NCBI RefSeq assembly: GCF_022539405.1
Contig: NZ_CP054394.1
Location: forward strand, 1,614,501-1,678,500
Source: Natranaerofaba carboxydovora
GTDB taxonomy: Bacteria; Bacillota; Natranaerobiia; Natranaerobiales; Natranaerofabaceae
Direction: 5' to 3'
Length of the DNA: 64,000 nucleotides
Below, piece by piece: positions 1 to 64,000 of the stretch. The stretch's first letter is position 1; the number at the start of each line of letters is the position of its first letter. The notes under the pieces were generated by a model that was not told where the DNA came from, searched no databases, and saw only the letters and a program-made list of their open reading frames with translations. A program made the translations under genes and the position numbers.

Positions 1-363
1 AATATTTTCACCTTCATGAAATAATACATTTATAACTGCATTCTCTTTTAGAAACTTGACACCTTCTCCAAGTTGTTCTTTATTAATTGTCATTTGATCA
101 AAGTCTTCCATATCCATAAAAATATAATCATCATCAGCACTGTATAAAAACTGCATTTGTTTTCTCTCAAGATGTGCCTTTTTCACTTTTTCCCCGGCTC
201 TAAAGGTTTTCTCAGTAATCGTTCCTGTTTTAAAGTTTTTCAATTTAGACCTAACAAAAGCAGCACCTTTTCCAGGTTTAACGTGCTGAAATTCTAATAT
301 CGTAAAAATTTGCCCATCATATTCTATAGTCATACCATTTTTAAAGTCATTTGTACTGATCAA
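1..363 (-). CDS. efp: Elongation factor P, N-terminal part (cut by window edge)
   Basis: EF-P binds between the P and E sites of the ribosome and relieves stalling at polyproline. About 121 N-terminal residues are in the window. They begin [20 protein letters not shown] and continue with [17 protein letters not shown], the KOW-like domain with the loop lysine that some bacteria modify. The start is TTG at 363, chosen because AGGAGG lies about 9 nt upstream. It is the last visible gene of the leftward run from the glycine cleavage operon. Xaa-Pro peptidase beside efp is common in Firmicutes. The C-terminal part lies outside the window. Confidence 0.93.
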
Positions 364-389
364 TGTTTTATACCTCCTTTATGTTTTTC

Positions 390-474
390 ATAGTTTGTCT
401 GCATACTAACGCCTCGCAAGAATTTGCAAAAACACGCAAATTAAAAGCTCGCTTATAGTATGCAGACAAACTAT
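390..474. repeat. Variable-arm/conserved-core element, copy A
   Basis: Positions 390-408 and 456-474 are perfect 19-bp inverted repeats (ATAGTTTGTCTGCATACTA and its complement) around a core of about 47 nt. Read on the minus strand, the core has AAGCGAG, then AATTTGC and GCAAATT (an inner stem), then CTTGCGAGGCGT. The same core recurs at 38633-38684 and 42693-42739 inside unrelated arms. The element fills most of the efp-pepP intergenic region. No T-run follows it on either strand, so it does not look like a simple terminator. The function is unknown. Confidence 0.75.
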
Positions 475-513
475 CGAATAAATGATCTTCTCTAACCCTA
501 CTTCTATATGTAA

Positions 514-1593
514 TCACAATACCAGAAGTTCTTTAGTTGATTTAGTTAAAGGGACGCAGCCATCATCAGTAAGGATTACTGTATCCTCTATCCTTACTCC
601 ACCAAAGCCAGGCAGATAAATACCCGGTTCAACGGTAAATACCATACCGGGTTTTAATACATCTTTTCCATTAAAAGAGATGCCAGGAGATTCATGAACT
701 TCTAACCCTAAGCCGTGTCCTAGGCCATGGCCAAAGTTTTCACCATAACCGGCCTTGTTTATCTCTTCTCTGGCAATTCCATCAGCTTCACTAGCCATCA
801 TTTGAGGTTTGATAGAATTAAGCGCATTTTTTTGAGCATTTAATACAATATTATAGATTTCTTTCTGTTTATCATTTCCTTCACCCAAGATTATAGTCCT
901 GCTAAGATCAGAGCAATAACCATCATACACTGCACCAAAATCCATCTTTACTAAATCACCAAAATTGAATTCTTTACTGCTTGCAATTCCATGAGGAAGA
1001 GAAGATCTTTTGCCAGATGCTACAATTATATCAAAAGCAATATCATCCGCGCCATTTTTTTTCATGTAGTGTTCTAATTCTAATGATACATCTCTTTCCA
1101 AATTCCCTGGTTTAATAAATGATAGAATGTATGAGAAGGCATCATCGGCTATTTTACAAGCTTCACGGATTTTATTTAATTCTATCTCATCTTTTTGTAG
1201 ACGAATTTGTTCTAAAGCACCACTATGAGGAATAAAACTTAAAAAATCAAATTCATTTTTTAACTTTTCATACTGTTCATAAGTTAAATGCTTTTTTTCA
1301 AAAGATAAGTTCTTAATATTTAAATCATACAGGTATTCCTTAAGTGTTTTCGTTGCAGGGCTTTCATGCTTTATTACTATTAAGTCATTCAATTTTTTAG
1401 TTTGCTCTTTAGCTTGTTCTATATATCTAAAATCAGTAAAAAGCATGGTCTTGTCCTTCGTTATTATAACAATCCCACTACTGCCACTAAAGCCAGTTAT
1501 ATATCGGATATTAACAGGATTAGTTACCAAGAGGGCCTCAATGTCACCTGCTTGTAGAGTTTCTTTTAGCTTCTCTTTTCTTTTATTATACAT
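514..1593 (-). CDS. pepP: Xaa-Pro aminopeptidase, M24 family
   Basis: This cytoplasmic metallopeptidase removes an N-terminal residue that precedes proline. The 359-aa protein has the creatinase-like N-terminal domain (about 1-130) and the pita-bread M24 domain. Metal ligands are visible: the Asp residues in KMDFGAVYDGYCSDLSRT, His in GHGLGHGLGLEVHESP, Glu in TVEPGIY and Glu in GGVRIEDT. The ATG at 1593 has AAGGAG 9 nt upstream. The gene follows aroQ closely and precedes efp. It could equally be called YqhT/YpdF-like; substrate preference cannot be read from the sequence. Confidence 0.93.
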   Translation of the reverse strand: MYNKRKEKLKETLQAGDIEALLVTNPVNIRYITGFSGSSGIVIITKDKTMLFTDFRYIEQAKEQTKKLNDLIVIKHESPATKTLKEYLYDLNIKNLSFEKKHLTYEQYEKLKNEFDFLSFIPHSGALEQIRLQKDEIELNKIREACKIADDAFSYILSFIKPGNLERDVSLELEHYMKKNGADDIAFDIIVASGKRSSLPHGIASSKEFNFGDLVKMDFGAVYDGYCSDLSRTIILGEGNDKQKEIYNIVLNAQKNALNSIKPQMMASEADGIAREEINKAGYGENFGHGLGHGLGLEVHESPGISFNGKDVLKPGMVFTVEPGIYLPGFGGVRIEDTVILTDDGCVPLTKSTKELLVL

Positions 1594-1609
1594 TAATGCA
1601 TACTCCTTT

Positions 1610-2041
1610 TTATTTTAGTTCATTGATTAATGCATATAAGCCTAAAATATAGCTGTAATAACCAAACCCAGAAACCTGTCCAGAAACAACAGGGGCTATA
1701 ACAGACTTGTGTCTAAAAGACTCCCTTTGATAAATGTTTGACAAATGCACTTCTACAGCCTTAATATCAACAGAAGCGATGGCATCCCTAAGGGCAATAC
1801 TATAATGAGTTAGAGCACCAGGATTGATTAATATCCCATCATATTCACCTCTTACTTTATGAATCAGTTCAATTAGTTCTCCCTCATAATTACTTTGATA
1901 ACAGTCCAATGAAACTTCCATTTTTTTTGCTTCATCGTTTAGTTTTTCATTTAAATCGTCTAATCCCATTTTCCCATAAATATCAGGTTCTCTTTCACCT
2001 AAGAGATTCAAATTTGGACCATGCAGCACTAAGATTTTCAT
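1610..2041 (-). CDS. aroQ: 3-dehydroquinate dehydratase, type II
   Basis: Converts 3-dehydroquinate to 3-dehydroshikimate in the shikimate pathway. The 143-aa protein starts MKILVLHGPNLNLLGEREP, the type II signature. It also has QSNYEGELIE, NPGALTHYSIALRDA and EVHLSNIYQRESFRHKS, which contain the family's catalytic Tyr and His positions. The ATG at 2041 is chosen because AGGGG precedes it. A longer open frame to 2131 only translates a terminal repeat and is not believed. aroK and aroE lie elsewhere in the window (12.3 kb and 22.5 kb), so shikimate genes are scattered here. Confidence 0.95.
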   Translation of the reverse strand: MKILVLHGPNLNLLGEREPDIYGKMGLDDLNEKLNDEAKKMEVSLDCYQSNYEGELIELIHKVRGEYDGILINPGALTHYSIALRDAIASVDIKAVEVHLSNIYQRESFRHKSVIAPVVSGQVSGFGYYSYILGLYALINELK

Positions 2042-2116
2042 ACTTAACCCCTTCTTTCTTTGAACTATTGATTCTACTGCAAAATCATATAATTTTTTCT
2101 TACTTCCTTCATAATG

Positions 2117-2174
2117 TTGATTCTGGTGCAAAAAGTCAAATGAACAATGTTTTGTTTTTAGTTGTAATTTATCT
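2117..2174 (+). repeat. Solo terminal-repeat fragment (TTGATTCTGG family)
   Basis: A single end of the small element seen complete at 11116-11340. It begins TTGATTCTGGTGCAAAAAGT and continues with about 40 further nt that also match the complete copy (ATGAACAA, GTTTTGTTTTTA). It lies between lpdA and aroQ and overlaps the last codons of lpdA. No partner end is visible nearby, so it is probably a decayed remnant. Confidence 0.7.
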
Positions 2175-3617
2175 TTTCTTTTTTACCTGATGAAGCGCTA
2201 TTTCATTTGCATCCAAGCTCGCTTCCCAAATCGCTTCACTTAGAGTAGGATGTGGATGAATGGTTTTTGTTAATTCTTTACTTTTTATTTTGTTTTTAAC
2301 TGCCAGGGTTCCTTCCTGAATCAGGTCAGAGGCGTTCGGGCCGACTATATGCACGCCTAACACTTCATCGGTCCTCTCATCAGCGATGATTTTAACAAAA
2401 CCATCCTCTTTCATAATCATCGCCTTAGCATTTGCTCTAAAATTAAATCGTCCAACTTTATAAGGTATTTCACCTGCTTTACATTCCTGTTCAGTAAGGC
2501 CAACTTCAGCTATCTGAGGAAAAGTAAATACACAATTTGGTATAGCACTATCATCAAAGTAGCTATCACTATAGGGGTTTAGAGCATTTTCTGCTGCAAT
2601 TTTTCCCTGGTGCATAGCAACGTGGGCAAGCTGTTTTCCCTTTGTTATAATATCACCTGCAGCATATACGTTGTCAATGCTAGTTTTCATTTTATAATCT
2701 GTCATAATATAATTATTACGCAGATCAAGCCCTAACCCTTCCACATCTATACCCGTCAAATTGGGTTCTCTACCTACTGACAAGATCACTTCATCAGCTT
2801 CTATAGTAATTTCTTTGTTATTCTTCTTTCTGAGTTGAAGCTTCATTTTTGATTCATCTTCAACAATATTATAAACCACGCTATTTGTTTGGACTTCTAC
2901 GCCTAATTTTTTTAGATAAGTGCTAACCCTTTTTTTGATATCTACATCTAGAGGCGGAAGAAGATTCGACTCAACCTCAATCAGTTTAACATTCTTACCT
3001 AGTAACGAAAGAATAGAAGATAGCTCAACACCAATAACGCCTCCACCTATAATTACTACATCATCCCCGCCCTTTTGCCAAAAATCTTCAGCTTCAGAAA
3101 CAAGAGCGTCAGCACTCCAACATAATCTTGATAGTTCTGGCCCCATAATTTTCTCATTTGGATTAGAACCGGTGGCAAGGATTACAGATTCTCCATTTAT
3201 AGAATAATTATCACCCGAGTTTTCTTCAATTTCAATAATATTCCCTTTTCTCAAAGTTCCTTTGCCATCTATTACATCAACCTTATTATTATTAAGTAAA
3301 GTTTTAATACCATCCACAAGCTCATTTACATTTTTATCTTTAAATTTTATAAGCTTATTAACATCTAGACCAAAGTCTTCGTCTACAGTCTCAAGCTCTT
3401 CTACTAATAGGCCGTAATCATCACCTTTTCTTATATCATGCAGTAATTTTGCTCCTTGGTACAAAGCTTTTGTAGGTATACAGCCCCTGTTTAAGCATGT
3501 GCCACCCAAAGCTTTATCTTCAATTATTGCTATAGAACCACCCAGGTCCGCTCCCCTCAAAGCTGCACTATAACCTGCAGGTCCACCACCTATAATCACC
3601 AGGTCATATTGTGTCAT
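2169..3617 (-). CDS. lpdA: Dihydrolipoyl dehydrogenase (glycine cleavage L-protein)
   Basis: Reoxidises dihydrolipoyl groups with NAD+; here the partner should be lipoyl-GcvH. The 482-aa protein has the FAD-binding GGGPAGYSAA (about 9-18) and the redox disulfide GGTCLNRGCIPTK (C41 and C46). It also has the NAD-binding IIGGGVIGVE and the C-terminal dimerisation part with the His-Glu pair in HPHPTLSEA. The ATG at 3617 follows GAGGGGG. The stop of lipM lies right at this start. Its position in the gcv-lip run supports a role in glycine cleavage rather than in a 2-oxoacid complex, none of which is visible here. Confidence 0.94.
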   Translation of the reverse strand: MTQYDLVIIGGGPAGYSAALRGADLGGSIAIIEDKALGGTCLNRGCIPTKALYQGAKLLHDIRKGDDYGLLVEELETVDEDFGLDVNKLIKFKDKNVNELVDGIKTLLNNNKVDVIDGKGTLRKGNIIEIEENSGDNYSINGESVILATGSNPNEKIMGPELSRLCWSADALVSEAEDFWQKGGDDVVIIGGGVIGVELSSILSLLGKNVKLIEVESNLLPPLDVDIKKRVSTYLKKLGVEVQTNSVVYNIVEDESKMKLQLRKKNNKEITIEADEVILSVGREPNLTGIDVEGLGLDLRNNYIMTDYKMKTSIDNVYAAGDIITKGKQLAHVAMHQGKIAAENALNPYSDSYFDDSAIPNCVFTFPQIAEVGLTEQECKAGEIPYKVGRFNFRANAKAMIMKEDGFVKIIADERTDEVLGVHIVGPNASDLIQEGTLAVKNKIKSKELTKTIHPHPTLSEAIWEASLDANEIALHQVKKKR

Positions 3618-3618
3618 A

Positions 3619-4434
3619 TTAAAAAACCCCCTCACTCCTTTTAAAGTTCCATTCATTTAGAGAATATTTACTTTTTGATAGTTCATTAGTCCTTGCCTTC
3701 TCAAAAGCATTATAATTTTCTCTTACTAACTGAATTTCAAAGGCTCTCTCAAATCCTCTAAGAATTGCACTTACACACTCTTCTTTTGTTAGAGAAGGAT
3801 CAAAATCAAATATTCCGCAAGCAGCCTTTTTCAAATACTCTTTTTGTATTTTATTTGTACCAAAAATACTGCTAACTAAGTTAGAATCAAATTTTAACTT
3901 AATAGAGCCATGCTGTAATATAGCCCCTTTTCTTCTCATCTGGGCACTTCCTACAACTTTTTTTCCGTCAATAAGAAGTTCATACCATGAAGGCGAATCA
4001 AAACAAACTGATGAATTTTTATCTTTTTTAGCAGATTTTTGAGAAAGAGGCATCAACTCAGGAGATAAACCCAAATACTCCAACCCAAGTTCTATCCCTT
4101 TAATAAGCTGTTTGTATGACGTGGTAACATTTTTAGAAACGTCAGGATATTCTTCACCAATAATAATAGAATAAGTTATTTCATCAGTATGAAGAACTCC
4201 ACGGCCTCCTGTAGGACGACGAACAAGATCTATATTGTTCTCTTTTAGTTTTTCTATACTTCGAGGGTTAATATTCTGGAAATAACCCAGAGAAAGACAC
4301 ATAGACTCCCAACTATATATGCGCAAAGTAGGTAGTGAATTTTTTTCGATAAAAGAATCAAGTAGGGCTTCATCAGCAGCCATGTTAAAATTTCCTTTTG
4401 ATGGCCCATCAATTATTAGACGCCAGGTTCTCAT
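3619..4434 (-). CDS. lipM: Octanoyltransferase LipM (lipoate-protein ligase A fold)
   Basis: Likely transfers octanoate from acyl carrier protein to the lipoyl lysine of GcvH. The 271-aa protein has the LplA/LipM fold motifs GYFQNI, VRRPTGGRGVLH and VVGSAQMRRKGAILQHGSI. It also has SSVCFDSPSWYEL, which carries the Cys (C144 here) used by Bacillus-type LipM; this favours LipM over LplA. The ATG at 4434 follows GGGGGG and overlaps the end of the upstream radical SAM gene by 26 nt. With the two radical SAM genes upstream it forms a plausible de novo lipoylation route for GcvH. Confidence 0.85.
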   Translation of the reverse strand: MRTWRLIIDGPSKGNFNMAADEALLDSFIEKNSLPTLRIYSWESMCLSLGYFQNINPRSIEKLKENNIDLVRRPTGGRGVLHTDEITYSIIIGEEYPDVSKNVTTSYKQLIKGIELGLEYLGLSPELMPLSQKSAKKDKNSSVCFDSPSWYELLIDGKKVVGSAQMRRKGAILQHGSIKLKFDSNLVSSIFGTNKIQKEYLKKAACGIFDFDPSLTKEECVSAILRGFERAFEIQLVRENYNAFEKARTNELSKSKYSLNEWNFKRSEGVF

Positions 4435-5464
4435 TTTGACCCCCCTTCCTGATCTCATCTTCCCTAACCTCATAATCCCTAATTCTATTAATACCCTCAA
4501 ATAATAAATTATCTATTAAAAAGGAAACTTCTATTTCTATTTCTTCATTTGTCAAAGTTCTAGGGTAATTATATGGAGTATCCTGAGGTTTTTCATTGTA
4601 ATAAGGGCGGTTACAATCCTTGCACCCTGCAGTCATAAATGCATTTCCTGAATCTAAATATTTTTTAAAATCCCCAGGATAAATTCTCATCCCTACTAGT
4701 TCACCATTTTTATTGCAATTATCAAAGATTAGCCTTTCGAAGTCGACAAAGTTATTTTTAAGCAAATAAACCGCTGCTTGAATCTTTCTATACCTAATAA
4801 TTGAAGGAGGTTTCTTATTGTTTAACTTGGTACCTTTAAGGGGCGTAAAAGCAAAAAGTCCAATTTCAACATTAGCTTTAAGTAGCTCACTGCATACCCT
4901 TAAAAGTTCTCTATCTGTTTCACCAAGTCCCACTATAATATGAGTACTAATCTTACCTGGATAATTAAGGGCAGTTTTTATGATGAAGTTAATCCTTTCA
5001 TTAAGCAAGCCACCTTTGTACTCTGAGTATTTAGAAGGTTCACATACATCAAGGGAAACACCGATTTTATCAATTCCAAGTGAAAGAAGTTTATAAACGT
5101 CATTAGAATTACAGGCATTAGATGAAAAAGAAATAGGGAGATCACTATTTTTCTTAATAGCTCTTATTATCTTTACAAGATCATAAGAAATGTCTTCGCT
5201 TTTCACCTCTTGAATACATAATCTTTTCAAACCATTTTTTTCTCCTACTTTAATTCCCCAAAGAAGAGTATCCAGGTCACACTTTGGCCAGATCACTCTA
5301 CTAAGTCTATCATTACTTCCAAAACTGCTCTTCGCCTGAGCACAGTAAGCACAATCATTAACACATTTTTCACCGAGCATTATATAACCTGTTGTGGGTT
5401 TTACCTTAGGCTTTATTTTCTTTAGTCCCATTACCGATGCCGTCCCTGCAGAGACCCTGATCAT
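4409..5464 (-). CDS. Radical SAM protein, LipS1/LipS2-like sulfur insertase (one of a pair)
   Basis: The 351-aa protein has the radical SAM cluster motif GEKCVNDCAYCAQA (CxxxCxxC). It also has a GLGETDRELL segment typical of the BioB/LipA-like group and a C-terminal cysteine pair (MTAGCKDCNRPY). The ATG at 5464 overlaps the TGA of the preceding radical SAM gene (ATGA), so the two are translationally coupled. Pairs of such enzymes beside lipM and gcv genes match the LipS1/LipS2 split lipoyl synthase known from archaea and some bacteria. That identification is inferred from context. I cannot say which member this is; the general alternative is a BioB-like enzyme. Confidence 0.72.
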   Translation of the reverse strand: MIRVSAGTASVMGLKKIKPKVKPTTGYIMLGEKCVNDCAYCAQAKSSFGSNDRLSRVIWPKCDLDTLLWGIKVGEKNGLKRLCIQEVKSEDISYDLVKIIRAIKKNSDLPISFSSNACNSNDVYKLLSLGIDKIGVSLDVCEPSKYSEYKGGLLNERINFIIKTALNYPGKISTHIIVGLGETDRELLRVCSELLKANVEIGLFAFTPLKGTKLNNKKPPSIIRYRKIQAAVYLLKNNFVDFERLIFDNCNKNGELVGMRIYPGDFKKYLDSGNAFMTAGCKDCNRPYYNEKPQDTPYNYPRTLTNEEIEIEVSFLIDNLLFEGINRIRDYEVREDEIRKGGQNENLASNN

Positions 5465-6336
5465 AGAGAACAGCACTCCTTTTCCCAGTTAATTTCAAAA
5501 CCTTCTTCTACAGCTAGATTCCTTATTGCTGGTGTCGGAGATACTATTTTATTTACTCCGGCCCAAAATGCTATCTTATCAAGTTCTTCTCTATACTTTC
5601 CACCAGGACGCATACAACCAAGGAATATAGGGTGCTGGGGAAATTTTATCCTTGTAAGAGATATTACCTCACCAACATAAGAAAGATCCGGAGGGTCACA
5701 GTTTTGATAGCTGGTATCTTTAGTAGGTGTAAAAACAATAAAGGTTATAGCGTCAGCTCTCAAGTTTTTTAACACATTAAGACTTTTTTCTTCCATTCTA
5801 GCCTCTCCACCCGGAAGGCCAATAATAATATGAGGCACAATCACCTTAGCATATTTACTTAGTAAATTATATGAATCTAAAAAATCCTGTTTCGTTTTTT
5901 CTAAGCCGTATAGATTTTTGATTATGTCTTCATCAACAATAAAATCAACTGAACAAACATCTACAAGACTAACTTTTTTAGCTTCAGCCTCGCTTACTAG
6001 ACCCGGATGTAGATTTGTTTTTATGTTTTTGTTTGAGAGGTCTTTTATAAGTTTTTCGTTTTCATAGAAAGGGACTTTTCCATTTTTGTCACTGCCGCCG
6101 CTAATAAGACAGCTCTCATAATTACCTATGATATAATTAATATCTATATTGTTTGTTTTGTCTTTGTCTAGAGGTTTCATGTTTTTTAAATAATGGCCTT
6201 CACAGTGGGGGCAGTTTAACTCACATTTACTTCCGGTAAGGCTAACTGCTAGAGTTTTTTTAGGTTTTACAAATTTAATCAAGCGTGGAAAGTTATTAAG
6301 CCTAACCTTCCACGCTTTTTTTAACAGATCATTCAT
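5461..6336 (-). CDS. Radical SAM protein, LipS1/LipS2-like sulfur insertase (second of a pair)
   Basis: The 291-aa protein has the cluster motif [13 protein letters not shown] (CxxxCxxC) at about residues 37-44 and [13 protein letters not shown]. It also has [10 protein letters not shown] and an [16 protein letters not shown] segment near the C-terminus. The start at 6336 overlaps the end of gcvPB by 8 nt and its stop overlaps the next radical SAM start, so the gene is embedded in the gcv operon. No lipA gene is visible in the window. The pair therefore most simply supplies sulfur insertion at C6 and C8 of octanoyl-GcvH. The function is inferred, not proven. Confidence 0.72.
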
Positions 6337-7840
6337 CTTCTTTTGTCCAGGTCACTTTTGGTTTTCTAGCAGCACCAGCCTCATCTAATCTTCCTACAGG
6401 TGTAGAGTTTGGAGCGCTTTTAACTTTATCCGGGTCTTCTTTTGCTTCCTTTGAAATAAGTTTCATTATTTCAACGAATTTATTTAGATTTTCTTTGCTT
6501 TCTGTTTCAGTTGGCTCAACCATCATCGATTCCTCAACTATTTGAGGGAAATATATTGTAGGTGGATGCACATTGTAATCTAATAATCTCTTAGCAATAT
6601 CCATAGTTTTCACATCATTTTTGGCCTGGTTTTTTCCGCTTATAACAAACTCATGCTTACAGGGGAGTTCATCATGAGGAAGCAGATAGTCTTCTTTTAA
6701 TTTTTCCCTCAAGTAGTTAGCATTTAATACAGCATCTTCACTTACCTGCTTTAGGCCTTTGGCACCCATCATTCGTATATAGGTATATGCTTTTATTAAG
6801 ACATTGAAATTGCCGTGAAATCCATGAACTTTTCCAATACTGCTTGGAATATCGTAATTTAGATAAAACTCGCTATCTTCTTCATTTGCTATATTCTTTT
6901 CTTCTTTAGCTTTTTCAGTATTTTTTTCAACTGTAGGATAAGGTAGATACGAAGCTAGCTTATCGTTTACGCCAACAGGGCCGCTCCCTGGCCCTCCTCC
7001 ACCATGGGGGGTAGAAAATGTTTTGTGCAAATTAAGATGCAATACATCAAAACCCATATCACCGGGCCTTGCATAACCCATAATAGCATTCAAGTTAGCC
7101 CCGTCATAATAAAGAAGTCCTCCTGCATCGTGAACCATTGAAGCCATCTGATGAATCTCAGATTCAAACAGCCCCAAGGTGTTTGGGTTTGTAAGCATTA
7201 AACATGCAACATCATCATCTAAAACTTTCGCTAAATCATCAAGGTCAACAAGACCTTTTTCATTGGATTTAACAGTAACAACTTTAAACCCTGCCATAGC
7301 AGCGCTTGCAGGATTAGTACCATGAGCAGAATCAGGGCAGATTACTTTTGTTCTCTTCTCACCCTTAGCATTTAGATAAGCTCTAATCATCAAGAGGCCG
7401 GTAAGCTCCCCATGTGCACCAGCAGCAGGCTGCATTGTGTATTTATCCATACCTGTGATCTCTTTTAACAACTCCTCAAGGTTATACATTAGTTCTAGTG
7501 CGCCCTGGCAGGTTTTATCAGGCTGATAAGGATGAAGTTCTACCAAGCCTGTAAGGGAAGCAACATCTTCATTTACTTTGGGGTTATATTTCATTGTGCA
7601 TGAACCAAGGGGATAAAAGCCCGAATCAACGCCAAAATTTTTAGTAGAAAGCCTCACATAATGCCTCATAACTTCTCCCTCAGACACTTCCGGCAGATTA
7701 GGAGTTTCTTTTCTAATCATATCTTCTGGAATGATTTCGTTAAGTTCAACATTTTCTACATCCAGAGCAGGTAAGGAATATCCTTTTTTCCCTTCTTTAC
7801 TTTTAGTAAATATAACATCATTATTCTTAACATCCTTCAC
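6329..7840 (-). CDS. gcvPB: Glycine dehydrogenase (decarboxylating) subunit 2
   Basis: C-terminal half of the split P-protein: a PLP enzyme that decarboxylates glycine and passes the aminomethyl group to lipoyl-GcvH. The 503-aa protein has the PLP lysine motif [16 protein letters not shown], plus [16 protein letters not shown] and [12 protein letters not shown]. The start is GTG at 7840 with GGGAGGTGATAAA upstream. The GTGA overlaps the stop of gcvPA, which couples the two subunits at equal dose. The split form is normal for Firmicutes. Confidence 0.96.
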
Positions 7841-9201
7841 TTTATCACCTCCCCCAGGGAGCTAACCAGGTAATCGATCTCTTCTTTGGTTCTCTTTTCT
7901 GTTACACTTAGCAACAAACAACCGTCTAATTCTTCATAATACGCCCCAACATCTATACCAGCAAATATACCTTTTTGGGCAAGTGCATCTCTAACCTCAC
8001 TGGCTTTGCCTGGCACTTTTATCAAGAATTCTTTAAAAAAGGGCTTGTCGTCAAACATAATAGTAACATTATCTAGTTCTTTTAGTTTTCTCTTGGCATA
8101 GTGAGCCTTTTGTAGAGATAGATTAGCTACTTCCTTTATACCTTCTTTTCCCATAACCGACAGGTATACACAGGCCGCTAGTACATTAAGAGCCTGATTA
8201 GAACATATATTAGATGTAGCCTTTTCTCTTCTTATATGCTGTTCTCTAGTCTGCAGGGTCAAAACATAACCGGTATTGCTATCTTTATCTTTTGCTTCCC
8301 CAACCATTCTTCCGGGCATCTTTCTCATATATTTTTCTTTTGCCGCAAAAAACCCAAGTAAAGGTCCACCAAAGCTTGTAGGATTACCAAGGCTTTGACC
8401 ATCACCTACTACAATATCAGCTCCCCATGTTGAAGGAGGTTCTAGCAAAGCAAGGGAGATAGGGTCAACTACAGATACAAATAGTGCTTTTGATTCACCC
8501 AAAATATCTTTAAGCTTGCTGTAGTCTTCTATAATTCCGAAATAATTAGGACTCTGCAGGATAACACATGCTGTATTTTCATTAAGCATATCAGGTAAAT
8601 AAGACATATCAGTTTCTCCGTTACTTTGAGGTAGAGTTCTCAAAGTAAATCCTTGAGCTTCTAAGTAAGTTTTTAATACTTCTCTGTAAGTAGGGTTAAG
8701 TGCACTAGAAACTATAATTTCATCATTTCTTGTGATAGCAACAGCCCTTATTGCCGCTTCAGCTGTTGCTGTAGCCCCGTCATATATTGAAGCATTAGAC
8801 AAATCCATTCCAGTCAGTTCAGCTATCATAGTCTGGTATTCAAACATACTCTGCAAAATCCCCTGGCTTATTTCAGCCTGGTAAGGTGTATAAGAAGTAT
8901 AAAATTCACTTCTACCTAGTACATGGCCAACTACACTTGGAACATAATGATCATATATTCCTCCGCCCAAAAAGGATATATATTCATCTATATTTTTGTT
9001 TTTTTCTGCAATTTTTTTAAGATGCTTTTTAACTTCCATTTCGCTCAAAGCTTCTGGTAGTTCTAAATCCTTATTTAATTTAACAGATAACGGAATATCC
9101 TCGAAAAGCTCATCAATAGACTTTCTATCTATCTCTTCTAACATAGCCCTTCGATCTTTTTCAGTATGAGGAAGAAAAGGATTATTATTTGTATTTTCCA
9201 A
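7837..9201 (-). CDS. gcvPA: Glycine dehydrogenase (decarboxylating) subunit 1
   Basis: N-terminal half of the split P-protein, pairing with GcvPB. The 454-aa protein has the family's [45 protein letters not shown] and [15 protein letters not shown]. The start is TTG at 9201, preceded by GGAGAGGGAT. It begins 2 nt after the gcvH stop and overlaps gcvPB by 4 nt. Confidence 0.95.
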
Positions 9202-9203
9202 TG

Positions 9204-9599
9204 TTATCCCTCTCCTTCTTCTTCAAGAATTTTCTCATACTCCTCTGCAGTAAGTAAGTCATTTAGTTCTCCTTCATCTGATATACTCATCATAAACAGC
9301 CATCCCTCACCGTAAGGGTCGCTATTTACTATTTCTGGATTATCTAGTAGTTTTTCGTTAACCTCTTCTATAGTACCTGAGATTGGAGCATAGATATCCG
9401 CTACTGCTTTAACAGATTCAACCACACAAACCTCTTCATCTCTTGAAAAATCATCATCTACTTCCGGTAATTCAACAAAGACAATATCTCCAAGTTGTTC
9501 CTGAGCATAATAAGTTATTCCAACATATGCTTTTCCATCTTCCACCTTAACCCACTCATGCTCTTTGGTATAACTTAAATCCGGACGAGTCCTTACCAA
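9204..9599 (-). CDS. gcvH: Glycine cleavage system H protein
   Basis: Carrier of the lipoyl arm that shuttles the aminomethyl group between P, T and L proteins. The 131-aa protein has the lipoyl-domain core ESVKAVADIYAPISG, with K64 as the lipoylation site, and the C-terminal NSDPYGEGWLF. The start is TTG at 9599 with AGGAGGGG upstream. In this operon it is the expected substrate for LipM and the two radical SAM proteins downstream. Confidence 0.96.
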   Translation of the reverse strand: MVRTRPDLSYTKEHEWVKVEDGKAYVGITYYAQEQLGDIVFVELPEVDDDFSRDEEVCVVESVKAVADIYAPISGTIEEVNEKLLDNPEIVNSDPYGEGWLFMMSISDEGELNDLLTAEEYEKILEEEGEG

Positions 9600-9601
9600 A
9601 A

Positions 9602-10729
9602 TTATCCCCTCCTATAAAAAGGTGTTTTAACAATTTTTGCCTTTTCGTGACTTTTCCTGATCTTCACTTCAATTTCCCCACCAACTAAAGCCACTTCCGA
9701 GGTAACATAACCCATACCTATTGGTTTTTCAAGGGTAGGAGAAAAAGAACCAGAAGTTACTTCCCCTACTTTATTATCATCTAGACACAGCTCATAACCC
9801 TGACGTGGTACTCTCCTACCATCCATCACAAAACCTATTAATTTTCTATTGAGCCCTTCTTCTTTTTGTTTTTCTAATGCCTCCTTCCCAATAAAAGAAG
9901 TATTTAATCTAACAAAAGGAGTTAACCCAGCTTCCAAAGGCGAGAACTCTTCTGAAAGCTCATGCCCATATAACGGTAGTGATGCTTCAAGGCGAAGGAC
10001 ATCCCTGGCTCCAAGGCCAGCCGGTTTCAAGTCATATTTTTCCCCTAACTTTTCCAACTTTATCCATGCTTCTACTCCCTCTTCCCATGGCATATATATC
10101 TCAAATCCATCTTCACCCGTGTAGCCAGTCCTTGATATTATAACCTTGGAATTAGATCTAAATAATTCTGCCCCTATAAATTCAAAATAACCCAAATCAT
10201 CTAAGAGTTCCCTTCCTACCCCCTTATCTTTTAATAGTTCTTTTAATATATTTTTTGCACTAGGTCCTTGAAGTGCAATTTGTCCATATAAATCAGATTC
10301 ATCTTTTATTTCAACTTCTTTCTCATTTTTTTCTTTGACCAGCCATTCAAAATCTTTGTCTTTATTAGATGCATTGACTACCAGCCAAAATTTATTATCA
10401 GCTAACTTATAAACTAGCAAATCATCAATAACCCCACCATCATAATTGCAAAGTAAAGTATACTGTGCTTTACTTAGTCCGATCTTAGTAATGTCATTAC
10501 TTAATACCCTTTGCAAAAACTTCTCGGCACCTTCTCCTTCAACCAGTATCTCTCCCATATGACTAACATCAAAGATTGTCGCCTTTTGTCTGGTATAGTT
10601 AACCTCTTCTATAATCCCAGAATATTGTACAGGCATTGCCCAGCCAATAAAATCTACTATCTTTGCCTTTTTGGAGAGATGAATATCATAAAAGGGAGTT
10701 TTTTTCTGAGACGAATGATCAAGAGTCAT
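9602..10729 (-). CDS. gcvT: Aminomethyltransferase (glycine cleavage T protein)
   Basis: Releases ammonia from the aminomethyl group on GcvH and makes 5,10-methylene-tetrahydrofolate. The 375-aa protein has VDFIGWAMPVQYSGIIEEV, FDVSHMGEI, ISRTGYTGEDGFEIY and LPLYGHELSEE, all typical of GcvT. The ATG at 10729 is preferred over an upstream in-frame start because GGGGG sits about 6 nt before it. It is the first gene of the operon, directly after the glycine riboswitch. Confidence 0.95.
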   Translation of the reverse strand: MTLDHSSQKKTPFYDIHLSKKAKIVDFIGWAMPVQYSGIIEEVNYTRQKATIFDVSHMGEILVEGEGAEKFLQRVLSNDITKIGLSKAQYTLLCNYDGGVIDDLLVYKLADNKFWLVVNASNKDKDFEWLVKEKNEKEVEIKDESDLYGQIALQGPSAKNILKELLKDKGVGRELLDDLGYFEFIGAELFRSNSKVIISRTGYTGEDGFEIYMPWEEGVEAWIKLEKLGEKYDLKPAGLGARDVLRLEASLPLYGHELSEEFSPLEAGLTPFVRLNTSFIGKEALEKQKEEGLNRKLIGFVMDGRRVPRQGYELCLDDNKVGEVTSGSFSPTLEKPIGMGYVTSEVALVGGEIEVKIRKSHEKAKIVKTPFYRRG

Positions 10730-10800
10730 AATATTCCCCCAATTCAAGAGCTGTTTATTATATACTTATTGTTAACAACTTTTCTTCACTTTAAAATTTA

Positions 10801-10845
10801 ATAAAAAAGGACAGAAGTGCAAAAAACATAGCTGCACTCTGTCCT
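10801..10845 (-). terminator. Intrinsic terminator of the glycine riboswitch expression platform
   Basis: On the minus strand GGACAGAGTGCA is followed by a loop, then TGCACTTCTGTCC and a run of six Ts. The stem directly follows the second aptamer. The 5' half of the stem (about 10832-10844) abuts the aptamer's closing segment, as expected for a switch that melts the terminator when glycine binds. Confidence 0.85.
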
Positions 10846-11018
10846 TCTTACCTGAGAGAGTTACACCTTCGGTCTTCCCTACAAACTGGAAACTCTCCAG
10901 AGCTGCGTCTTTCGACGGTCCTTTTACCTGCAAGTTTCACAGTATAGAAGCTATTACTCTATACCGTTTGCTCCTTCGGTGCCCTCTGTTAGGGTCTCTC
11001 CCGCCGAGTTCATCCGCC
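10840..11018 (-). promoter_or_regulatory. Tandem glycine riboswitch
   Basis: Two glycine aptamers in series, read on the minus strand. The first has CGGGAGAGACC, then GCACCGAAGGAGCAAA, then GGTAAAAGGACCG. The second has CTGGAGAGT, then GACCGAAGGTGTAACTC, then CAGGTAAGAAGGACAG. The repeated GGAGAG, ACCGAAGG and GGTAA(A/G)AAGGAC-type words are the family hallmarks. It precedes gcvT and is followed by a terminator, so glycine should turn the cleavage operon on. Confidence 0.94.
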
Positions 11019-11051
11019 AAAAATCTGGTTATCATAACTTATTGTGCCACT

Positions 11052-11081
11052 ATTATACAATATAGACAATTTCATTGTCTA
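11052..11081 (-). promoter_or_regulatory. SigmaA-type promoter of the glycine cleavage operon
   Basis: On the minus strand TAGACA is separated by 18 nt from TATAAT. It lies about 35 nt upstream of the first aptamer of the glycine riboswitch, which is where transcription should begin. Confidence 0.7.
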
Positions 11082-11115
11082 TTATAAATATACTTCTTTT
11101 GTAAAAAGCTTAATA

Positions 11116-11340
11116 TTGATTCTGGTGCAAAAAGTCATATGAACAAGGTTTTGTTTTTAATTGCAATATATCTTGATGAGATAGCAGGAGAAATAAGGTC
11201 TAATGACAGGAAGTCATTAGCTAATTGAACTCAGGAGGAGTTCTTAAATTAGGAAACCTTATTTAGACTGCTATCGAATCCTAGATGTATCAATTAAAAA
11301 CACTATACTATTGTGAATAGACTTTTTGCACCAGAATCAA
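11116..11340. mobile_element. MITE-like element with terminal inverted repeats
   Basis: A 225-bp element bounded by inverted repeats: TTGATTCTGGTGCAAAAAGT at the left and its complement at the right. AATA directly flanks both ends, a possible 4-bp target duplication, although the surroundings are AT-rich. It has no coding capacity. The interior (11180-11275) folds into a regular three-way junction. Single ends of the family occur at 2117, 22483, 38540 and, degenerate, 51531. It lies between the gcv promoter and cysK. The transposase that would move it is not in the window. Confidence 0.75.
11180..11275. ncRNA. Candidate structured RNA: three-way junction with two AGGA-loop hairpins
   Basis: The outer stem is GATAGCAG (11180-11187) plus AAATAAGGT (11191-11199), pairing with ACCTTATTT (11256-11264) plus CTGCTATC (11268-11275). 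Hairpin 1 is CTAATGAC-AGGAA-GTCATTAG (11200-11220). Hairpin 2 is 11221-11252: CTAATT and GAACTC pair with GAGTTC and AATTAG around the loop AGGAG. The three helices abut, leaving only a GAA joint at 11253-11255. The transcribed strand is unknown; on the minus strand the loops read UUCCU and CUCCU. This is an inference from the fold alone. Confidence 0.5.
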
Positions 11341-11361
11341 AATATTAAAGTTAATTTCACT

Positions 11362-12294
11362 CTAATCATCGAAGTCAAACAAAGTAGTAGAAAGATATCT
11401 CTCTCCGGTGTCCGGAAGTATAACTAATATACATTTTCCTTCATTTTCTTTTCTATTAGCTAGTTCTATCCCAGCATATAAGGCAGCACCTGAAGAGGTC
11501 CCAGCAAGTATGCCTTCATTTCGGACTAGTTCTCTTGCAGTCTCCATGGCACTTTCATCTGAAACCTGGATTATTTCGTCAATCAGTTCCTTATCAAAAA
11601 CATCCGGTACAAAACCAGCACCTATTCCCTGTATCTTATGTGGACCAGGCTCTTTACCCGAAAGCACTGCAGAAGCTTCAGGTTCAACACCAACTAGTTT
11701 GATATTTGGGTTTTCTTCTTTTAAAACTCTTCCAGCACCTATTATAGTTCCCCCTGTACCAATTCCAGAAACAAAAAAATCTATCTCCCCGCCTGTGGAA
11801 TTTAAAATTTCTTTTGCCGTTGTTTTAGCATGTACTTTTGGGTTAGCTTCGTTTTCAAACTGCTGAGGGATAATAGAGTTAGAGTATTTTTTATTTAACT
11901 CTACAGCTTTATTAACAGCTCCTTTCATCCCTTCATTACCTGGTGTTAACATAAGCTCTGCTCCAAAAGCTTTAAGCAAATTCCTTCTTTCAAGACTCAT
12001 TGAGTCAGGCATAGTAAGTATAAGCTTGTATCCTTTTGCAGCAGCTACCATTGCAAGCCCGATACCTGTATTTCCACTAGTTGGTTCTATAATTACAGTT
12101 TCTTTATCTATTTTGCCTTCTTTTTCAAAAACTTCAATCATACCAAGTGATATCCTATCTTTAACACTACCACAGGGGTTGAAACTTTCTACTTTTCCAT
12201 AAATAGTAGCATGTGAATCATTGATCCCACTAAGTTCAACAATAGGAGTGTTACCTATTAACTCTAAAATATTAGAGTAAATTTTATCGTGCAT
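11362..12294 (-). CDS. cysK: Cysteine synthase (O-acetylserine sulfhydrylase)
   Basis: PLP enzyme making cysteine from O-acetylserine and sulfide. The 310-aa protein has the PLP lysine K45 in [11 protein letters not shown], the substrate loop [11 protein letters not shown] and the phosphate-binding GIGTGGTI. The ATG at 12294 follows GGGGAGGGAAATT; an in-frame start at 12330 has no such support. It lies 16 nt after aroK, likely in the same transcript as the pilus operon's tail. The cysteine may feed the Fe-S and thiolation enzymes nearby, which is inference. Confidence 0.95.
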
Positions 12295-12310
12295 AATTTC
12301 CCTCCCCTTG

Positions 12311-12823
12311 TCACAGACTGACTTTATCAATAACCTTTTCCACTATTTCTTCAACAGCCAAATCATCTGTCCATAATACTATATCAGCTCTAAGATACAA
12401 TTCCTTTCGCTTATCAAACAGTTCACATATTTTCTCATACGGATCTTCTACCTGTAAAAGTGGCCTTGCTGTATCATTTTCAAGACGCTCATAAATTGTC
12501 TCAGGCTTAGCCATCAAAGATATTAAAAACATATTTTCATTACTTTTAAGTATATCCCAATTTTTATCTTTTAGTACAACTCCCCCGCCGGTAGAAATAA
12601 CACAACCTCTAAAGGATATAATCTCTTTTAAAACTTCTGTTTCAAGTTCTCTAAAATATACTTCGCCATATTCATCAAATATATTTGGTATCGATTTCCC
12701 TGCCTTTTGTTCAATCAAGTTATCAGTATCATAAAGGGGTAATTCTAACTTTTTTGATAACCTCTCACCTACAACAGTTTTTCCAGTCCCCATAAAGCCC
12801 ATTAAAACAAGATTTTTGTTCAA
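12311..12823 (-). CDS. aroK: Shikimate kinase
   Basis: Phosphorylates shikimate. The 170-aa P-loop protein has the Walker A sequence [11 protein letters not shown], the shikimate-binding DTDNLIEQ and GGGVVL, and the LID-region RPLL. The start is TTG at 12823; the nearest SD-like AGGAG is about 12 nt away, somewhat far. It sits between the pilus genes and cysK, as aroK often sits near pil genes in other bacteria. Confidence 0.94.
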
Positions 12824-12871
12824 TTACTTCTTACACTCCTATCTCAAAATTTTGAATGTATCTTACACTTA

Positions 12872-13138
12872 TTAATGCCTGGGGTTTTTCTTTACTTTGT
12901 CCATAGCTTTTATTATAGAACTGGTAACATCTGTAGAAAACTGAAGAAATAAAGAGTTAATTTTAGAGTAAACTTCTCCTTTTTGCGTAACTATATATCG
13001 TGGTGGCAAATCATTAAGAACAAGAGCCATAATGTCTTTTTTACACTGTTCACATTTACAAACATCTTCTTTATCAATCAATTCCTCTAGCTTGTCTTTT
13101 ACAACTACTTCCATATAATTCGTTAATTCATATTTCAT
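12872..13138 (-). CDS. comFB: Late competence development protein ComFB family
   Basis: An 88-aa protein with the ComFB pattern: N-terminal MKYELTNYMEVVVKDKLEEL, then CKCEQCKKDIMALVLNDLPPRYIV with three cysteines resembling a metal site. ComFB-like domains occur with competence and pilus genes, and some bind cyclic dinucleotides. The ATG at 13138 follows GGAGAGGAG. It lies directly downstream of the pilus operon, whose response regulator carries c-di-GMP turnover domains. A role in sensing that signal is possible but unproven. Confidence 0.8.
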   Translation of the reverse strand: MKYELTNYMEVVVKDKLEELIDKEDVCKCEQCKKDIMALVLNDLPPRYIVTQKGEVYSKINSLFLQFSTDVTSSIIKAMDKVKKNPRH

Positions 13139-13226
13139 TTTTCTCGCTCCTCTCCTAGTATTCATCACTTTTCTATCTTCTTCGAGATCATTGTAATTAT
13201 TTCCTGTTAGTATAAAAAAAAGATTG

Positions 13227-13763
13227 TCAAGTTATACTGCCATAATTAGATACCCTAACCCTTCCTGAACGGGCCGCTACAATAACATACAACCTCTTGC
13301 CCCTGCTATTTGTAAGGTTAATTGTAACACCCTGGCTAGGATAACCTTTGCGATTAAAGCTTAGTCTATTGCCATGAGGAAGGTTGGTAATTTTTATTTC
13401 CTTCGGAAAAGATTTGAGGCCTTTAAGAACAGGAGAAACAATTTCATCTCCTGACTCTAAAAGAGTTCCAGATTTTATTTCATAAAAAACTCCTTCGCTT
13501 GTCAAATAAAAATCTATCCATACGGACTCTTTAAACATAATTGCATGCATTTTAGCTGTACTAATATCTTTGGCAAGTCTTTTAGCAGATGCCTCTAAGC
13601 GATAAGAGCTTAAAGCACTTATCATGTTTGGGAAAATCATCATAGAAACAGTGCTAAATATCAAAAGCACGCCCAAGACTTCTAACAAAGTGAAACCTGA
13701 ATTGCCAAAATAAATTTTTTTGTTCAGCTTACTCTCCACCTTCGATTTATTTGTTAATGCCAT
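13227..13763 (-). CDS. Type IV pilin-like/pseudopilin, GspH/FimT type
   Basis: The 178-aa protein has a prepilin signature GNSGFTLLEVLGVLLIFSTV: cleavage after Gly, Phe at +1, Glu at +5. The C-terminal region resembles GspH/FimT minor pilins. It overlaps pilO by 17 nt. The ATG at 13763 has a poor SD. A start further in, after AAGGTGGAG, would give a shorter leader, so the exact start is open. It should be processed by a prepilin peptidase, which is not in the window. Confidence 0.82.
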   Translation of the reverse strand: MALTNKSKVESKLNKKIYFGNSGFTLLEVLGVLLIFSTVSMMIFPNMISALSSYRLEASAKRLAKDISTAKMHAIMFKESVWIDFYLTSEGVFYEIKSGTLLESGDEIVSPVLKGLKSFPKEIKITNLPHGNRLSFNRKGYPSQGVTINLTNSRGKRLYVIVAARSGRVRVSNYGSIT

Positions 13764-14370
13764 CCCAATAAAAAGTCAAATTAAAATTTGTAATCAATCT
13801 TTCATTCTTGCCAATCATACTATTCTCAAACCTTATAGAATTTATAGTATGTATTCTATCAAAGTTCTCTAAATTTTCTGTGAAGCTTAAAATATCCAGG
13901 GTATTACCGGCTAGCTTTAGGTCAATATTAAATTCATCAGGCTTATATTCTTCCTCATATTCTACTTCGCTGTCGATATCTATATAATCATCAATTACAG
14001 TATCAGAAAAATTATTATATGAGATCTGTATCGTTTCAATTGTTACATTATTTGATTTAATAAGTTCTTCTAAATCTATCAGCGTTCTTTCTATATTTTT
14101 TTCATCAGGCAAAATAGTATCATAATAATTGTAATCTTCTTCTATATTATCTAAAATTTTATCTAAGTTGATATTTTTATTTTTTAAATTCGAATTCTTT
14201 TCTAAAAGCTTTTCTAGCTCTACCGTAAGCTTTTTATTTTCTTCAATTTTGGGTAAAAATATATTAAACCACAGAAGCATAGTAACCATTAAAATAAAAG
14301 TTACAAACAGCAGAACTTTTTCTCTTGTAGTTGTCTTCCTAATTACATTCTTATAAACGAAATCTTTCAT
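13747..14370 (-). CDS. pilO: Type IV pilus assembly protein PilO-like
   Basis: Inner-membrane alignment protein that pairs with PilN. The 207-aa protein has one N-terminal membrane segment (about 20-40, VLLFVTFILMVTMLLWFNIF), a coiled coil (about 43-75) and a periplasm-side ferredoxin-like domain. The start overlaps the stop of the preceding pilN frame (ATGA). Order pilM-pilN-pilO is standard. Confidence 0.82.
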   Translation of the reverse strand: MKDFVYKNVIRKTTTREKVLLFVTFILMVTMLLWFNIFLPKIEENKKLTVELEKLLEKNSNLKNKNINLDKILDNIEEDYNYYDTILPDEKNIERTLIDLEELIKSNNVTIETIQISYNNFSDTVIDDYIDIDSEVEYEEEYKPDEFNIDLKLAGNTLDILSFTENLENFDRIHTINSIRFENSMIGKNERLITNFNLTFYWDGINK

Positions 14371-14920
14371 CTAGTATTTGCCCCCGTTAATCTAGCACTT
14401 AATTCAAAATAATATACTTCATTATCTGACCGAACTCGTTTATCAATTAAATTTAATAAAACATTAGTATAGTAAGGTTTCTCTTTTAAACTCTCTTTAA
14501 GCTGAGCTATATCTTTAACTGTGCCACTCATTCCTTTAATAATCAAATTCTCAGCATTACTAGCATCATAATATTCTATAATTAAACTATCTGGAGAAAT
14601 TTCTAGTAATTCACGCAATATAACTGACCACCGGGTATTAGTATCAAGTATGCTCTGTGCTTTTATGGCCATTTTTTCACTTTCCAAATAAGCAGCACTT
14701 ATCTCTTGATGATCATATAAATCATTTTCTATTTTGATATTTTCTGCTTCAAGATACATTAGTCTATTAGACAGCTGTTTGTTATCCGATATTAATCCTA
14801 AATACCAAAAGCCCCAAAAACTAAAAATACACAGATTAATACTGTGACAAAAATTAACTTCCATCTCTTTTTTTCTTCCATTTTACTTTGTTTTGGTCGT
14901 AAATCCAGCAGCATATCCAT
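14367..14920 (-). CDS. pilN: PilN-like pilus assembly protein with an apparent frameshift
   Basis: Translation should begin at ATG 14918-14920, which overlaps the pilM stop (TAATG) and has AGGTGG upstream. That frame gives MDMLLDLRPKQSKMEEKKRW and a hydrophobic stretch, but stops after about 40 codons (LVFGAFGI-stop). The rest of the protein (YLGLISDNKQLSNRL onwards, coiled coil and PilN-type domain) continues in another frame to 14367. The switch lies in TTTTTGGGGCTTTTGG, around 14795-14815. One extra T would join the frames. It is a real mutation, a sequencing error or recoding; I cannot tell which. Confidence 0.72.
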
Positions 14921-15873
14921 TAATGCCACCACCTTAATGACAAGCCAACCGCTACCGCAGCATTTTTCCCGCTGTAATACTCATCTGACATCTCATATTG
15001 ATATATTTTTTCTAAAGGTTCTACTACCTTTGTCGTTGTATGTAGTTTACTTTGAAATAAATCTATCAATCCTTTTATTCCACAACTTGCCCCAGTAAAA
15101 AGCACTTTATAATCTTTTTTTATTTCGCTTTTTTGGGAGCGAGCAAAGTTTATAGATATTTCAATTTCTTTTATCAGTTTCTCTGTAAGTTTAGCTAGTT
15201 CAGCATTTGTAACTTTAAAAAAATCACATTCACCTATAGATATATTTCTTGAATACAAATAATTTTCACCTAAAGATATAATCAGTGCAGTATTAGTATC
15301 ATCCATGAATAAAATCAACCTCAGCTCTGTTTCATCTTTTGGAAGCAAGTTATTATATTTAACTAATCTAAATACAGAAAAAATATCCACCTCAAGAGAA
15401 TTTAAACGAAACCCTTTATCCTTTAAAAAGCTATAATATTCATTACATTTTTCTTTTTTTGCAGCAACTAACAAAATTTTTTGCTTGCCCGCCTCAACAT
15501 TATCAGTTCCAAGTTTGTAAAAGTCATATATTACATCATCAAAGGGTATAATCAACTGATCCCTGGCTTCATAGTTGACTGCCAAAGGCAGTTCTTTTTC
15601 AGGCATATTTGGGAGGTCAAACTGCCTTATAATAACATCTGTACTTTTTAAAGCCATATTGAAGTACTTATCAGTTAATTTTTCTCTAGCCATAATTTTC
15701 TTTAAGTTCATAAGGTTATTTTCTTTATCCTGTTCTTCTAACTCTATATCTGAGAACTTATTTAATACTAAACCATTCTTACCTCTTTTTAACTGGACTA
15801 TTTTGTAGCTATTATCATTTATATCTAACCCAAGCGGAGACCTAACAGCAAGCTTCTTTTTTAACTTTTTTAT
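14920..15873 (-). CDS. pilM: Type IV pilus assembly protein PilM
   Basis: Actin-like cytoplasmic ATPase-fold protein that binds PilN. It has LGLDINDNSYKIVQL (phosphate 1), QFDLPNMPEKEL, and VLFTGASCGIKGLIDLF near the C-terminus. The start is uncertain. GGAGGG (15880-15885) is followed by CTTATAATAAAAAAG with no ATG, GTG or TTG. The family-like N-terminus would begin at ATA 15873, giving KKLKKKLAVRSPLGLDI. A longer frame begins at ATG 15936 inside the upstream gene but has a weak SD. Confidence 0.8.
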   Translation of the reverse strand: MKKLKKKLAVRSPLGLDINDNSYKIVQLKRGKNGLVLNKFSDIELEEQDKENNLMNLKKIMAREKLTDKYFNMALKSTDVIIRQFDLPNMPEKELPLAVNYEARDQLIIPFDDVIYDFYKLGTDNVEAGKQKILLVAAKKEKCNEYYSFLKDKGFRLNSLEVDIFSVFRLVKYNNLLPKDETELRLILFMDDTNTALIISLGENYLYSRNISIGECDFFKVTNAELAKLTEKLIKEIEISINFARSQKSEIKKDYKVLFTGASCGIKGLIDLFQSKLHTTTKVVEPLEKIYQYEMSDEYYSGKNAAVAVGLSLRWWH

Positions 15874-15889
15874 TATAAGCCCTCCATTC

Positions 15890-16417
15890 TCACTTTTTAT
15901 CAGCTTCAAAAAAAGAAGTCGGCATTTTAACCTCATACTCTTTTTCCATATTATATCTAGCTCTATAGTAATACCCCGTAGAGTTAATAAAAACTCTAAC
16001 CGATAATCCTAAATCATCCTCCTCTTCTATTTCACCTTCTATTTCATCATCTAGCTCCTCTTCTGCCTCCTCGTCATCCTTTTTCTCATACTCATTTGTA
16101 GAGTTTGAATCAGACTCTGGGTCAGATACTTTATTAATTATTTCTAGCTCCAAAATCGAAGCCTCAAAATAGCCACCATTTAATTCTTTTGTTATCTCAT
16201 CATTTAGATCCATCTCACCATTAACAAACATATATATAGCGAATTCATTACCAGCTTTTGCTATATAATATCCCTTCTTATCATCCTCCACGGTTCCTGC
16301 CACTACTCTATCATTCAGAGAAATATTTAAAGAATGAATACTGATAATAAATACAACCGACATCACAAATAAAACATAGATTAAAATGCTACCTCTATTA
16401 GGCAATATCTTTTTCAT
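15890..16417 (-). CDS. Membrane-anchored pilus-associated protein, PilX-like
   Basis: A 175-aa protein with one N-terminal membrane segment (about 10-32, ILIYVLFVMSVVFIISIHSL). It has a soluble domain and a very acidic insert (about 115-140, rich in Asp and Glu). Position between the response regulator and pilM, and the N-terminal NRGSILIYVLF pattern, suit a PilX-type minor component. The family assignment is by context and is weak. The acidic stretch fits salt adaptation. Confidence 0.6.
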   Translation of the reverse strand: MKKILPNRGSILIYVLFVMSVVFIISIHSLNISLNDRVVAGTVEDDKKGYYIAKAGNEFAIYMFVNGEMDLNDEITKELNGGYFEASILELEIINKVSDPESDSNSTNEYEKKDDEEAEEELDDEIEGEIEEEDDLGLSVRVFINSTGYYYRARYNMEKEYEVKMPTSFFEADKK

Positions 16418-16436
16418 TTAATTTTGACGCCTCACC

Positions 16437-18608
16437 TTATTTGATGATCTTGCTTATAAACAAATCAACCAGACGTGGATCAAATTGGGTTCCTTCACAT
16501 CTTTTTATTTCATTTACCGCCTCTTCTTTAGACATAGCTTTTTTGTATGATCTACTACTTGTCATCACCTCGTATGAGTCTGTAAGGTTAACAATTCTAG
16601 AAACAAGGGGGATTTCTTCACCTTTCAACCCCTGTGGATAACCCTTCCCATCCCATCTTTCATGGTGCGATAATATCGCTCCAGCTATATGTACAAATTC
16701 ATTGGTTGACCTAGCAATTCTACAACCAACTCCTGGATGTTCCTTTAAAAGCTCCCATTCTTTATCAGTTAAAGGAGAAGTTTTCTCAAATATATATTTT
16801 GGGACGGTGATCTTACCTAAATCATGTAAAGATACAAGTGTAGATAATCTGTCAAGCTCATTAGCTGTTAATCCTAGAGCTTCTCCCAACTCTAGAGCCA
16901 TCATCTGCATTCTAAAGTTATGTTCTTCGGTTTCATCGCTATGCTCATCTAATTTTTTCAAAAGAGAGTTTACTATAGCACCACGATTTTCTTTACTTTT
17001 TTCAATTTTATTCTTGTACATTACATACTCACTATCTTTTAAAATTTCATGGATATCCTGGCTAGGTTCAGTTTTCGTAGCACAACCTAATGCAATCGTA
17101 ACGGGTATCGGGTCTTTATCTTCTTTTTTCGCTCTTTCATTAATTCTTTCACAGACCCTTTTTGCTGCCCACTTTGGAGTTTGAGGCAGCAGTATAATAA
17201 ATTCATCACCTCCCCATCTTGCAATGATGTCCTCTTTCCTTGCTGATTTTCTAAGTATATCAGCGACTTTTTTGATTAACTTATCACCATCATAATGTCC
17301 AAATGTATCATTAACCAATTTTAGACCATTAACATCTCCCAAAATAATACTAAGGGGCAGCTGGCGTTCAGTATCAATTCTTTTTAGCTCTTCATCAAAA
17401 TAAGCTCTGTTATATAATCCTGTCAGACTATCATGAAAGCTTAAGTACCTTATCTTAGCATCCTGTTTTTTTCGTTCTGTTATATCACGAACTATCAACA
17501 AAGCCGCTGGCTTTCTTTTATAATACGTTTTGGCTGCACTCATTTCCACCTGAATATTAAAGTCTTTTCTGTTTTTAAGAGTAGTTTCAAAAACAAGTGA
17601 TTCTTTTTGGTTATCTCCAACTTGTTGGTCGATTATATTATTAATAATTTTATTTTCGGCTGAAGGTACAAAATAAGAAAGTTGTTTTCCTAATAATTCT
17701 TCTCTAGTATAACCTAAAAAGTCTTCCATCTTTGGATTAGCATACTTTATAATCTCCTCTTCTACGATCATAACACCATCAGAAGCCTGCTCAACGAGGG
17801 TCCTATATTTTTCTTCAGATTCTTTAATTGCCATTTCAGCCTCTTTTTTATCTGATATATCCCTAAACACCAGAATAGTTCCCATGAGCTCACCTTTTTC
17901 TTCTCTTATGGGTGAAACATTAAATTCTATAGGTTTTTTATTTTTTTCTTTATCCAAAAGAAAAGCTTCTTTAAAGTTTTCTGTACTATTTGCCACCTCA
18001 AACATTTTTTCAACTGGTACATCTAATCCTTCAAACTTACCCTCGCCTGTGACATAAAAGATATCTTTGAGAAATTTACCAATCAGTGAACTTTTCTTCC
18101 CACCAATAATCCTTTCTGCAGCAGAGTTTATGAAATTAACTTTCCAGTCTGTATCTGTAGTAATAACCCCTTCTGCCAGGCTTTCAAGTGTTGTTTTGAA
18201 CCATTTTTCGCTCTCTCTTAGCTTTTTTTCTAGTTCAGCTTTATGAAGAGCCATTTCAATATTAGTTAGTAATTCCTTTTTATTAAAAGGCTTCAAAATA
18301 TATCCAAAGGGCTCAGTTATTTTTACCCTATTTAATGTTTTTTCGTCTGAAGCACCTGTCAAATATATTACCGGGATATTATGATCTGCATCTATAATTT
18401 GCTTAGTCTCGATTCCATCTATATCCCCTTGCAAACCTATATCCATCAAAATTAAGTCAGGTTCTGCATAATCTCTAACTTTTTCAATAGCTTCCTCCCC
18501 TGTCTTTACTATATCTAAGATTTGATAACCTATTTCCTCTAGCAAATCCTTAAGTTGTAAAGCTACAAGCTTAGTGTCTTCAACAATCAATATCTTAGCT
18601 TTAGGCAA
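16437..18608 (-). CDS. Response regulator with PAS, GGDEF and HD-GYP domains
   Basis: About 723 aa. Receiver domain (about 1-120; LIVEDTKL, LILMDIGLQG with the phosphoacceptor Asp, and KPF), PAS 1 (about 130-255), PAS 2 (about 260-385), GGDEF (RWGGDEFIILL intact) and HD-GYP (LHDLGK, HHERWDGKGYPQGLKG intact). Both c-di-GMP synthesis and breakdown signatures are complete, so it may do either. The start is TTG at 18608 with GGGAGG 7 nt upstream. It sits inside the pilus operon, which suggests that c-di-GMP controls pilus activity. Confidence 0.9.
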   Translation of the reverse strand: MPKAKILIVEDTKLVALQLKDLLEEIGYQILDIVKTGEEAIEKVRDYAEPDLILMDIGLQGDIDGIETKQIIDADHNIPVIYLTGASDEKTLNRVKITEPFGYILKPFNKKELLTNIEMALHKAELEKKLRESEKWFKTTLESLAEGVITTDTDWKVNFINSAAERIIGGKKSSLIGKFLKDIFYVTGEGKFEGLDVPVEKMFEVANSTENFKEAFLLDKEKNKKPIEFNVSPIREEKGELMGTILVFRDISDKKEAEMAIKESEEKYRTLVEQASDGVMIVEEEIIKYANPKMEDFLGYTREELLGKQLSYFVPSAENKIINNIIDQQVGDNQKESLVFETTLKNRKDFNIQVEMSAAKTYYKRKPAALLIVRDITERKKQDAKIRYLSFHDSLTGLYNRAYFDEELKRIDTERQLPLSIILGDVNGLKLVNDTFGHYDGDKLIKKVADILRKSARKEDIIARWGGDEFIILLPQTPKWAAKRVCERINERAKKEDKDPIPVTIALGCATKTEPSQDIHEILKDSEYVMYKNKIEKSKENRGAIVNSLLKKLDEHSDETEEHNFRMQMMALELGEALGLTANELDRLSTLVSLHDLGKITVPKYIFEKTSPLTDKEWELLKEHPGVGCRIARSTNEFVHIAGAILSHHERWDGKGYPQGLKGEEIPLVSRIVNLTDSYEVMTSSRSYKKAMSKEEAVNEIKRCEGTQFDPRLVDLFISKIIK

Positions 18609-18626
18609 AAAAACACCTCCCAACTA

Positions 18627-19142
18627 CTAAAAACCCTTAGGCTGCACAAAAGTCTGAAGTTTATAACTTATATTTTTTTTACCAGTTACGAGTTCAATTT
18701 TAACTAGATTCCAATCATCAGAAGTATTTACTAAGAAATAATCATTTTCATTAAAAACTACTTTATTATATGAAAAAGTTAGCTCTTTTATATTTGAAGC
18801 AAAGGGATATTGGCTTGCTGGATATTGCCTAATATAAAGATTTTGGCCTAAATTGTAGATGCGATAATCGAAATCCCCTTCTTTTCCTAAGTAAATATTA
18901 GAACCGGAAGAAGTTATAAATATATCTTCCTTATCAAACTCCTTAATTAAATCTACAATATGAAAAAGTGCAAACCTTGCACTTTGGTGACTATCAGCTG
19001 CATTATTGATTCTACTCCAGTTACCCATAGAAGTTGACAAAAATAAACTTGTTATACTAATAGTAATAGCAAAAACTAACAGGGTTACAATAAGTTCAAC
19101 CAGAGTAAGACCTGATTCATTATTTATTATTTTTAGCCCCAA
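18627..19142 (-). CDS. Pilin-like minor protein, PilW/GspJ type
   Basis: The 171-aa protein has prepilin signature ESGLTLVELIVTLLVFAITI and a C-terminal domain typical of minor pseudopilins. The start is TTG at 19142 with AAGGTGA upstream. The leader is short (about 11 aa), as usual for type IV prepilins. The +1 residue is Leu, tolerated in minor pilins. Confidence 0.75.
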   Translation of the reverse strand: MGLKIINNESGLTLVELIVTLLVFAITISITSLFLSTSMGNWSRINNAADSHQSARFALFHIVDLIKEFDKEDIFITSSGSNIYLGKEGDFDYRIYNLGQNLYIRQYPASQYPFASNIKELTFSYNKVVFNENDYFLVNTSDDWNLVKIELVTGKKNISYKLQTFVQPKGF

Positions 19143-19177
19143 TTTATGTCACCTTCTAGTATCAAAGTAAGAAGAAA

Positions 19178-19600
19178 TTATAGCATAAGAAAGGTAGAAA
19201 GTATATATTCTCTTTCAGTCTTTTTCTCATACCAGTTAACTTTAACTTTAATTTTGATAAGTTTTTGTTCCTTCTCTGGTCTTTCAGCTACAATTTCATA
19301 GTAATTATGCAGTACAAAATTATCAAAGTACGAATCATAAAAGCTTCTATCGATTTTTTCCCATGTTTTTTCTTGATTTAAAACATTCAACATCTCATCA
19401 TATGTAAGTTCTCTTAAAAATTCCATCCTACCAGATCCCAAATAAACTGCTTGAGTACTTTTGCCTGATTCTGCTTCTGCCTTTAAGCTTTGATTCAAAG
19501 AACCAAGAAAAGGTGTAATAATGATTGAAATAATTATAAGTGACAATAAAGATTCTATTAACGTAAAACCAATTTGATTGCTTTCTAGGCGTTTAATCAA
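19178..19600 (-). CDS. Pilin-like minor protein, PilV/GspI type
   Basis: The 140-aa protein has prepilin signature QIGFTLIESLLSLIIISIII: cleavage after Gly, Phe +1, Glu +5. The start is TTG at 19600; its SD, AGGTG, lies within the last codons of pilC, so the genes are tightly linked. Confidence 0.78.
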   Translation of the reverse strand: MIKRLESNQIGFTLIESLLSLIIISIIITPFLGSLNQSLKAEAESGKSTQAVYLGSGRMEFLRELTYDEMLNVLNQEKTWEKIDRSFYDSYFDNFVLHNYYEIVAERPEKEQKLIKIKVKVNWYEKKTEREYILSTFLML

Positions 19601-19603
19601 TAA

Positions 19604-20839
19604 CTAAAACACCTGCCAAAGCTGCATCATAGGTAGTATAACAGAAACAACTATAAAACCTATTATTATCATTAAAAATATAATCAGCATAGGCTCAATC
19701 ATAGTACTAAGCCTTTCAAGTGAATGTTTACTTTCTAACTCATAGTAACAAGCAAGCTTTTCTAAAGTATCTTCAAGAGAACCCGTTTCTTCTCCTACAG
19801 AGATCATTTTGCCCACTAAAATTGGTATATTTTTATTGTTTTTAAAAGGTGTCGCAAAGGGCTGTCCATTCTTAACATTATCATATGACTTATGAATTGT
19901 TTTTTCAATCACTTTATTGTTAAGAATTTCTTTTACTAACTCTAGAGACAAAAGTAAAGGTATGCCACTTCCAATTAAAGTGGATAATGTCCTAGAAAAT
20001 CTTGCAAACATAACTTTTTGTACTATACTTTTGATAACAGGAACTTTTAATTTTAGTAAATCAACCCATTCAGACAATTTACTGTCTTCAGAGTGTTTTA
20101 GATTGAGTTTTAGACTTATGTATAGCAAAAGCACAATAGGAAGTAATATTAGCATTGTATTTTGGATTATTTCACTAAATCTAAATACAAGCAAAGTTAA
20201 AAAAGGAAGTTCTATATCTAAACCTGAAAAAACAAAACTAAATTCTGGAAGTACATAGGAGGTCAAAATATATAAAACAGTAAATGTTGAGACAATCAAA
20301 ATACCAGGATAAATTAATGCCCCTCTAACCTTTTGCTCCATCTCATATTCTAATTCGTAATGAAAAACTATTCTGTCCAAAATTTCTTCCAAAGCGCCAG
20401 CCTCTTCTCCTGCACTAATCATACTAAGATAGATAGCAGGAAAAACATTTTTATTTTTTTCTAAAGCCTCCCTTAGACTACTTCCTTCCTCAAGAGACTT
20501 AACAGCCGATTTAAGAGCATTTTTTAATTTTGAGTTTGTCATTTGGTCAGACAGGGTAGAAAGGGAGTTTATCAGATTCATTCCTGACCTGATCATATAC
20601 GAAAGTTGGCGAGAAAAAATCATCAACTCTCTTGCATTAGGCTTTTTCCATACAAGATTTTCTAAAACTCTCTCTTTTAATCCATAACTTGTAGTTAAAT
20701 TATTTTCACTTATATATACTGCAAATAGATTATGTTTTTTCAGGTTTTTTACAACATCATTTACGTCGATAGCAGTTAAAGAACCCACTTTCATACGACC
20801 AAACTTATCTCTAGCCTTATAGTAATATGTCTGCCCCAC
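19604..20839 (-). CDS. pilC: Type IV pilus inner membrane platform protein PilC/GspF
   Basis: The 411-aa platform protein has two GspF domains: about 75-195 (FSRQLSYMIRSG, SAGEEAGALEEILDRI) and about 275-400 (FSRTLSTLIGSGIPLL, SVGEETGSLEDTLEKL). Membrane segments lie near 175-195, 230-250 and at the C-terminus. The start is GTG at 20839 with GGAGGTCAGGTGA upstream. It works with PilB. Confidence 0.93.
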   Translation of the reverse strand: MGQTYYYKARDKFGRMKVGSLTAIDVNDVVKNLKKHNLFAVYISENNLTTSYGLKERVLENLVWKKPNARELMIFSRQLSYMIRSGMNLINSLSTLSDQMTNSKLKNALKSAVKSLEEGSSLREALEKNKNVFPAIYLSMISAGEEAGALEEILDRIVFHYELEYEMEQKVRGALIYPGILIVSTFTVLYILTSYVLPEFSFVFSGLDIELPFLTLLVFRFSEIIQNTMLILLPIVLLLYISLKLNLKHSEDSKLSEWVDLLKLKVPVIKSIVQKVMFARFSRTLSTLIGSGIPLLLSLELVKEILNNKVIEKTIHKSYDNVKNGQPFATPFKNNKNIPILVGKMISVGEETGSLEDTLEKLACYYELESKHSLERLSTMIEPMLIIFLMIIIGFIVVSVILPMMQLWQVF

Positions 20840-20862
20840 TCACCTGACCTCCAAAGTTTTAT

Positions 20863-22395
20863 TTACTCTGCTACTTTTAACACTTCTTCAATAGTCGTTT
20901 CTCCATTCTCTACTTTTTTAATTGCATTTTTGACAAGTGGTGTATAGCCCTGCTTTAGAGCCTCTTTTTTAAAATCCTTGTAAGGTGTATTTTTATTTAG
21001 CAGTTCTTGAAGGTTATCATCTATTTTTAGAAGTTCATAAACTGCAGTTCTACCATTGTAGCCTGTATTATTACAGTATTTACAACCTTTTCCCCGGGTC
21101 AAATTATTTAATTTGTCATCACTTGAAAATTTTTTTAAGACTTCTATTTCTTCTTTTGATGGCTGATAAGGTTCCCTACAATTATTACATATAAGCCTAA
21201 CAAGACGCTGAGACAAAACCCCTTCTAATGCTGAAGCTAAAAGATAAGATGGTATTTCCATATCTAAAAATCTGAATATAGTAGAGATAACATTTTTGGT
21301 ATGAAGAGTGGAAAATACTAAATGACCTGTCAGAGCTGCACGGATTGCAATTTGTGCCGTATCAACATCTCTTATCTCTCCCACCATAATAATGTCAGGA
21401 TCTTGGCGCAGTACTGATCTAAGACCTGTGGCAAAAGTAAGATCTGTTTTTTCATCAATTTGAACCTGATTAATATTTTTGAATTGATATTCAACGGGAT
21501 CTTCTAATGTAAGTATGTTTTTTTCGGGAGCTTCAAGATGGTTAATAGTAGAATACAAAGTAGTTGTTTTACCACAACCAGTGGGGCCTGTGACAAGTAT
21601 CATGCCAGAATTTTTATTAATAAATTGTTTATAATTTATAAAGTTCTTTTGCAAAAAACCCAGTTCCTCTAGAGAAAAAACAACCCGCTCCTTATGTAGA
21701 AGACGAATTACTACTTTTTCACCAAAAATTGTAGGTAAGGTAGCAATCCTTAAATCAATATTTGATCCTGATACATCATAATTTATCCTGCCATCTTGCG
21801 GCAGGCGCTTATTTGTTATATCCATTCCAGCCATTATTTTTATTCTGGTAATCAAAAGATTCTTAACGTGTTTTGGAGGAGTTGTCACGTCTTTAAGCAT
21901 TCCATCTACCCTAAACCTAACTCTAAGTCCATATTCGTTAGGGTCTATATGAATATCACTAGCCTTTTCGTTTATTGCCCTCACCACTAGATAATCTACA
22001 GCTTTAATTATTGGACCTTCAACTTCTACATCGTCCCCTTTAGATACTGAAGAATATACATCTATATTATCACGCTCAATATTTTCCATAACTTTTTCTA
22101 CTGATTCTTCTATCCCAAAAAATCTTTCTATTTCTTTTTTTATATCATCATTAGAAACAACAACTGTCTCAATTTCATATCCTGTAATCATTTTAACATC
22201 ATCTATAGCAATAACATTTAATGGATCTTCCATGGCCAAAACCAATTTATCGCCCATTTTTTGGATCGGAATCACGTTGTATTTTAGTGCAATATATGAA
22301 GGTATAATCGTTGCGATGTCCGGATCTATACTAAGATTTGACATATCAACACGTTTAACTTCTGATGCAAAATCCTTTCCTTGATCCTTTTCTAT
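20863..22395 (-). CDS. pilB: Type IV pilus assembly ATPase PilB/GspE
   Basis: Hexameric extension ATPase with Walker A TGPTGCGKTTTLY, the Asp box LEDPVEYQ, Walker B DPDIIMVGEIRD and the His box TGHLVFSTLHT. A four-Cys zinc site is formed by CNNC and CKYC. An ATG-initiated frame begins at 22344, but the conserved N-domain extends upstream (DFASEVKRVDMSNLSIDP). GGGGGAG (22402-22408) is followed by TTTATAATA with no standard start, so ATA at 22395 is the best supported start, giving 510 aa. The N-terminus is shorter than in many PilB proteins. Confidence 0.9.
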   Translation of the reverse strand: MEKDQGKDFASEVKRVDMSNLSIDPDIATIIPSYIALKYNVIPIQKMGDKLVLAMEDPLNVIAIDDVKMITGYEIETVVVSNDDIKKEIERFFGIEESVEKVMENIERDNIDVYSSVSKGDDVEVEGPIIKAVDYLVVRAINEKASDIHIDPNEYGLRVRFRVDGMLKDVTTPPKHVKNLLITRIKIMAGMDITNKRLPQDGRINYDVSGSNIDLRIATLPTIFGEKVVIRLLHKERVVFSLEELGFLQKNFINYKQFINKNSGMILVTGPTGCGKTTTLYSTINHLEAPEKNILTLEDPVEYQFKNINQVQIDEKTDLTFATGLRSVLRQDPDIIMVGEIRDVDTAQIAIRAALTGHLVFSTLHTKNVISTIFRFLDMEIPSYLLASALEGVLSQRLVRLICNNCREPYQPSKEEIEVLKKFSSDDKLNNLTRGKGCKYCNNTGYNGRTAVYELLKIDDNLQELLNKNTPYKDFKKEALKQGYTPLVKNAIKKVENGETTIEEVLKVAE

Positions 22396-22482
22396 TATAA
22401 ACTCCCCCTACGTATAATTTACAGACGAGTACATTATTTCTAGATTTTTCTCGAAATACCTTTATTTTTATGCAAATAAAAT

Positions 22483-22526
22483 TTGATTCTGGTGCAAAAA
22501 GTCATATTAACAATGTTTTTTTAAAT
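22483..22526 (+). repeat. Solo terminal-repeat fragment (TTGATTCTGG family)
   Basis: Begins TTGATTCTGGTGCAAAAAGT and continues with ATATTAACAATGTTTT, like the left end of the 11116-11340 element. It is truncated at the 3' end of aroE. The rest of the pilB-aroE gap (22396-22482) shows only the SD of pilB and AT-rich sequence. Confidence 0.65.
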
Positions 22527-23377
22527 TAAATATTATTATGCAAAGCATTTTTCATAACATCAACTGGAGCTTTTGTAGATGTAAAATACTCAAAAGCAAT
22601 TACTCCTTGATATAAAAGCATCATAAGACCGTTCATGGTATAAAGTCCTTTTTCTTTGCATGCTAATAGAAAGTCACTTTCCTTTGGATGATACCTAAAA
22701 TCAACAGCAATACTGTCCTCTTTAAGTTCATTTAAGGGTAAAAGCCAATTATCATTTTCTGATTTCGGATCCATGGGCAGCCCATTTATAACCAAATCCA
22801 CATCCTTTAATGCTCCAACTAAATTTTCATAATCAAGTAAATAAGCTTTTATATTTCCTGTATCAAAATAACTATCCAGTTCATTAGCCAGATTTTCTGC
22901 TTTATTTTTAGTTCTATTAACAAAACGTAATTCTTTAACATTGTGTTTCAATAAAGAATACCCTACTGACTTACTAGCTCCCCCAACTCCTAATATCATC
23001 ACAGTTTTTCCTATAGGATCAAAATTTTCATCCTTTAAGCTTTGAACAAAACCTGCTCCATCAGTATTGTAACCTACGAGCTTCTCATTTTCTCTAACTA
23101 TCGTATTAACCGCTCCAACCTCTTCGGCTTCCTTAGATATTTCATCTAGATATTTGATCACTTCTTCCTTGTGCGGTGAAGTCACATTTATACCTTTAAT
23201 ATTCAGGCCTTTTATTCCTTCTACAGCATTTTTTACCTTTTCTGTTTTAACCAAAAAAGGTACATAACAATAGTTAAGTCCAAGGTATCTTATTGCTTCA
23301 TTATGCATAACAGGTGACAAGGAATGAGATATGGGGTCTCCAATCACTCCCAAAGTTTTTGTATTACCATCAAACAT
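22526..23377 (-). CDS. aroE: Shikimate dehydrogenase
   Basis: NADPH-dependent reduction of 3-dehydroshikimate. The 283-aa protein has GDPISHSLSPVMHNEA (substrate Ser residues) and GINVTSPHKEEV (catalytic Lys). It also has GAVNTIVRE, YNTDGAGF, the nucleotide-binding ILGVGGASKSVGYSL and MLLYQGVIAFE. The family normally has NVTxPHK, and this form fits. The ATG at 23377 has AAGGAGG upstream. It precedes the pilus operon. Confidence 0.95.
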   Translation of the reverse strand: MFDGNTKTLGVIGDPISHSLSPVMHNEAIRYLGLNYCYVPFLVKTEKVKNAVEGIKGLNIKGINVTSPHKEEVIKYLDEISKEAEEVGAVNTIVRENEKLVGYNTDGAGFVQSLKDENFDPIGKTVMILGVGGASKSVGYSLLKHNVKELRFVNRTKNKAENLANELDSYFDTGNIKAYLLDYENLVGALKDVDLVINGLPMDPKSENDNWLLPLNELKEDSIAVDFRYHPKESDFLLACKEKGLYTMNGLMMLLYQGVIAFEYFTSTKAPVDVMKNALHNNI

Positions 23378-23425
23378 TTATTTTGCCTCCTTTTATATAT
23401 TTTGTAACCAATTACTTGTACAACA

Positions 23426-23632
23426 TTATCCCATAAAGAAAAATATTGAAGCGGCTACAAAAATAATGAGCGCCACAATCCTGACAAAAATAAGATAAAG
23501 AAAGAATGGTTTTTTTCTACTCTTTCCTCTAATAGCTTTGACAAAATCATAAGGAAAAAGGACAGCAAAGCCGGTTAAAAACAGCACCCCTAATTTTAGA
23601 AGCCATAAAATAATAGTTAAAAATAAGTCCAT
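23426..23632 (-). CDS. Small two-helix membrane protein, unknown
   Basis: 68 aa with two hydrophobic segments (about 4-30 and 43-67) separated by a basic loop (KAIRGKSRKKP). The start at 23632 has AAAGGAGG upstream. I do not recognise a family. It lies between aroE and another small gene. Confidence 0.6.
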   Translation of the reverse strand: MDLFLTIILWLLKLGVLFLTGFAVLFPYDFVKAIRGKSRKKPFFLYLIFVRIVALIIFVAASIFFFMG

Positions 23633-23654
23633 CCTGGGCTTGTCCTCCTTTCAT

Positions 23655-23686
23655 CAAAACAAAAGAAAGTGCAGGACCGCACTTTC
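23655..23686 (-). terminator. Intrinsic terminator
   Basis: On the minus strand GAAAGTGC, loop GGTCCT, GCACTTTC, followed by TTTTGTTTTG. It closes the transcript of the 80-aa gene that ends at 23685. Confidence 0.75.
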
Positions 23687-23927
23687 AAAATAAGTTCCAT
23701 ACGTTGTCTTCTTTATTTGGAGTATGGACAAAATAAAGTTTCACCTTGATCGCTGATCCCTCTGGATAAAAACCTAAATCCTTTAACTCATATTCATTTA
23801 GATCTTTTCTTTTTTGCTTGACATCATTAACTATTTTCCTTAAGCGCTCTATAAACTTATTCTCATCTTCTAGAATCTCATTCTTTTCCCCGGATAGAGT
23901 TTCAACAATGGAAACCCCTTCATTCAA
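23685..23927 (-). CDS. Conserved small protein, unknown
   Basis: 80 aa, highly charged, with a predicted helical N-terminal part (about 10-45) and a beta-rich end (SAIKVKLYFVHTPN). TTG at 23927 is the likely start, with AGGAGG 8 nt upstream. I do not recognise a family. The stop overlaps the following terminator stem. Confidence 0.55.
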   Translation of the reverse strand: MNEGVSIVETLSGEKNEILEDENKFIERLRKIVNDVKQKRKDLNEYELKDLGFYPEGSAIKVKLYFVHTPNKEDNVWNLF

Positions 23928-23990
23928 ATAATCTACCTCCTAATTTTTTCACCTCATTATTTCCAGATTGTTTCATTTTTATTCAAAATA

Positions 23991-24482
23991 TCAATTAAGG
24001 TTTTTCAAAAATTGTCTTTCTATCTTACGAACAAATCTTGTTCCAATAAATTCTTTTTCATCAATAGGTCTTATTAATATAGTAAACAACCCTACTCTAT
24101 TGCCTCCTAGTACATCTGTAAACATCTGATCACCTACTACTGCCGCCTGCGAAGGTGAAAGCTTTAAAATTTCAAGCGCTTTTCTAAAAGCCTTCCTCCT
24201 GGGCTTTTTTGCTTTTGGAATGGCCGGAATATCAAAATTTCTAGCAAAATTATACACCCTGGAACTGCTGTTATTAGACACAACACATATATTAATATTA
24301 TGTTTTTTGACTTCCTCAAACCAGTAACCCAGCTTTTTGCTTATTTCTTCTTCATTCCAGGCTACTAAGGTGTTATCTAAGTCTGTTATCAAACCTTTTA
24401 TCCCATTTTTCTTTAACTTTTCAAAATCAATGTCATAAATTGAGTTTAGATAAAGGTCCGGATATAATCTCTTTAGCTTCAA
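23991..24482 (-). CDS. YqeG family HAD IIIA-type phosphatase
   Basis: The 163-aa HAD phosphatase has motif I LITDLDNTLVAW, motif II VVSNNSSS, motif III Lys in IPKAKKPRRKAF and motif IV GDQMFTDVLGGNR. YqeG-type proteins are widespread in Firmicutes, and some act on phosphatidylglycerophosphate; the substrate here is unknown. The start is TTG at 24482. It lies downstream of the sigK C-terminal half but has its own promoter at 24522-24551. Confidence 0.88.
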   Translation of the reverse strand: MKLKRLYPDLYLNSIYDIDFEKLKKNGIKGLITDLDNTLVAWNEEEISKKLGYWFEEVKKHNINICVVSNNSSSRVYNFARNFDIPAIPKAKKPRRKAFRKALEILKLSPSQAAVVGDQMFTDVLGGNRVGLFTILIRPIDEKEFIGTRFVRKIERQFLKNLN

Positions 24483-24521
24483 TGTTTATTATCACTCCCG
24501 AAAGATCCAATAGTTAGGTAT

Positions 24522-24551
24522 ATTATACCATTCCCAACCCCCCCTAAACAA
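24522..24551 (-). promoter_or_regulatory. SigmaA-type promoter upstream of yqeG
   Basis: On the minus strand TTGTTT, an 18-nt spacer rich in G, then TATAAT. It is placed about 40 nt upstream of the yqeG start and just past the sigK stop. Confidence 0.55.
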
Positions 24552-24554
24552 AAT

Positions 24555-24938
24555 TTAATTAAGTGGATAACCAGTTGTTTTGGAAAAATCCTTTGTGGCC
24601 AAAAATTCTTTAGAAACCTTTTTAATCACGCTTTTTTCTATTCTTGATACATAAGAACGTGATATCCCAAGCTCATCAGCAACCTCTTTTTGGGTTTTCT
24701 TGTCACCAGAATTAAGGCCATAGCGCCATTTAAGTACTTTCTGCTCTCTTTCTGATAATTTGTCAATTATATTATAAATTTTATCTTTATTAATAGAAAA
24801 AGATACTTTATCAATTACTTCATCGGTATTACTTCCCAATATATCAAACAAAGTTATTTCATTTCCTTCTTTGTCGGTACCTATTGGATCATAAAGATAT
24901 GATTCGTTTTTGTTCTTTTTAATTGATCTTAAGTACAT
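24555..24938 (-). CDS. sigK: Sporulation sigma factor SigK, C-terminal part (split gene)
   Basis: Encodes sigma region 3/4: YDPIGTDKEGNEITLFDILGSN, LSEREQKVLKWRYGL and the helix-turn-helix KTQKEVADELGISRSYVSRIE. It is only the 3' half of sigK; the 5' half is at 27670-28023. The ATG at 24938 overlaps the recombination core TGAAATACTTAT and is Met in the joined protein (ENEIL-MYLRSIKK). It should therefore not be read as a free gene. After excision of the 2740-bp element the product is about 242 aa and directs late mother-cell transcription. Confidence 0.93.
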   Translation of the reverse strand: MYLRSIKKNKNESYLYDPIGTDKEGNEITLFDILGSNTDEVIDKVSFSINKDKIYNIIDKLSEREQKVLKWRYGLNSGDKKTQKEVADELGISRSYVSRIEKSVIKKVSKEFLATKDFSKTTGYPLN

Positions 24939-24973
24939 AAGTATTTCAGGACTTATTACATAACACTGCGGTA
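24937..24973. other. Attachment site at the left end of the sigK element
   Basis: The core ATAAGTATTTCA is at 24937-24948. On the element side the sequence ends TGCGGTA (24967-24973). The segment 24951-24973 is the inverted copy, 20 of 23 positions identical, of 27660-27682 at the other end. In the excised circle these would form the two arms of attP around ATTTCAGG. Confidence 0.8.
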
Positions 24974-25030
24974 TTAATTTCCAGTCCAGTGGTTTTATTA
25001 AATATTTTTTTATTATTAATGACGCAACCT

Positions 25031-25057
25031 ACAAAAAAAAAGCCCACAATTGGGCTC
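25031..25057 (-). terminator. Intrinsic terminator of the recombinase gene
   Basis: On the minus strand GAGCCCAATTGTGGGCTTTTTTTTT: stem GCCCA/TGGGC followed by nine Ts. It lies just after the recombinase stop and within the element, so it should isolate element transcription from sigK. Confidence 0.85.
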
Positions 25058-25064
25058 TAAATTA

Positions 25065-26615
25065 TTAGTAGCCATAAATCTCTACCTTGTAATTACCATA
25101 AACTACAACTTTTTTCACCAGTAACCTGGCTAGACTATTCCTTTCTTTGGAGGACAGTTTCTCAGGTTCTTTTTCGATATAATTTTGTATAATATTCCTA
25201 TAAGAATTAACCCTTCTTCCTTTTCTATTTTCTTTCTCCTTGTAGTAAATATTACGTTTCACATCCTCAATTTGAGTTTTGATTTCATTTTCTTTTTCTT
25301 TTTCTTTTATAATTTCTTCTGCTATATCTTTATCATCAGTCTCTTTCAAAAAATTAATCAACTTGGTTTTATTTTTATTAATTCTCTTTAGACTTTTTTC
25401 AAGTTCTGCTAACTCTTTTTTTTGTTTTTCAAAGATACTGTTACTTTCTTCGTTAATCTTATCAATTATTATTTTAGGTTCATATAGAATATTTTTGATA
25501 TATTTCCATACTTCATTATTTATCTTTTCCATATAGATTCTCCTGCCACAACGGTTTTTTGCTCCACTCCAATTATTCTTGCAATAATAGACATAAACTG
25601 TTCTACCCCAGTCTTTAGCTTTACTTCCATACATATTAACACCACAATTCCCACACTTTATAATACCGGAACACAAATATTTTCCCGCATTATTCTTACC
25701 ATACTTTTTTCTGCTGTTTTTCAGTTTGCTGTCAACTATTTGTCTCCACTGTTTTGGAACAATATTAGGGCAACTAATAGGAATCCAATCATTCTTGTCT
25801 CTTTTTTTCATAGTTATCCTTTCACTAGTGTCCCTTTTTAATTTGCTTACTTTGACTCCTTCTGTATTCCATTTGTTTGCATAAAAAGTCCCAGTATAGG
25901 CTGTCTGTAATAAAATTTGCCTAACTACCTGCCTGTGCCAAATTTTTTTACCAGTCTTAGTGGATATACGCCTTCTGGTCAAATCTTTAGCAATACTATT
26001 AATACTTTCATTATAAAAGCAGTAGCGTTCCCATATTTCATATACTACCTGGGCTTCATTTTCGTTTACCTTCAAATTATGATTTTCCCTGTCATAATAA
26101 TAACCATATATATTGTAGTCTCTCAAAATTTTCCCTTGTCTTGCCTTAGATCTTCTACCTCTTGACATATTAAAAAGTATCTTCTTTTTATCATATTCTG
26201 CAGTAGCTGATAAAATAAGGTCTATAAACTGTCCTTCAGGGCTATTTTCTCTTTTGATATTAACATACTGAAGATCCACATTATATTTATTAAATTCGTT
26301 AATTACATAAGCATATATAGCTGTATTTCTAGATAGCCTATCATTATTAAGAGCAATTACAATATCAATATGCCCATTTTTTGCATCTTCTAAAAGATTT
26401 TCTAGCCCCGGTCTCTCCAAAATTTCCCCTGATATCCCATCGTCAACATATTCAAAAACAGAACACTCATTATATAATTCTTTCGCTCTTTTTTTACATT
26501 CCTGTATTTGTTCTGGTATGGAATAGCCTTTTTCTACCTGCTCTTCCGTACTAACTCTAGAATAAATCCCAACTCTTTTTGTAGGGTTATAAGACATGCT
26601 ATTATACGCCCTCAT
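25065..26615 (-). CDS. spoIVCA: Large serine recombinase, SpoIVCA-like
   Basis: Site-specific recombinase expected to excise the element and rebuild sigK in the mother cell. The 516-aa protein has the resolvase domain (about 12-155) with the catalytic Ser in IYSRVSTEEQ, then NNDRLSRN. A recombinase domain follows (about 170-280). The zinc ribbon has CGNCG and paired later cysteines (YYCKNN, NRCG), and a coiled coil runs at about 385-450. The ATG at 26615 overlaps the stop of a small upstream gene (ATGA). The symbol is by role in sigK; similarity to Bacillus SpoIVCA was not measured. Confidence 0.92.
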   Translation of the reverse strand: MRAYNSMSYNPTKRVGIYSRVSTEEQVEKGYSIPEQIQECKKRAKELYNECSVFEYVDDGISGEILERPGLENLLEDAKNGHIDIVIALNNDRLSRNTAIYAYVINEFNKYNVDLQYVNIKRENSPEGQFIDLILSATAEYDKKKILFNMSRGRRSKARQGKILRDYNIYGYYYDRENHNLKVNENEAQVVYEIWERYCFYNESINSIAKDLTRRRISTKTGKKIWHRQVVRQILLQTAYTGTFYANKWNTEGVKVSKLKRDTSERITMKKRDKNDWIPISCPNIVPKQWRQIVDSKLKNSRKKYGKNNAGKYLCSGIIKCGNCGVNMYGSKAKDWGRTVYVYYCKNNWSGAKNRCGRRIYMEKINNEVWKYIKNILYEPKIIIDKINEESNSIFEKQKKELAELEKSLKRINKNKTKLINFLKETDDKDIAEEIIKEKEKENEIKTQIEDVKRNIYYKEKENRKGRRVNSYRNIIQNYIEKEPEKLSSKERNSLARLLVKKVVVYGNYKVEIYGY

Positions 26616-26743
26616 ACTTCTTCTTTATTTTTTTGTTCATCCATAACTCGGATTATTTCTTTGGCAAGTAGGCTATATGCTTTCTCTAATCTTTCTTGTC
26701 TATCCTCATCAAAACTACCAGGTTCTATAATTATAATTTCCAA
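26612..26743 (-). CDS. Small protein translationally coupled to the recombinase
   Basis: 43 aa, LEIIIIEPGSFDEDRQERLE at the N-terminus, then mainly charged helix to NKEEV. The start is TTG at 26743 with GGAGG 7 nt upstream. Its TGA overlaps the recombinase ATG. Small acidic proteins in this position could control the direction or timing of a serine recombinase; that is inference, and I recognise no family. Confidence 0.65.
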   Translation of the reverse strand: MEIIIIEPGSFDEDRQERLEKAYSLLAKEIIRVMDEQKNKEEV

Positions 26744-27062
26744 ACATTATCCTCCCTGTCTTTTTTTATATCCCTATGTCAAAATTCGTCGAGGACAACA
26801 CTTAAAAATGCAAAAAATTAAAATTAACAAAAAAGATTATTCTTGTATCCAAACCTTTTTTTGACATTAAATGTTATCTAATGGTATTATTGTCTAGTAA
26901 TTTATATTTACGACCATATTACATCCAATTAATTTATAGTTTTTCCTTTAAGGATGGTGGTTTTTTATTAAAAGCAAAAGTTTTTTTAAAACAATTGGGT
27001 TTAAAATACCAGAAGAAGCTATTGAAAGAGATATACTCACTAACAATATTTTACACACTTCA
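26744..27062 (+). promoter_or_regulatory. Non-coding stretch inside the element, with a promoter for acuA
   Basis: At 26861-26866 TTGACA, an 18-nt spacer, then TATTAT at 26885-26890, pointing towards the acuA-like gene. AGGATGGTGG (26951-26960) may be its SD. A continuous frame from ATT 26967 joins the acuA frame. An 80-codon frame at 26881-27123 is out of register and not believed. The left part (26744-26860) shows only the SD of the small gene and AT-rich sequence. Confidence 0.55.
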
Positions 27063-27644
27063 ATGGGGGTTGTTGAATTTTATGGACCAGTGGAAAAAGA
27101 ATTTTTGGAAAACTGCACTATGAATGAAGGTTTAAGAAATTTTAGAAAGCCAACAAAACAACTCGAAGCTTTAAAATATATTTCTACGCTATCAGATGGA
27201 TTAGTTTTTATAGCCTGCAACAGCAATGAAATTATTGGTTATGTGGCTTTTACCAAACCAGAATTTCCAAGATGGGCTAAAGCTGCAAAAGAAATACCTG
27301 AACTTATCGAACTAGGCGGTATTGAGGTATCTCTAGCTTACAGAGATGAAGGAATAGGTAAGGGAATTTTAAAGTGGACATTTAACAATTATGATTTTGA
27401 AGATAGAATTATTATAAGTATTGAAACTGTATGTAACTGGAATAGTAAAGATCCTGAGACTTCTGTATGGGAATATAGAAATATGGTAAGAAGTGTACTT
27501 GGCTCAATTGGTCTTGAACCTAGATCAACTGATGATCCAGAAATACGAAGTCACCCTGGCAATATATTATCAGCTAGAATAGGCAAACGCGTATCTGCCC
27601 AATCACAAAAAAAGTTCGAAAAATATTTAAAACTTAAACGCTAA
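27063..27644 (+). CDS. acuA: AcuA-like GNAT acetyltransferase (cargo of the sigK element)
   Basis: Resembles AcuA, which acetylates and switches off acetyl-CoA synthetase. Visible similarity: YGPVEKEFLENCTMNEGLRN (family form GP..E.....F.EGL..FR), ELGGIEVSLAYRDEGIGKGI (acetyl-CoA binding) and VWEYRNMVR. Near the C-terminus are STDDPEIRSHPGN and ARIGKRV. The ATG at 27063 gives 193 aa, somewhat short. The frame stays open upstream to about 26957, and an ATT at 26967 after AGGATGGTGG would give about 225 aa. No acuB, acuC or acs gene is nearby, so its place in the sigK element is odd. Confidence 0.82.
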   Translation: MGVVEFYGPVEKEFLENCTMNEGLRNFRKPTKQLEALKYISTLSDGLVFIACNSNEIIGYVAFTKPEFPRWAKAAKEIPELIELGGIEVSLAYRDEGIGKGILKWTFNNYDFEDRIIISIETVCNWNSKDPETSVWEYRNMVRSVLGSIGLEPRSTDDPEIRSHPGNILSARIGKRVSAQSQKKFEKYLKLKR

Positions 27645-27659
27645 TTAATTACCATATTC

Positions 27660-27688
27660 TACCGCAATATTATGAAATAAGTATTTCA
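27660..27688. other. Attachment site at the right end of the sigK element
   Basis: TACCGCAATATTATGAAATA begins the element-side arm at 27660; the core ATAAGTATTTCA is at 27677-27688. The arm 27660-27682 matches the inverted arm at 24951-24973 at 20 of 23 positions. Outside the core lies sigK coding sequence for RCIENE. Confidence 0.8.
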
Positions 27689-28023
27689 TTCTCTATACAC
27701 CTTGCGGCATAAGTTGCAAGCCTTGTGCCTTTTTTGTTGTTAAATGTGTCTATAGCCTTTATTAAGCCTATAGTACCAATAGATATCAAATCTTCTGTAT
27801 CTTCTCCACTGTTCTCAAACTTTTTTGTCACATGTGCCACAAGCCTTAAATTTCTTTCAATCAACACTTCTTTTGCATATTCATCTCCATTAGCAAGGGC
27901 CTTTAAATATTTTTCTTCATCTTCTTTTGATAACGGCTTAGGAAAAGAATTATTTGTAATATAAGAAACAAAAAGTATTATTTCTCGAAACACATAGGCC
28001 ACAGCTGGTAATATTGGAAACAA
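27670..28023 (-). CDS. sigK: Sporulation sigma factor SigK, N-terminal part with pro-sequence (split gene)
   Basis: Encodes a hydrophobic pro-sequence ([19 protein letters not shown]) followed by YITNNSF. This matches the pro-SigK region cleaved by SpoIVFB in Bacillus (cut between Ser and Tyr). Then come sigma region 1.2/2 motifs [18 protein letters not shown] and [12 protein letters not shown], and [13 protein letters not shown]. The last codons before the stop (IS) come from the element. The start is TTG at 28023 with GGAGG 9 nt upstream. The gene is thus under two locks: excision and pro-sequence cleavage. Confidence 0.94.
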
Positions 28024-28164
28024 AAATAAACACCTCCATTAAACAGGTTACAATTATAATATGGGATATAAGTTACTTTTGTGCCTGTTTAAACATAAAA
28101 ATTTTGATCTTATGTTGCATTATTATTATTTCTTTTGTAAACTGCCTGCATAGGAGGTGTTAAA

Positions 28165-28359
28165 ATGAAAATCATAATGAAGCGCGACAATGAAATTAAA
28201 GAATTAGCAGGTAACAAGCGTGTTAAAGATATACTGAAAGAATTAGATGTCAACCCCGAATCTGTTCTGGTTATAAAAGACGGGGAAACTTTAACTCCTG
28301 ATACCATAGTAAAAGATGATGAAGAAATAGAAATACTTTCTGTTGTTTCTGGGGGTTAA
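28165..28359 (+). CDS. TtuB-like sulfur carrier protein (ThiS/MoaD fold)
   Basis: A 64-aa ubiquitin-fold carrier ending in VVSGG. The C-terminal Gly-Gly is what an E1-like enzyme converts to a thiocarboxylate. It has the typical IKDGETLTPDTIVKDDEEIE run before the tail. ATG 28165 has AGGAGG upstream. It lies 6 nt before a TtuA-like thiolase gene, so the natural partner is tRNA 2-thiolation rather than thiamine or molybdopterin synthesis; no thi or moa genes are near. Confidence 0.85.
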   Translation: MKIIMKRDNEIKELAGNKRVKDILKELDVNPESVLVIKDGETLTPDTIVKDDEEIEILSVVSGG

Positions 28360-28365
28360 TTAATT

Positions 28366-29325
28366 ATGAAATGCCTTAAATGTGAAAACAAAGCTGTATT
28401 TGAAATAAGAAGGCACAGAGCAGCTTTTTGTAAAGAACATTATATTTTGCACATTCAAAACCAGGTAGCAAAAGCTATCAAAAAGTTCCGGATGTTTCCA
28501 CCAAAAACAAAGCTTCTTATTGCAATTTCAGGTGGGAAAGATAGTTTGGCCCTTTGGGATATTTTGTTAGACCTTGGTTATAATGTGCATGGGCTATATA
28601 TCGATCTTGGCATTGATGAGTATTCTAAAAGATCTAAAGAAAAATCAATAGATTTTAAAGAGTCAAGACAGGCTACTTTGCATACCATTTCTTTAGAAAA
28701 AATTTATGGCATAGGTATAGGAAATATTTCTAAAAAAACATCTAGAAAATTCTGTTCTATATGTGGAATAATAAAACGTTATATAATGAATAAAACAGCC
28801 CTTTTAGGTGATTATTATGCAGTAATTACAGGACATAACCTTGATGATGAAGCTGCAGCATTATTTGGTAACCTAATGGGCTGGCAGGTAGACTATCTAA
28901 GGCGCCAACATCCTAATATGCCTCCAAAGAAAGGGTTTGCAAGAAAAGTAAAACCACTTTGTAGATTAGGCGAAAGAGAGATGGCAGCCTATTGTGTACT
29001 AAAAAATATTGATTATATCATTGAAGAATGTCCTATGTCTAAAGGTGCTAGCAGTATAACCTATAAAGAAGCATTAAATACGCTAGAAGCTAAGTCACCA
29101 GGTATTAAAGATCATTTCTACCTGGGTTTTTTACGAGGCGGACAGGAATATTTCAAAGACACTAAAGATGAAAAGGAAGATGAAGAAGCTGAATTAAATC
29201 CCTGTGAGTTTTGTCATCAACCAACATATGCAGCGGGAAAGTGTAACTTTTGCAAACAAATGGAAAAGGCTAATATCGATCCGCTAAAAATACATGATGA
29301 AATAAAAAGTAAGGTGACAACATAA
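28366..29325 (+). CDS. ttuA: TtuA-like tRNA 2-thiouridine synthase (TtcA/TtuA family)
   Basis: Likely makes 2-thioribothymidine at tRNA position 54, a heat-stabilising change. The 319-aa protein has an N-terminal zinc finger (MKCLKCENK...FCKEH), PP-loop ISGGKDSLAL, a CxxC in KFCSICG and a further Cys in EECPMSKGAS (the Fe-S ligands in this family). A C-terminal zinc finger has CEFCHQ and CNFCKQ. The paired sulfur carrier upstream supports TtuA over TtcA, which uses no such partner. No E1-like activating gene is visible here. Confidence 0.87.
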   Translation: MKCLKCENKAVFEIRRHRAAFCKEHYILHIQNQVAKAIKKFRMFPPKTKLLIAISGGKDSLALWDILLDLGYNVHGLYIDLGIDEYSKRSKEKSIDFKESRQATLHTISLEKIYGIGIGNISKKTSRKFCSICGIIKRYIMNKTALLGDYYAVITGHNLDDEAAALFGNLMGWQVDYLRRQHPNMPPKKGFARKVKPLCRLGEREMAAYCVLKNIDYIIEECPMSKGASSITYKEALNTLEAKSPGIKDHFYLGFLRGGQEYFKDTKDEKEDEEAELNPCEFCHQPTYAAGKCNFCKQMEKANIDPLKIHDEIKSKVTT

Positions 29326-29339
29326 AAAAACATAAAATA

Positions 29340-29395
29340 AACAAACACCCGGTCATTTAAATGCCATCAAGCAGTGATGAATACGGGTGTTTGTT
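29340..29395. terminator. Bidirectional terminator between convergent genes
   Basis: AACAAACACCCG (29340-29351) pairs over 12 bp with CGGGTGTTTGTT (29384-29395), with a 32-nt loop between. It lies between the ttuA-like gene and the convergent PAS/SpoIIE gene, and overlaps the latter's stop codon. Neither side has a long T-run, so strength is uncertain. Confidence 0.6.
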
Positions 29396-31331
29396 ACTTA
29401 GTTTCCATTATCAAAAATGCCTTATTTCCTTTCTCGTTATAATAAAGAGAGTCACAAAGCATCTGAGTTAGTATTATACCCCTTCCTCTTTCACCACTAT
29501 GCTCAAGGTCCAAAGGAGCAGTTTTTTTCTCTAGCCAGTCAAATCCTTTTCCTTCGTCTTCTACAATAGCAACTATATACTCACCAGTTATTATAATATC
29601 GATATATACTTTCTTTTTAGCATTTTCTTTGTTTCCATGTTCAATTGCGTTTGTAACTAATTCATATAAACCCTGGAAAGAAACATTTTCTTTACTAAAT
29701 GCATTAATAATAGGGTAAACTTCCGAGCTAAGCTTATCTAGTTGACTTTTATCACTTTTAAATTCAAAAGAATATTCCTTTTTGTCACCTGATTCAAGCT
29801 GCATGATAACATAAGTTATATCGTCTTCACCTTGAAGTGAACCATTGTTAAATTTGCAAAAATCGTCATTTATTATATGCTTAAGTACTTCTGGAGGTAA
29901 GTTGCCTTTAGAATAAAATATTTCTTTAAGGTTTTCTTCATAGATACTCTTATTACCCTCCTGCTCGGCAATTCCGTCTGTAAAAAAAAGCACAGTAGAG
30001 CCTGGACTAAGTTTAATTGTACTAGGAGTAAAATCTACAAATTTAGCCGGAACTGCAGAAGATATTGGTAGTCCCTCATTATTAAGTGTAATAATTTCTC
30101 CGTTTCCTAACCTCACCAAAGGCGTAAATTGCATTCCTGTACCAGTATAACAAAGTTCAAAGGTATCAAGATCTAAAACAGCTAAAAAGATGCATAAAAA
30201 ATAATCATATGGATAATTATCCTTACGATATTGCTTATTAATATGTTCTAATATTAATTTAGGATCAAGTTTATCGGGTTTAAAACTTATATAACTTTCT
30301 ATCGTTTCTTTTACAAAAGTTGTGATTATTGTACCATCAAGGCCATGTCCTGAAACATCTGCAAGATATATTAAAAGCTTATTATTAACTTTTATAATAT
30401 TATAAAAATCCCCGCCCAAACGCTGAGCAGGATAAAAGTGAGCTTCCAAGGAGACGCCTTCTATTTTAGGTATTTCTGACAAAAAAGTTCTTTCGTGAAT
30501 TTTTTTAGCTCTTTTAAATTCAGTTTCAAGTTTCTCAGCATATTCTGAGAGTTTTAATTCTGCTTCTTTTCTTTCAGTGATATCCCTTGCAGTAGCCACA
30601 AATAACAATTCATTTGATTCACTAGTCATATCAGAAACATGTATAGAGACCTCCACAGGAAAAACGCTGCCATCTTTTCTAAGATGTTGAGTCTCAAAAG
30701 TTTCTGCGCATCCTACCCCCTGATATCCCTCTCTAATATCTATAGAACAATTCATTACTTCTTTAAATTTATCAATAATCTCCTCTTTTGACATATAAGG
30801 TTTTATGTCAAAAAACTTTAATGATAATAACTCCTCTTTCTCGTAACCAAGCTCAATACAAGCTGTTTTATTAACATCGATTAATCTAAAAGAAGGATAA
30901 GCAATTATAAAAATACTATCACCAGAACTATCAAGTGCATTACGAAATCTAATCAGGGATTTTTCAGTTCTCTTTCTTTCAGTAATATCAAAAATATATT
31001 CAATAATTTGAATTACTTTTCCATCTTCACCAAAAATAGGATACGCATGTACCTCTACAATGCATTGATTACCATTGTCATCATAATGAATATGTTCTAC
31101 CGTTGTTGGCTGTTTAGTCTCTTTAATTATTTCAAGGGGGCATATTTCCTTTTTGCAAGGTTTGTTTCTACTATGTTTAAGTGCATAACAGGTAGTCTTC
31201 TCACCTTTAAATATACCTGATGCAGAATTTGCCTCTAGTATTGTATAATCCTCTACATTAATAATAAGAAAAGGATGATTAAAAGCTTCAATTGCATTTT
31301 TGAATAAATCTATTTCACTTGATTCTCTCAT
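29394..31331 (-). CDS. PAS-PAS-SpoIIE phosphatase with a HATPase (RsbW-like) domain
   Basis: 645 aa. PAS 1 (about 8-125) holds a cluster of Cys residues (CYALKH, CKKEICPLE). PAS 2 is at about 130-260, followed by a short helix and then the PP2C/SpoIIE domain (about 290-490; RLGGDFYNI, YLADVSGHGLDGT, FFTDGIAEQEG). A C-terminal GHKL ATPase follows (about 515-640; YELVTNAIEHGN, VEDEGKGFDW, GERGRGI). Such fusions combine anti-anti-sigma phosphatase and anti-sigma kinase modules of partner-switching systems. No STAS partner is encoded nearby. The signal is unknown; cysteines suggest metal or redox. Confidence 0.88.
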   Translation of the reverse strand: MRESSEIDLFKNAIEAFNHPFLIINVEDYTILEANSASGIFKGEKTTCYALKHSRNKPCKKEICPLEIIKETKQPTTVEHIHYDDNGNQCIVEVHAYPIFGEDGKVIQIIEYIFDITERKRTEKSLIRFRNALDSSGDSIFIIAYPSFRLIDVNKTACIELGYEKEELLSLKFFDIKPYMSKEEIIDKFKEVMNCSIDIREGYQGVGCAETFETQHLRKDGSVFPVEVSIHVSDMTSESNELLFVATARDITERKEAELKLSEYAEKLETEFKRAKKIHERTFLSEIPKIEGVSLEAHFYPAQRLGGDFYNIIKVNNKLLIYLADVSGHGLDGTIITTFVKETIESYISFKPDKLDPKLILEHINKQYRKDNYPYDYFLCIFLAVLDLDTFELCYTGTGMQFTPLVRLGNGEIITLNNEGLPISSAVPAKFVDFTPSTIKLSPGSTVLFFTDGIAEQEGNKSIYEENLKEIFYSKGNLPPEVLKHIINDDFCKFNNGSLQGEDDITYVIMQLESGDKKEYSFEFKSDKSQLDKLSSEVYPIINAFSKENVSFQGLYELVTNAIEHGNKENAKKKVYIDIIITGEYIVAIVEDEGKGFDWLEKKTAPLDLEHSGERGRGIILTQMLCDSLYYNEKGNKAFLIMETK

Positions 31332-31382
31332 AATCTAAACTCCCCTTTTACTAAACGGATCAGTTATTTTGCTAAAATTTTA

Positions 31383-32963
31383 TTATCTCTTAAAAAAGTC
31401 ATCAAGTTCATCATAAATTACTTCCGGGACAAGTCCAATTCTCCAAATTGCTAAGCCTTTGAGGTTATAATCTCCAATCAAATCAAGCTTATAATTTAAG
31501 CTTTCGTCTGTTTTATAATATATATAATTTTCAATACCATCTTCTTCCCACCTAACATAATTAACTTTACTATCCTCATCCCATAATACATCAAAACCAT
31601 CTATTTCTTCTTTTTTCTCATCAACTAAATCATAAACAGAATCTAGAAAAATGTGCCTTATTCTCCATGAGATCTCATCATCCTCTTTTAATTCTTTAAC
31701 AATTTCTCTATCTTCGGTCTCTTCAAGGTTAATATCATTCTCATCTTCTACTTTTTCATTTATCACATTAGAATACTTAACAGCAGGAGTTCTAACCCCA
31801 AGAATAATTTTATCATTATCAATTAATTCAACACTCTTTTCTACAGCTTCTTTTACTTTCGGGTATGGAGCGCTAGCACCTGGAGTATTTATTTCGTTAT
31901 AATCATAAGCCATTATCACAACTTGATCTGCTAGTTTTCCTAACTGTTCAAAATCGTAAGCATCACTGTATACACTATTTGGGGGATGAAGAGTAATAGT
32001 AAGAGATTTTTCTTCATCAAGACCTTCTTTTATCTCTTCTACAAAAGCTGTAAACTTATTTTGAACTTCAGTAACTTCATCTTCATCCGAAAAAAATCCA
32101 AGCCCCTCTAGGTCTAAATTAACTCCAGAATAATTTTCAGCTTCTAGGATAATCTGTTTGGCAGCCTCTTTTCTCTTTTCTTCTGAAAGAATTATTGAAG
32201 AAAGGTCTTTATCTTTAGTTTCCATTTTAAAAACCATCATTTCAACAGCTAAATTATATTCTTCATCAAAAGCATATTCTAAAACTCTTTCATACCCACC
32301 TGGCCTACTAAATCCATAATTTCCATCAGTCACTAGATTTCCTTCTTTATCAAGCTCATACCATCCAACCCCAATGGTATCATATGTATCAAGCCTGTGA
32401 TTTTCCCCTAGCTCTGGATAATCTTCGCCAAACAATTCATTCCAGCTTCCACCAAGAGCATAAAATCCATATACCTCACCTTCTACCCCTACTTTTTCAT
32501 CCGCTATAGGCGATAGATAAACAATACCGTCCTCATACTCCACATTCATATTAAAGCTCTCTGCAAAAAACCTTAAAGGAACCATAGTTCTATCATCAAT
32601 AATTCTTGCATGCTCGTCCTCGTCTAACAATTTTTCCTGTCTATTAAGAATTACATTCGGGTTATCAATCTCCATAACAAGTTTCAACTCATCTTTAACT
32701 GCCTCAACCTTTCGTTCTTCACCCTTCCATTCAACTTCTGTATCAGTAAGTTCTGCAACTTTTCTAAAAGGCAAAAAAGTCCGGTCATTTATCAGCTTTG
32801 GTTTCACATCATCAAATACTACTTTTTGATCAGAAAGGTATACATCAGGTCCAGGCATTACTTCATTATTAACAGCAAAAACATTCTCTGGCATAAGCCC
32901 AAAAAAATTTATAGATAAAATCAGCAGTATCAAAATTTTTATACTCCTACGATAAACAAACAT
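31383..32963 (-). CDS. Secreted GH18-type glycosidase with copper amine oxidase-like N-terminal domain
   Basis: About 526 aa: signal peptide (RRSIKILILLILSINFFGLM), a stalk/copper amine oxidase-like domain (about 45-150; FLPFRKVAELT, VPLRFFAES) and a GH18-like barrel with YSGVNLDLEGLGF (acid Glu) and VVIMAYDYNE. The ATG at 32963 is chosen because GAGGTGAG precedes it and the signal peptide then begins properly; an upstream start at 33032 lacks this. Substrate may be peptidoglycan or chitin; spore cortex relatives (YaaH) share the fold. Rich in Asp and Glu. Confidence 0.82.
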   Translation of the reverse strand: MFVYRRSIKILILLILSINFFGLMPENVFAVNNEVMPGPDVYLSDQKVVFDDVKPKLINDRTFLPFRKVAELTDTEVEWKGEERKVEAVKDELKLVMEIDNPNVILNRQEKLLDEDEHARIIDDRTMVPLRFFAESFNMNVEYEDGIVYLSPIADEKVGVEGEVYGFYALGGSWNELFGEDYPELGENHRLDTYDTIGVGWYELDKEGNLVTDGNYGFSRPGGYERVLEYAFDEEYNLAVEMMVFKMETKDKDLSSIILSEEKRKEAAKQIILEAENYSGVNLDLEGLGFFSDEDEVTEVQNKFTAFVEEIKEGLDEEKSLTITLHPPNSVYSDAYDFEQLGKLADQVVIMAYDYNEINTPGASAPYPKVKEAVEKSVELIDNDKIILGVRTPAVKYSNVINEKVEDENDINLEETEDREIVKELKEDDEISWRIRHIFLDSVYDLVDEKKEEIDGFDVLWDEDSKVNYVRWEEDGIENYIYYKTDESLNYKLDLIGDYNLKGLAIWRIGLVPEVIYDELDDFFKR

Positions 32964-33079
32964 TTTACTCACCTCATTTGATTGATTAAGAACCTTGACA
33001 TGCCCTATTAAAAAATCCATTGTAAAAATCATTTAGTTCTTTATCGTAACGACTAACAGGCTTGTCCATCCCCCTTGCT

Positions 33080-34537
33080 CTAATTACTTCTTTTTTTGAA
33101 TGTCCTAAATTCAGGCAAAAGCAATACAATAACAGTATATATTTCAAGCCTTCCAACAACCATCAATATTGAAAGAAGCATTTTCGCCCATGATGGGAAG
33201 AATGCGTAGTTTTCAGTAGGTCCTACCATGCCAAGTCCGGGACCAACATTGCCTATATTAGCCGCGACAGCAGACAAAGCTGTAGTAAAATCTACTTTTG
33301 TTAGAGATATAAGTAATGATGATACTACAAAAATCAAAATATATAAAATAACATATCCAAGAATACCTGAAACAATTTCCTCTTTTATCACCTTTCCTTT
33401 TAACCTTATTGGCAAAACTGCATTCGGATGAATTAGCTTATATATCTCTCTAATACTGTGCTTAAATAATGTCAAAATCCTTATTTGTTTAATAGATCCA
33501 GAAGTAGATCCTCCACAACCTCCCAAAAACATCAGTAAGAAAAGCATTACTCTCATAAAAGGAGCCCATATATCATAATCAGCTGTAGCAAATCCTGTTG
33601 TTGTAACCATAGTAACAACTTGAAAAGACCCATACCTAAATGCCTGTAAAACCTCCTGATATTCCTCTATGTATAAGTAAAACGATGCAATCAATATAAG
33701 TGCAAATAATCCCATTAGATAAAATCTGAACTCTTCATTTCTTAGAAAACTTTTGTAATTTCCCCTTACCATACTAAAATAAATTGCAAAATTACCACCA
33801 GCTATAATCATAAAAAATAGCACAATCATTTCCGCAGCAGGGTTTTGAAACCCAGCTACACTTAGATCTTGAGTTGAAAAGCCCCCTGTAGGCATTGTAG
33901 TAAATGTATGAGCCAAAGCATCAAAAAAGGTTAGTCCAACCAACAGTAACAATATAAGTTGTAAAAGAGAAAAAGATACATAAATTTTCCATAATATTTT
34001 TGCTGTATTGGCAACTCTCGGAACAACTTTTTCTGTTACTGGACCTGGCACTTCAGCCTTTAATAAATGCATACCTCTAACTCCAATCCTTGGAAACAAA
34101 GCCACAAAAAGAGCAATTATTCCCATCCCACCAAGCCACTGGGTCAGACTTCTCCACATCAGAATTCCCCGGGGCAGATCTTCCACCCCATCAAATACAC
34201 TAGCTCCGGTTGTAGTAAAGCCCGACATAGTTTCAAAATAAGCATCAAAGAAGTTCTCTAAAACTCCTGATAGCAAAAACGGAAATGATCCAAAGAAAGC
34301 CGCCAAAATCCATGTTAAAGTTACAAAAGCAAAGCTTTCCTTGATTGATATTTCATATTCAGATTTTGTAATAATCCTCATAATATAACCAGTAATAATC
34401 GTAAGTACAATAGTTATTATAAAAGCATTTATGTCTTTTCCAGAATCATAAACTGCCCAGGCCAAAGGTATAAGCATTGATATCCCAAGATAAATCAAAA
34501 CAGTTCCTAACATGTTTACTATCACATTAGTTCTCAT
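33080..34537 (-). CDS. trkH: Trk-type potassium uptake protein TrkH
   Basis: Ion-conducting membrane subunit. The 485-aa protein has about 10 membrane segments and four pore loops with TTTGASVF, MPTGGFST, TTTGFAT and NIGNVGPG, which supply the filter glycines. It is upstream-linked with trkA (59-nt gap). It takes up potassium for osmotic and pH balance, expected to matter in a salt- or alkali-adapted cell. Confidence 0.95.
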   Translation of the reverse strand: MRTNVIVNMLGTVLIYLGISMLIPLAWAVYDSGKDINAFIITIVLTIITGYIMRIITKSEYEISIKESFAFVTLTWILAAFFGSFPFLLSGVLENFFDAYFETMSGFTTTGASVFDGVEDLPRGILMWRSLTQWLGGMGIIALFVALFPRIGVRGMHLLKAEVPGPVTEKVVPRVANTAKILWKIYVSFSLLQLILLLLVGLTFFDALAHTFTTMPTGGFSTQDLSVAGFQNPAAEMIVLFFMIIAGGNFAIYFSMVRGNYKSFLRNEEFRFYLMGLFALILIASFYLYIEEYQEVLQAFRYGSFQVVTMVTTTGFATADYDIWAPFMRVMLFLLMFLGGCGGSTSGSIKQIRILTLFKHSIREIYKLIHPNAVLPIRLKGKVIKEEIVSGILGYVILYILIFVVSSLLISLTKVDFTTALSAVAANIGNVGPGLGMVGPTENYAFFPSWAKMLLSILMVVGRLEIYTVIVLLLPEFRTFKKRSN

Positions 34538-34596
34538 ATATATACTTCCTCCAAATAGATCTACTATTTTATCATCTAATTAATTGTCTAATTATT

Positions 34597-35964
34597 TTAA
34601 ATCACTGTCTTTTTGGTACCTCCAAAATACTTGCTAACTTTGTTAGAACACTCTTCCATCGAAAACAATATTATCCTATCATCAGGCAAAATAGAATCTT
34701 GACCACCTGGTGTTATGACCCGTCCTTTTCTTACAATAGCTCCAACCAAGATACCTTTTGGGAGTTTAGCTTTGGCTAATTTTTTATTGACTATTGGAGC
34801 ATCAGCCGGAACATTAAGTTCTAAAATTTCAGCTTTATAGTTTCCAAGTATAGTCATAGAAATAACATCACTCTCAATAGTAAGCTTCAAAATTTGGGCA
34901 GCAGTTAATAGTCTCGGACTTATTGCCGCATTTACTTTCATAGTATCTAATACGGCTTCATAATCAGATTTTATAATTTCTACAATTGTTTTCGAAACAC
35001 CAAGTCTATCACTCATTACAGATGACAATAAATTAGTTTTATCATCACCCGTAACTGAAACAACTACATCCACATCTTCTAAGTCCTCTTCCTGCAAAAA
35101 TTTCAAATTAGTACCATCGCCATTTAATACAAGTGTTTTATTAAGTTCTTCAGTTAAAAAAGCACATCTCTTGGCATCTTTTTCGACCAATTTTACATGA
35201 AATCCATGTTTCTTAACACCTTCTAGTAATTTACATAATTCTAGTCCTATTCTTCCGCCACCTATAACCATTATATTTTCTGCCTTTTTATCAGGATGCC
35301 TGGTTAAAGTTCCTAAACTTGCCAGTAAACCTTTCTCACCTAAAAGATAAATAACATCTCCAGGATAGATCATATCCTCTCCACCAGGGATAACTACTTC
35401 TTGATTATTTCTTACTATAGCAACAACGTTGCTATCTGAAGGAAATTTGATATTTTTAATTCTACTATTTGCAATAGGAGATTCTTCTTCTACTGTTAGT
35501 CCTACCATCTGGACTTTACCGCCAGAAAAATATTCAATTCCTTTAACATTAGGAGCTTTAATTATTTTAGCTATCTCTAAAGCTGCTACTCTTTCAGGAT
35601 TTATAATTATGTCAATACCCAATTGATCATTGGTGAAAGACATAGTTTCATCTGTATATTCTGGATTTCTAATCCTGGCCACAGTTTTTTTGACACCACA
35701 GCGTTTTGCCATCATTGAAGCTATCATATTTACTTCATCTACTTCAGTTACGGCTATCAAAAGACCAGCTTCTTCCACGCCGGCTTTCTTTAAAGTACTT
35801 AAACTAACACCGTCCCCTTCTATTAACATCGCATCAACATTTTTGGCAATCTTATCTAACTTCTGAGGGTCTTTTTCAATCAAAACAACATCATGTTCCT
35901 TTTCCGCAAGTTTTGTGCAAATTTCAACCCCAACAGTTCCTCCGCCAACAACAATCACCCTCAT
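34597..35964 (-). CDS. trkA: Trk system potassium uptake regulatory subunit TrkA
   Basis: The 455-aa peripheral subunit has two RCK modules. The N-terminal Rossmann fold is VVGGGTVGVEIC and the second is VIGGGRIGLELC, each followed by a TrkA_C domain (about 140-220 and 370-450). It binds NAD(H) or nucleotides to gate TrkH. The ATG at 35964 has AGGAGG upstream. Confidence 0.95.
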   Translation of the reverse strand: MRVIVVGGGTVGVEICTKLAEKEHDVVLIEKDPQKLDKIAKNVDAMLIEGDGVSLSTLKKAGVEEAGLLIAVTEVDEVNMIASMMAKRCGVKKTVARIRNPEYTDETMSFTNDQLGIDIIINPERVAALEIAKIIKAPNVKGIEYFSGGKVQMVGLTVEEESPIANSRIKNIKFPSDSNVVAIVRNNQEVVIPGGEDMIYPGDVIYLLGEKGLLASLGTLTRHPDKKAENIMVIGGGRIGLELCKLLEGVKKHGFHVKLVEKDAKRCAFLTEELNKTLVLNGDGTNLKFLQEEDLEDVDVVVSVTGDDKTNLLSSVMSDRLGVSKTIVEIIKSDYEAVLDTMKVNAAISPRLLTAAQILKLTIESDVISMTILGNYKAEILELNVPADAPIVNKKLAKAKLPKGILVGAIVRKGRVITPGGQDSILPDDRIILFSMEECSNKVSKYFGGTKKTVI

Positions 35965-36054
35965 AGTACATCCTCCTATATATCAAGCTTAATCCAAATC
36001 TATCTAATCTAGCCCTATTTTACACCTCTAAATTCAATGTTACAAGATAAAAGT

Positions 36055-36098
36055 AAAAATCAAAAAACTTCGCACATAATCACTATTATGTGCGAAGT
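36055..36098 (-). terminator. Intrinsic terminator after the U32 peptidase gene
   Basis: On the minus strand ACTTCGCACATAAT, loop, ATTATGTGCGAAGT (14-bp stem), then TTTTTTGATTTTT. It separates the mltG-U32 transcript from trkA. Confidence 0.88.
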
Positions 36099-36105
36099 GA
36101 TAATC

Positions 36106-37356
36106 CTAACCAACTTTTCTGATAAGGGCATTTTCTTTTACAGAAAAAGATATAGGAATCATTATCCGCTCCTTAGGATGAGGAGCAGATTCAACTTTAT
36201 TACCTTCACTATTAATAATCTCTTCTACTTTAATTTTGCCCAAATAGTTCTTAGGTTCTATAAGCTCCAAAGTGTCTCCAACTTCAAATCTATTTCTTTG
36301 TTCGACGATTAAATATTTTTTACCATCAATTTCTTTCTCTTCTATTGCTATCCCCACAAATTTGTTATAAGTCAATTTCTCCTTATACTCATCATCATAA
36401 ATCTGATCCTCTTCGTCAGGTGAAGAAAAATAAAATCCTGTAGTAAAAGGCCGTGTAGAAGCTTTATTTACTTCTTCAATTAAGTTCTTATCTAGTTCAT
36501 AATTAGAAGGATCATTTAGATAATTATCTATTGTTAGCCTGTATGCTCTCGTAACGGTTGCAACATAATGAATACTACGCATTCTTCCTTCAATTTTAAA
36601 AGCTTTAATACCTGCATTTATAAGGTCTGGGATATATTCAAGCATACACAAATCCTTTGAGCTAAGTACATAAGTACCTCTTTCATCTTCTCCAACTGGA
36701 AAGTATTCGCCGGGACGCATTTCTTCCATCAAACTGTATTTCCATCTGCAGGGATGGGCACATGTACCTCTATTAGCATTTCTGTTCAGCATATATGCTG
36801 ACAATAAACATCTTCCAGAGTACGAAATGCACATTGCTCCATGAACAAATGTTTCCACATCTACACCGCTTTTTTCCTTAACTTCTTCGATTTCATCAAG
36901 GCTTAGCTCTCTTGCCATAATAATTCTTGTTAACCCAATCTCTTTCCAAAACAGTGCACTTTTCCAATTAGTACAGTTTGCCTGGGTAGAAAGATGAAGT
37001 TCTAGGTTTGGAACTACTTTTTTGGCAATTGAAATAACGCCTGGATCCGAAACTATAACCGCATCTACACCCATGTTATAAAGTTCTTCTAAATAACCTG
37101 GAAGACCCTCTAAATCTTCATTGTGGGGTATCACGTTAACGGTTACATAAACTTTTTTACCTTTACTATGAGCATAATTAATCCCTTCCTGCATCTGATC
37201 TTTGTCAAAGTTTGAGGCAAATGCCCTTAACCCGTAATCTTTACCACCCATATACACAGCATCTGCACCGTATTCTATTGCAATTTTGAGCTTCTCAAGG
37301 CTACCTGCCGGTGCCAATAATTCTGGTTTGATTTGCTTTGTATTTTCGACCTTCAT
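36106..37356 (-). CDS. U32 family peptidase / tRNA hydroxylation protein (YrrO/TrhP-like)
   Basis: The 416-aa protein has ELLAPAGSLEKLKIAIEYGA at the N-terminus and the U32 signature ETFVHGAMCISYSGRC. It also has NRGTCAHPCRWKY (Fe-S type cysteines) and FKIEGRMRS. Relatives take part in making 5-hydroxyuridine in tRNA anticodons; others were called collagenases. ATG 37356 follows GGGAGTG. It lies downstream of mltG, as yrrO does near yrrL in Bacillus, but only one U32 gene is present here instead of two. Confidence 0.88.
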   Translation of the reverse strand: MKVENTKQIKPELLAPAGSLEKLKIAIEYGADAVYMGGKDYGLRAFASNFDKDQMQEGINYAHSKGKKVYVTVNVIPHNEDLEGLPGYLEELYNMGVDAVIVSDPGVISIAKKVVPNLELHLSTQANCTNWKSALFWKEIGLTRIIMARELSLDEIEEVKEKSGVDVETFVHGAMCISYSGRCLLSAYMLNRNANRGTCAHPCRWKYSLMEEMRPGEYFPVGEDERGTYVLSSKDLCMLEYIPDLINAGIKAFKIEGRMRSIHYVATVTRAYRLTIDNYLNDPSNYELDKNLIEEVNKASTRPFTTGFYFSSPDEEDQIYDDEYKEKLTYNKFVGIAIEEKEIDGKKYLIVEQRNRFEVGDTLELIEPKNYLGKIKVEEIINSEGNKVESAPHPKERIMIPISFSVKENALIRKVG

Positions 37357-37390
37357 TATTTCACTCCCAGTTTTTAAAAGTTGCACTTAA

Positions 37391-38437
37391 TTAATCATTG
37401 CTCCTCGCTCTTTGTCTTGCCCTAATATGCTCATCCAAAGTTTCACTAAAATAATGTTCTCTTGAGCCGTCTTCTTTTGCCACAAAGAAAAAGTAATCAT
37501 GGTCTTCAGGAAATAGAGCTGCCTCTATAGATTTTATTCCAGGAGAGGCTATAGGACCTGGCGGAAGACCTTCATGTTTATAAGTATTATAGCGAGACTC
37601 AATTTCTGTATCTTCTATAGTTAATCTTGGTTTGTTCTCCTGTAGAACATATTCCACAGTAGAGCAAGCTTCTAGTTTTTTGTTTTCTTCTAATCGATTA
37701 TAAAATACACCAGCCACTTTTGACCGCTCTCTATCAGATATTGCCTCGCGTTCAACAATAGATGCAATTGTCATTATCTCCATTATATCCATATCTAACT
37801 CTTCTTTCCTTTCTCTAAACTCGCTGTTAAAAACACTATTAAACTGATCAAGCAATTTTTTCACTACTTCTTTTTCTGTTGCATCTTCCTCAATATTATA
37901 TGTCTCGGGATACAAAAACCCCTCCAACGAAAACTTCACATTCTCTCTTTGATCTATTTCATCCAAAAACCAGTAATCAAATTCATCTAAAGAATTAAAA
38001 AGTTCCAAAAAAGTTTCCTTATCTCCAAAGCCATATGTTTGTAAAAGTTTTGCAGTTTGATCTGATCTTAAACCTTCAGGTATGGTAAACCTTATACTTT
38101 TATCAACTACTTCTCCATCTTTAATTTTGTTTGCTATTTGAGACGGGGACATTTCCCCATTTAACTCATAAGTCCCTGCCTGAAAAGAGCCGGCCAATCC
38201 TTCATATCTTGTATACATTTCAAATACAAAGGCATTTTTTATCAAATTATTATCTTCTAAAATATTAGCTATATCACCAACACTACTACCTTGAGATATT
38301 TCAATTTCAACTATTTCACTAGATCCAACAGGCTGTAAGTTACTATAAACAAAATAAAAACTACTGAAGATTGCCAAAACACCCAGCAGTAAAATTACTG
38401 TTATTATTATTTTATATTTCTTAATAATTGAAACTAT
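37391..38437 (-). CDS. mltG: Endolytic murein transglycosylase MltG
   Basis: Membrane-bound YceG-like enzyme that cleaves nascent peptidoglycan. It has one membrane segment (IIITVILLLGVLAIFSSFYF), a LysM-like start (ISQGSSVGDIANILEDNNL) and the catalytic EREAISDRERSKVAGVFYNR. It also has ESRYNTYKHEGLPPGPIASPG. The start is unclear. A TTG-initiated frame begins at 38518 without an SD, while AGGAGG (38448-38453) is followed by TTTTTTTAAAATAGTTTC and no standard start. ATA at 38437 fits, giving about 348 aa. It continues to the U32 gene. Confidence 0.9.
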   Translation of the reverse strand: MVSIIKKYKIIITVILLLGVLAIFSSFYFVYSNLQPVGSSEIVEIEISQGSSVGDIANILEDNNLIKNAFVFEMYTRYEGLAGSFQAGTYELNGEMSPSQIANKIKDGEVVDKSIRFTIPEGLRSDQTAKLLQTYGFGDKETFLELFNSLDEFDYWFLDEIDQRENVKFSLEGFLYPETYNIEEDATEKEVVKKLLDQFNSVFNSEFRERKEELDMDIMEIMTIASIVEREAISDRERSKVAGVFYNRLEENKKLEACSTVEYVLQENKPRLTIEDTEIESRYNTYKHEGLPPGPIASPGIKSIEAALFPEDHDYFFFVAKEDGSREHYFSETLDEHIRARQRARSND

Positions 38438-38539
38438 TTTAAAAAAACCTCCTCTCCAGTTCTTAAAACAAGTTCTATTAATAATTATTATATAACGAGA
38501 TTTTGCATATAACAACAAACAGCTTGATTTTTATTATAT

Positions 38540-38560
38540 GACTTTTTGCAGTAGAATCAA
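38540..38560 (-). repeat. Solo terminal-repeat fragment (TTGATTCTGG family), diverged
   Basis: GACTTTTTGCAGTAGAATCA matches the right end of the 11116-11340 element with a few changes. It lies between mltG and repeat B, with no partner end. Confidence 0.5.
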
Positions 38561-38616
38561 CTATTTGTTTTAATAAAAGGCTCTGTTAATAGTTCATTGC
38601 TGATATCTATTAAAAA

Positions 38617-38700
38617 CACCTGCCTAGCTACCATAAGTGGAGCTTTTAATTTGCGAGGTTTTTAGCAAATTCTTGCGACACGTTGGTAGCTAGGCAGGTG
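38617..38700. repeat. Variable-arm/conserved-core element, copy B
   Basis: Arms CACCTGCCTAGCTACC (38617-38632) and its perfect complement (38685-38700). The core at 38633-38684 has ATAAGTGGAGC, AATTTGC, GCAAATT and TTGCGACACGTT, matching copies A and C though the arms differ completely. On the minus strand the stem is followed by TTTTTAATAG, so this copy could also stop transcription between DUF1292 and mltG. Confidence 0.78.
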
Positions 38701-38730
38701 CTATGAGACCACCAACAATACAATCCTAAT

Positions 38731-38759
38731 AAAAAAAGAGGAGTGTGGCCTCCTCTTTT
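38731..38759 (-). terminator. Intrinsic terminator after the DUF1292 gene
   Basis: On the minus strand AAAAGAGGAG, loop GCCACA, CTCCTCTTTT, followed by further Ts. It ends the alaS-ruvX-DUF1292 run before repeat B and mltG. Confidence 0.88.
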
Positions 38760-38768
38760 AGAAAGTTA

Positions 38769-39083
38769 TCAACTTTGTTGTTTTTCTTCAAAGGCTTTAG
38801 CCACTCTTTCCCATTCATCATCATCTTCAACCAATACCAATACATGTTCATCATTTTCTTCTTCAACCCTCATTATCACTGCTTCATAAGCTTCATTTTC
38901 TTCTTCAGTTTCATTTTTCATATTTTCTTCCTTTTCAATATCATCCTCTTCGCTAGATATTGAAGGTTGTAATACAACATATTTACTTTCGTTTTCTGTC
39001 AAAAAGTCAATAACATGAAATTCGTGTTCCTCTCCATTTTCATCTTTCAAGAGTATAACTTGCTCTTCATTTTCTTCAGTCAT
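38769..39083 (-). CDS. DUF1292 family protein (YrzB-like)
   Basis: 104 aa, strongly acidic, with EEQVILLKDENGEEHEFHVI and KYVVLQPSI at the N-terminus and IMRVEEENDEHVLVLVEDDD later. This is the YrzB/DUF1292 pattern but with an acidic insert (about 42-62). Function is unknown. Position after ruvX and before mltG is conserved in Firmicutes. ATG 39083 follows GGGGTGG. Confidence 0.88.
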   Translation of the reverse strand: MTEENEEQVILLKDENGEEHEFHVIDFLTENESKYVVLQPSISSEEDDIEKEENMKNETEEENEAYEAVIMRVEEENDEHVLVLVEDDDEWERVAKAFEEKQQS

Positions 39084-39105
39084 ATTACCACCCCATTTTA
39101 TTTTA

Positions 39106-39516
39106 TTAAACTTTGCTGTCTAGATACCCTTGCAGTAAATAGACTGCCGCCATCTTGTCAATGACTTCCTTCCTTTTTTTCCTGCTTACATCCCCTTCAA
39201 GTAAAGTTCTCTCTGCAGCCTTTGATGATAACCTTTCATCTTGCAATTCAAGAGAGATAGATATCTTCTTTTGAATTTCTTTAGCGAATTCTTTAACTTC
39301 TTCAGCCATAAACCCTAGGGTCCCATCCATATTTTTGGGAATTCCAACAACAATTTCACTAACATTATATTCCAAAACTAATTCTTTTATCTTTTCTATA
39401 TCTTTATCTAAAAGGGTCCTTTTTATTACAGTGATACCCTGAGCTGTCATTTTCAACTCATCACTTATTGCGACCCCTATTCTTTTTTCACCGTAATCTA
39501 GGCCCATTATGCGCAA
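39106..39516 (-). CDS. ruvX: RuvX/YqgF family Holliday junction resolvase-like protein
   Basis: The 136-aa RNase H-fold protein has GLDYGEKRIGVAISDE, VVGIPKNMDGTLG, LELQDERLSSKAAERTL and IDKMAAVYLLQGYLD, so the acidic active-site residues are present. It has roles in Holliday junctions or rRNA maturation in other bacteria. The start is TTG 39516 with GGAGG 9 nt upstream. Order ireB-ruvX-DUF1292 is conserved. Confidence 0.92.
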   Translation of the reverse strand: MRIMGLDYGEKRIGVAISDELKMTAQGITVIKRTLLDKDIEKIKELVLEYNVSEIVVGIPKNMDGTLGFMAEEVKEFAKEIQKKISISLELQDERLSSKAAERTLLEGDVSRKKRKEVIDKMAAVYLLQGYLDSKV

Positions 39517-39541
39517 TATTTTTTACCTCCATGGGATAAAC

Positions 39542-39814
39542 TTAATCATACTTCTTTAAGTAATGCTTTACTATATTTTCTAATAATTCATCACGTTCCA
39601 TTTTACGGATCAGATTTCTTGCTTTATTATGACTTGTAATATATGCTGGATCCCCGCTTAAAAAATAACCTACAAGTTGGCTAACTGGGTTATACCCCTT
39701 TTCCTTCAGGGCATTATAGACAAGCTCTATAATTTCATCAGGATCTTTTACTTCATCAATATCAACGTCGAATCTAACTGTCTTATTAGATTTATTAGAA
39801 CTGTTGTCTTTCAT
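39542..39814 (-). CDS. IreB family regulatory phosphoprotein (UPF0297, YrzL)
   Basis: The 90-aa protein has [20 protein letters not shown] and [20 protein letters not shown], then [17 protein letters not shown], the family core. In Enterococcus IreB is a target of a Ser/Thr kinase; Thr/Ser near the N-terminus here (SNKTVRF) may be the site. ATG 39814 follows AGAGGTG. It lies directly downstream of alaS, as in most Firmicutes. Confidence 0.93.
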
Positions 39815-39890
39815 AATTTTCACCTCTTATCAAAAGATGATTCGTTAAATTGTAGTATTCAACGACATAATCCTTAAAACCTTTAAAGTT

Positions 39891-39945
39891 AAAAAAAAAT
39901 CTGGATGCAATTAAACTTTCTTGTTAAAGTGTTTTGCATCCAGAT
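39891..39945 (-). terminator. Intrinsic terminator after alaS
   Basis: On the minus strand ATCTGGATGCAA pairs over 12 bp with TTGCATCCAGAT, followed by a run of nine Ts. The loop is about 23 nt and holds a weaker inner pairing (ACTTTAACAAGAAAGT). Confidence 0.9.
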
Positions 39946-39954
39946 AAATATTAA

Positions 39955-42579
39955 CTATTGAATTTTTTCTTTAATTAAATCTGGCACAATTCCCAGGGCT
40001 TCATTAAGTTTTCCTGGATTTTTTCCACCAGCCTGAGCCATGGTAGGGCGTCCTCCACCGCCTCCACCAGTAACTTCAGCGACTTTTTTAACAATATCTC
40101 CAGCGTGGATCCCTCTATCAGTAAGATCTTTTGTAACCATAGATATAAATTGGACTTTTTCGTTATCACTGCTACCAAGAACTACAACACCAGAGCTTAA
40201 TTTATTTTTAATCTGATCCCCTATTCTTCTCATACTTTCCGGGTCTCCGTCGTCCACTTTATGAGTAAGAACTGATACACCATCAATCTTCGTCACTTTA
40301 TCCAATATTTCATCTACTTCATTTTTCCTTATCTCTTCTTTAAATTTCTCAAGCTCTTTATCTTTTTCTTTTAAATCATTTAATACTTCTTCCACCTTCA
40401 CAACAACGTTTTCTTCATTTGTTTTTAAAAGCGAAGATATATCCTTCACTTTTTCCCAGCTATCATTAAGATACCGGAAAGCTTTTTCACCTGTTATGGC
40501 TTCTATTCTTCTAAGACCTGCTCCTATACCACTTTCTCCAATAATCTTAAATAATCCCACTTCTCCAGTGCTATCAACATGGGTTCCACCACATAGTTCC
40601 ATACTTTCACCCATCTCAACAACCCTTACCTCGTCTTCATATTTTTCTCCAAATAAAGAAACTGCTCCCATTTCTTTGGCTTTATTATAATGGGTTACCG
40701 TGACATTCACCGGATAATTCTCCCATATAAATGCATTGACTTGCTTTTCTATATCTTCCAACTCTTCTTTAGTTATAGCTTCAAAATGGGTAAAGTCAAA
40801 CCTCAACCTGTCGGGAGCAACAAGTGAACCTGCCTGTTCCACATGAGCACCTAGAGTACTTCGAAGCGCATGGTGTAGAAGATGAGTTGAACTGTGGTTT
40901 TTCTTAATTGATTCCCGTCTTTTTCTATATACCTTACTATTAATTTTGTCACCAACCTGAAGCGATCCTTCTTCTATTCTAATTTGGTGTACAGGTTGCT
41001 CAAAAGGACTATAATAAGTATCTTCCACTACTGCCTTTGCATCTTCTTTTTGAATTTCGCCTTGATCACCAACCTGACCACCGCTTTCAGCATAAAAAGG
41101 TGTAGCATCTAATAAAATCTGCGCATCTTCTCCTTTTTCTACTTTATCAACCAGTTTGTTTTCTTTAATAATGCCTTTTATTAGAGCTTCACATTCTAAT
41201 ACTTCATAACCTACAAACTTTGATGATATTTTCTCTAAATCTTTAATTTCTCCAAGATTTTGGATCATATTTGAAGAAGCTGCTTGTGCTTTTCTAGCCC
41301 TTTCTCTTTGTTCTTCAAGACACTCTGTAAATCTATCTTCATCAACTTTTAAGCCCTGCTCTATTAAAATTTCCCTGGTTAAATCGATAGGGAAACCATA
41401 AGTGTCATATAACTTAAATGCTAGGCTGCCATCAAGGACATCTTTCCCTTCGTTATTTAGGTCTTCTATATAACCTTTGAGTATCTCCATCCCTTGTTCA
41501 ACTGTTTCTAAAAATCTTTCTTCTTCAATTTGAATGATTTTATTTATGTATTCTTCTCTTTCCTTTAGTTCAGGATAAGCATCTTCCATTATATCAATTA
41601 CAACATTAGAAGCTTCAGGCATAAATGTCCCTTCAATGCCCAACAATTTAGCATGCCTTGCAGCTCTTCGTAAAATCCGCCTTAAAACATAACCCCTACC
41701 TTCATTTGACGGAAGTACACCATCGCCAACCATGAAAGTTACACTTCTTATATGTTCTGTAATAATTCTCATTGAAACATCATCTTTTTCATTTTTACCA
41801 TACTCTTTATTACTTGTCTTACAAACAAAGTCAAGTATAGGCTTAATAGAATCAATCTCATAAATCGAAGAAACATCTTGTAAAATTACAGCTAAACGTT
41901 CAAGACCTGCACCTGTATCTATATTCTTTTGATCTAACGTAGTATAGTTACCCTCACTATCTCTATTAAACTGTGTAAATACATGGTTCCAGAGTTCAAA
42001 AAACCTATCGCAATCACAACCGGGTTTACATTCAGAACCACCACAGCCATACTTTTCTCCTCTATCATAATAGATCTCAGAACATGGCCCGCACGGTCCT
42101 TCTCCTATCTCCCAGAAGTTATCTTCTTTCCCTAATTTCACTATCTTTTCTTCAGGGATCCCAATGTCATCTTTCCAAATATTATAAGCTTCATCATCTT
42201 CATAATAAACACTCACCCAAACCTTTTCTTCAGGAAGCTTTAATACTTTGGTTACAAATTCGTAACCCCAGGCAATTGATTCTTTTTTAAAATAATCTCC
42301 GAAAGAAAAATTACCAAGCATCTCAAAGAAGGTAGCATGTCTTGCAGTTTTTCCTACTTCTTCTATATCCGGGGTTCTAATACATTTTTGACAGGTAGCC
42401 ATCCTTGTCTTAGGTGGGGTCTTTTCGCCTGTAAAATAAGGCTTTAAAGGCGCCATTCCAGCTCCTATAAGTAAAAGCCCTGGATCATCCTCAGGTATCA
42501 ATGAAAAGCTCGGCAAAACCATATGGTCTCTCTCTTCAAAAAACTCCAAAAATTTCTTTCTAATTTCATCAGTCTTCAT
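39955..42579 (-). CDS. alaS: Alanyl-tRNA synthetase
   Basis: The 874-aa enzyme has its catalytic domain at about 1-360 (DPGLLLIGAGMAPLKPYFTG, TARHATFFEMLGNFSFGDYF). The editing domain is at about 550-720 (NHSSTHLLHHALR, ELCGGTHVDSTGEVG, HxxxH and CxxxH zinc-site residues), and a C-Ala part with GGGGGGRPTMAQAGGK follows. ATG 42579 follows GAGGGG. Expression is controlled by the T-box leader upstream, with repeat C lying between leader and gene. Confidence 0.97.
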   Translation of the reverse strand: MKTDEIRKKFLEFFEERDHMVLPSFSLIPEDDPGLLLIGAGMAPLKPYFTGEKTPPKTRMATCQKCIRTPDIEEVGKTARHATFFEMLGNFSFGDYFKKESIAWGYEFVTKVLKLPEEKVWVSVYYEDDEAYNIWKDDIGIPEEKIVKLGKEDNFWEIGEGPCGPCSEIYYDRGEKYGCGGSECKPGCDCDRFFELWNHVFTQFNRDSEGNYTTLDQKNIDTGAGLERLAVILQDVSSIYEIDSIKPILDFVCKTSNKEYGKNEKDDVSMRIITEHIRSVTFMVGDGVLPSNEGRGYVLRRILRRAARHAKLLGIEGTFMPEASNVVIDIMEDAYPELKEREEYINKIIQIEEERFLETVEQGMEILKGYIEDLNNEGKDVLDGSLAFKLYDTYGFPIDLTREILIEQGLKVDEDRFTECLEEQRERARKAQAASSNMIQNLGEIKDLEKISSKFVGYEVLECEALIKGIIKENKLVDKVEKGEDAQILLDATPFYAESGGQVGDQGEIQKEDAKAVVEDTYYSPFEQPVHQIRIEEGSLQVGDKINSKVYRKRRESIKKNHSSTHLLHHALRSTLGAHVEQAGSLVAPDRLRFDFTHFEAITKEELEDIEKQVNAFIWENYPVNVTVTHYNKAKEMGAVSLFGEKYEDEVRVVEMGESMELCGGTHVDSTGEVGLFKIIGESGIGAGLRRIEAITGEKAFRYLNDSWEKVKDISSLLKTNEENVVVKVEEVLNDLKEKDKELEKFKEEIRKNEVDEILDKVTKIDGVSVLTHKVDDGDPESMRRIGDQIKNKLSSGVVVLGSSDNEKVQFISMVTKDLTDRGIHAGDIVKKVAEVTGGGGGGRPTMAQAGGKNPGKLNEALGIVPDLIKEKIQ

Positions 42580-42672
42580 TCTAACTCACCCCTCAAAAAT
42601 ATTTTTAAAACACTATCTTTAATATTAACCACTCTTGTTTATTTGTAGTGTTTTCCGTACACACTGTTGCAC

Positions 42673-42759
42673 ATTAGTATATTTCTCATACCATAAGCGA
42701 GTTTTTAATTTGGATGTTTTGCAAATTCTTACGAGCGTTGGTATGAGAGATATACTAAT
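42673..42759. repeat. Variable-arm/conserved-core element, copy C
   Basis: Arms ATTAGTATATTTCTCATACC (42673-42692) and GGTATGAGAGATATACTAAT (42740-42759): 20 pairs, one of them G-U in one strand sense. The core at 42693-42739 has ATAAGCGAG, AATTTG, CAAATTCTT and GAGCGTT, matching copies A and B. It is inserted between the T-box terminator (42765-42799) and alaS, so it becomes part of the 5' leader of the alaS mRNA. Confidence 0.78.
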
Positions 42760-42764
42760 AAAAA

Positions 42765-43065
42765 CACCCCTCGAACCCAAATTTCAGGGACGAGGGGGTA
42801 TCCCGCGTTACCACCCTGATTATCAGTACTTTATTATAAAACTCTATACAGCTTTATAAAGAGTACTGATCTCTCAAGCTTGCCTACCCGGCAAATGGTT
42901 GTAACGTAACCACACGACTAATCTTACTAATGCTAACTTTTTCATGTTAACATATTCGGATTAGCTACTTCGGGGCGGCCCAAACTGACCGGGTATAAAA
43001 CCCTTCCAGCTTATCTACTCATATAGATAAAGGTTTCTCTCTGGATACCCGTTTACAGTTATTTA
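42765..43065 (-). promoter_or_regulatory. T-box leader for alaS
   Basis: The minus strand contains the T-box sequence AGGGTGGTAACGCGGG (42802-42817) followed by a terminator: ACCCCCTCG, loop, CGAGGGGTG and TTTTT. Upstream is an AGAGA-type box (CCAGAGAGAAACC) and stem I. GCT (Ala) in GAAGTAGCTAATCC is the candidate specifier codon. Uncharged tRNA-Ala should prevent termination and raise alaS expression. Confidence 0.93.
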
Positions 43066-43100
43066 CCCCTTCATAGTATTTTTTATCTTGATTTTTTGCT

Positions 43101-43130
43101 ATTATATACAGTTTAAGGCACCTATGTCAA
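43101..43130 (-). promoter_or_regulatory. Consensus SigmaA promoter of alaS
   Basis: On the minus strand TTGACA, 18-nt spacer, TATAAT: both hexamers perfect. It lies just upstream of the T-box leader. Confidence 0.85.
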
Positions 43131-43160
43131 GTCATGACAGCAATTTTCAAGACATTATTA

Positions 43161-44258
43161 TTATTGCTCCTCATCCTGTAAAAAATAATCCCAAAATAAA
43201 TGACGTATTATTACTCTTACAATTGCAACAACCGGAACTGCAAGAATAAGCCCTAGAAAACCAAAGAAATGACCTCCAGCTATAAGCGAAGTAACAACAG
43301 CTAGCGGATGCAGCTTCAAATTTCGTCCAAGAATCTGAGGAGCAACTAATTGGCTTTCTATCTGCTGAACTATCAGAATCCAAATTACCACCTTCAACGC
43401 AAGTAAGGGTTCTTCTAGTAAAGCAATTATCACCGAAGGCACAGCTCCTATAAAAGGCCCAAAGTACGGGATGATATTAGTGATTCCTGCAATTATACCT
43501 AAAACAAGGGCAAATTCAACCCCTAAAAAAGCAAGACCTATATACGTTAATATACCTATAAAAAGGCATACAACTAATTGCCCTCTAATATAATTTCCAA
43601 AAGTAATACTAACATCTTTCATTATTTCCGTTACTTTGCCCCTGTATTTAGGCGGTACAACAAGTATCATATTACTTCTCAAAATTTCTGTATCCTTTAA
43701 AAAATAAAAGAGAATAATCGGTAAAGCTATCAAACTAAACACATACGCTAAAATACTAGCTCCTGTACCAATTATACCTTGAAAATCAAGAATAGTACCT
43801 AAAATATCTTGAAAATTTACCTGGTATTCAATAATGGCTTCATTTATCGCATCTGTTATAGGTGGTGGAAGCTCATACAAAATGAATTCTGTTTCATCAA
43901 TAAATTGCCTAAATTCACGAGTAAAATAAGGTATCTCTCTTGCAAACTCCTGAATTTCTATAAATATAGCATTTACAAGACTAATACCTACTAAAACAAG
44001 TAAAGTTATTGATATCCCATAAACCCCTAGTATTGTAGCAATTCTTGGTACTCTATAAGATTCAATAAATTCAACTAATGGGTTTAAAATATAAAATAAA
44101 ATTATAGCAAGTAAAAAAGGAAGTAAAAAAATAAAAACTTGATCTCTAATCTGATAAACACCAACTACAAAATCCCGTACTATCTCAAAACCAAAAAGCA
44201 CTGCACTAACAACCAAAGTTATCCATGCGACAAGCTTTAATAAATCCTTATGTTCCAA
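43161..44258 (-). CDS. AI-2E family transporter (PF01594-type permease)
   Basis: About 365 aa with roughly eight membrane segments and the family motifs PFLLAIILFYILNPLVE, PLPIILFYF-like (LIALPIILFYFLKDTE), GIIAGITNIIPYFGPFIGAVP and PQILGRNLKLHPLAVV. Transport role is unsure; members include autoinducer-2 exporters and Na+/H+ antiporters, the latter plausible in an alkaliphile. The TTG at 44258 is chosen because GAGGGG lies about 8 nt upstream and the longer frame would run through a terminator hairpin. Confidence 0.88.
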   Translation of the reverse strand: MEHKDLLKLVAWITLVVSAVLFGFEIVRDFVVGVYQIRDQVFIFLLPFLLAIILFYILNPLVEFIESYRVPRIATILGVYGISITLLVLVGISLVNAIFIEIQEFAREIPYFTREFRQFIDETEFILYELPPPITDAINEAIIEYQVNFQDILGTILDFQGIIGTGASILAYVFSLIALPIILFYFLKDTEILRSNMILVVPPKYRGKVTEIMKDVSITFGNYIRGQLVVCLFIGILTYIGLAFLGVEFALVLGIIAGITNIIPYFGPFIGAVPSVIIALLEEPLLALKVVIWILIVQQIESQLVAPQILGRNLKLHPLAVVTSLIAGGHFFGFLGLILAVPVVAIVRVIIRHLFWDYFLQDEEQ

Positions 44259-44286
44259 CTGTCTAGCACCCCTCTCACCTAACAGT

Positions 44287-44318
44287 AAAAGCAACCTTTA
44301 AAACTAAGGTTGCTTTCA
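44287..44318 (-). terminator. Weak intrinsic terminator
   Basis: On the minus strand AAAGCAACCTT, loop, AAGGTTGCTTTT then ACTG. The stem is good (11 bp), the T-run short. It lies between the YtxH-like gene and the AI-2E permease. Confidence 0.6.
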
Positions 44319-44320
44319 AA

Positions 44321-44476
44321 TTAACTATTCCCATTATAACATTTTTCGTTTTCTTTGTTTGATAAATTTGAGGAAAAATTTATTGCTGAACTTTTTTCTG
44401 ATAATAACATGCCTACTAATACACCAAACGCACCCCCGGTAAGCATACCTTTGAGGTATCCACTCCTAAAAAACAT
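44321..44476 (-). CDS. Small YtxH-like membrane protein
   Basis: 51 aa: MFFRSGYLKGMLTGGAFGVL, then VGMLLSEKSS and a polar, Asn-rich tail. One glycine-rich hydrophobic segment resembles YtxH-type proteins. The ATG at 44476 is preferred because AAAGGATGA precedes it; an in-frame ATG at 44485 is too near the SD. Function is unknown. Confidence 0.6.
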   Translation of the reverse strand: MFFRSGYLKGMLTGGAFGVLVGMLLSEKSSAINFSSNLSNKENEKCYNGNS

Positions 44477-44489
44477 AAGGCTCATCCTT

Positions 44490-44669
44490 TCATTCTTGTA
44501 AGTCTACCTTATATGCTGATTCCAAGGTTCCATCATCTTGTATATTATAGATATGTGCTTCATTACCTTTTTTATACTTTATTTCAACCAGGCAGTTCCA
44601 GCAATAGTAGTTGCTGCTGCTTACTTTTCCAACGTCTATTCCCGAACATACAGGACACTGTACCCACAC
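44490..44669 (-). CDS. Small zinc-ribbon protein
   Basis: 59 aa with CPVCSGIDVGKV and YYCWNCLVEIKY (two CxxC pairs, a zinc ribbon), then IYNIQDDGTLESAYKVDL. The start is GTG 44669, with AAAGGGG about 10 nt upstream; a longer frame to 44693 would run through that SD. Function is unknown. It sits just downstream of mnmA in plus coordinates but upstream of the YtxH-like gene in transcription. Confidence 0.65.
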   Translation of the reverse strand: MWVQCPVCSGIDVGKVSSSNYYCWNCLVEIKYKKGNEAHIYNIQDDGTLESAYKVDLQE

Positions 44670-44755
44670 TTTTAATTTACCCCTTTCCAGCAAACATTAC
44701 TTCCATTAAATATTTTCCCCGAAAGAAGGTAAAATAATACACATTTCCATGATAT

Positions 44756-45883
44756 TCATCTACAACTTTTTTTAATAGTCCCTCCACCTACTACCATTTC
44801 ACCATCATAAAAGACAACTGCCTGACCCGGGGCCACTGCTTCTTCAGGTTCATTAAATTCCACCTTTACTTTTCCTTCTTGTTCAGTTAAAGGTATAATT
44901 TTTGAGGGTACAGGTTCTGCGTTATATCTAATTTTGGCATCTACATCAATTGAATTATCCAAAGAGTCAAATGCAATCCAATTTACATCCTCAGTAATAA
45001 ATTCGTGTGTCAAAAGATCTTCTTTGTCACCAATAATTACTGCATTTTTCTGAGTATCAATATCCACAACATATTGCGGTCTGCCAAGGGAAATACCTAA
45101 CCCTTTTCTTTGACCAATGGTATAATAAGGAATTCCTTTATGTTCTCCAAGCTTCTCTCCATTTAGGTTTATTATAGGTCCTTTTTCAATCTTTTTAGGC
45201 GCTTCTTCACTAATAAATTTTCTATAATCATTGTCAGGTATAAAACATATATCCTGACTCTCAGGCTTGTTTGAAGTAACAAGATCATATTTTTGGGCAA
45301 GCTCACGAGTACGTGCCTTACTATAATCCCCCAGAGGGAACAGAGTTCTAGACAGCTCTTCTTGATTCATATTATATAGCATATAAGTCTGGTCTTTCTT
45401 ATCGTCTACAGCCGTGTACAGTAAATAGCGACTTCTTTTTTCATCATATTTTATCCTAGCATAGTGACCAGTAGCAATATAATCACATTCAAGCTCTAAA
45501 GCTTTTTGCAAAAACTTTTGCCACTTTAGATATTTATTGCAGGCAATACATGGATTAGGTGTTCTTCCCTTCATGTACTCATTAATGAAATCTTTAACAA
45601 CCTGTTGATAAAATATCTCCTTAAAATTCATTACATAAAAAGGTATATCAAGCTTATCAGCCACTCTCTTTGCATCGTGAGAGGCCTTGAGAGAACAACA
45701 TCCCTTGGCATTTTGCTCGGCTATTTCTTCATCCTTATCCCGGTACCATAACCTCATATTTGCTCCAATAACTTCATAACCTTGATCTTTTAGCAAAGCA
45801 GCTGTTGTCGAACTATCCACCCCTCCACTCATTGCTACCAGGACTCTTTTATTTCTATTTTGATTATTTTTATCACTTGACAT
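44756..45883 (-). CDS. mnmA: tRNA-specific 2-thiouridylase MnmA
   Basis: Thiolates U34 of tRNA-Lys, -Glu and -Gln. It has the PP-loop VAMSGGVDSSTTAALLK, the catalytic cysteines in GRTPNPCIACNKYLKW and ESQDICFIPD, and GQRKGLGISLGRPQYVV. ATG 45883 follows AGTGGTGGTAAAG. It overlaps the end of rarA by 11 nt. In many Firmicutes a cysteine desulfurase gene stands here; none is present. Confidence 0.95.
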   Translation of the reverse strand: MSSDKNNQNRNKRVLVAMSGGVDSSTTAALLKDQGYEVIGANMRLWYRDKDEEIAEQNAKGCCSLKASHDAKRVADKLDIPFYVMNFKEIFYQQVVKDFINEYMKGRTPNPCIACNKYLKWQKFLQKALELECDYIATGHYARIKYDEKRSRYLLYTAVDDKKDQTYMLYNMNQEELSRTLFPLGDYSKARTRELAQKYDLVTSNKPESQDICFIPDNDYRKFISEEAPKKIEKGPIINLNGEKLGEHKGIPYYTIGQRKGLGISLGRPQYVVDIDTQKNAVIIGDKEDLLTHEFITEDVNWIAFDSLDNSIDVDAKIRYNAEPVPSKIIPLTEQEGKVKVEFNEPEEAVAPGQAVVFYDGEMVVGGGTIKKSCR

Positions 45884-47222
45884 CTTTACCACCACTCTTG
45901 TGTTTGTTTTGTTCTCCTCGTAGATATTTTAATCTATTTTTAAAGTGAGATTCATGACCGTTTTCAGAAGGCTCATAATAAACTTTGCCTTTGACATTAT
46001 CTGGGACATAATCCTGCTTAACATAGTTAACTGGATAATTATGCGGATATTTATACCCTTCCCCGTGCCCCATATTTTTAGCTCCACGATAATGAGTATC
46101 TCTTAAGTGAAGTGGTACAGGCTCCTGTCTTGTTTGTTTTACATCTTTTAAAGCTTTTTCAATTGCTACATAACTACTGTTGCTTTTTTCTGTAGACGAA
46201 AGATAAGTAACTCCTTGAGCAAGGGTTATTCTAGCTTCAGGCATCCCAAGCTCTGATACAGCCTGATGTGTGCTAAGCGCCACCTGTAAGGCCTGTGGAT
46301 CAGCATTTCCAATATCTTCGCTTGCAAATATTAACATTCTCCTAGTAATAAATAAAGGATCTTCTCCTCCTTCTATCATCCTGGCCAACCAGTAAAGGCT
46401 TGCATCAGGATCTGAGCCACGCATAGATTTGATAAAAGCCGAAATAATATCATAATGATTGTCCCCATCTTTATCATAATACACTGCCCTATCCTGTATG
46501 GACTTTTCTATCTTATCTAATGTGATTTCCCTTAAATTATTTTCATCAGGAATTGTTGTAATCACACTTAACTCCAGAGCATTTAGTGCAGTTCTTATAT
46601 CACCATTAGCTAGCCTTATTAAATGTCGCAAAGCATCTTCATGTAACTTAACATTATAATCTCCAAGACCATTTTCCTTATCTTCTAGCCCACGCATTAT
46701 TAACTTCTCAATTTCATTATCAAACAATAATCTTAGTTGAAATACCCTTACTCTAGATAAAAGAGGAGAATTTATACTAAAATACGGGTTTTCTGTGGTA
46801 GCTCCAATCAATATAATAGTACCATCTTCAACATAGGGAAGCAGTCCATCCTGCTGGGCTTTATTAAACCTGTGAATTTCATCAATAAATAAAATAGTAT
46901 CTTCCTGATAATAACTTTTCTTTTCTTTTGCTTTGTTAATAACTTCTCTAATTTCTTTTATCCCACTGGTAACCGCATTTAATTGAAAAAAATTCGAATT
47001 TGTATGATTTGCTACAATTCTTGCGAGGGTAGTTTTGCCAGTGCCGGGGGGACCATACAAAATCATCGAAAAAAGCCTGTCTTCTTCAATAGCTCTTCTT
47101 AAATATCTACCTTCTCCCACTACTTCCTGTTGACCAACCATATAATCAAGGGTTTTGGGCCTTATTCTATCAGCAAGGGGAGAGCTCTTTTTTGATTTTT
47201 TTTCATAATTATAATTAAACAA
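45873..47222 (-). CDS. rarA: Replication-associated recombination protein RarA (MgsA)
   Basis: The 449-aa AAA+ clamp-loader-like ATPase has RPKTLDYMVGQQEVVGEGRY, Walker A YGPPGTGKTTLAR, Walker B FIDEIHRFNKAQQDGLLPYV and sensor TTENPYFSINSPLLSR. Its C-terminal part has SMRGSDPDASLYWLARM and KNMGHGEGYKYPHNYP. It acts at stalled replication forks. Confidence 0.95.
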   Translation of the reverse strand: MFNYNYEKKSKKSSPLADRIRPKTLDYMVGQQEVVGEGRYLRRAIEEDRLFSMILYGPPGTGKTTLARIVANHTNSNFFQLNAVTSGIKEIREVINKAKEKKSYYQEDTILFIDEIHRFNKAQQDGLLPYVEDGTIILIGATTENPYFSINSPLLSRVRVFQLRLLFDNEIEKLIMRGLEDKENGLGDYNVKLHEDALRHLIRLANGDIRTALNALELSVITTIPDENNLREITLDKIEKSIQDRAVYYDKDGDNHYDIISAFIKSMRGSDPDASLYWLARMIEGGEDPLFITRRMLIFASEDIGNADPQALQVALSTHQAVSELGMPEARITLAQGVTYLSSTEKSNSSYVAIEKALKDVKQTRQEPVPLHLRDTHYRGAKNMGHGEGYKYPHNYPVNYVKQDYVPDNVKGKVYYEPSENGHESHFKNRLKYLRGEQNKHKSGGKDVK

Positions 47223-47249
47223 GTCGATAATATCATCTCCTCCAAGAGA

Positions 47250-48668
47250 TCATCTATATCGCTGTAACAAGCCTTTACTGGCAAGATACAGGGCACATTC
47301 AATCCTTTTCTTTAATAATTCACATCCGGTTTTGTGCGGCTCTTCCATGTTACCATTAAATAAATATGCATTTGCATGACAGCCGCCACCGCAGTGAAAT
47401 TTAGCCCAACACTCTTTACATTTTTTCTTACTTAAAAAATTATGCTCGTTAAATTTATTTTTTACAGACTGATCTACCAAAAAACTTTTCTTAAGATCTC
47501 CCATTACAAACTCATCATTGCCAACAAACTGATGACAGGGATAAATTTCACCAGATGGTGTAATAGCTAGATATTCACTCCCTGCTCCACATCCAGAAAA
47601 TCTTTTTTTAACACAAGGTCCACCATCAAGATTTATCTCAAAATGATAAAAACTAAAACCTTCGCCTTTATCAGCCTTTTCTTCATAAAATAAAGTTAGC
47701 CTTTCATACTCTTTTTTAATTAAATCTAAATCCACATTTTCTAACGAGTAATTTTTTTCTTTTGAACATACCACAGGTTCAAGGGAAATATCTTTAAAAC
47801 CAAGATCATAAATATGTTCAACATCCCTGGTGAAGTCAAGATTATCAGCACTAAAAGTTCCCCTGACAAAATACTCTTTATGATCTCTACTCTCGACAAA
47901 TTCTTGATATAACCCAACTATACTATCATAAGTACTCTTATCATCATATAGACTTTTTCTATTAGTATCATTAATCTCTTTCCTACCATCTAGACTTAAT
48001 ACTACTGCAAAATCATGTTCATTTAAAAATCTCATAACTTCATTATCTAGACTCAATCCATTAGTAGTTAAAGTAAATTTTATGTTTTTATTATTTTTAG
48101 ATGCTTTTTCTCTGGCATAATGGACAGTTTTTTTTACAACTTCCCAATTTAATAAAGGCTCTCCTCCAAAAAAGTCAATTTCACAGTTTTTTCTTTCATT
48201 AGAATTTTCCAACAAAAAGTCAACTGCTTTTTTGGCAGTATCAAAATCCATCAAATCTTTTTTCTTTGTATCTTGTCCAAAAGTACCACCTCCTGCAAAA
48301 CAATACTTACATTTCATGTTGCAGGTATGCGAAATATTAAGACATAGAGCTTTTAATTGGTCATTATTTTTCTTAATTTTGTCAGTTTCTATTATGATAT
48401 CTGAAAACAATTGTTCTTTCTGAATCAAAGTCTCAACTTCTTCTAAAACCTTATTGATAGTATTTCCGGGCCACTTTTTATCTAGCTCATTAGTTATATT
48501 ATTTTTATCAATATTATGTAAATTCAATTCTTTGTATTTGTTAATTTTATTTATAACATCAAAAGCAGTTCCATTTAATTCATGAAGTGATCCACTATTA
48601 GTATCTATCGCATAATAATAATTATTAAATTCAAAGGTATGTACAATGCTTTCTTTTGGTAATTTCAA
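47250..48668 (-). CDS. SCIFF peptide maturase (radical SAM, SPASM-type)
   Basis: Forms thioether cross-links in the SCIFF precursor. The 472-aa protein has an N-terminal peptide-recognition part (about 1-95), the radical SAM motif CNMKCKYCFAGGG and DFFGGEPLLNWEVV. SPASM-type cysteines for auxiliary Fe-S clusters follow: CGAGSEYLAITPSGEIYPCH, CKECWAKFHCGGGCHANAY and a final Cys. The precursor is encoded directly upstream (48750-48890). A terminator lies between the two genes. Confidence 0.94.
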   Translation of the reverse strand: MKLPKESIVHTFEFNNYYYAIDTNSGSLHELNGTAFDVINKINKYKELNLHNIDKNNITNELDKKWPGNTINKVLEEVETLIQKEQLFSDIIIETDKIKKNNDQLKALCLNISHTCNMKCKYCFAGGGTFGQDTKKKDLMDFDTAKKAVDFLLENSNERKNCEIDFFGGEPLLNWEVVKKTVHYAREKASKNNKNIKFTLTTNGLSLDNEVMRFLNEHDFAVVLSLDGRKEINDTNRKSLYDDKSTYDSIVGLYQEFVESRDHKEYFVRGTFSADNLDFTRDVEHIYDLGFKDISLEPVVCSKEKNYSLENVDLDLIKKEYERLTLFYEEKADKGEGFSFYHFEINLDGGPCVKKRFSGCGAGSEYLAITPSGEIYPCHQFVGNDEFVMGDLKKSFLVDQSVKNKFNEHNFLSKKKCKECWAKFHCGGGCHANAYLFNGNMEEPHKTGCELLKKRIECALYLASKGLLQRYR

Positions 48669-48715
48669 TTTTAGTCCTCCAGTTTAATCCTCCAATTTTG
48701 TCGTAAAACTAAAAG

Positions 48716-48743
48716 AAAAAAGTAGCCATTATGACTACTTTTT
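48716..48743 (-). terminator. Intrinsic terminator between SCIFF precursor and maturase
   Basis: On the minus strand AAAAGTAG, loop, CTACTTTT, then TTTTTTCTTTT. It follows the SCIFF stop by a few bases. It should limit read-through so that precursor is made in excess of enzyme. Confidence 0.82.
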
Positions 48744-48749
48744 AATCTT

Positions 48750-48890
48750 TTAATCCCTTTCACAGGCCTGGTTCCCTACAGTACAGGAAGTTTTACAAGC
48801 GGATTGACATGATGTTTGACATTCACCACATCCATCATGTTCTGAAGTAATTCCAGACCAGCCACTGAATACAGTTTTTATATTATCCAA
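48750..48890 (-). CDS. SCIFF ranthipeptide precursor
   Basis: 46 aa, start TTG at 48890 with AGGGGG about 9 nt upstream. The C-terminal part is CGECQTSCQSACKTSCTVGN and ends QACERD: six Cys (21, 24, 28, 32, 36, 43) within the last 26 residues, the SCIFF pattern. The leader (DNIKTVFSGWSGITSEHDG) differs from the usual longer lysine-rich leader. The maturase at 47250-48668 should cross-link Cys to neighbouring residues. Related ranthipeptides act in clostridial population behaviour. Confidence 0.95.
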   Translation of the reverse strand: MDNIKTVFSGWSGITSEHDGCGECQTSCQSACKTSCTVGNQACERD

Positions 48891-48937
48891 ACGAAATACC
48901 CCCTATACTGCAAATTTAATTCATCACCTAACAAATT

Positions 48938-49138
48938 CTATTCTACGACTTTATTTAGTTCATCTATTAATTTGTCTAAGTCTGTTCCATGGACCATTGC
49001 AGCCTGGGCAATAGTCTCACCAGTAGCAGACGGGCAGCCAAGACAATGCATCCCATGTTTCATGAACACATCGGCTGTTTTTGGTTGTTGCTTTAATACA
49101 TCACCGATTGTCATATCTTTTGTGATTTTTTCTCCCAA
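48938..49138 (-). CDS. DUF1858 redox disulfide protein
   Basis: 66 aa: KITKDMTIGDVLKQQP, then MHCLGCPSATGETIAQAAM, the CxxCP motif of the DUF1858 family, often next to hybrid-cluster or redox proteins. TTG 49138 is chosen because GGGAGGTAATTTAC precedes it; the longer frame to 49189 lacks an SD. Function is unknown, with a likely disulfide or metal role. Confidence 0.85.
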   Translation of the reverse strand: MGEKITKDMTIGDVLKQQPKTADVFMKHGMHCLGCPSATGETIAQAAMVHGTDLDKLIDELNKVVE

Positions 49139-49276
49139 GTAAATTACCTCCCTTTTATCCAATAATTCTATATTTTTTGTATCATACAATACTTGTAGAA
49201 TTATTTTACTTCCTAGTAACTTTCACGTCAAGGGTTACTAATATACCTTTTAGCTATTATGTATGGTCAACTTTTA

Positions 49277-49300
49277 GTATACCGGGGAGAATCCCCGGTA
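49277..49300. other. Strong hairpin downstream of the SASP gene
   Basis: ATACCGGGG and CCCCGGTAT form a 9-bp stem with a GC-rich core. On the minus strand it is followed by ACTAAAAG with no T-run; on the plus strand by ATTTTCTAAC. It may still act as the end of the SASP transcript. Confidence 0.45.
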
Positions 49301-49310
49301 TATTTTCTAA

Positions 49311-49514
49311 CTAAAATTTATTCAACCAATTTTTTTCATACTCTTTAATCATTCTTCTAACCATATTTCCACCTATCTTCCCAATATCCCTAGTAGGCAT
49401 CTCTCTCCAACCCTTTAATTCAATATCTTTATCAAGTTTCAAATCTTTAGCCACCTCATACTTTAAACTTTCTAACTGCTTTGCTGATTGAGGCAGTCGA
49501 TGGCGTTTAGCCAT
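49311..49514 (-). CDS. Small acid-soluble spore protein, alpha/beta type (SspF-like)
   Basis: 67 aa: LPQSAKQLESLKYEVAKDL, then RDIGKIGGNMVRRMIKEYEK, the alpha/beta SASP pattern with the conserved Glu (LKYEVA) cut by germination protease. ATG 49514 has AGGAGG 8 nt upstream; a GTG three codons upstream is less well placed. It binds and protects spore DNA and marks this as a spore former. Confidence 0.92.
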   Translation of the reverse strand: MAKRHRLPQSAKQLESLKYEVAKDLKLDKDIELKGWREMPTRDIGKIGGNMVRRMIKEYEKNWLNKF

Positions 49515-49598
49515 CGAAAACACCTCCTAAATAGGAGTATAGTGTACTATTATTTTTACAAATGCAAGATTGTCCTATGCCATTTTAAAAAAATTTTA

Positions 49599-50003
49599 TT
49601 AAGTATTTATTCCTAACACTCCACCTACAGCACCAAAGACAAATGCCATAAACAAGCGGGATAAAATTATATTTGTCGAGGCAAGTTCAATACCCATCAA
49701 AACACTTAATAAAAGTAACCCAACAAAATATAATATTCCACATACGCCCCCGTTTAACCATCCTTTTTCTCCTATATTTTTTGTAGCATGCATAGAACCC
49801 ACAACAATACTGATTACACTTGTAATATAAGTTAAATGGGGTATAATAACATCAGAAATGTTAGTCAAATTTAACAGTAGTGCTGTTACTAAAAAAACTA
49901 GAAGAGATATAGCATAAGCTAATAATACCCCCGTCAAAATAAAACTTATCCTGCTTGTTTTACTCTCAGATTCGTTTTCATACCTTTGGGTTAATCTTGA
50001 CAT
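49599..50003 (-). CDS. TIGR04086 family membrane protein (YrzE-like)
   Basis: 134 aa with four hydrophobic segments (about 18-45, 55-72, 83-105, 110-132) and small glycine-rich patches (GAVGGVLG). The family occurs upstream of yajC in Firmicutes; function is unknown. ATG 50003 follows GGAGGTGATGGAATT. That SD lies inside a hairpin (see 50006-50057). Confidence 0.82.
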   Translation of the reverse strand: MSRLTQRYENESESKTSRISFILTGVLLAYAISLLVFLVTALLLNLTNISDVIIPHLTYITSVISIVVGSMHATKNIGEKGWLNGGVCGILYFVGLLLLSVLMGIELASTNIILSRLFMAFVFGAVGGVLGINT

Positions 50004-50005
50004 AA

Positions 50006-50057
50006 TTCCATCACCTCCATATTCGGTGTTAAATAATTAATATGCAAGGTGATGGAA
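50006..50057 (-). promoter_or_regulatory. Hairpin that buries the ribosome binding site
   Basis: On the minus strand TTCCATCACCT (50047-50057) pairs perfectly over 11 bp with AGGTGATGGAA (50006-50016), with a 30-nt loop. The second arm is the SD of the TIGR04086 gene, so the SD is closed when the stem forms. There is no known ligand. Confidence 0.55.
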
Positions 50058-50081
50058 GTTTATGTACTAGTCCACAAAACT

Positions 50082-50348
50082 TTATTCTTCATCATTGACT
50101 ACTTTTTGAATACCAAAGCGGCTTACGGTTATAGTCATATTTTCCGCTATTTTTAATTTTATAGTATCCTCCTGTATGTCTTTAATAGTACCATGAATCC
50201 CACCAATTGTTATAACCTCGTCATTTTTCTTAAGGGATTCTAACATCTGCTGCCTTTCTTTTTGCTGCTTTTGCTGCGGTCTTATGATCATCAAATAAAA
50301 AACTACAACTACTAAAATTAGAGGTAAAAAACCAGCTATTCCTTCCAT
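50082..50348 (-). CDS. yajC: Preprotein translocase subunit YajC
   Basis: 88 aa: one membrane segment (FLPLILVVVVFYLMII), then RPQQKQQKERQQMLESLKK and DEVITIGGIHGTI, all typical. Accessory to SecDF-YajC. tgt-yajC order is common. ATG 50348 has AGGAG upstream. Confidence 0.93.
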   Translation of the reverse strand: MEGIAGFLPLILVVVVFYLMIIRPQQKQQKERQQMLESLKKNDEVITIGGIHGTIKDIQEDTIKLKIAENMTITVSRFGIQKVVNDEE

Positions 50349-50371
50349 TTAATTCACTCCTTTATAAATTT

Positions 50372-51496
<1,125 letters not shown>

Positions 51497-51530
51497 TTAA
51501 CACCACTTCCCCAAGTATGATTTAATATAT

Positions 51531-51552
51531 GAGTTTTTGTCACTAGAATCAA
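51531..51552 (-). repeat. Degenerate terminal-repeat fragment (TTGATTCTGG family)
   Basis: GAGTTTTTGTCACTAGAATC matches the right-hand repeat of the 11116-11340 element with several changes. It includes the stop codon of queA (TGA at 51549-51551). Confidence 0.35.
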
Positions 51553-52583
51553 TGTATAAACATTGCATCTCCAAAACTGTAAAATCTATATTTTTTATCA
51601 ATTGCCTCTTGATAAGCATTCATAATAAAATCCTTTCCAGCAAAAGCAGAGACAAGCATTAAAAGAGTTGACTTTGGCAGATGAAAATTTGTTACCATTG
51701 CATCAACAATTTTAAATCTATAACCAGGATATATAAAAAGATCAGTCCAACCCTTATGTCCTTTTACAAGACCCTTATCAGAAGCACAGCTTTCAAGTGT
51801 CCTAACCACCGTTGTGCCAACGGCAACAATCCTTTGGTTATTTTCCTTTGCCTCATTAATAATGTTAGCTGACCCATCCGGTAAATAGTAGAATTCAGAG
51901 TGCATTTCATGTTCTTTTATATTTTCAACTTTGACAGGCCTAAAAGTTCCAAGGCCAACATGTAAAGTTAGTTCTAATACCTGAACTCCTTGCCCCCGTA
52001 TTTTATTCAATAATTCTTCAGTAAAATGAAGCCCTGCTGTTGGAGCAGCTACAGAACCTTGATTTTTGGCATACACTGTTTGATATCTTTCTGGTTCATC
52101 TAATTCTTTTTTTATATATGGCGGTAGGGGAATTTTACCTAATTTTTCAAGAATATCTTGAAATCTATCTCCTTCATATTCAAATTTTATAATTCTAGTA
52201 CCTTCATCTTTAACATCCAAAATTTCGGCTTCAAGTAGACCCTCTCCAAAAATAAACTTGCTGCCTACTTTTGCTTTTTTGCCAGGTTTTACCAGCGCCT
52301 CCCACGTATCCTTATGTCCATCTATAGGATAGAGAATTACTACTTCTAGTTTTCCGCCTGTTTTTTTCTTTGAACCAAACAGCCTAGCTGGTATAACTCT
52401 AGTATTATTTAACAAAAGAACATCTCCCTTTCTTAGAAAAGAAGGGAGTTTATTAAAGTAAGTATGTGTAATATCATTATTCTTTTTATCAAGAACCATT
52501 AATTTAGATACATCCCTTTGTTTTAATGGCGAATTTGCAATTAGCTCTTCTGGCATTACATAATCAAATTCCTCAACTCTCAA
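51549..52583 (-). CDS. queA: S-adenosylmethionine:tRNA ribosyltransferase-isomerase
   Basis: Makes epoxyqueuosine from preQ1-tRNA. The 344-aa protein has [73 protein letters not shown] and [20 protein letters not shown] 52583 is chosen because AGAGGTG lies 8 nt upstream; the longer ATG frame is not supported. The stop codon is provided by a degenerate repeat end. Confidence 0.95.
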
Positions 52584-52602
52584 AGAATATACACCTCTAT
52601 TA

Positions 52603-54780
52603 TTACATTTTATCAATTTCTATGTCGCCGGAATAATAATGTTTTAAAATTTCTTTGTAATCATAACCTTCTAAGGCCTTGCCTTGAGCTCCCCACTGGG
52701 ACAAACCTGCACCATGGCCAAACCCTTTACCTCTAAAAACAAATTCTTCTACGGTTCCACCTTCTGAAGTTAATTTTTCTGTACCATTTTTAGAGTTTAT
52801 ATAATAATCATCTTCTGTTAATAGTTTTTCCTCATTTTCACCGGTCATAACATATACATCTTGTCCCGAATCTTTTTTTACAACATTTTCTTCGCTACTC
52901 ATAAAATATACTTCACCTTTGACATTATTATTGTTGTTACCACTTTTTTCTACAATTTCAAAATTTGTGCTTCTTAGTTCAAGGGGTGTTCTATTAAAAT
53001 CGCCATGAACCTCATGTTCCCCTTCTTCTCCAATGTACCTAACAGTTAAAACCCTTCCTGCCTCCGTTCTTTCTAATATCTCTATATCTATTAATTCTCC
53101 AATATCATAGAGATTGTCAATCCTTTCAGACAATTCATCCCTTGTTCTGGTTTCCTCCCACTCATAAGCTTGATAAGAATTACCTTCTAATGCAATCTCA
53201 TCCCAGGAACTTTCCCTGCTCCTGATATAATCAATTTCAGAACCCCATATATTTTCTGCATCTTCTGTATATCCACCCGCATTAGAATGATATAAGGCAT
53301 TTATTAATTTATCGTTATTTAAAACTACTTCTCCACTAGTTTCTCTAACTGCTTCGTTTGTTCGACTGTTTTCGACATTATAGCCTGCATATACCTGAGA
53401 ATCTGTATCATCAGTTACATCAAAGTGCTCATACCTATCCATATTCCTATCTCTGCCATATAAAGCGTACGTTCTGGCAGCTACTGCTTGAGCTTTTAAA
53501 GCATCCATTTCCCAGCTGACAAAAACTTCAGCCGGTAGTACACCTTTTAAATATTTTTCAAGTTCTACAGTATTTATGGCCATGATCCTGTTTCTTTCAT
53601 CAGTCTTTAGTTTCAAATTACCTCTATATTTTCTTTCATTGTTTTTAAGCTCCAAAGGGCTATCTTCAGAACCAGATGATACCAGAATTGACTTGTTGCT
53701 CATATCAATTTTTTCTTCTGTTAACAGATTAAAAGAACTACCAGGGTAATAATAATATCCAGTATAATCAACAATAGATGGATATAATTCATTTCGCTCC
53801 ATAAAATAAGTAAAATCACTATCTTCCTTTAACCTGTCCAAAAAACTTTCTGCCAAATACTTATCCGTAAAACCTGATATAATTAAATTTAGTTTCCCAT
53901 GATCAACAACCGCTCCGGCTTCAATATCATTACCATCGATTTTATAGTTCAATTTTTCCTTAAATTCAATAATTTTCTCCTCGGGGGAATCTAAATTATT
54001 ATCAATTTCTAGCTTTATACCTTTTCTTTCTGATTTATGTACAAAAACTTTATTTTCAAGACTTTCTTCTGAAGATAGCAACTCTCCAGGCCTATGATCT
54101 TTTAATAGATCATACTCACCACCTGATCCATCTAGTTTATCAGCTAGTAAACTAACTAGACGGTCATAAAATTCATCTATTCTAGCCTCCCCATTTGAAT
54201 TGTTTTTTTCTTTTGATTTTATTGAAATTACATGAATATCGTCAATTTGATCCTTTATTTTTAATTCATCTACAAAACCATAATCACTTAAATCGTAAGT
54301 ATTTTGTATCTCCTCCTTTATATTTTCCAAAAATTCAAGGTCATTTTTAATTCCTAATGTTATTCCAGATGTCACTTCATCACTTACATCTTCTTGTCCA
54401 TCTATAATCCAGGAATCATTATTCCATTCAAAAGACGTTTCCCTATCAGCAATAGAATAGGGAATAAAACCAAAATCAGATGACTCAAAACCATAAATAA
54501 TATTTTCATCACTATCAATATTAATCTCATCAGCAGCACTACTAGAGTACAATATCCCCACAGATATCTTATCGAGTAATTCGTCCTTATCTAAGTCCTC
54601 TACTGGTTTAGCTTCTGCACTTTCATCTTTATCCAACTCTTCTTCTTTAACGTCCATTTCCTTAGGTTCATCTGATTCATCTTCAGCATAAGCAAAAACC
54701 AAATAATCGCCCGGCATAAAAGATAATACCAATAGAAAAAGAACACCTAAAGTGAAAATAACTAAAGCTTTATTAGACAT
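52603..54780 (-). CDS. SpoIID/LytB domain protein with long acidic N-terminal region
   Basis: 725 aa: signal sequence ([17 protein letters not shown]) and an acidic region (about 32-70, rich in Asp, Glu). A long middle region has SPOR-like stretches ([19 protein letters not shown]). The SpoIID domain is at about 410-720: [60 protein letters not shown]. SpoIID-type enzymes cleave peptidoglycan glycan strands during engulfment or amidase activation. Much longer than SpoIID itself, it may be the engulfment protein or a wall amidase enhancer. Confidence 0.85.
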
Positions 54781-54831
54781 TTTCTCCTCTCCCTCGCTTT
54801 TAACTTTATTTTAATACCGTATAATTTATTT

Positions 54832-55050
54832 CTAGCGCCGTATAACAAAATTCAAAATTAATGAAAGAATGATACTAACAATTATAGCCGTCGTTATAGG
54901 AAAGAAAAAAGTAAAATTACCTCTTTGAATAAATATATCTCCCGGCAAACGTCCAATACCACTTATTCTATTAAAAAGTAACAAAGCTCCTCCAACAATC
55001 AAAAACAAAACACCAAGGCTCGTCAAAATTCTACCTAATTGATCAAACAT
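54832..55050 (-). CDS. DUF2905 family membrane protein
   Basis: 72 aa: two membrane segments (about 8-28, 46-69) around RISGIGRLPGDIFIQRGNFT, the family signature. Function is unknown. Conserved next to ruvB or queA in Firmicutes. Confidence 0.88.
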   Translation of the reverse strand: MFDQLGRILTSLGVLFLIVGGALLLFNRISGIGRLPGDIFIQRGNFTFFFPITTAIIVSIILSLILNFVIRR

Positions 55051-55084
55051 AATTTCTCAACCCTCCCTACTATTAAAAAGGGTA

Positions 55085-56128
55085 TTAAAAAAGTTTTTGT
55101 TGGTATGGTAAATTACTGTTCTGACCCAAATATTTTTTTGCTTCCTCAGTCAAAACTCTCCCTCTTGGCGTTCTATTAATAAATCCAAGCTGCATTAAGT
55201 ATGGCTCATATACATCTTCAATTGTTTCTCTTTCCTCACTGATTGAGGCAGAAATTGTATCAAGTCCCACAGGGCCACCATTATACTTTTCTAGTATAGC
55301 TCTCATTAAACGCCTATCTGTTTCATCAAGGCCAAGCTCATCAACTTCTAACATCTCTAATGATTTCTCTGCCACTTCTTTTGTTATTTTATTATTTGCT
55401 TTTATCTGTGCATAATCCCTACATCTTTTTAAAAGCCTGTTGGCAATCCTAGGAGTCCCCCTAGAACTTTTTGATAACACCGTAGCTCCTTCATCATCGA
55501 TATCTACTTCCAAAAGTTTGGCAGAACGTATAATAATCTCCTTTAATTCATCTACTTTGTAAAAATCTAATCTATTAACCACACCAAAACGTCCTCTTAA
55601 AGGTCCAGATAAGCTTCCTGCCCTCGTAGTTGCACCTATTAAGGTAAAAGGAGAAAGATCAAGTCTAACACTTCTTGCACCAGGACCTTTGCCAAGAACT
55701 ATATCAATCGCAAAATCCTCCATCGCCGGATATAATATCTCTTCTACATTTCTATTTAGCCTATGTATTTCATCAATAAACAAAACATCTTTTTCTTCTA
55801 AGTTAGTAAGTATTGCAGCCAAATCGCCTGCCCGCTCTATGGCAGGACCGGAGGTTACATGTATATTCACGTTCATTTTATTTGTAATTATATGAGCGAG
55901 TGTTGTTTTACCTAGACCTGGAGGACCATACAACAGCACATGATCAAGAGCTTCTCCCCGCTCTATTGCTGCTCTAATAAATATATCAAGATTTTCTTTT
56001 ATTTTTTCCTGTCCTATGTAATCGTCAAAGGAAAGTGGACGCAGGTTTTTCTCTAGATTACTATCTTCAGCTAGCTTTTCTCTAGATATTATCCTTTCTT
56101 CAGAAGCAAAATCATTACTGTCCAACAT
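55085..56128 (-). CDS. ruvB: Holliday junction branch migration helicase RuvB
   Basis: The 347-aa AAA+ motor has [19 protein letters not shown], Walker [14 protein letters not shown], Walker [21 protein letters not shown] and [19 protein letters not shown] winged helix follows ([16 protein letters not shown]). It works with RuvA. Start at 56128; gap of 9 nt to ruvA. Confidence 0.97.
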
Positions 56129-56137
56129 TTACCCCTC

Positions 56138-56791
56138 CTAGCCTTTTTGAAGGCTCTTTAATGCAATCTTCAGCACCTGCTCTAATTCCATTTTTGAACT
56201 AATTTCGGGTTTTATCTTCAAAAGCACTCTATTTGCTTCTAAATCACTGTATCCTAACGAATTTAAGGCAGCTTTTGCTTCATTAATGATATTATCTACA
56301 CTTCCTTTAGCTCCTTCAGCTTCATATCCGCTGCCTGACTTATTAGCCTGCGGCACAGATTCATGTTCATCCATATTTAATACTTCTATGCTCTTAACTC
56401 TTTCTTTTAATTCTAATATTATTCTTTTCGCCGATTTTTTACCTATTCCAGGTATCTTTGTCAAAGTTACCTCTTCATCATTTAAAACAGCCAGATAAAA
56501 TGATTTTGGGGTTAAAGTAGATAATACCTCAAGGGCAATCCTAGGCCCTATACCAGAGACATTCAAAACTAATTCAAACACAGCTAGCTCTTCTTGTTTC
56601 ATAAATCCATATAAGTCCAAAGCATCTTCTTTAACCATCAAATAAGTATGTAACATTACAGTTTCATTTTCTGTAGGAAGTTCCATATACGCATTCCTTG
56701 ATATATATACTTTGTAGCCAATCCCACCAGTCATTATTTCACAAAAATCTTGATTTTTTTCGATTAATTCACCTTTAATTCGTTTTATCAC
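56138..56791 (-). CDS. ruvA: Holliday junction branch migration protein RuvA
   Basis: The 217-aa protein has an OB-fold N-terminus (IKRIKGELIEKNQDFCEI), tandem helix-hairpin-helix (VSGIGPRIALEVLS, IPGIGKKSAKRIILELK) and the C-terminal RuvB-binding domain (AALNSLGYSDLEANRVL). The start overlaps the ruvC end by 4 nt. Confidence 0.96.
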   Translation of the reverse strand: MIKRIKGELIEKNQDFCEIMTGGIGYKVYISRNAYMELPTENETVMLHTYLMVKEDALDLYGFMKQEELAVFELVLNVSGIGPRIALEVLSTLTPKSFYLAVLNDEEVTLTKIPGIGKKSAKRIILELKERVKSIEVLNMDEHESVPQANKSGSGYEAEGAKGSVDNIINEAKAALNSLGYSDLEANRVLLKIKPEISSKMELEQVLKIALKSLQKG

Positions 56792-57282
56792 TTTGTTTTC
56801 CTCCTGCCAAGCTTAACATTTAAGTTAGAATGTGACAATGCTACTGCAAGTGCATCCGCAGCATCATCAGGTTGTGGGATTTCTTTTAAATTAAGTATCC
56901 TTTTCACCATATCCTGCACCTGTTTTTTAGGAGCTTTTCCGTATCCGCAAATCCCCTGTTTTACCTGAAGGGGAGTATATTCATATACTTCAACATTTGT
57001 ATGGGCACATGCCAGGATGGCAACGCCTCTAGCTTGTCCAACCTTTAAAGCCGTTTTAGTATTTTTGTTTATAAATAATTCTTCAACTACAACCATATCT
57101 GGTCTGTGCTCTTTTATTAGAACAGTTATACCTTTGTATATTTTTTCTAATCTTTTAGACGTTTCTGATTCTGAATTAGTTCTGATACTACCATATTCAA
57201 TCAAATGTTCCCTGCCTGCTTTCTTGGTTATTATACCATAGCCACAAATAGCAATACCAGGATCAATTCCCATAATAATCAA
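56788..57282 (-). CDS. ruvC: Holliday junction resolvase RuvC
   Basis: The 164-aa RNase H-fold endonuclease has GIDPGIAICGYGII (first Asp), VVEELFINKNTKTALKVGQA (Glu) and PDDAADALAVALSH (two Asp). It starts at TTG 57282, or at ATG three codons inside. The SD is not clear for either. Confidence 0.95.
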   Translation of the reverse strand: MIIMGIDPGIAICGYGIITKKAGREHLIEYGSIRTNSESETSKRLEKIYKGITVLIKEHRPDMVVVEELFINKNTKTALKVGQARGVAILACAHTNVEVYEYTPLQVKQGICGYGKAPKKQVQDMVKRILNLKEIPQPDDAADALAVALSHSNLNVKLGRRKTK

Positions 57283-57368
57283 ATAGCCCCACTCCCTACT
57301 AGGTTTATAATCATATAGCTAATTCTACACGACATTATACTATTAGGAAACCCTAATTAAGAGACTAC

Positions 57369-57914
57369 TTAACTAGTGTAGCTTTCTAGTATGCGTTCTC
57401 TTTCTTCATTGGTGATAAAAGGAATACCCCTTTCTAATTCTTCTTTATAAACCTCTTTTGCTTCATAAGGAGTAACTTCAATTAACTCTTCGTTAGAAGG
57501 ATTTCCCTTGTAGATAGCAATTCTTCCTTTATAAACACTTATGTATTTTATTTCATCTATTTCATCATCATCTTTGTTTATTTCGTCTTCATCATATTCT
57601 TCACCTTTATAAATCAAAGAAACTTGATTTTGTGAAAAATCTTCTACTTTCCAGGGTGAAGGTAAAAATTCCTTTAGTTCTCCCTTTTTAAATCCTTCGA
57701 AATTAAAATTTCTAAACATCTCTGGTGGAGATTCATCGTCATAATATCTTACTATATCACTATCTTGGTATTCTTTTTTAAAAAACAGATTAGTATCATC
57801 TGTTATTTTTTCTTCATCATATCCCGTTCTTGTATATACAAATATAGTAGATAATACTAGGACTAAAAAACCTACAATAAAGAAAGTTTTATTTTTTGTA
57901 AACTTCCCAAACAC
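57369..57914 (-). CDS. BofC C-terminal domain protein
   Basis: About 181 aa: one membrane segment (FFIVGFLVLVLSTIFVYT), a charged middle region, then the C-terminal domain with ISVYKGRIAIYKGNP and ELERGIPFITNEERERILES, like BofC. In Bacillus BofC sits in the forespore and restrains SpoIVB, which controls pro-SigK cleavage. GTG 57914 is chosen because GGGAGG lies 8 nt upstream. Position between ruvC and yebC is conserved. It is consistent with the SigK pro-sequence in this window. The N-terminal BofC domain is not evident. Confidence 0.8.
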   Translation of the reverse strand: MFGKFTKNKTFFIVGFLVLVLSTIFVYTRTGYDEEKITDDTNLFFKKEYQDSDIVRYYDDESPPEMFRNFNFEGFKKGELKEFLPSPWKVEDFSQNQVSLIYKGEEYDEDEINKDDDEIDEIKYISVYKGRIAIYKGNPSNEELIEVTPYEAKEVYKEELERGIPFITNEERERILESYTS

Positions 57915-58008
57915 TAAAAACACCTCCCTTTGGGAAAAGAAATTCATTTTTATTTTTCCCAAACAGGAGGTTTATAATACAATTTTAATGTTGTATTAGT
58001 TCCAGGGT

Positions 58009-58761
58009 TTAATAGGAGCCTTCTAGATGTTTTTCTTCGATATTAAAATTTGAGTATAAATTTTGGACATCATCATGATCTTCTAATTCTTCCAAAAGAG
58101 TTAATAACTCTTTTACGTTATCTTCTTTAACGTCTACTTCTGTTTCCGGAATTTTAGTTACCTCGCTAGATAATATTTCAAATCCTTGTTTTTTTAGTTC
58201 TTCTTTAACATCTTCCAAATTCTCAGGCATTGTCATAACAGTATATACATCATCTTCTTTTTGACCATCTTCTGCTCCTACTTCTAATGCCATTAATATT
58301 ACATCATCTTCTTCCATGCCACTATTATCTTTTAATCTTAACATTCCTCTTCTTTTAAACATCCAAGATACACAACCACTTTCACCAAGATTACCACCAT
58401 GCTTAGAAAACAAATTCCTGATCTCTGCTGCAGTTCTATTCCTATTATCTGTCAAAATCTCTAGTAATATAGCTACTCCTCCCGGTCCATATCCTTCGTA
58501 CGTTGTTTCTTCATATTTAACACCATCAGAATCTTCCCCTGTACCACGTTTAATTGCTCTTTCTATATTTTCATTAGGCATATTATTTTCTTTTGCTTTT
58601 TGAATAGCCATTCTAAGCCGAACGTTACCTTCTGGATCACCACCACCTTCTTTGGCAGCAACAATAATCTCTCTTGCTAATTTAGTAAATATCTTACCTC
58701 TTTTAGCATCTTGACGTGCCTTTTTATGTTTAATATTTGCCCATTTTGAATGTCCGGCCAA
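58009..58761 (-). CDS. yebC: YebC/PmpR family transcriptional regulator
   Basis: The 250-aa protein has MAGHSKWANIKHKKARQDAK at the N-terminus and RNRTAAEIRNLFSKHGGNLG and SGCVSWMF further in, the family core. YebC-type proteins bind DNA, and recent work links some to translation of proline-rich stretches. AGGTGATT precedes ATG 58761. An inverted repeat (TTTGGGAAAA/TTTTCCCAAA) lies between it and the BofC gene. Confidence 0.95.
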   Translation of the reverse strand: MAGHSKWANIKHKKARQDAKRGKIFTKLAREIIVAAKEGGGDPEGNVRLRMAIQKAKENNMPNENIERAIKRGTGEDSDGVKYEETTYEGYGPGGVAILLEILTDNRNRTAAEIRNLFSKHGGNLGESGCVSWMFKRRGMLRLKDNSGMEEDDVILMALEVGAEDGQKEDDVYTVMTMPENLEDVKEELKKQGFEILSSEVTKIPETEVDVKEDNVKELLTLLEELEDHDDVQNLYSNFNIEEKHLEGSY

Positions 58762-58814
58762 ACCAAATCACCTTCCTACTAAATATTTTTAATTTAAGCT
58801 AAGTTAAAGTTAAT

Positions 58815-59564
58815 CTAAATAATTATCTCTGATATAGAAAAAGCAGGAGGAAGGTTTCTTTTATGCTCATTAGCTTTATACAGTCTATCAATTTTATCAA
58901 CAACTTCAGGGCTAATATTATTCTTCTGCCCTTTTAAATACTTCTCTAATTCCTCATAGGTGAAACCCATCTCTTTCTCGTCTGGTGTATTGCCTATTAG
59001 CCCAGCTGTAGGTGGTTTGTTAATTACTTCATCTGGAACTTCAAGATAATTAGCAAGTTCCCATACTTCATATTTTGTCATCTCACCGAGAGGTAACAAA
59101 TCAGATCCACCATCTCCATACTTTGTAAAATAACCCACTGTAATCTCACTCTTATTACTTGTTCCGATAACTAATCTCCCTAAAGTCTGAGCATAATAAT
59201 ATAAAGTAGTCATCCTAAGGCGAGGTTTAATGTTTGCGAGAGCTAAATCGGGAGCAGTATCAGTATACTTAACATTACTAAGCATCTCATCATAAGTGCT
59301 AGCTAAGTTAACAACTTCTGTTTCCACCTCAAATTTTTCTGCTACTTTTTCAGCATGCTTTTTATCAGTTTCATTACTATAACATGGCATAATTACTCCA
59401 AGTGTGCTATCCGGAAAAGCTTTTTTACCCAGTGCAAGTACTACAGCAGAATCCACGCCTCCGCTATTACCAACTACAACACCAGAAGCATTGGCTTTTT
59501 TAACATTTTCTTCTAACCATTCGACAGCGTGTGATACAACTTTTTCTATATTACCATTTAGCAA
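58815..59564 (-). CDS. nadE: NH3-dependent NAD+ synthetase
   Basis: The 249-aa amidotransferase-less enzyme has the PP-loop VGNSGGVDSAVVLALG. It also has GTSNKSEITVGYFTKYGDGG, DLLPLGEMTKYEVWELA and PPTAGLIGNTPDEKEMGFTY, typical of the short bacterial form. Confidence 0.95.
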   Translation of the reverse strand: MLNGNIEKVVSHAVEWLEENVKKANASGVVVGNSGGVDSAVVLALGKKAFPDSTLGVIMPCYSNETDKKHAEKVAEKFEVETEVVNLASTYDEMLSNVKYTDTAPDLALANIKPRLRMTTLYYYAQTLGRLVIGTSNKSEITVGYFTKYGDGGSDLLPLGEMTKYEVWELANYLEVPDEVINKPPTAGLIGNTPDEKEMGFTYEELEKYLKGQKNNISPEVVDKIDRLYKANEHKRNLPPAFSISEIII

Positions 59565-59644
59565 GTTTATAACCCCCGAGGCATAATTTTATCATAATAT
59601 TATATGAAAATTCACTACCTTATTCTACATTATTATTAAAAATC

Positions 59645-59708
59645 TTTCAATGTAAAAAAGGGCTGTAACAGAGGTGATGTTTTTAAAACAAACCCCTGTA
59701 CAACCCTT
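59645..59708 (-). terminator. Intrinsic terminator after the Gln/Ser-rich gene
   Basis: On the minus strand AAGGGTTGTACAGGGG, a long loop, then CCTCTGTTACAGCCC and TTTTTTACATT. Imperfect stem of about 15 pairs with a clear T-run. Confidence 0.78.
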
Positions 59709-59734
59709 ATTATTAAACCCCAATTTAAATAACT

Positions 59735-60439
59735 TTATCTTATACTACTTACCACCTGATTAGCAATGGAGTTAAACTGCTGATTAGCCTGATCACATAG
59801 CTGTTGAATTTGCTGTAGCTGTTGACTAGCTTGTGCTTCTTGCTGACTAAGCTGTTCTAATCTTCTATAATTGTCTAGCTCTACTTGATAAAGTTCATTT
59901 AACTGCTGCTGGTTGCTTTGTTCAATTCTTGCTAATTCACTTGCCATCTGATTAATCTGATTAAGGTTTTGTCTAAACTGATCTAATTGCTGTCTAATAG
60001 CTTGCGAAGATTGTACTTGAGAAGTTGCCATTGGCGATCCAAAAGAACCATAGGAGCCATAGGCAGAACCAACATTCTGACTTACTCCTGCACCAGAAGA
60101 AACCGCTCTATATGCTTGGTCAGATACCGGTTGGCTTTGATAGCTTGACATTCTCTGAAAACTCGACTGCTGCTGAGGTGCATTACCTACATTATAGCCT
60201 TGATAATTTGCAGTATGGTATGCATCAGGATTATACTGACTTGGAACTTGCGAACCAGCATAACTTGAACCTGAATAACCTCTGTAATTGCTAGTTTGAT
60301 AATTTAGTGGCCTACTTCCGCCAATATTAGGATTTTGAATCTGGCTTTGCTGACCAATATTTTGATTCCTACTAAAGTTCGAATTTAAATTTGAACTTAA
60401 GTTTGAACTTCTTTGTTGATTTTGATAATTAACCAACAT
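59735..60439 (-). CDS. Gln/Ser/Asn-rich protein with prion-like N-terminus and coiled-coil C-terminus
   Basis: 234 aa. Residues 1-135 are low complexity in Ser, Gln, Asn, Tyr and Gly (NYQTSNYRGYSGSSYAGSQ). Residues about 140-230 form a Gln-rich heptad-like coil (LDQFRQNLNQINQMASELA and LEQLSQQEAQASQQLQQ). A single Cys is present (QLCDQ). There is no signal peptide or membrane segment. ATG 60439 has AGGAGG 5 nt upstream. The composition is unlike its neighbours. Spore coat proteins often look like this, but I recognise no family. Confidence 0.75.
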   Translation of the reverse strand: MLVNYQNQQRSSNLSSNLNSNFSRNQNIGQQSQIQNPNIGGSRPLNYQTSNYRGYSGSSYAGSQVPSQYNPDAYHTANYQGYNVGNAPQQQSSFQRMSSYQSQPVSDQAYRAVSSGAGVSQNVGSAYGSYGSFGSPMATSQVQSSQAIRQQLDQFRQNLNQINQMASELARIEQSNQQQLNELYQVELDNYRRLEQLSQQEAQASQQLQQIQQLCDQANQQFNSIANQVVSSIR

Positions 60440-60538
60440 TAACACCTCCTGTTTTTTTTACTTCATTTCGACCTATACCTATTATTTGTTTTTTTTTGAT
60501 AATTATTCATAAAAAAAAAGACTTTAAGTAGAATATAA

Positions 60539-60570
60539 ACAAAAAAATTCTCTCCAATTAGAGAGAATTT
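60539..60570 (-). terminator. Intrinsic terminator after mtaB
   Basis: On the minus strand AAATTCTCTC, loop TAATTG, GAGAGAATTT, then TTTTGTTT. It overlaps the mtaB stop codon. Confidence 0.85.
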
Positions 60571-62008
60571 ACATCCAAGCAGTAACTATATCCTTATCTG
60601 CATTTGTAGCTTTAGCAGTAATAATATTATTTATAAAATTTTTTTCAATATATTTGCCATACTCATATTCGTTGGGTATCGAAGGTGTTTTTAGTTCTGC
60701 CTTAACATAAGCATAATTATTTGAGAAACCTTCTAGCCAATAACTTATATTTTCAAAATCATCTTTTTCCTTGTGATATCTTTCCATTAAAACTTCCATA
60801 TCTTTACCTACTTGTCTTTGGTGAAAATTAAAGTTTAATTTTTCACCTAGCCTTTTCATTTCATCAACCCTTCTATCTTTTATATCTGGGCGTACATGAC
60901 CTGAATATTTTTCTGCAGGCGTCTTTGGACGAGGTGAATAGGGGAAAACATGAAGTTTGTCTAACCCTAAAGATTCTATGACTTTCATACTTTCCTGGTG
61001 GTCTTTCTCGGACTCATCTGGAAAACCTACAATTATATCAGAAATAATCGAAATATCTGGCATAAGTTTCCTTGCCTTCTCAACAATTCTACTAAATTCA
61101 TCTATAGAGTAGTTTCTTTTCATAAGTTCTAAAATTCTATCGCTTCCACTTTGCAAAGGAAGGTACAAATGCTTGCAAATTTTTTTGCTTTCCTTAATCG
61201 CATATAGTACATCTTCGGTTATTTCAATAGGTTCTAGAGAACTAAGCCTTATTCTAAAATCCTTTTGTAAATCTTTTTCTTTAGAAGACAGTCTATACAA
61301 CAATTCACTTAAAGTTATTCTATCTTCAAAATCTTTACCATATAAGCCCATATTAGTCCCGGCTAATATTATTTCTTTATGACCAGAAGCAACTAAGTTT
61401 TTAATTTCTTTTTCTATATTTTCCAGTAATCTACTTTTAGGTTTACCTCTTGCTATGGTCACAATACAAAAACTGCATACTTGATTACAACCTTCTTGAA
61501 TTTTAACAACAGGTCTTTTCCTAACTGATTTATTATAAATGCCTAATTCTTCGAAATCACTAGATTTACTGCTTTTTTCACTAATTTTAACACTTATATC
61601 TTCTATTCCACTATCAAAATCAAAAACTTCTTTTTGCTCTAATTTTGCACTTATCAAATCAATAACTTTATTTACAAGTTTAGTTCTTCCATTTGTCCCT
61701 ATAACGATATCAATTTCTGGTACTTTCTCTTTAATTTCATCAGGTTCTACTTCTCCATAACAACCCATTAATGCAACAATGGCTTCTGGATTATCCTTTT
61801 TCGCTTTTTTTGCTTTTTTCCTAGATTTCCTAGCCGCTGCTTGTGTAACAGCACAACTATTTATTATATATACATCTGCGTTATTATATTCTGATTCAGT
61901 TTCAACTACACCAATCTGGTCAAACTTAGTTTTCAACGCTTCTGTTTCAGCTTGATTCACCGGACAACCTACAGTCATAATTTTATATTTTAATTCTCTT
62001 TTATTCAT
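60569..62008 (-). CDS. mtaB: tRNA t6A37 methylthiotransferase MtaB
   Basis: Radical SAM enzyme that makes 2-methylthio-t6A at tRNA position 37. The 479-aa protein has the N-terminal Fe-S domain (IMTVGCPVNQAETEALK, YIINSCAVT, LMGCYGE), the radical SAM motif GCNQVCSFCIVTIARG, LYLPLQSGSDRIL, VGFPDESEKDH, and a C-terminal TRAM domain (VGKDMEVLMERYH). GCPVNQ replaces the usual GCKVNQ. ATG 62008 has AGGTG 9 nt upstream; GTG 62020 is the alternative. Confidence 0.93.
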   Translation of the reverse strand: MNKRELKYKIMTVGCPVNQAETEALKTKFDQIGVVETESEYNNADVYIINSCAVTQAAARKSRKKAKKAKKDNPEAIVALMGCYGEVEPDEIKEKVPEIDIVIGTNGRTKLVNKVIDLISAKLEQKEVFDFDSGIEDISVKISEKSSKSSDFEELGIYNKSVRKRPVVKIQEGCNQVCSFCIVTIARGKPKSRLLENIEKEIKNLVASGHKEIILAGTNMGLYGKDFEDRITLSELLYRLSSKEKDLQKDFRIRLSSLEPIEITEDVLYAIKESKKICKHLYLPLQSGSDRILELMKRNYSIDEFSRIVEKARKLMPDISIISDIIVGFPDESEKDHQESMKVIESLGLDKLHVFPYSPRPKTPAEKYSGHVRPDIKDRRVDEMKRLGEKLNFNFHQRQVGKDMEVLMERYHKEKDDFENISYWLEGFSNNYAYVKAELKTPSIPNEYEYGKYIEKNFINNIITAKATNADKDIVTAWM

Positions 62009-62081
62009 AACCCTTTTCACCTACCTGATATTCAATTCCTAATATGATAATATACAAATATTATTTTAACAAATAACTAAA

Positions 62082-62203
62082 GGGTCCGGCAAAGACCTAC
62101 TCTCCCGGGAGCTCTCGCTCCCAGTACCATAGGCGCAGGAGGGCTTAACTTCTGTGTTCGAAATGGGAACAGGTGTGTCTCCTCCGCTATTTTCACCGGA
62201 CCC
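62082..62203 (-). rRNA. rrf: 5S ribosomal RNA
   Basis: On the minus strand GGGTCCGGTGAAAATAGCGG at the 5' end, CCCATTTCGAACACAGAAGT in the middle and TAGGTCTTTGCCGGACCC at the 3' end. The ends pair, length about 122 nt. It lies downstream of 23S in the same direction, so this is the end of an rrn operon. Confidence 0.96.
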
Positions 62204-62259
62204 TTAGATTCAAAGGTCATATCAATATTACATTGTCTTGTTTTTGGCTTTTTTTCAGG

Positions 62260-62379
62260 CTGTATCTAGTTCAATTTAAAATCTTTAGGGTTTTTTGCTA
62301 ATACATCTTGGCGAAGGTATGAGCCTTAGATGTATCAATAAAAGCCGCTTGATTTTTAAATTGAACTAGATACAGCCAC
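62260..62379. repeat. Long-stem hairpin element in the 23S-5S spacer
   Basis: 62260-62283 and 62356-62379 are a perfect 24-bp inverted repeat. Inside lies a second hairpin: ATACATCT (62303-62310) with AGATGTAT (62330-62337), plus GGC/GCC. It fills most of the 226-nt spacer. Architecture (long unique arms, inner hairpin) recalls elements A-C, but the core sequence differs. It may be a processing signal or an insertion. Confidence 0.6.
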
Positions 62380-62429
62380 ATTTATTCTCTGAAAGCTGCA
62401 CATAGTGTAGATCCAAATTTGAACCGGTA

Positions 62430-64000
<1,571 letters not shown>

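Follow-up and report, generated by a model that had tools for sequence, protein, structure and literature searches.

A three-way-junction RNA of possible CsrA-binding type carried by MITE-like elements in salt-loving anaerobic Bacillota

Comparative analysis of a repeat from Natranaerofaba carboxydovora shows that a predicted 113-nt three-way-junction RNA, folded on the strand that carries GGA in its loops, has been preserved through compensatory changes in two classes of halophilic anaerobic Bacillota. A new, widespread structured RNA family carried by MITE-like elements is well supported, with respect both to the RNA family and to its mobility. Because the loops equal the CsrB repeat, lie at a distance that CsrA can bridge and occur in genomes nearly all of which encode csrA, we favor the reading, to which we give an even chance, that the element is a mobile, dispersed RNA module of the CsrA-binding type, whose transcription, binding and effect we infer from sequence. 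Short repeats in bacteria are commonly regarded as inert, whereas here the interior of the repeat is a conserved RNA with two regulator-type loops, maintained over class-level distance while its ends change.

The window, i.e. the whole stretch of 64,000 nucleotides analyzed, corresponds to 1614501-1678500 of a 3,264,732-bp single-contig genome; the features of the element within it are collected in Table 1.

Table 1. Features of the element and its RNA core, in window positions
Feature	Position	Strand	Basis and remarks
Whole MITE-like element	11118..11338	+ (GGA-loop strand)	about 221 bp, lengthwise imperfect palindrome; terminal repeats, end-to-end copy alignment
Left terminal inverted repeat GATTCTGGTGCAAAAAGTC	11118..11136	+	19 bp, perfect
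Right terminal inverted repeat, same 19 bp as left	11320..11338	-	perfect
Possible decayed target duplication AATATT	11112..11117	.	partner 11341-11346, register shifted by two bases
Structured RNA core, 113 nt (region of models R1-R3)	11175..11287	+	covariation; 129.9 bits with R1
Conserved GA opposite GA 11276-11277 in basal stem (tandem G.A step)	11178..11179	+	37/41 distinct family sequences
Junction stem, 5' strand GAAATAAGGT	11190..11199	+	pairs with 11256-11265; fold, covariation
Hairpin 1, CTAATGAC-AGGAA-GTCATTAG, C-G loop closure	11200..11220	+	GGA 11209-11211; fold, loop tallies
Hairpin 2, loop C-AGGAG-G	11221..11252	+	GGA 11234-11236, 25 nt from the first; fold, loop tallies
Junction stem, 3' strand ACCTTATTTA	11256..11265	+	fold, covariation
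3' strands of lower and basal stems	11268..11280	+	CTGCT/AGCAG 11183-11187; ATC/GAT 11175-11177; covariation

Fold, compensatory change and strand

The three-way junction that the initial annotation placed at 11180-11275 is real and slightly larger, extending over 11175-11287. On the + strand the core has a fold energy of -43.6 kcal/mol, compared with -22.7 (sd 2.7) for 200 shuffles, none of which was as good (z -7.7); the fold of the opposite (-) strand has a z of -8.0. The outer stem is GAAATAAGGT/ACCTTATTT, hairpins 1 and 2 directly abut, and GAA (11253-11255) alone is unpaired between the stems, in agreement with the near-absence of unpaired junction bases described initially. The loop description C-AGGA(A/G)-G holds for this copy, with its AGGAA and AGGAG loops, but not for the family, in which the fifth base is free and mostly U, such that C-AGGAN-G is the appropriate form.

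Further copies with compensatory changes, the main check proposed for the fold, were found in this and many other genomes. Among 39 copies from this genome, 11 pairs carry double changes (shuffled mean 4.1), amounting to 42 double-change cells versus 10.3 after shuffling, and slid controls, in which one stem side was moved by 1-3 columns, were all far lower. Once copies from Natranaerobius thermophilus, a member of the same order, are included, double changes affect 23 of 38 pairs (159 cells versus 39), and over seven genomes there are 288 double-change cells versus 96, with a covariation score of 0.481 compared with 0.197 for shuffled and at most 0.109 for slid controls.

The stems have been recoded, that of hairpin 1 from CTAATGAC/GTCATTAG to CGAACCAC/GTGGTGAG and that of hairpin 2 from GAACTC/GAGTTC to GGGCC/GGCCC, while the loops stay C-A-G-G-A-N-G, with N free. 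GGA is retained in loops 1 and 2, respectively, in 36 and 41 of 45 copies from this genome, in 7 and 7 of 8 from N. thermophilus, in 6 and 6 of 6 from genome G149, in 8 and 8 of 8 from Frackibacter, in 15 and 18 of 18 from Halanaerobium MA284, and in 0 and 3 of 3 from G341. Loop 1 has CGA or UGA in place of GGA in G341, several Halanaerobium genomes and part of G081, and reads GCCGA in some copies from this genome. All 41 distinct sequences have their two GGA motifs 25-27 nt apart; in 14 of the 41 a second tandem G.A step replaces two Watson-Crick pairs of hairpin 1. Family loops are mostly AGGAN pentaloops, with hexaloops in some N. thermophilus copies.

The terminal repeats differ between genomes, with an end of the YRCAAAAAG type in most, GGCTCTTTTATACTCCG... 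in N. thermophilus, AATAAAAGCTATAAAATTGAG in some Halanaerobium genomes and yet another in G405, giving at least three different shells overall. The loops and core persist while the terminal repeats change, and thus the RNA core is more conserved than the ends that move the element. Within one copy, the same variants (GG/AC, TATGG, GGAGC) recur in both terminal repeats, and covariation between element ends is evident at columns 7-231 (GC 22, AU 7) and 10-230 (GC 23, CG 7), as if the arms had corrected each other or different transposases had selected matched ends. Since the ends covary between arms though they are DNA sites, some of the pair changes may stem from DNA arm-to-arm correction.

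With respect to strand, moderate evidence, i.e. an excess of G-U over A-C and the tandem G.A steps, makes the GGA strand appear to be the folded one. On the GGA strand, G-U cells outnumber A-C cells by 65 to 33 in this genome and by 134 to 70 in the pooled set; counted as inferred events among the copies of this genome, the figures are 45 versus 24, against an expectation of 51% from the spectrum at unpaired sites (p about 0.02). From established RNA structure, only the GGA-carrying strand would have stable tandem G.A steps. This evidence separates the two strands; it does not separate RNA from single-stranded DNA.

The element and its copies in this genome

By form, the element is a MITE, in line with its initial description as MITE-like. 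In addition to the perfect 19-bp inverted ends, it matches itself in reverse complement at 68-72% identity by BLAST, BLASTN finds at least 40 copies in the genome (identity 79-93%), and about 200 terminal-repeat-like sites (104 + 99) are present compared with 3 (1 + 2) for a reversed control pattern. The covariance model recovers about 45 clear core copies plus fragments. The 221 bp contain no ORF of at least 80 aa and no transposase ORF. Several copies have exact 6-7 bp putative target duplications (AACTTT, AATAGTT, ATTATTT, TTCTTTT), which in most copies have decayed. We take the element to be a probable non-autonomous DNA transposon that carries the conserved structured RNA as cargo. In the loci examined around copies, the stretches between terminal repeats contained only unrelated genes and no autonomous partner; a transposase-like ORF near a similar repeat in another genome (G016, L089) was judged not to be linked to the repeat, which points away from the ORF.

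Many of the genomic copies are truncated. Several derivatives that run from end to end over about 50-150 bp have no junction, those with intact ends including L042, L046, L048, L051, L053, L058 and L060 (G000), and are either internal deletions that arose after insertion or separately mobile forms. The window also contains three solitary terminal-repeat remnants of this family, each near a coding region (2119-2137, 22485-22503 and 38540-38558), two being perfect and one having 2 mismatches.

On one side, the element in the window is flanked by a cysteine-synthase-like gene on the minus strand, whose 3' end faces it (the stop is at 11362), and on the other by a promoter-like site of the glycine-riboswitch/gcvT operon (11081-11052, minus strand, 11/12 consensus bases). 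The left end of the element lies about 35 bp upstream of this site, and the glycine riboswitch itself (10906-11013, minus strand) is upstream of the gcvT operon; no promoter match was seen within the element. Copies in this genome are often located immediately after a stop codon, and 27 lie between genes that both read on the opposite strand versus 8 between genes on the copy's own strand. Most copies are thus antisense to the upstream gene, and read-through would mostly yield the UCCU strand. The orientation bias, strong here, is absent in Halanaerobium, and for this reason we do not use orientation as general functional evidence.

Distribution and relation to known RNAs

BLASTN searches of relatives gave no copy outside this genome and missed those in N. 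thermophilus; the resulting impression of a genome-specific repeat was overturned by covariance-model matches in N. thermophilus, where model R1 recovered 9-11 copies, with both chromosome and plasmid represented. Model R2, built on this genome and N. thermophilus, identified 7 carriers among 398 genomes spread over the phylum, and model R3, built on seven genomes, identified 21 carriers among 59 Halanaerobium-class genomes, representing 14 of 30 genera, with a maximum of at least 64 copies scored in one genome. An exact-pattern search of genome contigs had matches in two genomes alone, Halanaerobium sp. MA284 and Ca. Frackibacter WG13, and the same search of viral contigs gave none.

One core copy (L158) resides on the 17-kb N. 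thermophilus plasmid NC_010715.1 at about 15868-15980, with a 100% match to the plasmid, and is a possible route between hosts. In G149, the element occurs inside an Rhs-type cassette array (L179, L184, L194) and has been duplicated along with the cassettes; many of the copies in this genome fall within 1943000-1982000, and those clustered copies, having been duplicated with Rhs cassettes, are not independent. In Ca. Frackibacter, a purine riboswitch match (L180, 1728-1906, minus strand) is present beside a copy and partly overlaps a sub-threshold guanidine-I riboswitch match.

We found no literature on this element. Rfam searches at gathering and permissive thresholds returned only the neighboring glycine riboswitch and rRNAs, with matches to the core at chance level, and the suggestion that Rfam might hold a motif with paired GGA or UCCU loops led to no family matching the core. 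A match to the 'drum' model at one locus (L197; 16.8 bits, E 0.33, cut-off 43 bits) was judged to be chance.

The closest architecture is that of the TwoAYGGAY RNA (RF01731), which occurs in Clostridia, has two GGA-loop hairpins and a tandem-GA step, and is a predicted, not proven, CsrA sponge (PMC4333381). It shares with the present element the two GGA-loop hairpins on an outer stem as well as the tandem-GA step, but its own loops are AYGGAY hexaloops, whereas those of the element are mostly AGGAN; the present element sits in a multi-copy unit with inverted ends, dispersal having been examined for the present element alone. Next closest is the reverse strand of Bacillaceae-1 (RF01690), which has two predicted CsrA-type loops and likewise occurs in Bacillota (PMC4333381). 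Both Rfam models fail on the element, which we therefore file under neither: at E<10 the TwoAYGGAY model matched neither the core in the window nor L183 or L197, and at E<1 it matched none of six loci, and the Bacillaceae-1 model gave no match on either strand. To our knowledge, Bacillaceae-1 has no mobile context.

With the CsrB/CsrC/RsmX-Y-Z RNAs (clan CL00106) the element has in common the motif of the CsrB repeat in its loops and the presumed ligand, and, if our reading is right, it would work like a Csr/Rsm-type RNA; the best CsrB score was, however, 6.1 bits versus a cut-off of 71. In Gammaproteobacteria, those RNAs come from one or two dedicated sRNA genes and have many loops, whereas the present element has two loops per copy, many dispersed copies and no promoter seen. 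Bacterial MITEs such as Correia, RUP and ERIC-like elements are short and non-coding, with inverted repeats, short target duplications, many intergenic copies and foldable RNA. The present element has these features in common with them, its target duplications being putative, but differs in that its internal RNA is kept by compensatory change across genera and different terminal repeats.

CsrA as candidate partner and competing readings

CsrA can bridge sites separated by 10-63 nt, and the repeat of CsrB is CAGGA(U/A/C)G (PMC7652899). The C-AGGAN-G loop of the element equals this repeat, the base after GGA being free in both, and paired GGA hairpin loops at a bridgeable distance are present in most copies, with loop 1 failing in some lineages. 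Characterized strong CsrA ligands have ANGGAN loops (RUACARGGAUGU being the SELEX optimum), and the usual element loop is shorter than these by one base. Two csrA genes are present in this genome, and one of the encoded proteins keeps MLVL and HRKE, the stretches with which CsrA contacts RNA. csrA is present in all seven of the first carriers and in 22 of the 23 carriers examined, a set that joins N. thermophilus and the present genome to the 21 carriers from the class, the exception being the draft G405, in which it was not found. Within the Halanaerobium class, csrA occurs in 20 of 21 carriers versus 21 of 38 non-carriers (Fisher p 0.001, with kinship and genome quality ignored); among genomes with completeness of 90% or more and contamination of 5% or less the association has p 0.01, with kinship ignored. 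The initial proposal that twin GGA loops suit CsrA-type proteins is thus strengthened by the identity of the loops to the CsrB repeat and by the presence of csrA twice here and in nearly all carrier genomes, and CsrA is the best candidate partner of the RNA family.

If a copy is transcribed, one CsrA dimer would dock on the two C-AGGAN-G loops, which the junction would hold 25-27 nt apart. Copies in untranslated regions could then act locally on the transcript that carries them, and transcribed copies would together make up a CsrA decoy distributed over the genome, comparable to CsrB/RsmZ in scattered form. Through CsrA binding, either the element or its host would have cause to retain the fold while the shell drifts. 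The broader proposal, that one CsrA-type module has moved between MITE shells to give dozens of copies in at least 14 Halanaerobium-class genera and in Natranaerobiales, forming a distributed mobile CsrA sponge, is more tentative and in our estimate falls somewhat short of an even chance. Were CsrA bound, the element would show that jumping copies can titrate or locally recruit a global RNA-binding regulator. Outside Gammaproteobacteria, where Csr-type RNAs are predictions only (PMC4333381), it would provide a further candidate. The covariance model is a ready new Rfam candidate.

An unlikely alternative, though one to be weighed seriously, is that the RNA is conserved for a partner other than CsrA, either as a structured barrier in read-through transcripts (RNase block or 3' end stabilizer) or as a ligand of another RNA-binding protein via A-N-G-A-N loops. 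Constraint on both fold and strand fits this possibility, as do the frequent location of copies right behind stop codons in this genome and the replacement of the first loop G in some lineages, with G-A and the closing G near-fixed across the family (columns 38, 39 and 41: 40/41, 41/41 and 41/41). The retention of GGA by loop 2 in nearly all sequences, with a free next base as in the CsrB repeat, and the enrichment of csrA among carriers instead favor CsrA.

We regard it as improbable that the hairpins are folded single-stranded DNA or a cruciform recognized by a transposase or host factor in transposition. The entire element is palindromic, one folded DNA strand would also be expected to give the G.T over A.C asymmetry, and such a role would naturally explain conservation within a mobile element; yet defined inverted repeats with short putative target duplications are what ordinary cut-and-paste ends would show, the genome contains derivatives that lack the junction, and the core is retained while the terminal repeats, the necessary place of transposase binding, are swapped.

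More doubtful still is an active UCCU strand that pairs with Shine-Dalgarno sequences or mimics the anti-Shine-Dalgarno sequence. No positive evidence emerged for the initial idea that the UCCU loops are an anti-Shine-Dalgarno signal, and the G-U/A-C asymmetry, the tandem G.A steps and the lack of orientation bias in Halanaerobium count against it, although UCCU is the strand that transcription from the upstream gene would produce for most copies here. A functionless palindrome, its symmetry due to arm-to-arm correction (template switching) and its copies sharing only ancestry, is very improbable and largely refuted, since such correction, for which the covarying ends provide a precedent, would leave the unpaired loops, the tandem G.A step and the junction GAA unprotected, would give G-U and A-C in equal numbers, and is at odds with loops kept across recoded stems and different shells.

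Other repeats were noted in the course of the analysis. A different short element of about 120 bp with related ends GATTCTGCTGCAGAAA occurs in another genome of the phylum (G029; L080, L088). In the window, a second repeat at about 38618-38700, ACACCTGCCTAGCTACC...GGTAGCTAGGCAGGTG, and similar CACCTGCCT...AGGC pieces beside two copies of the element (L003, L020) suggest a second dispersed repeat family.
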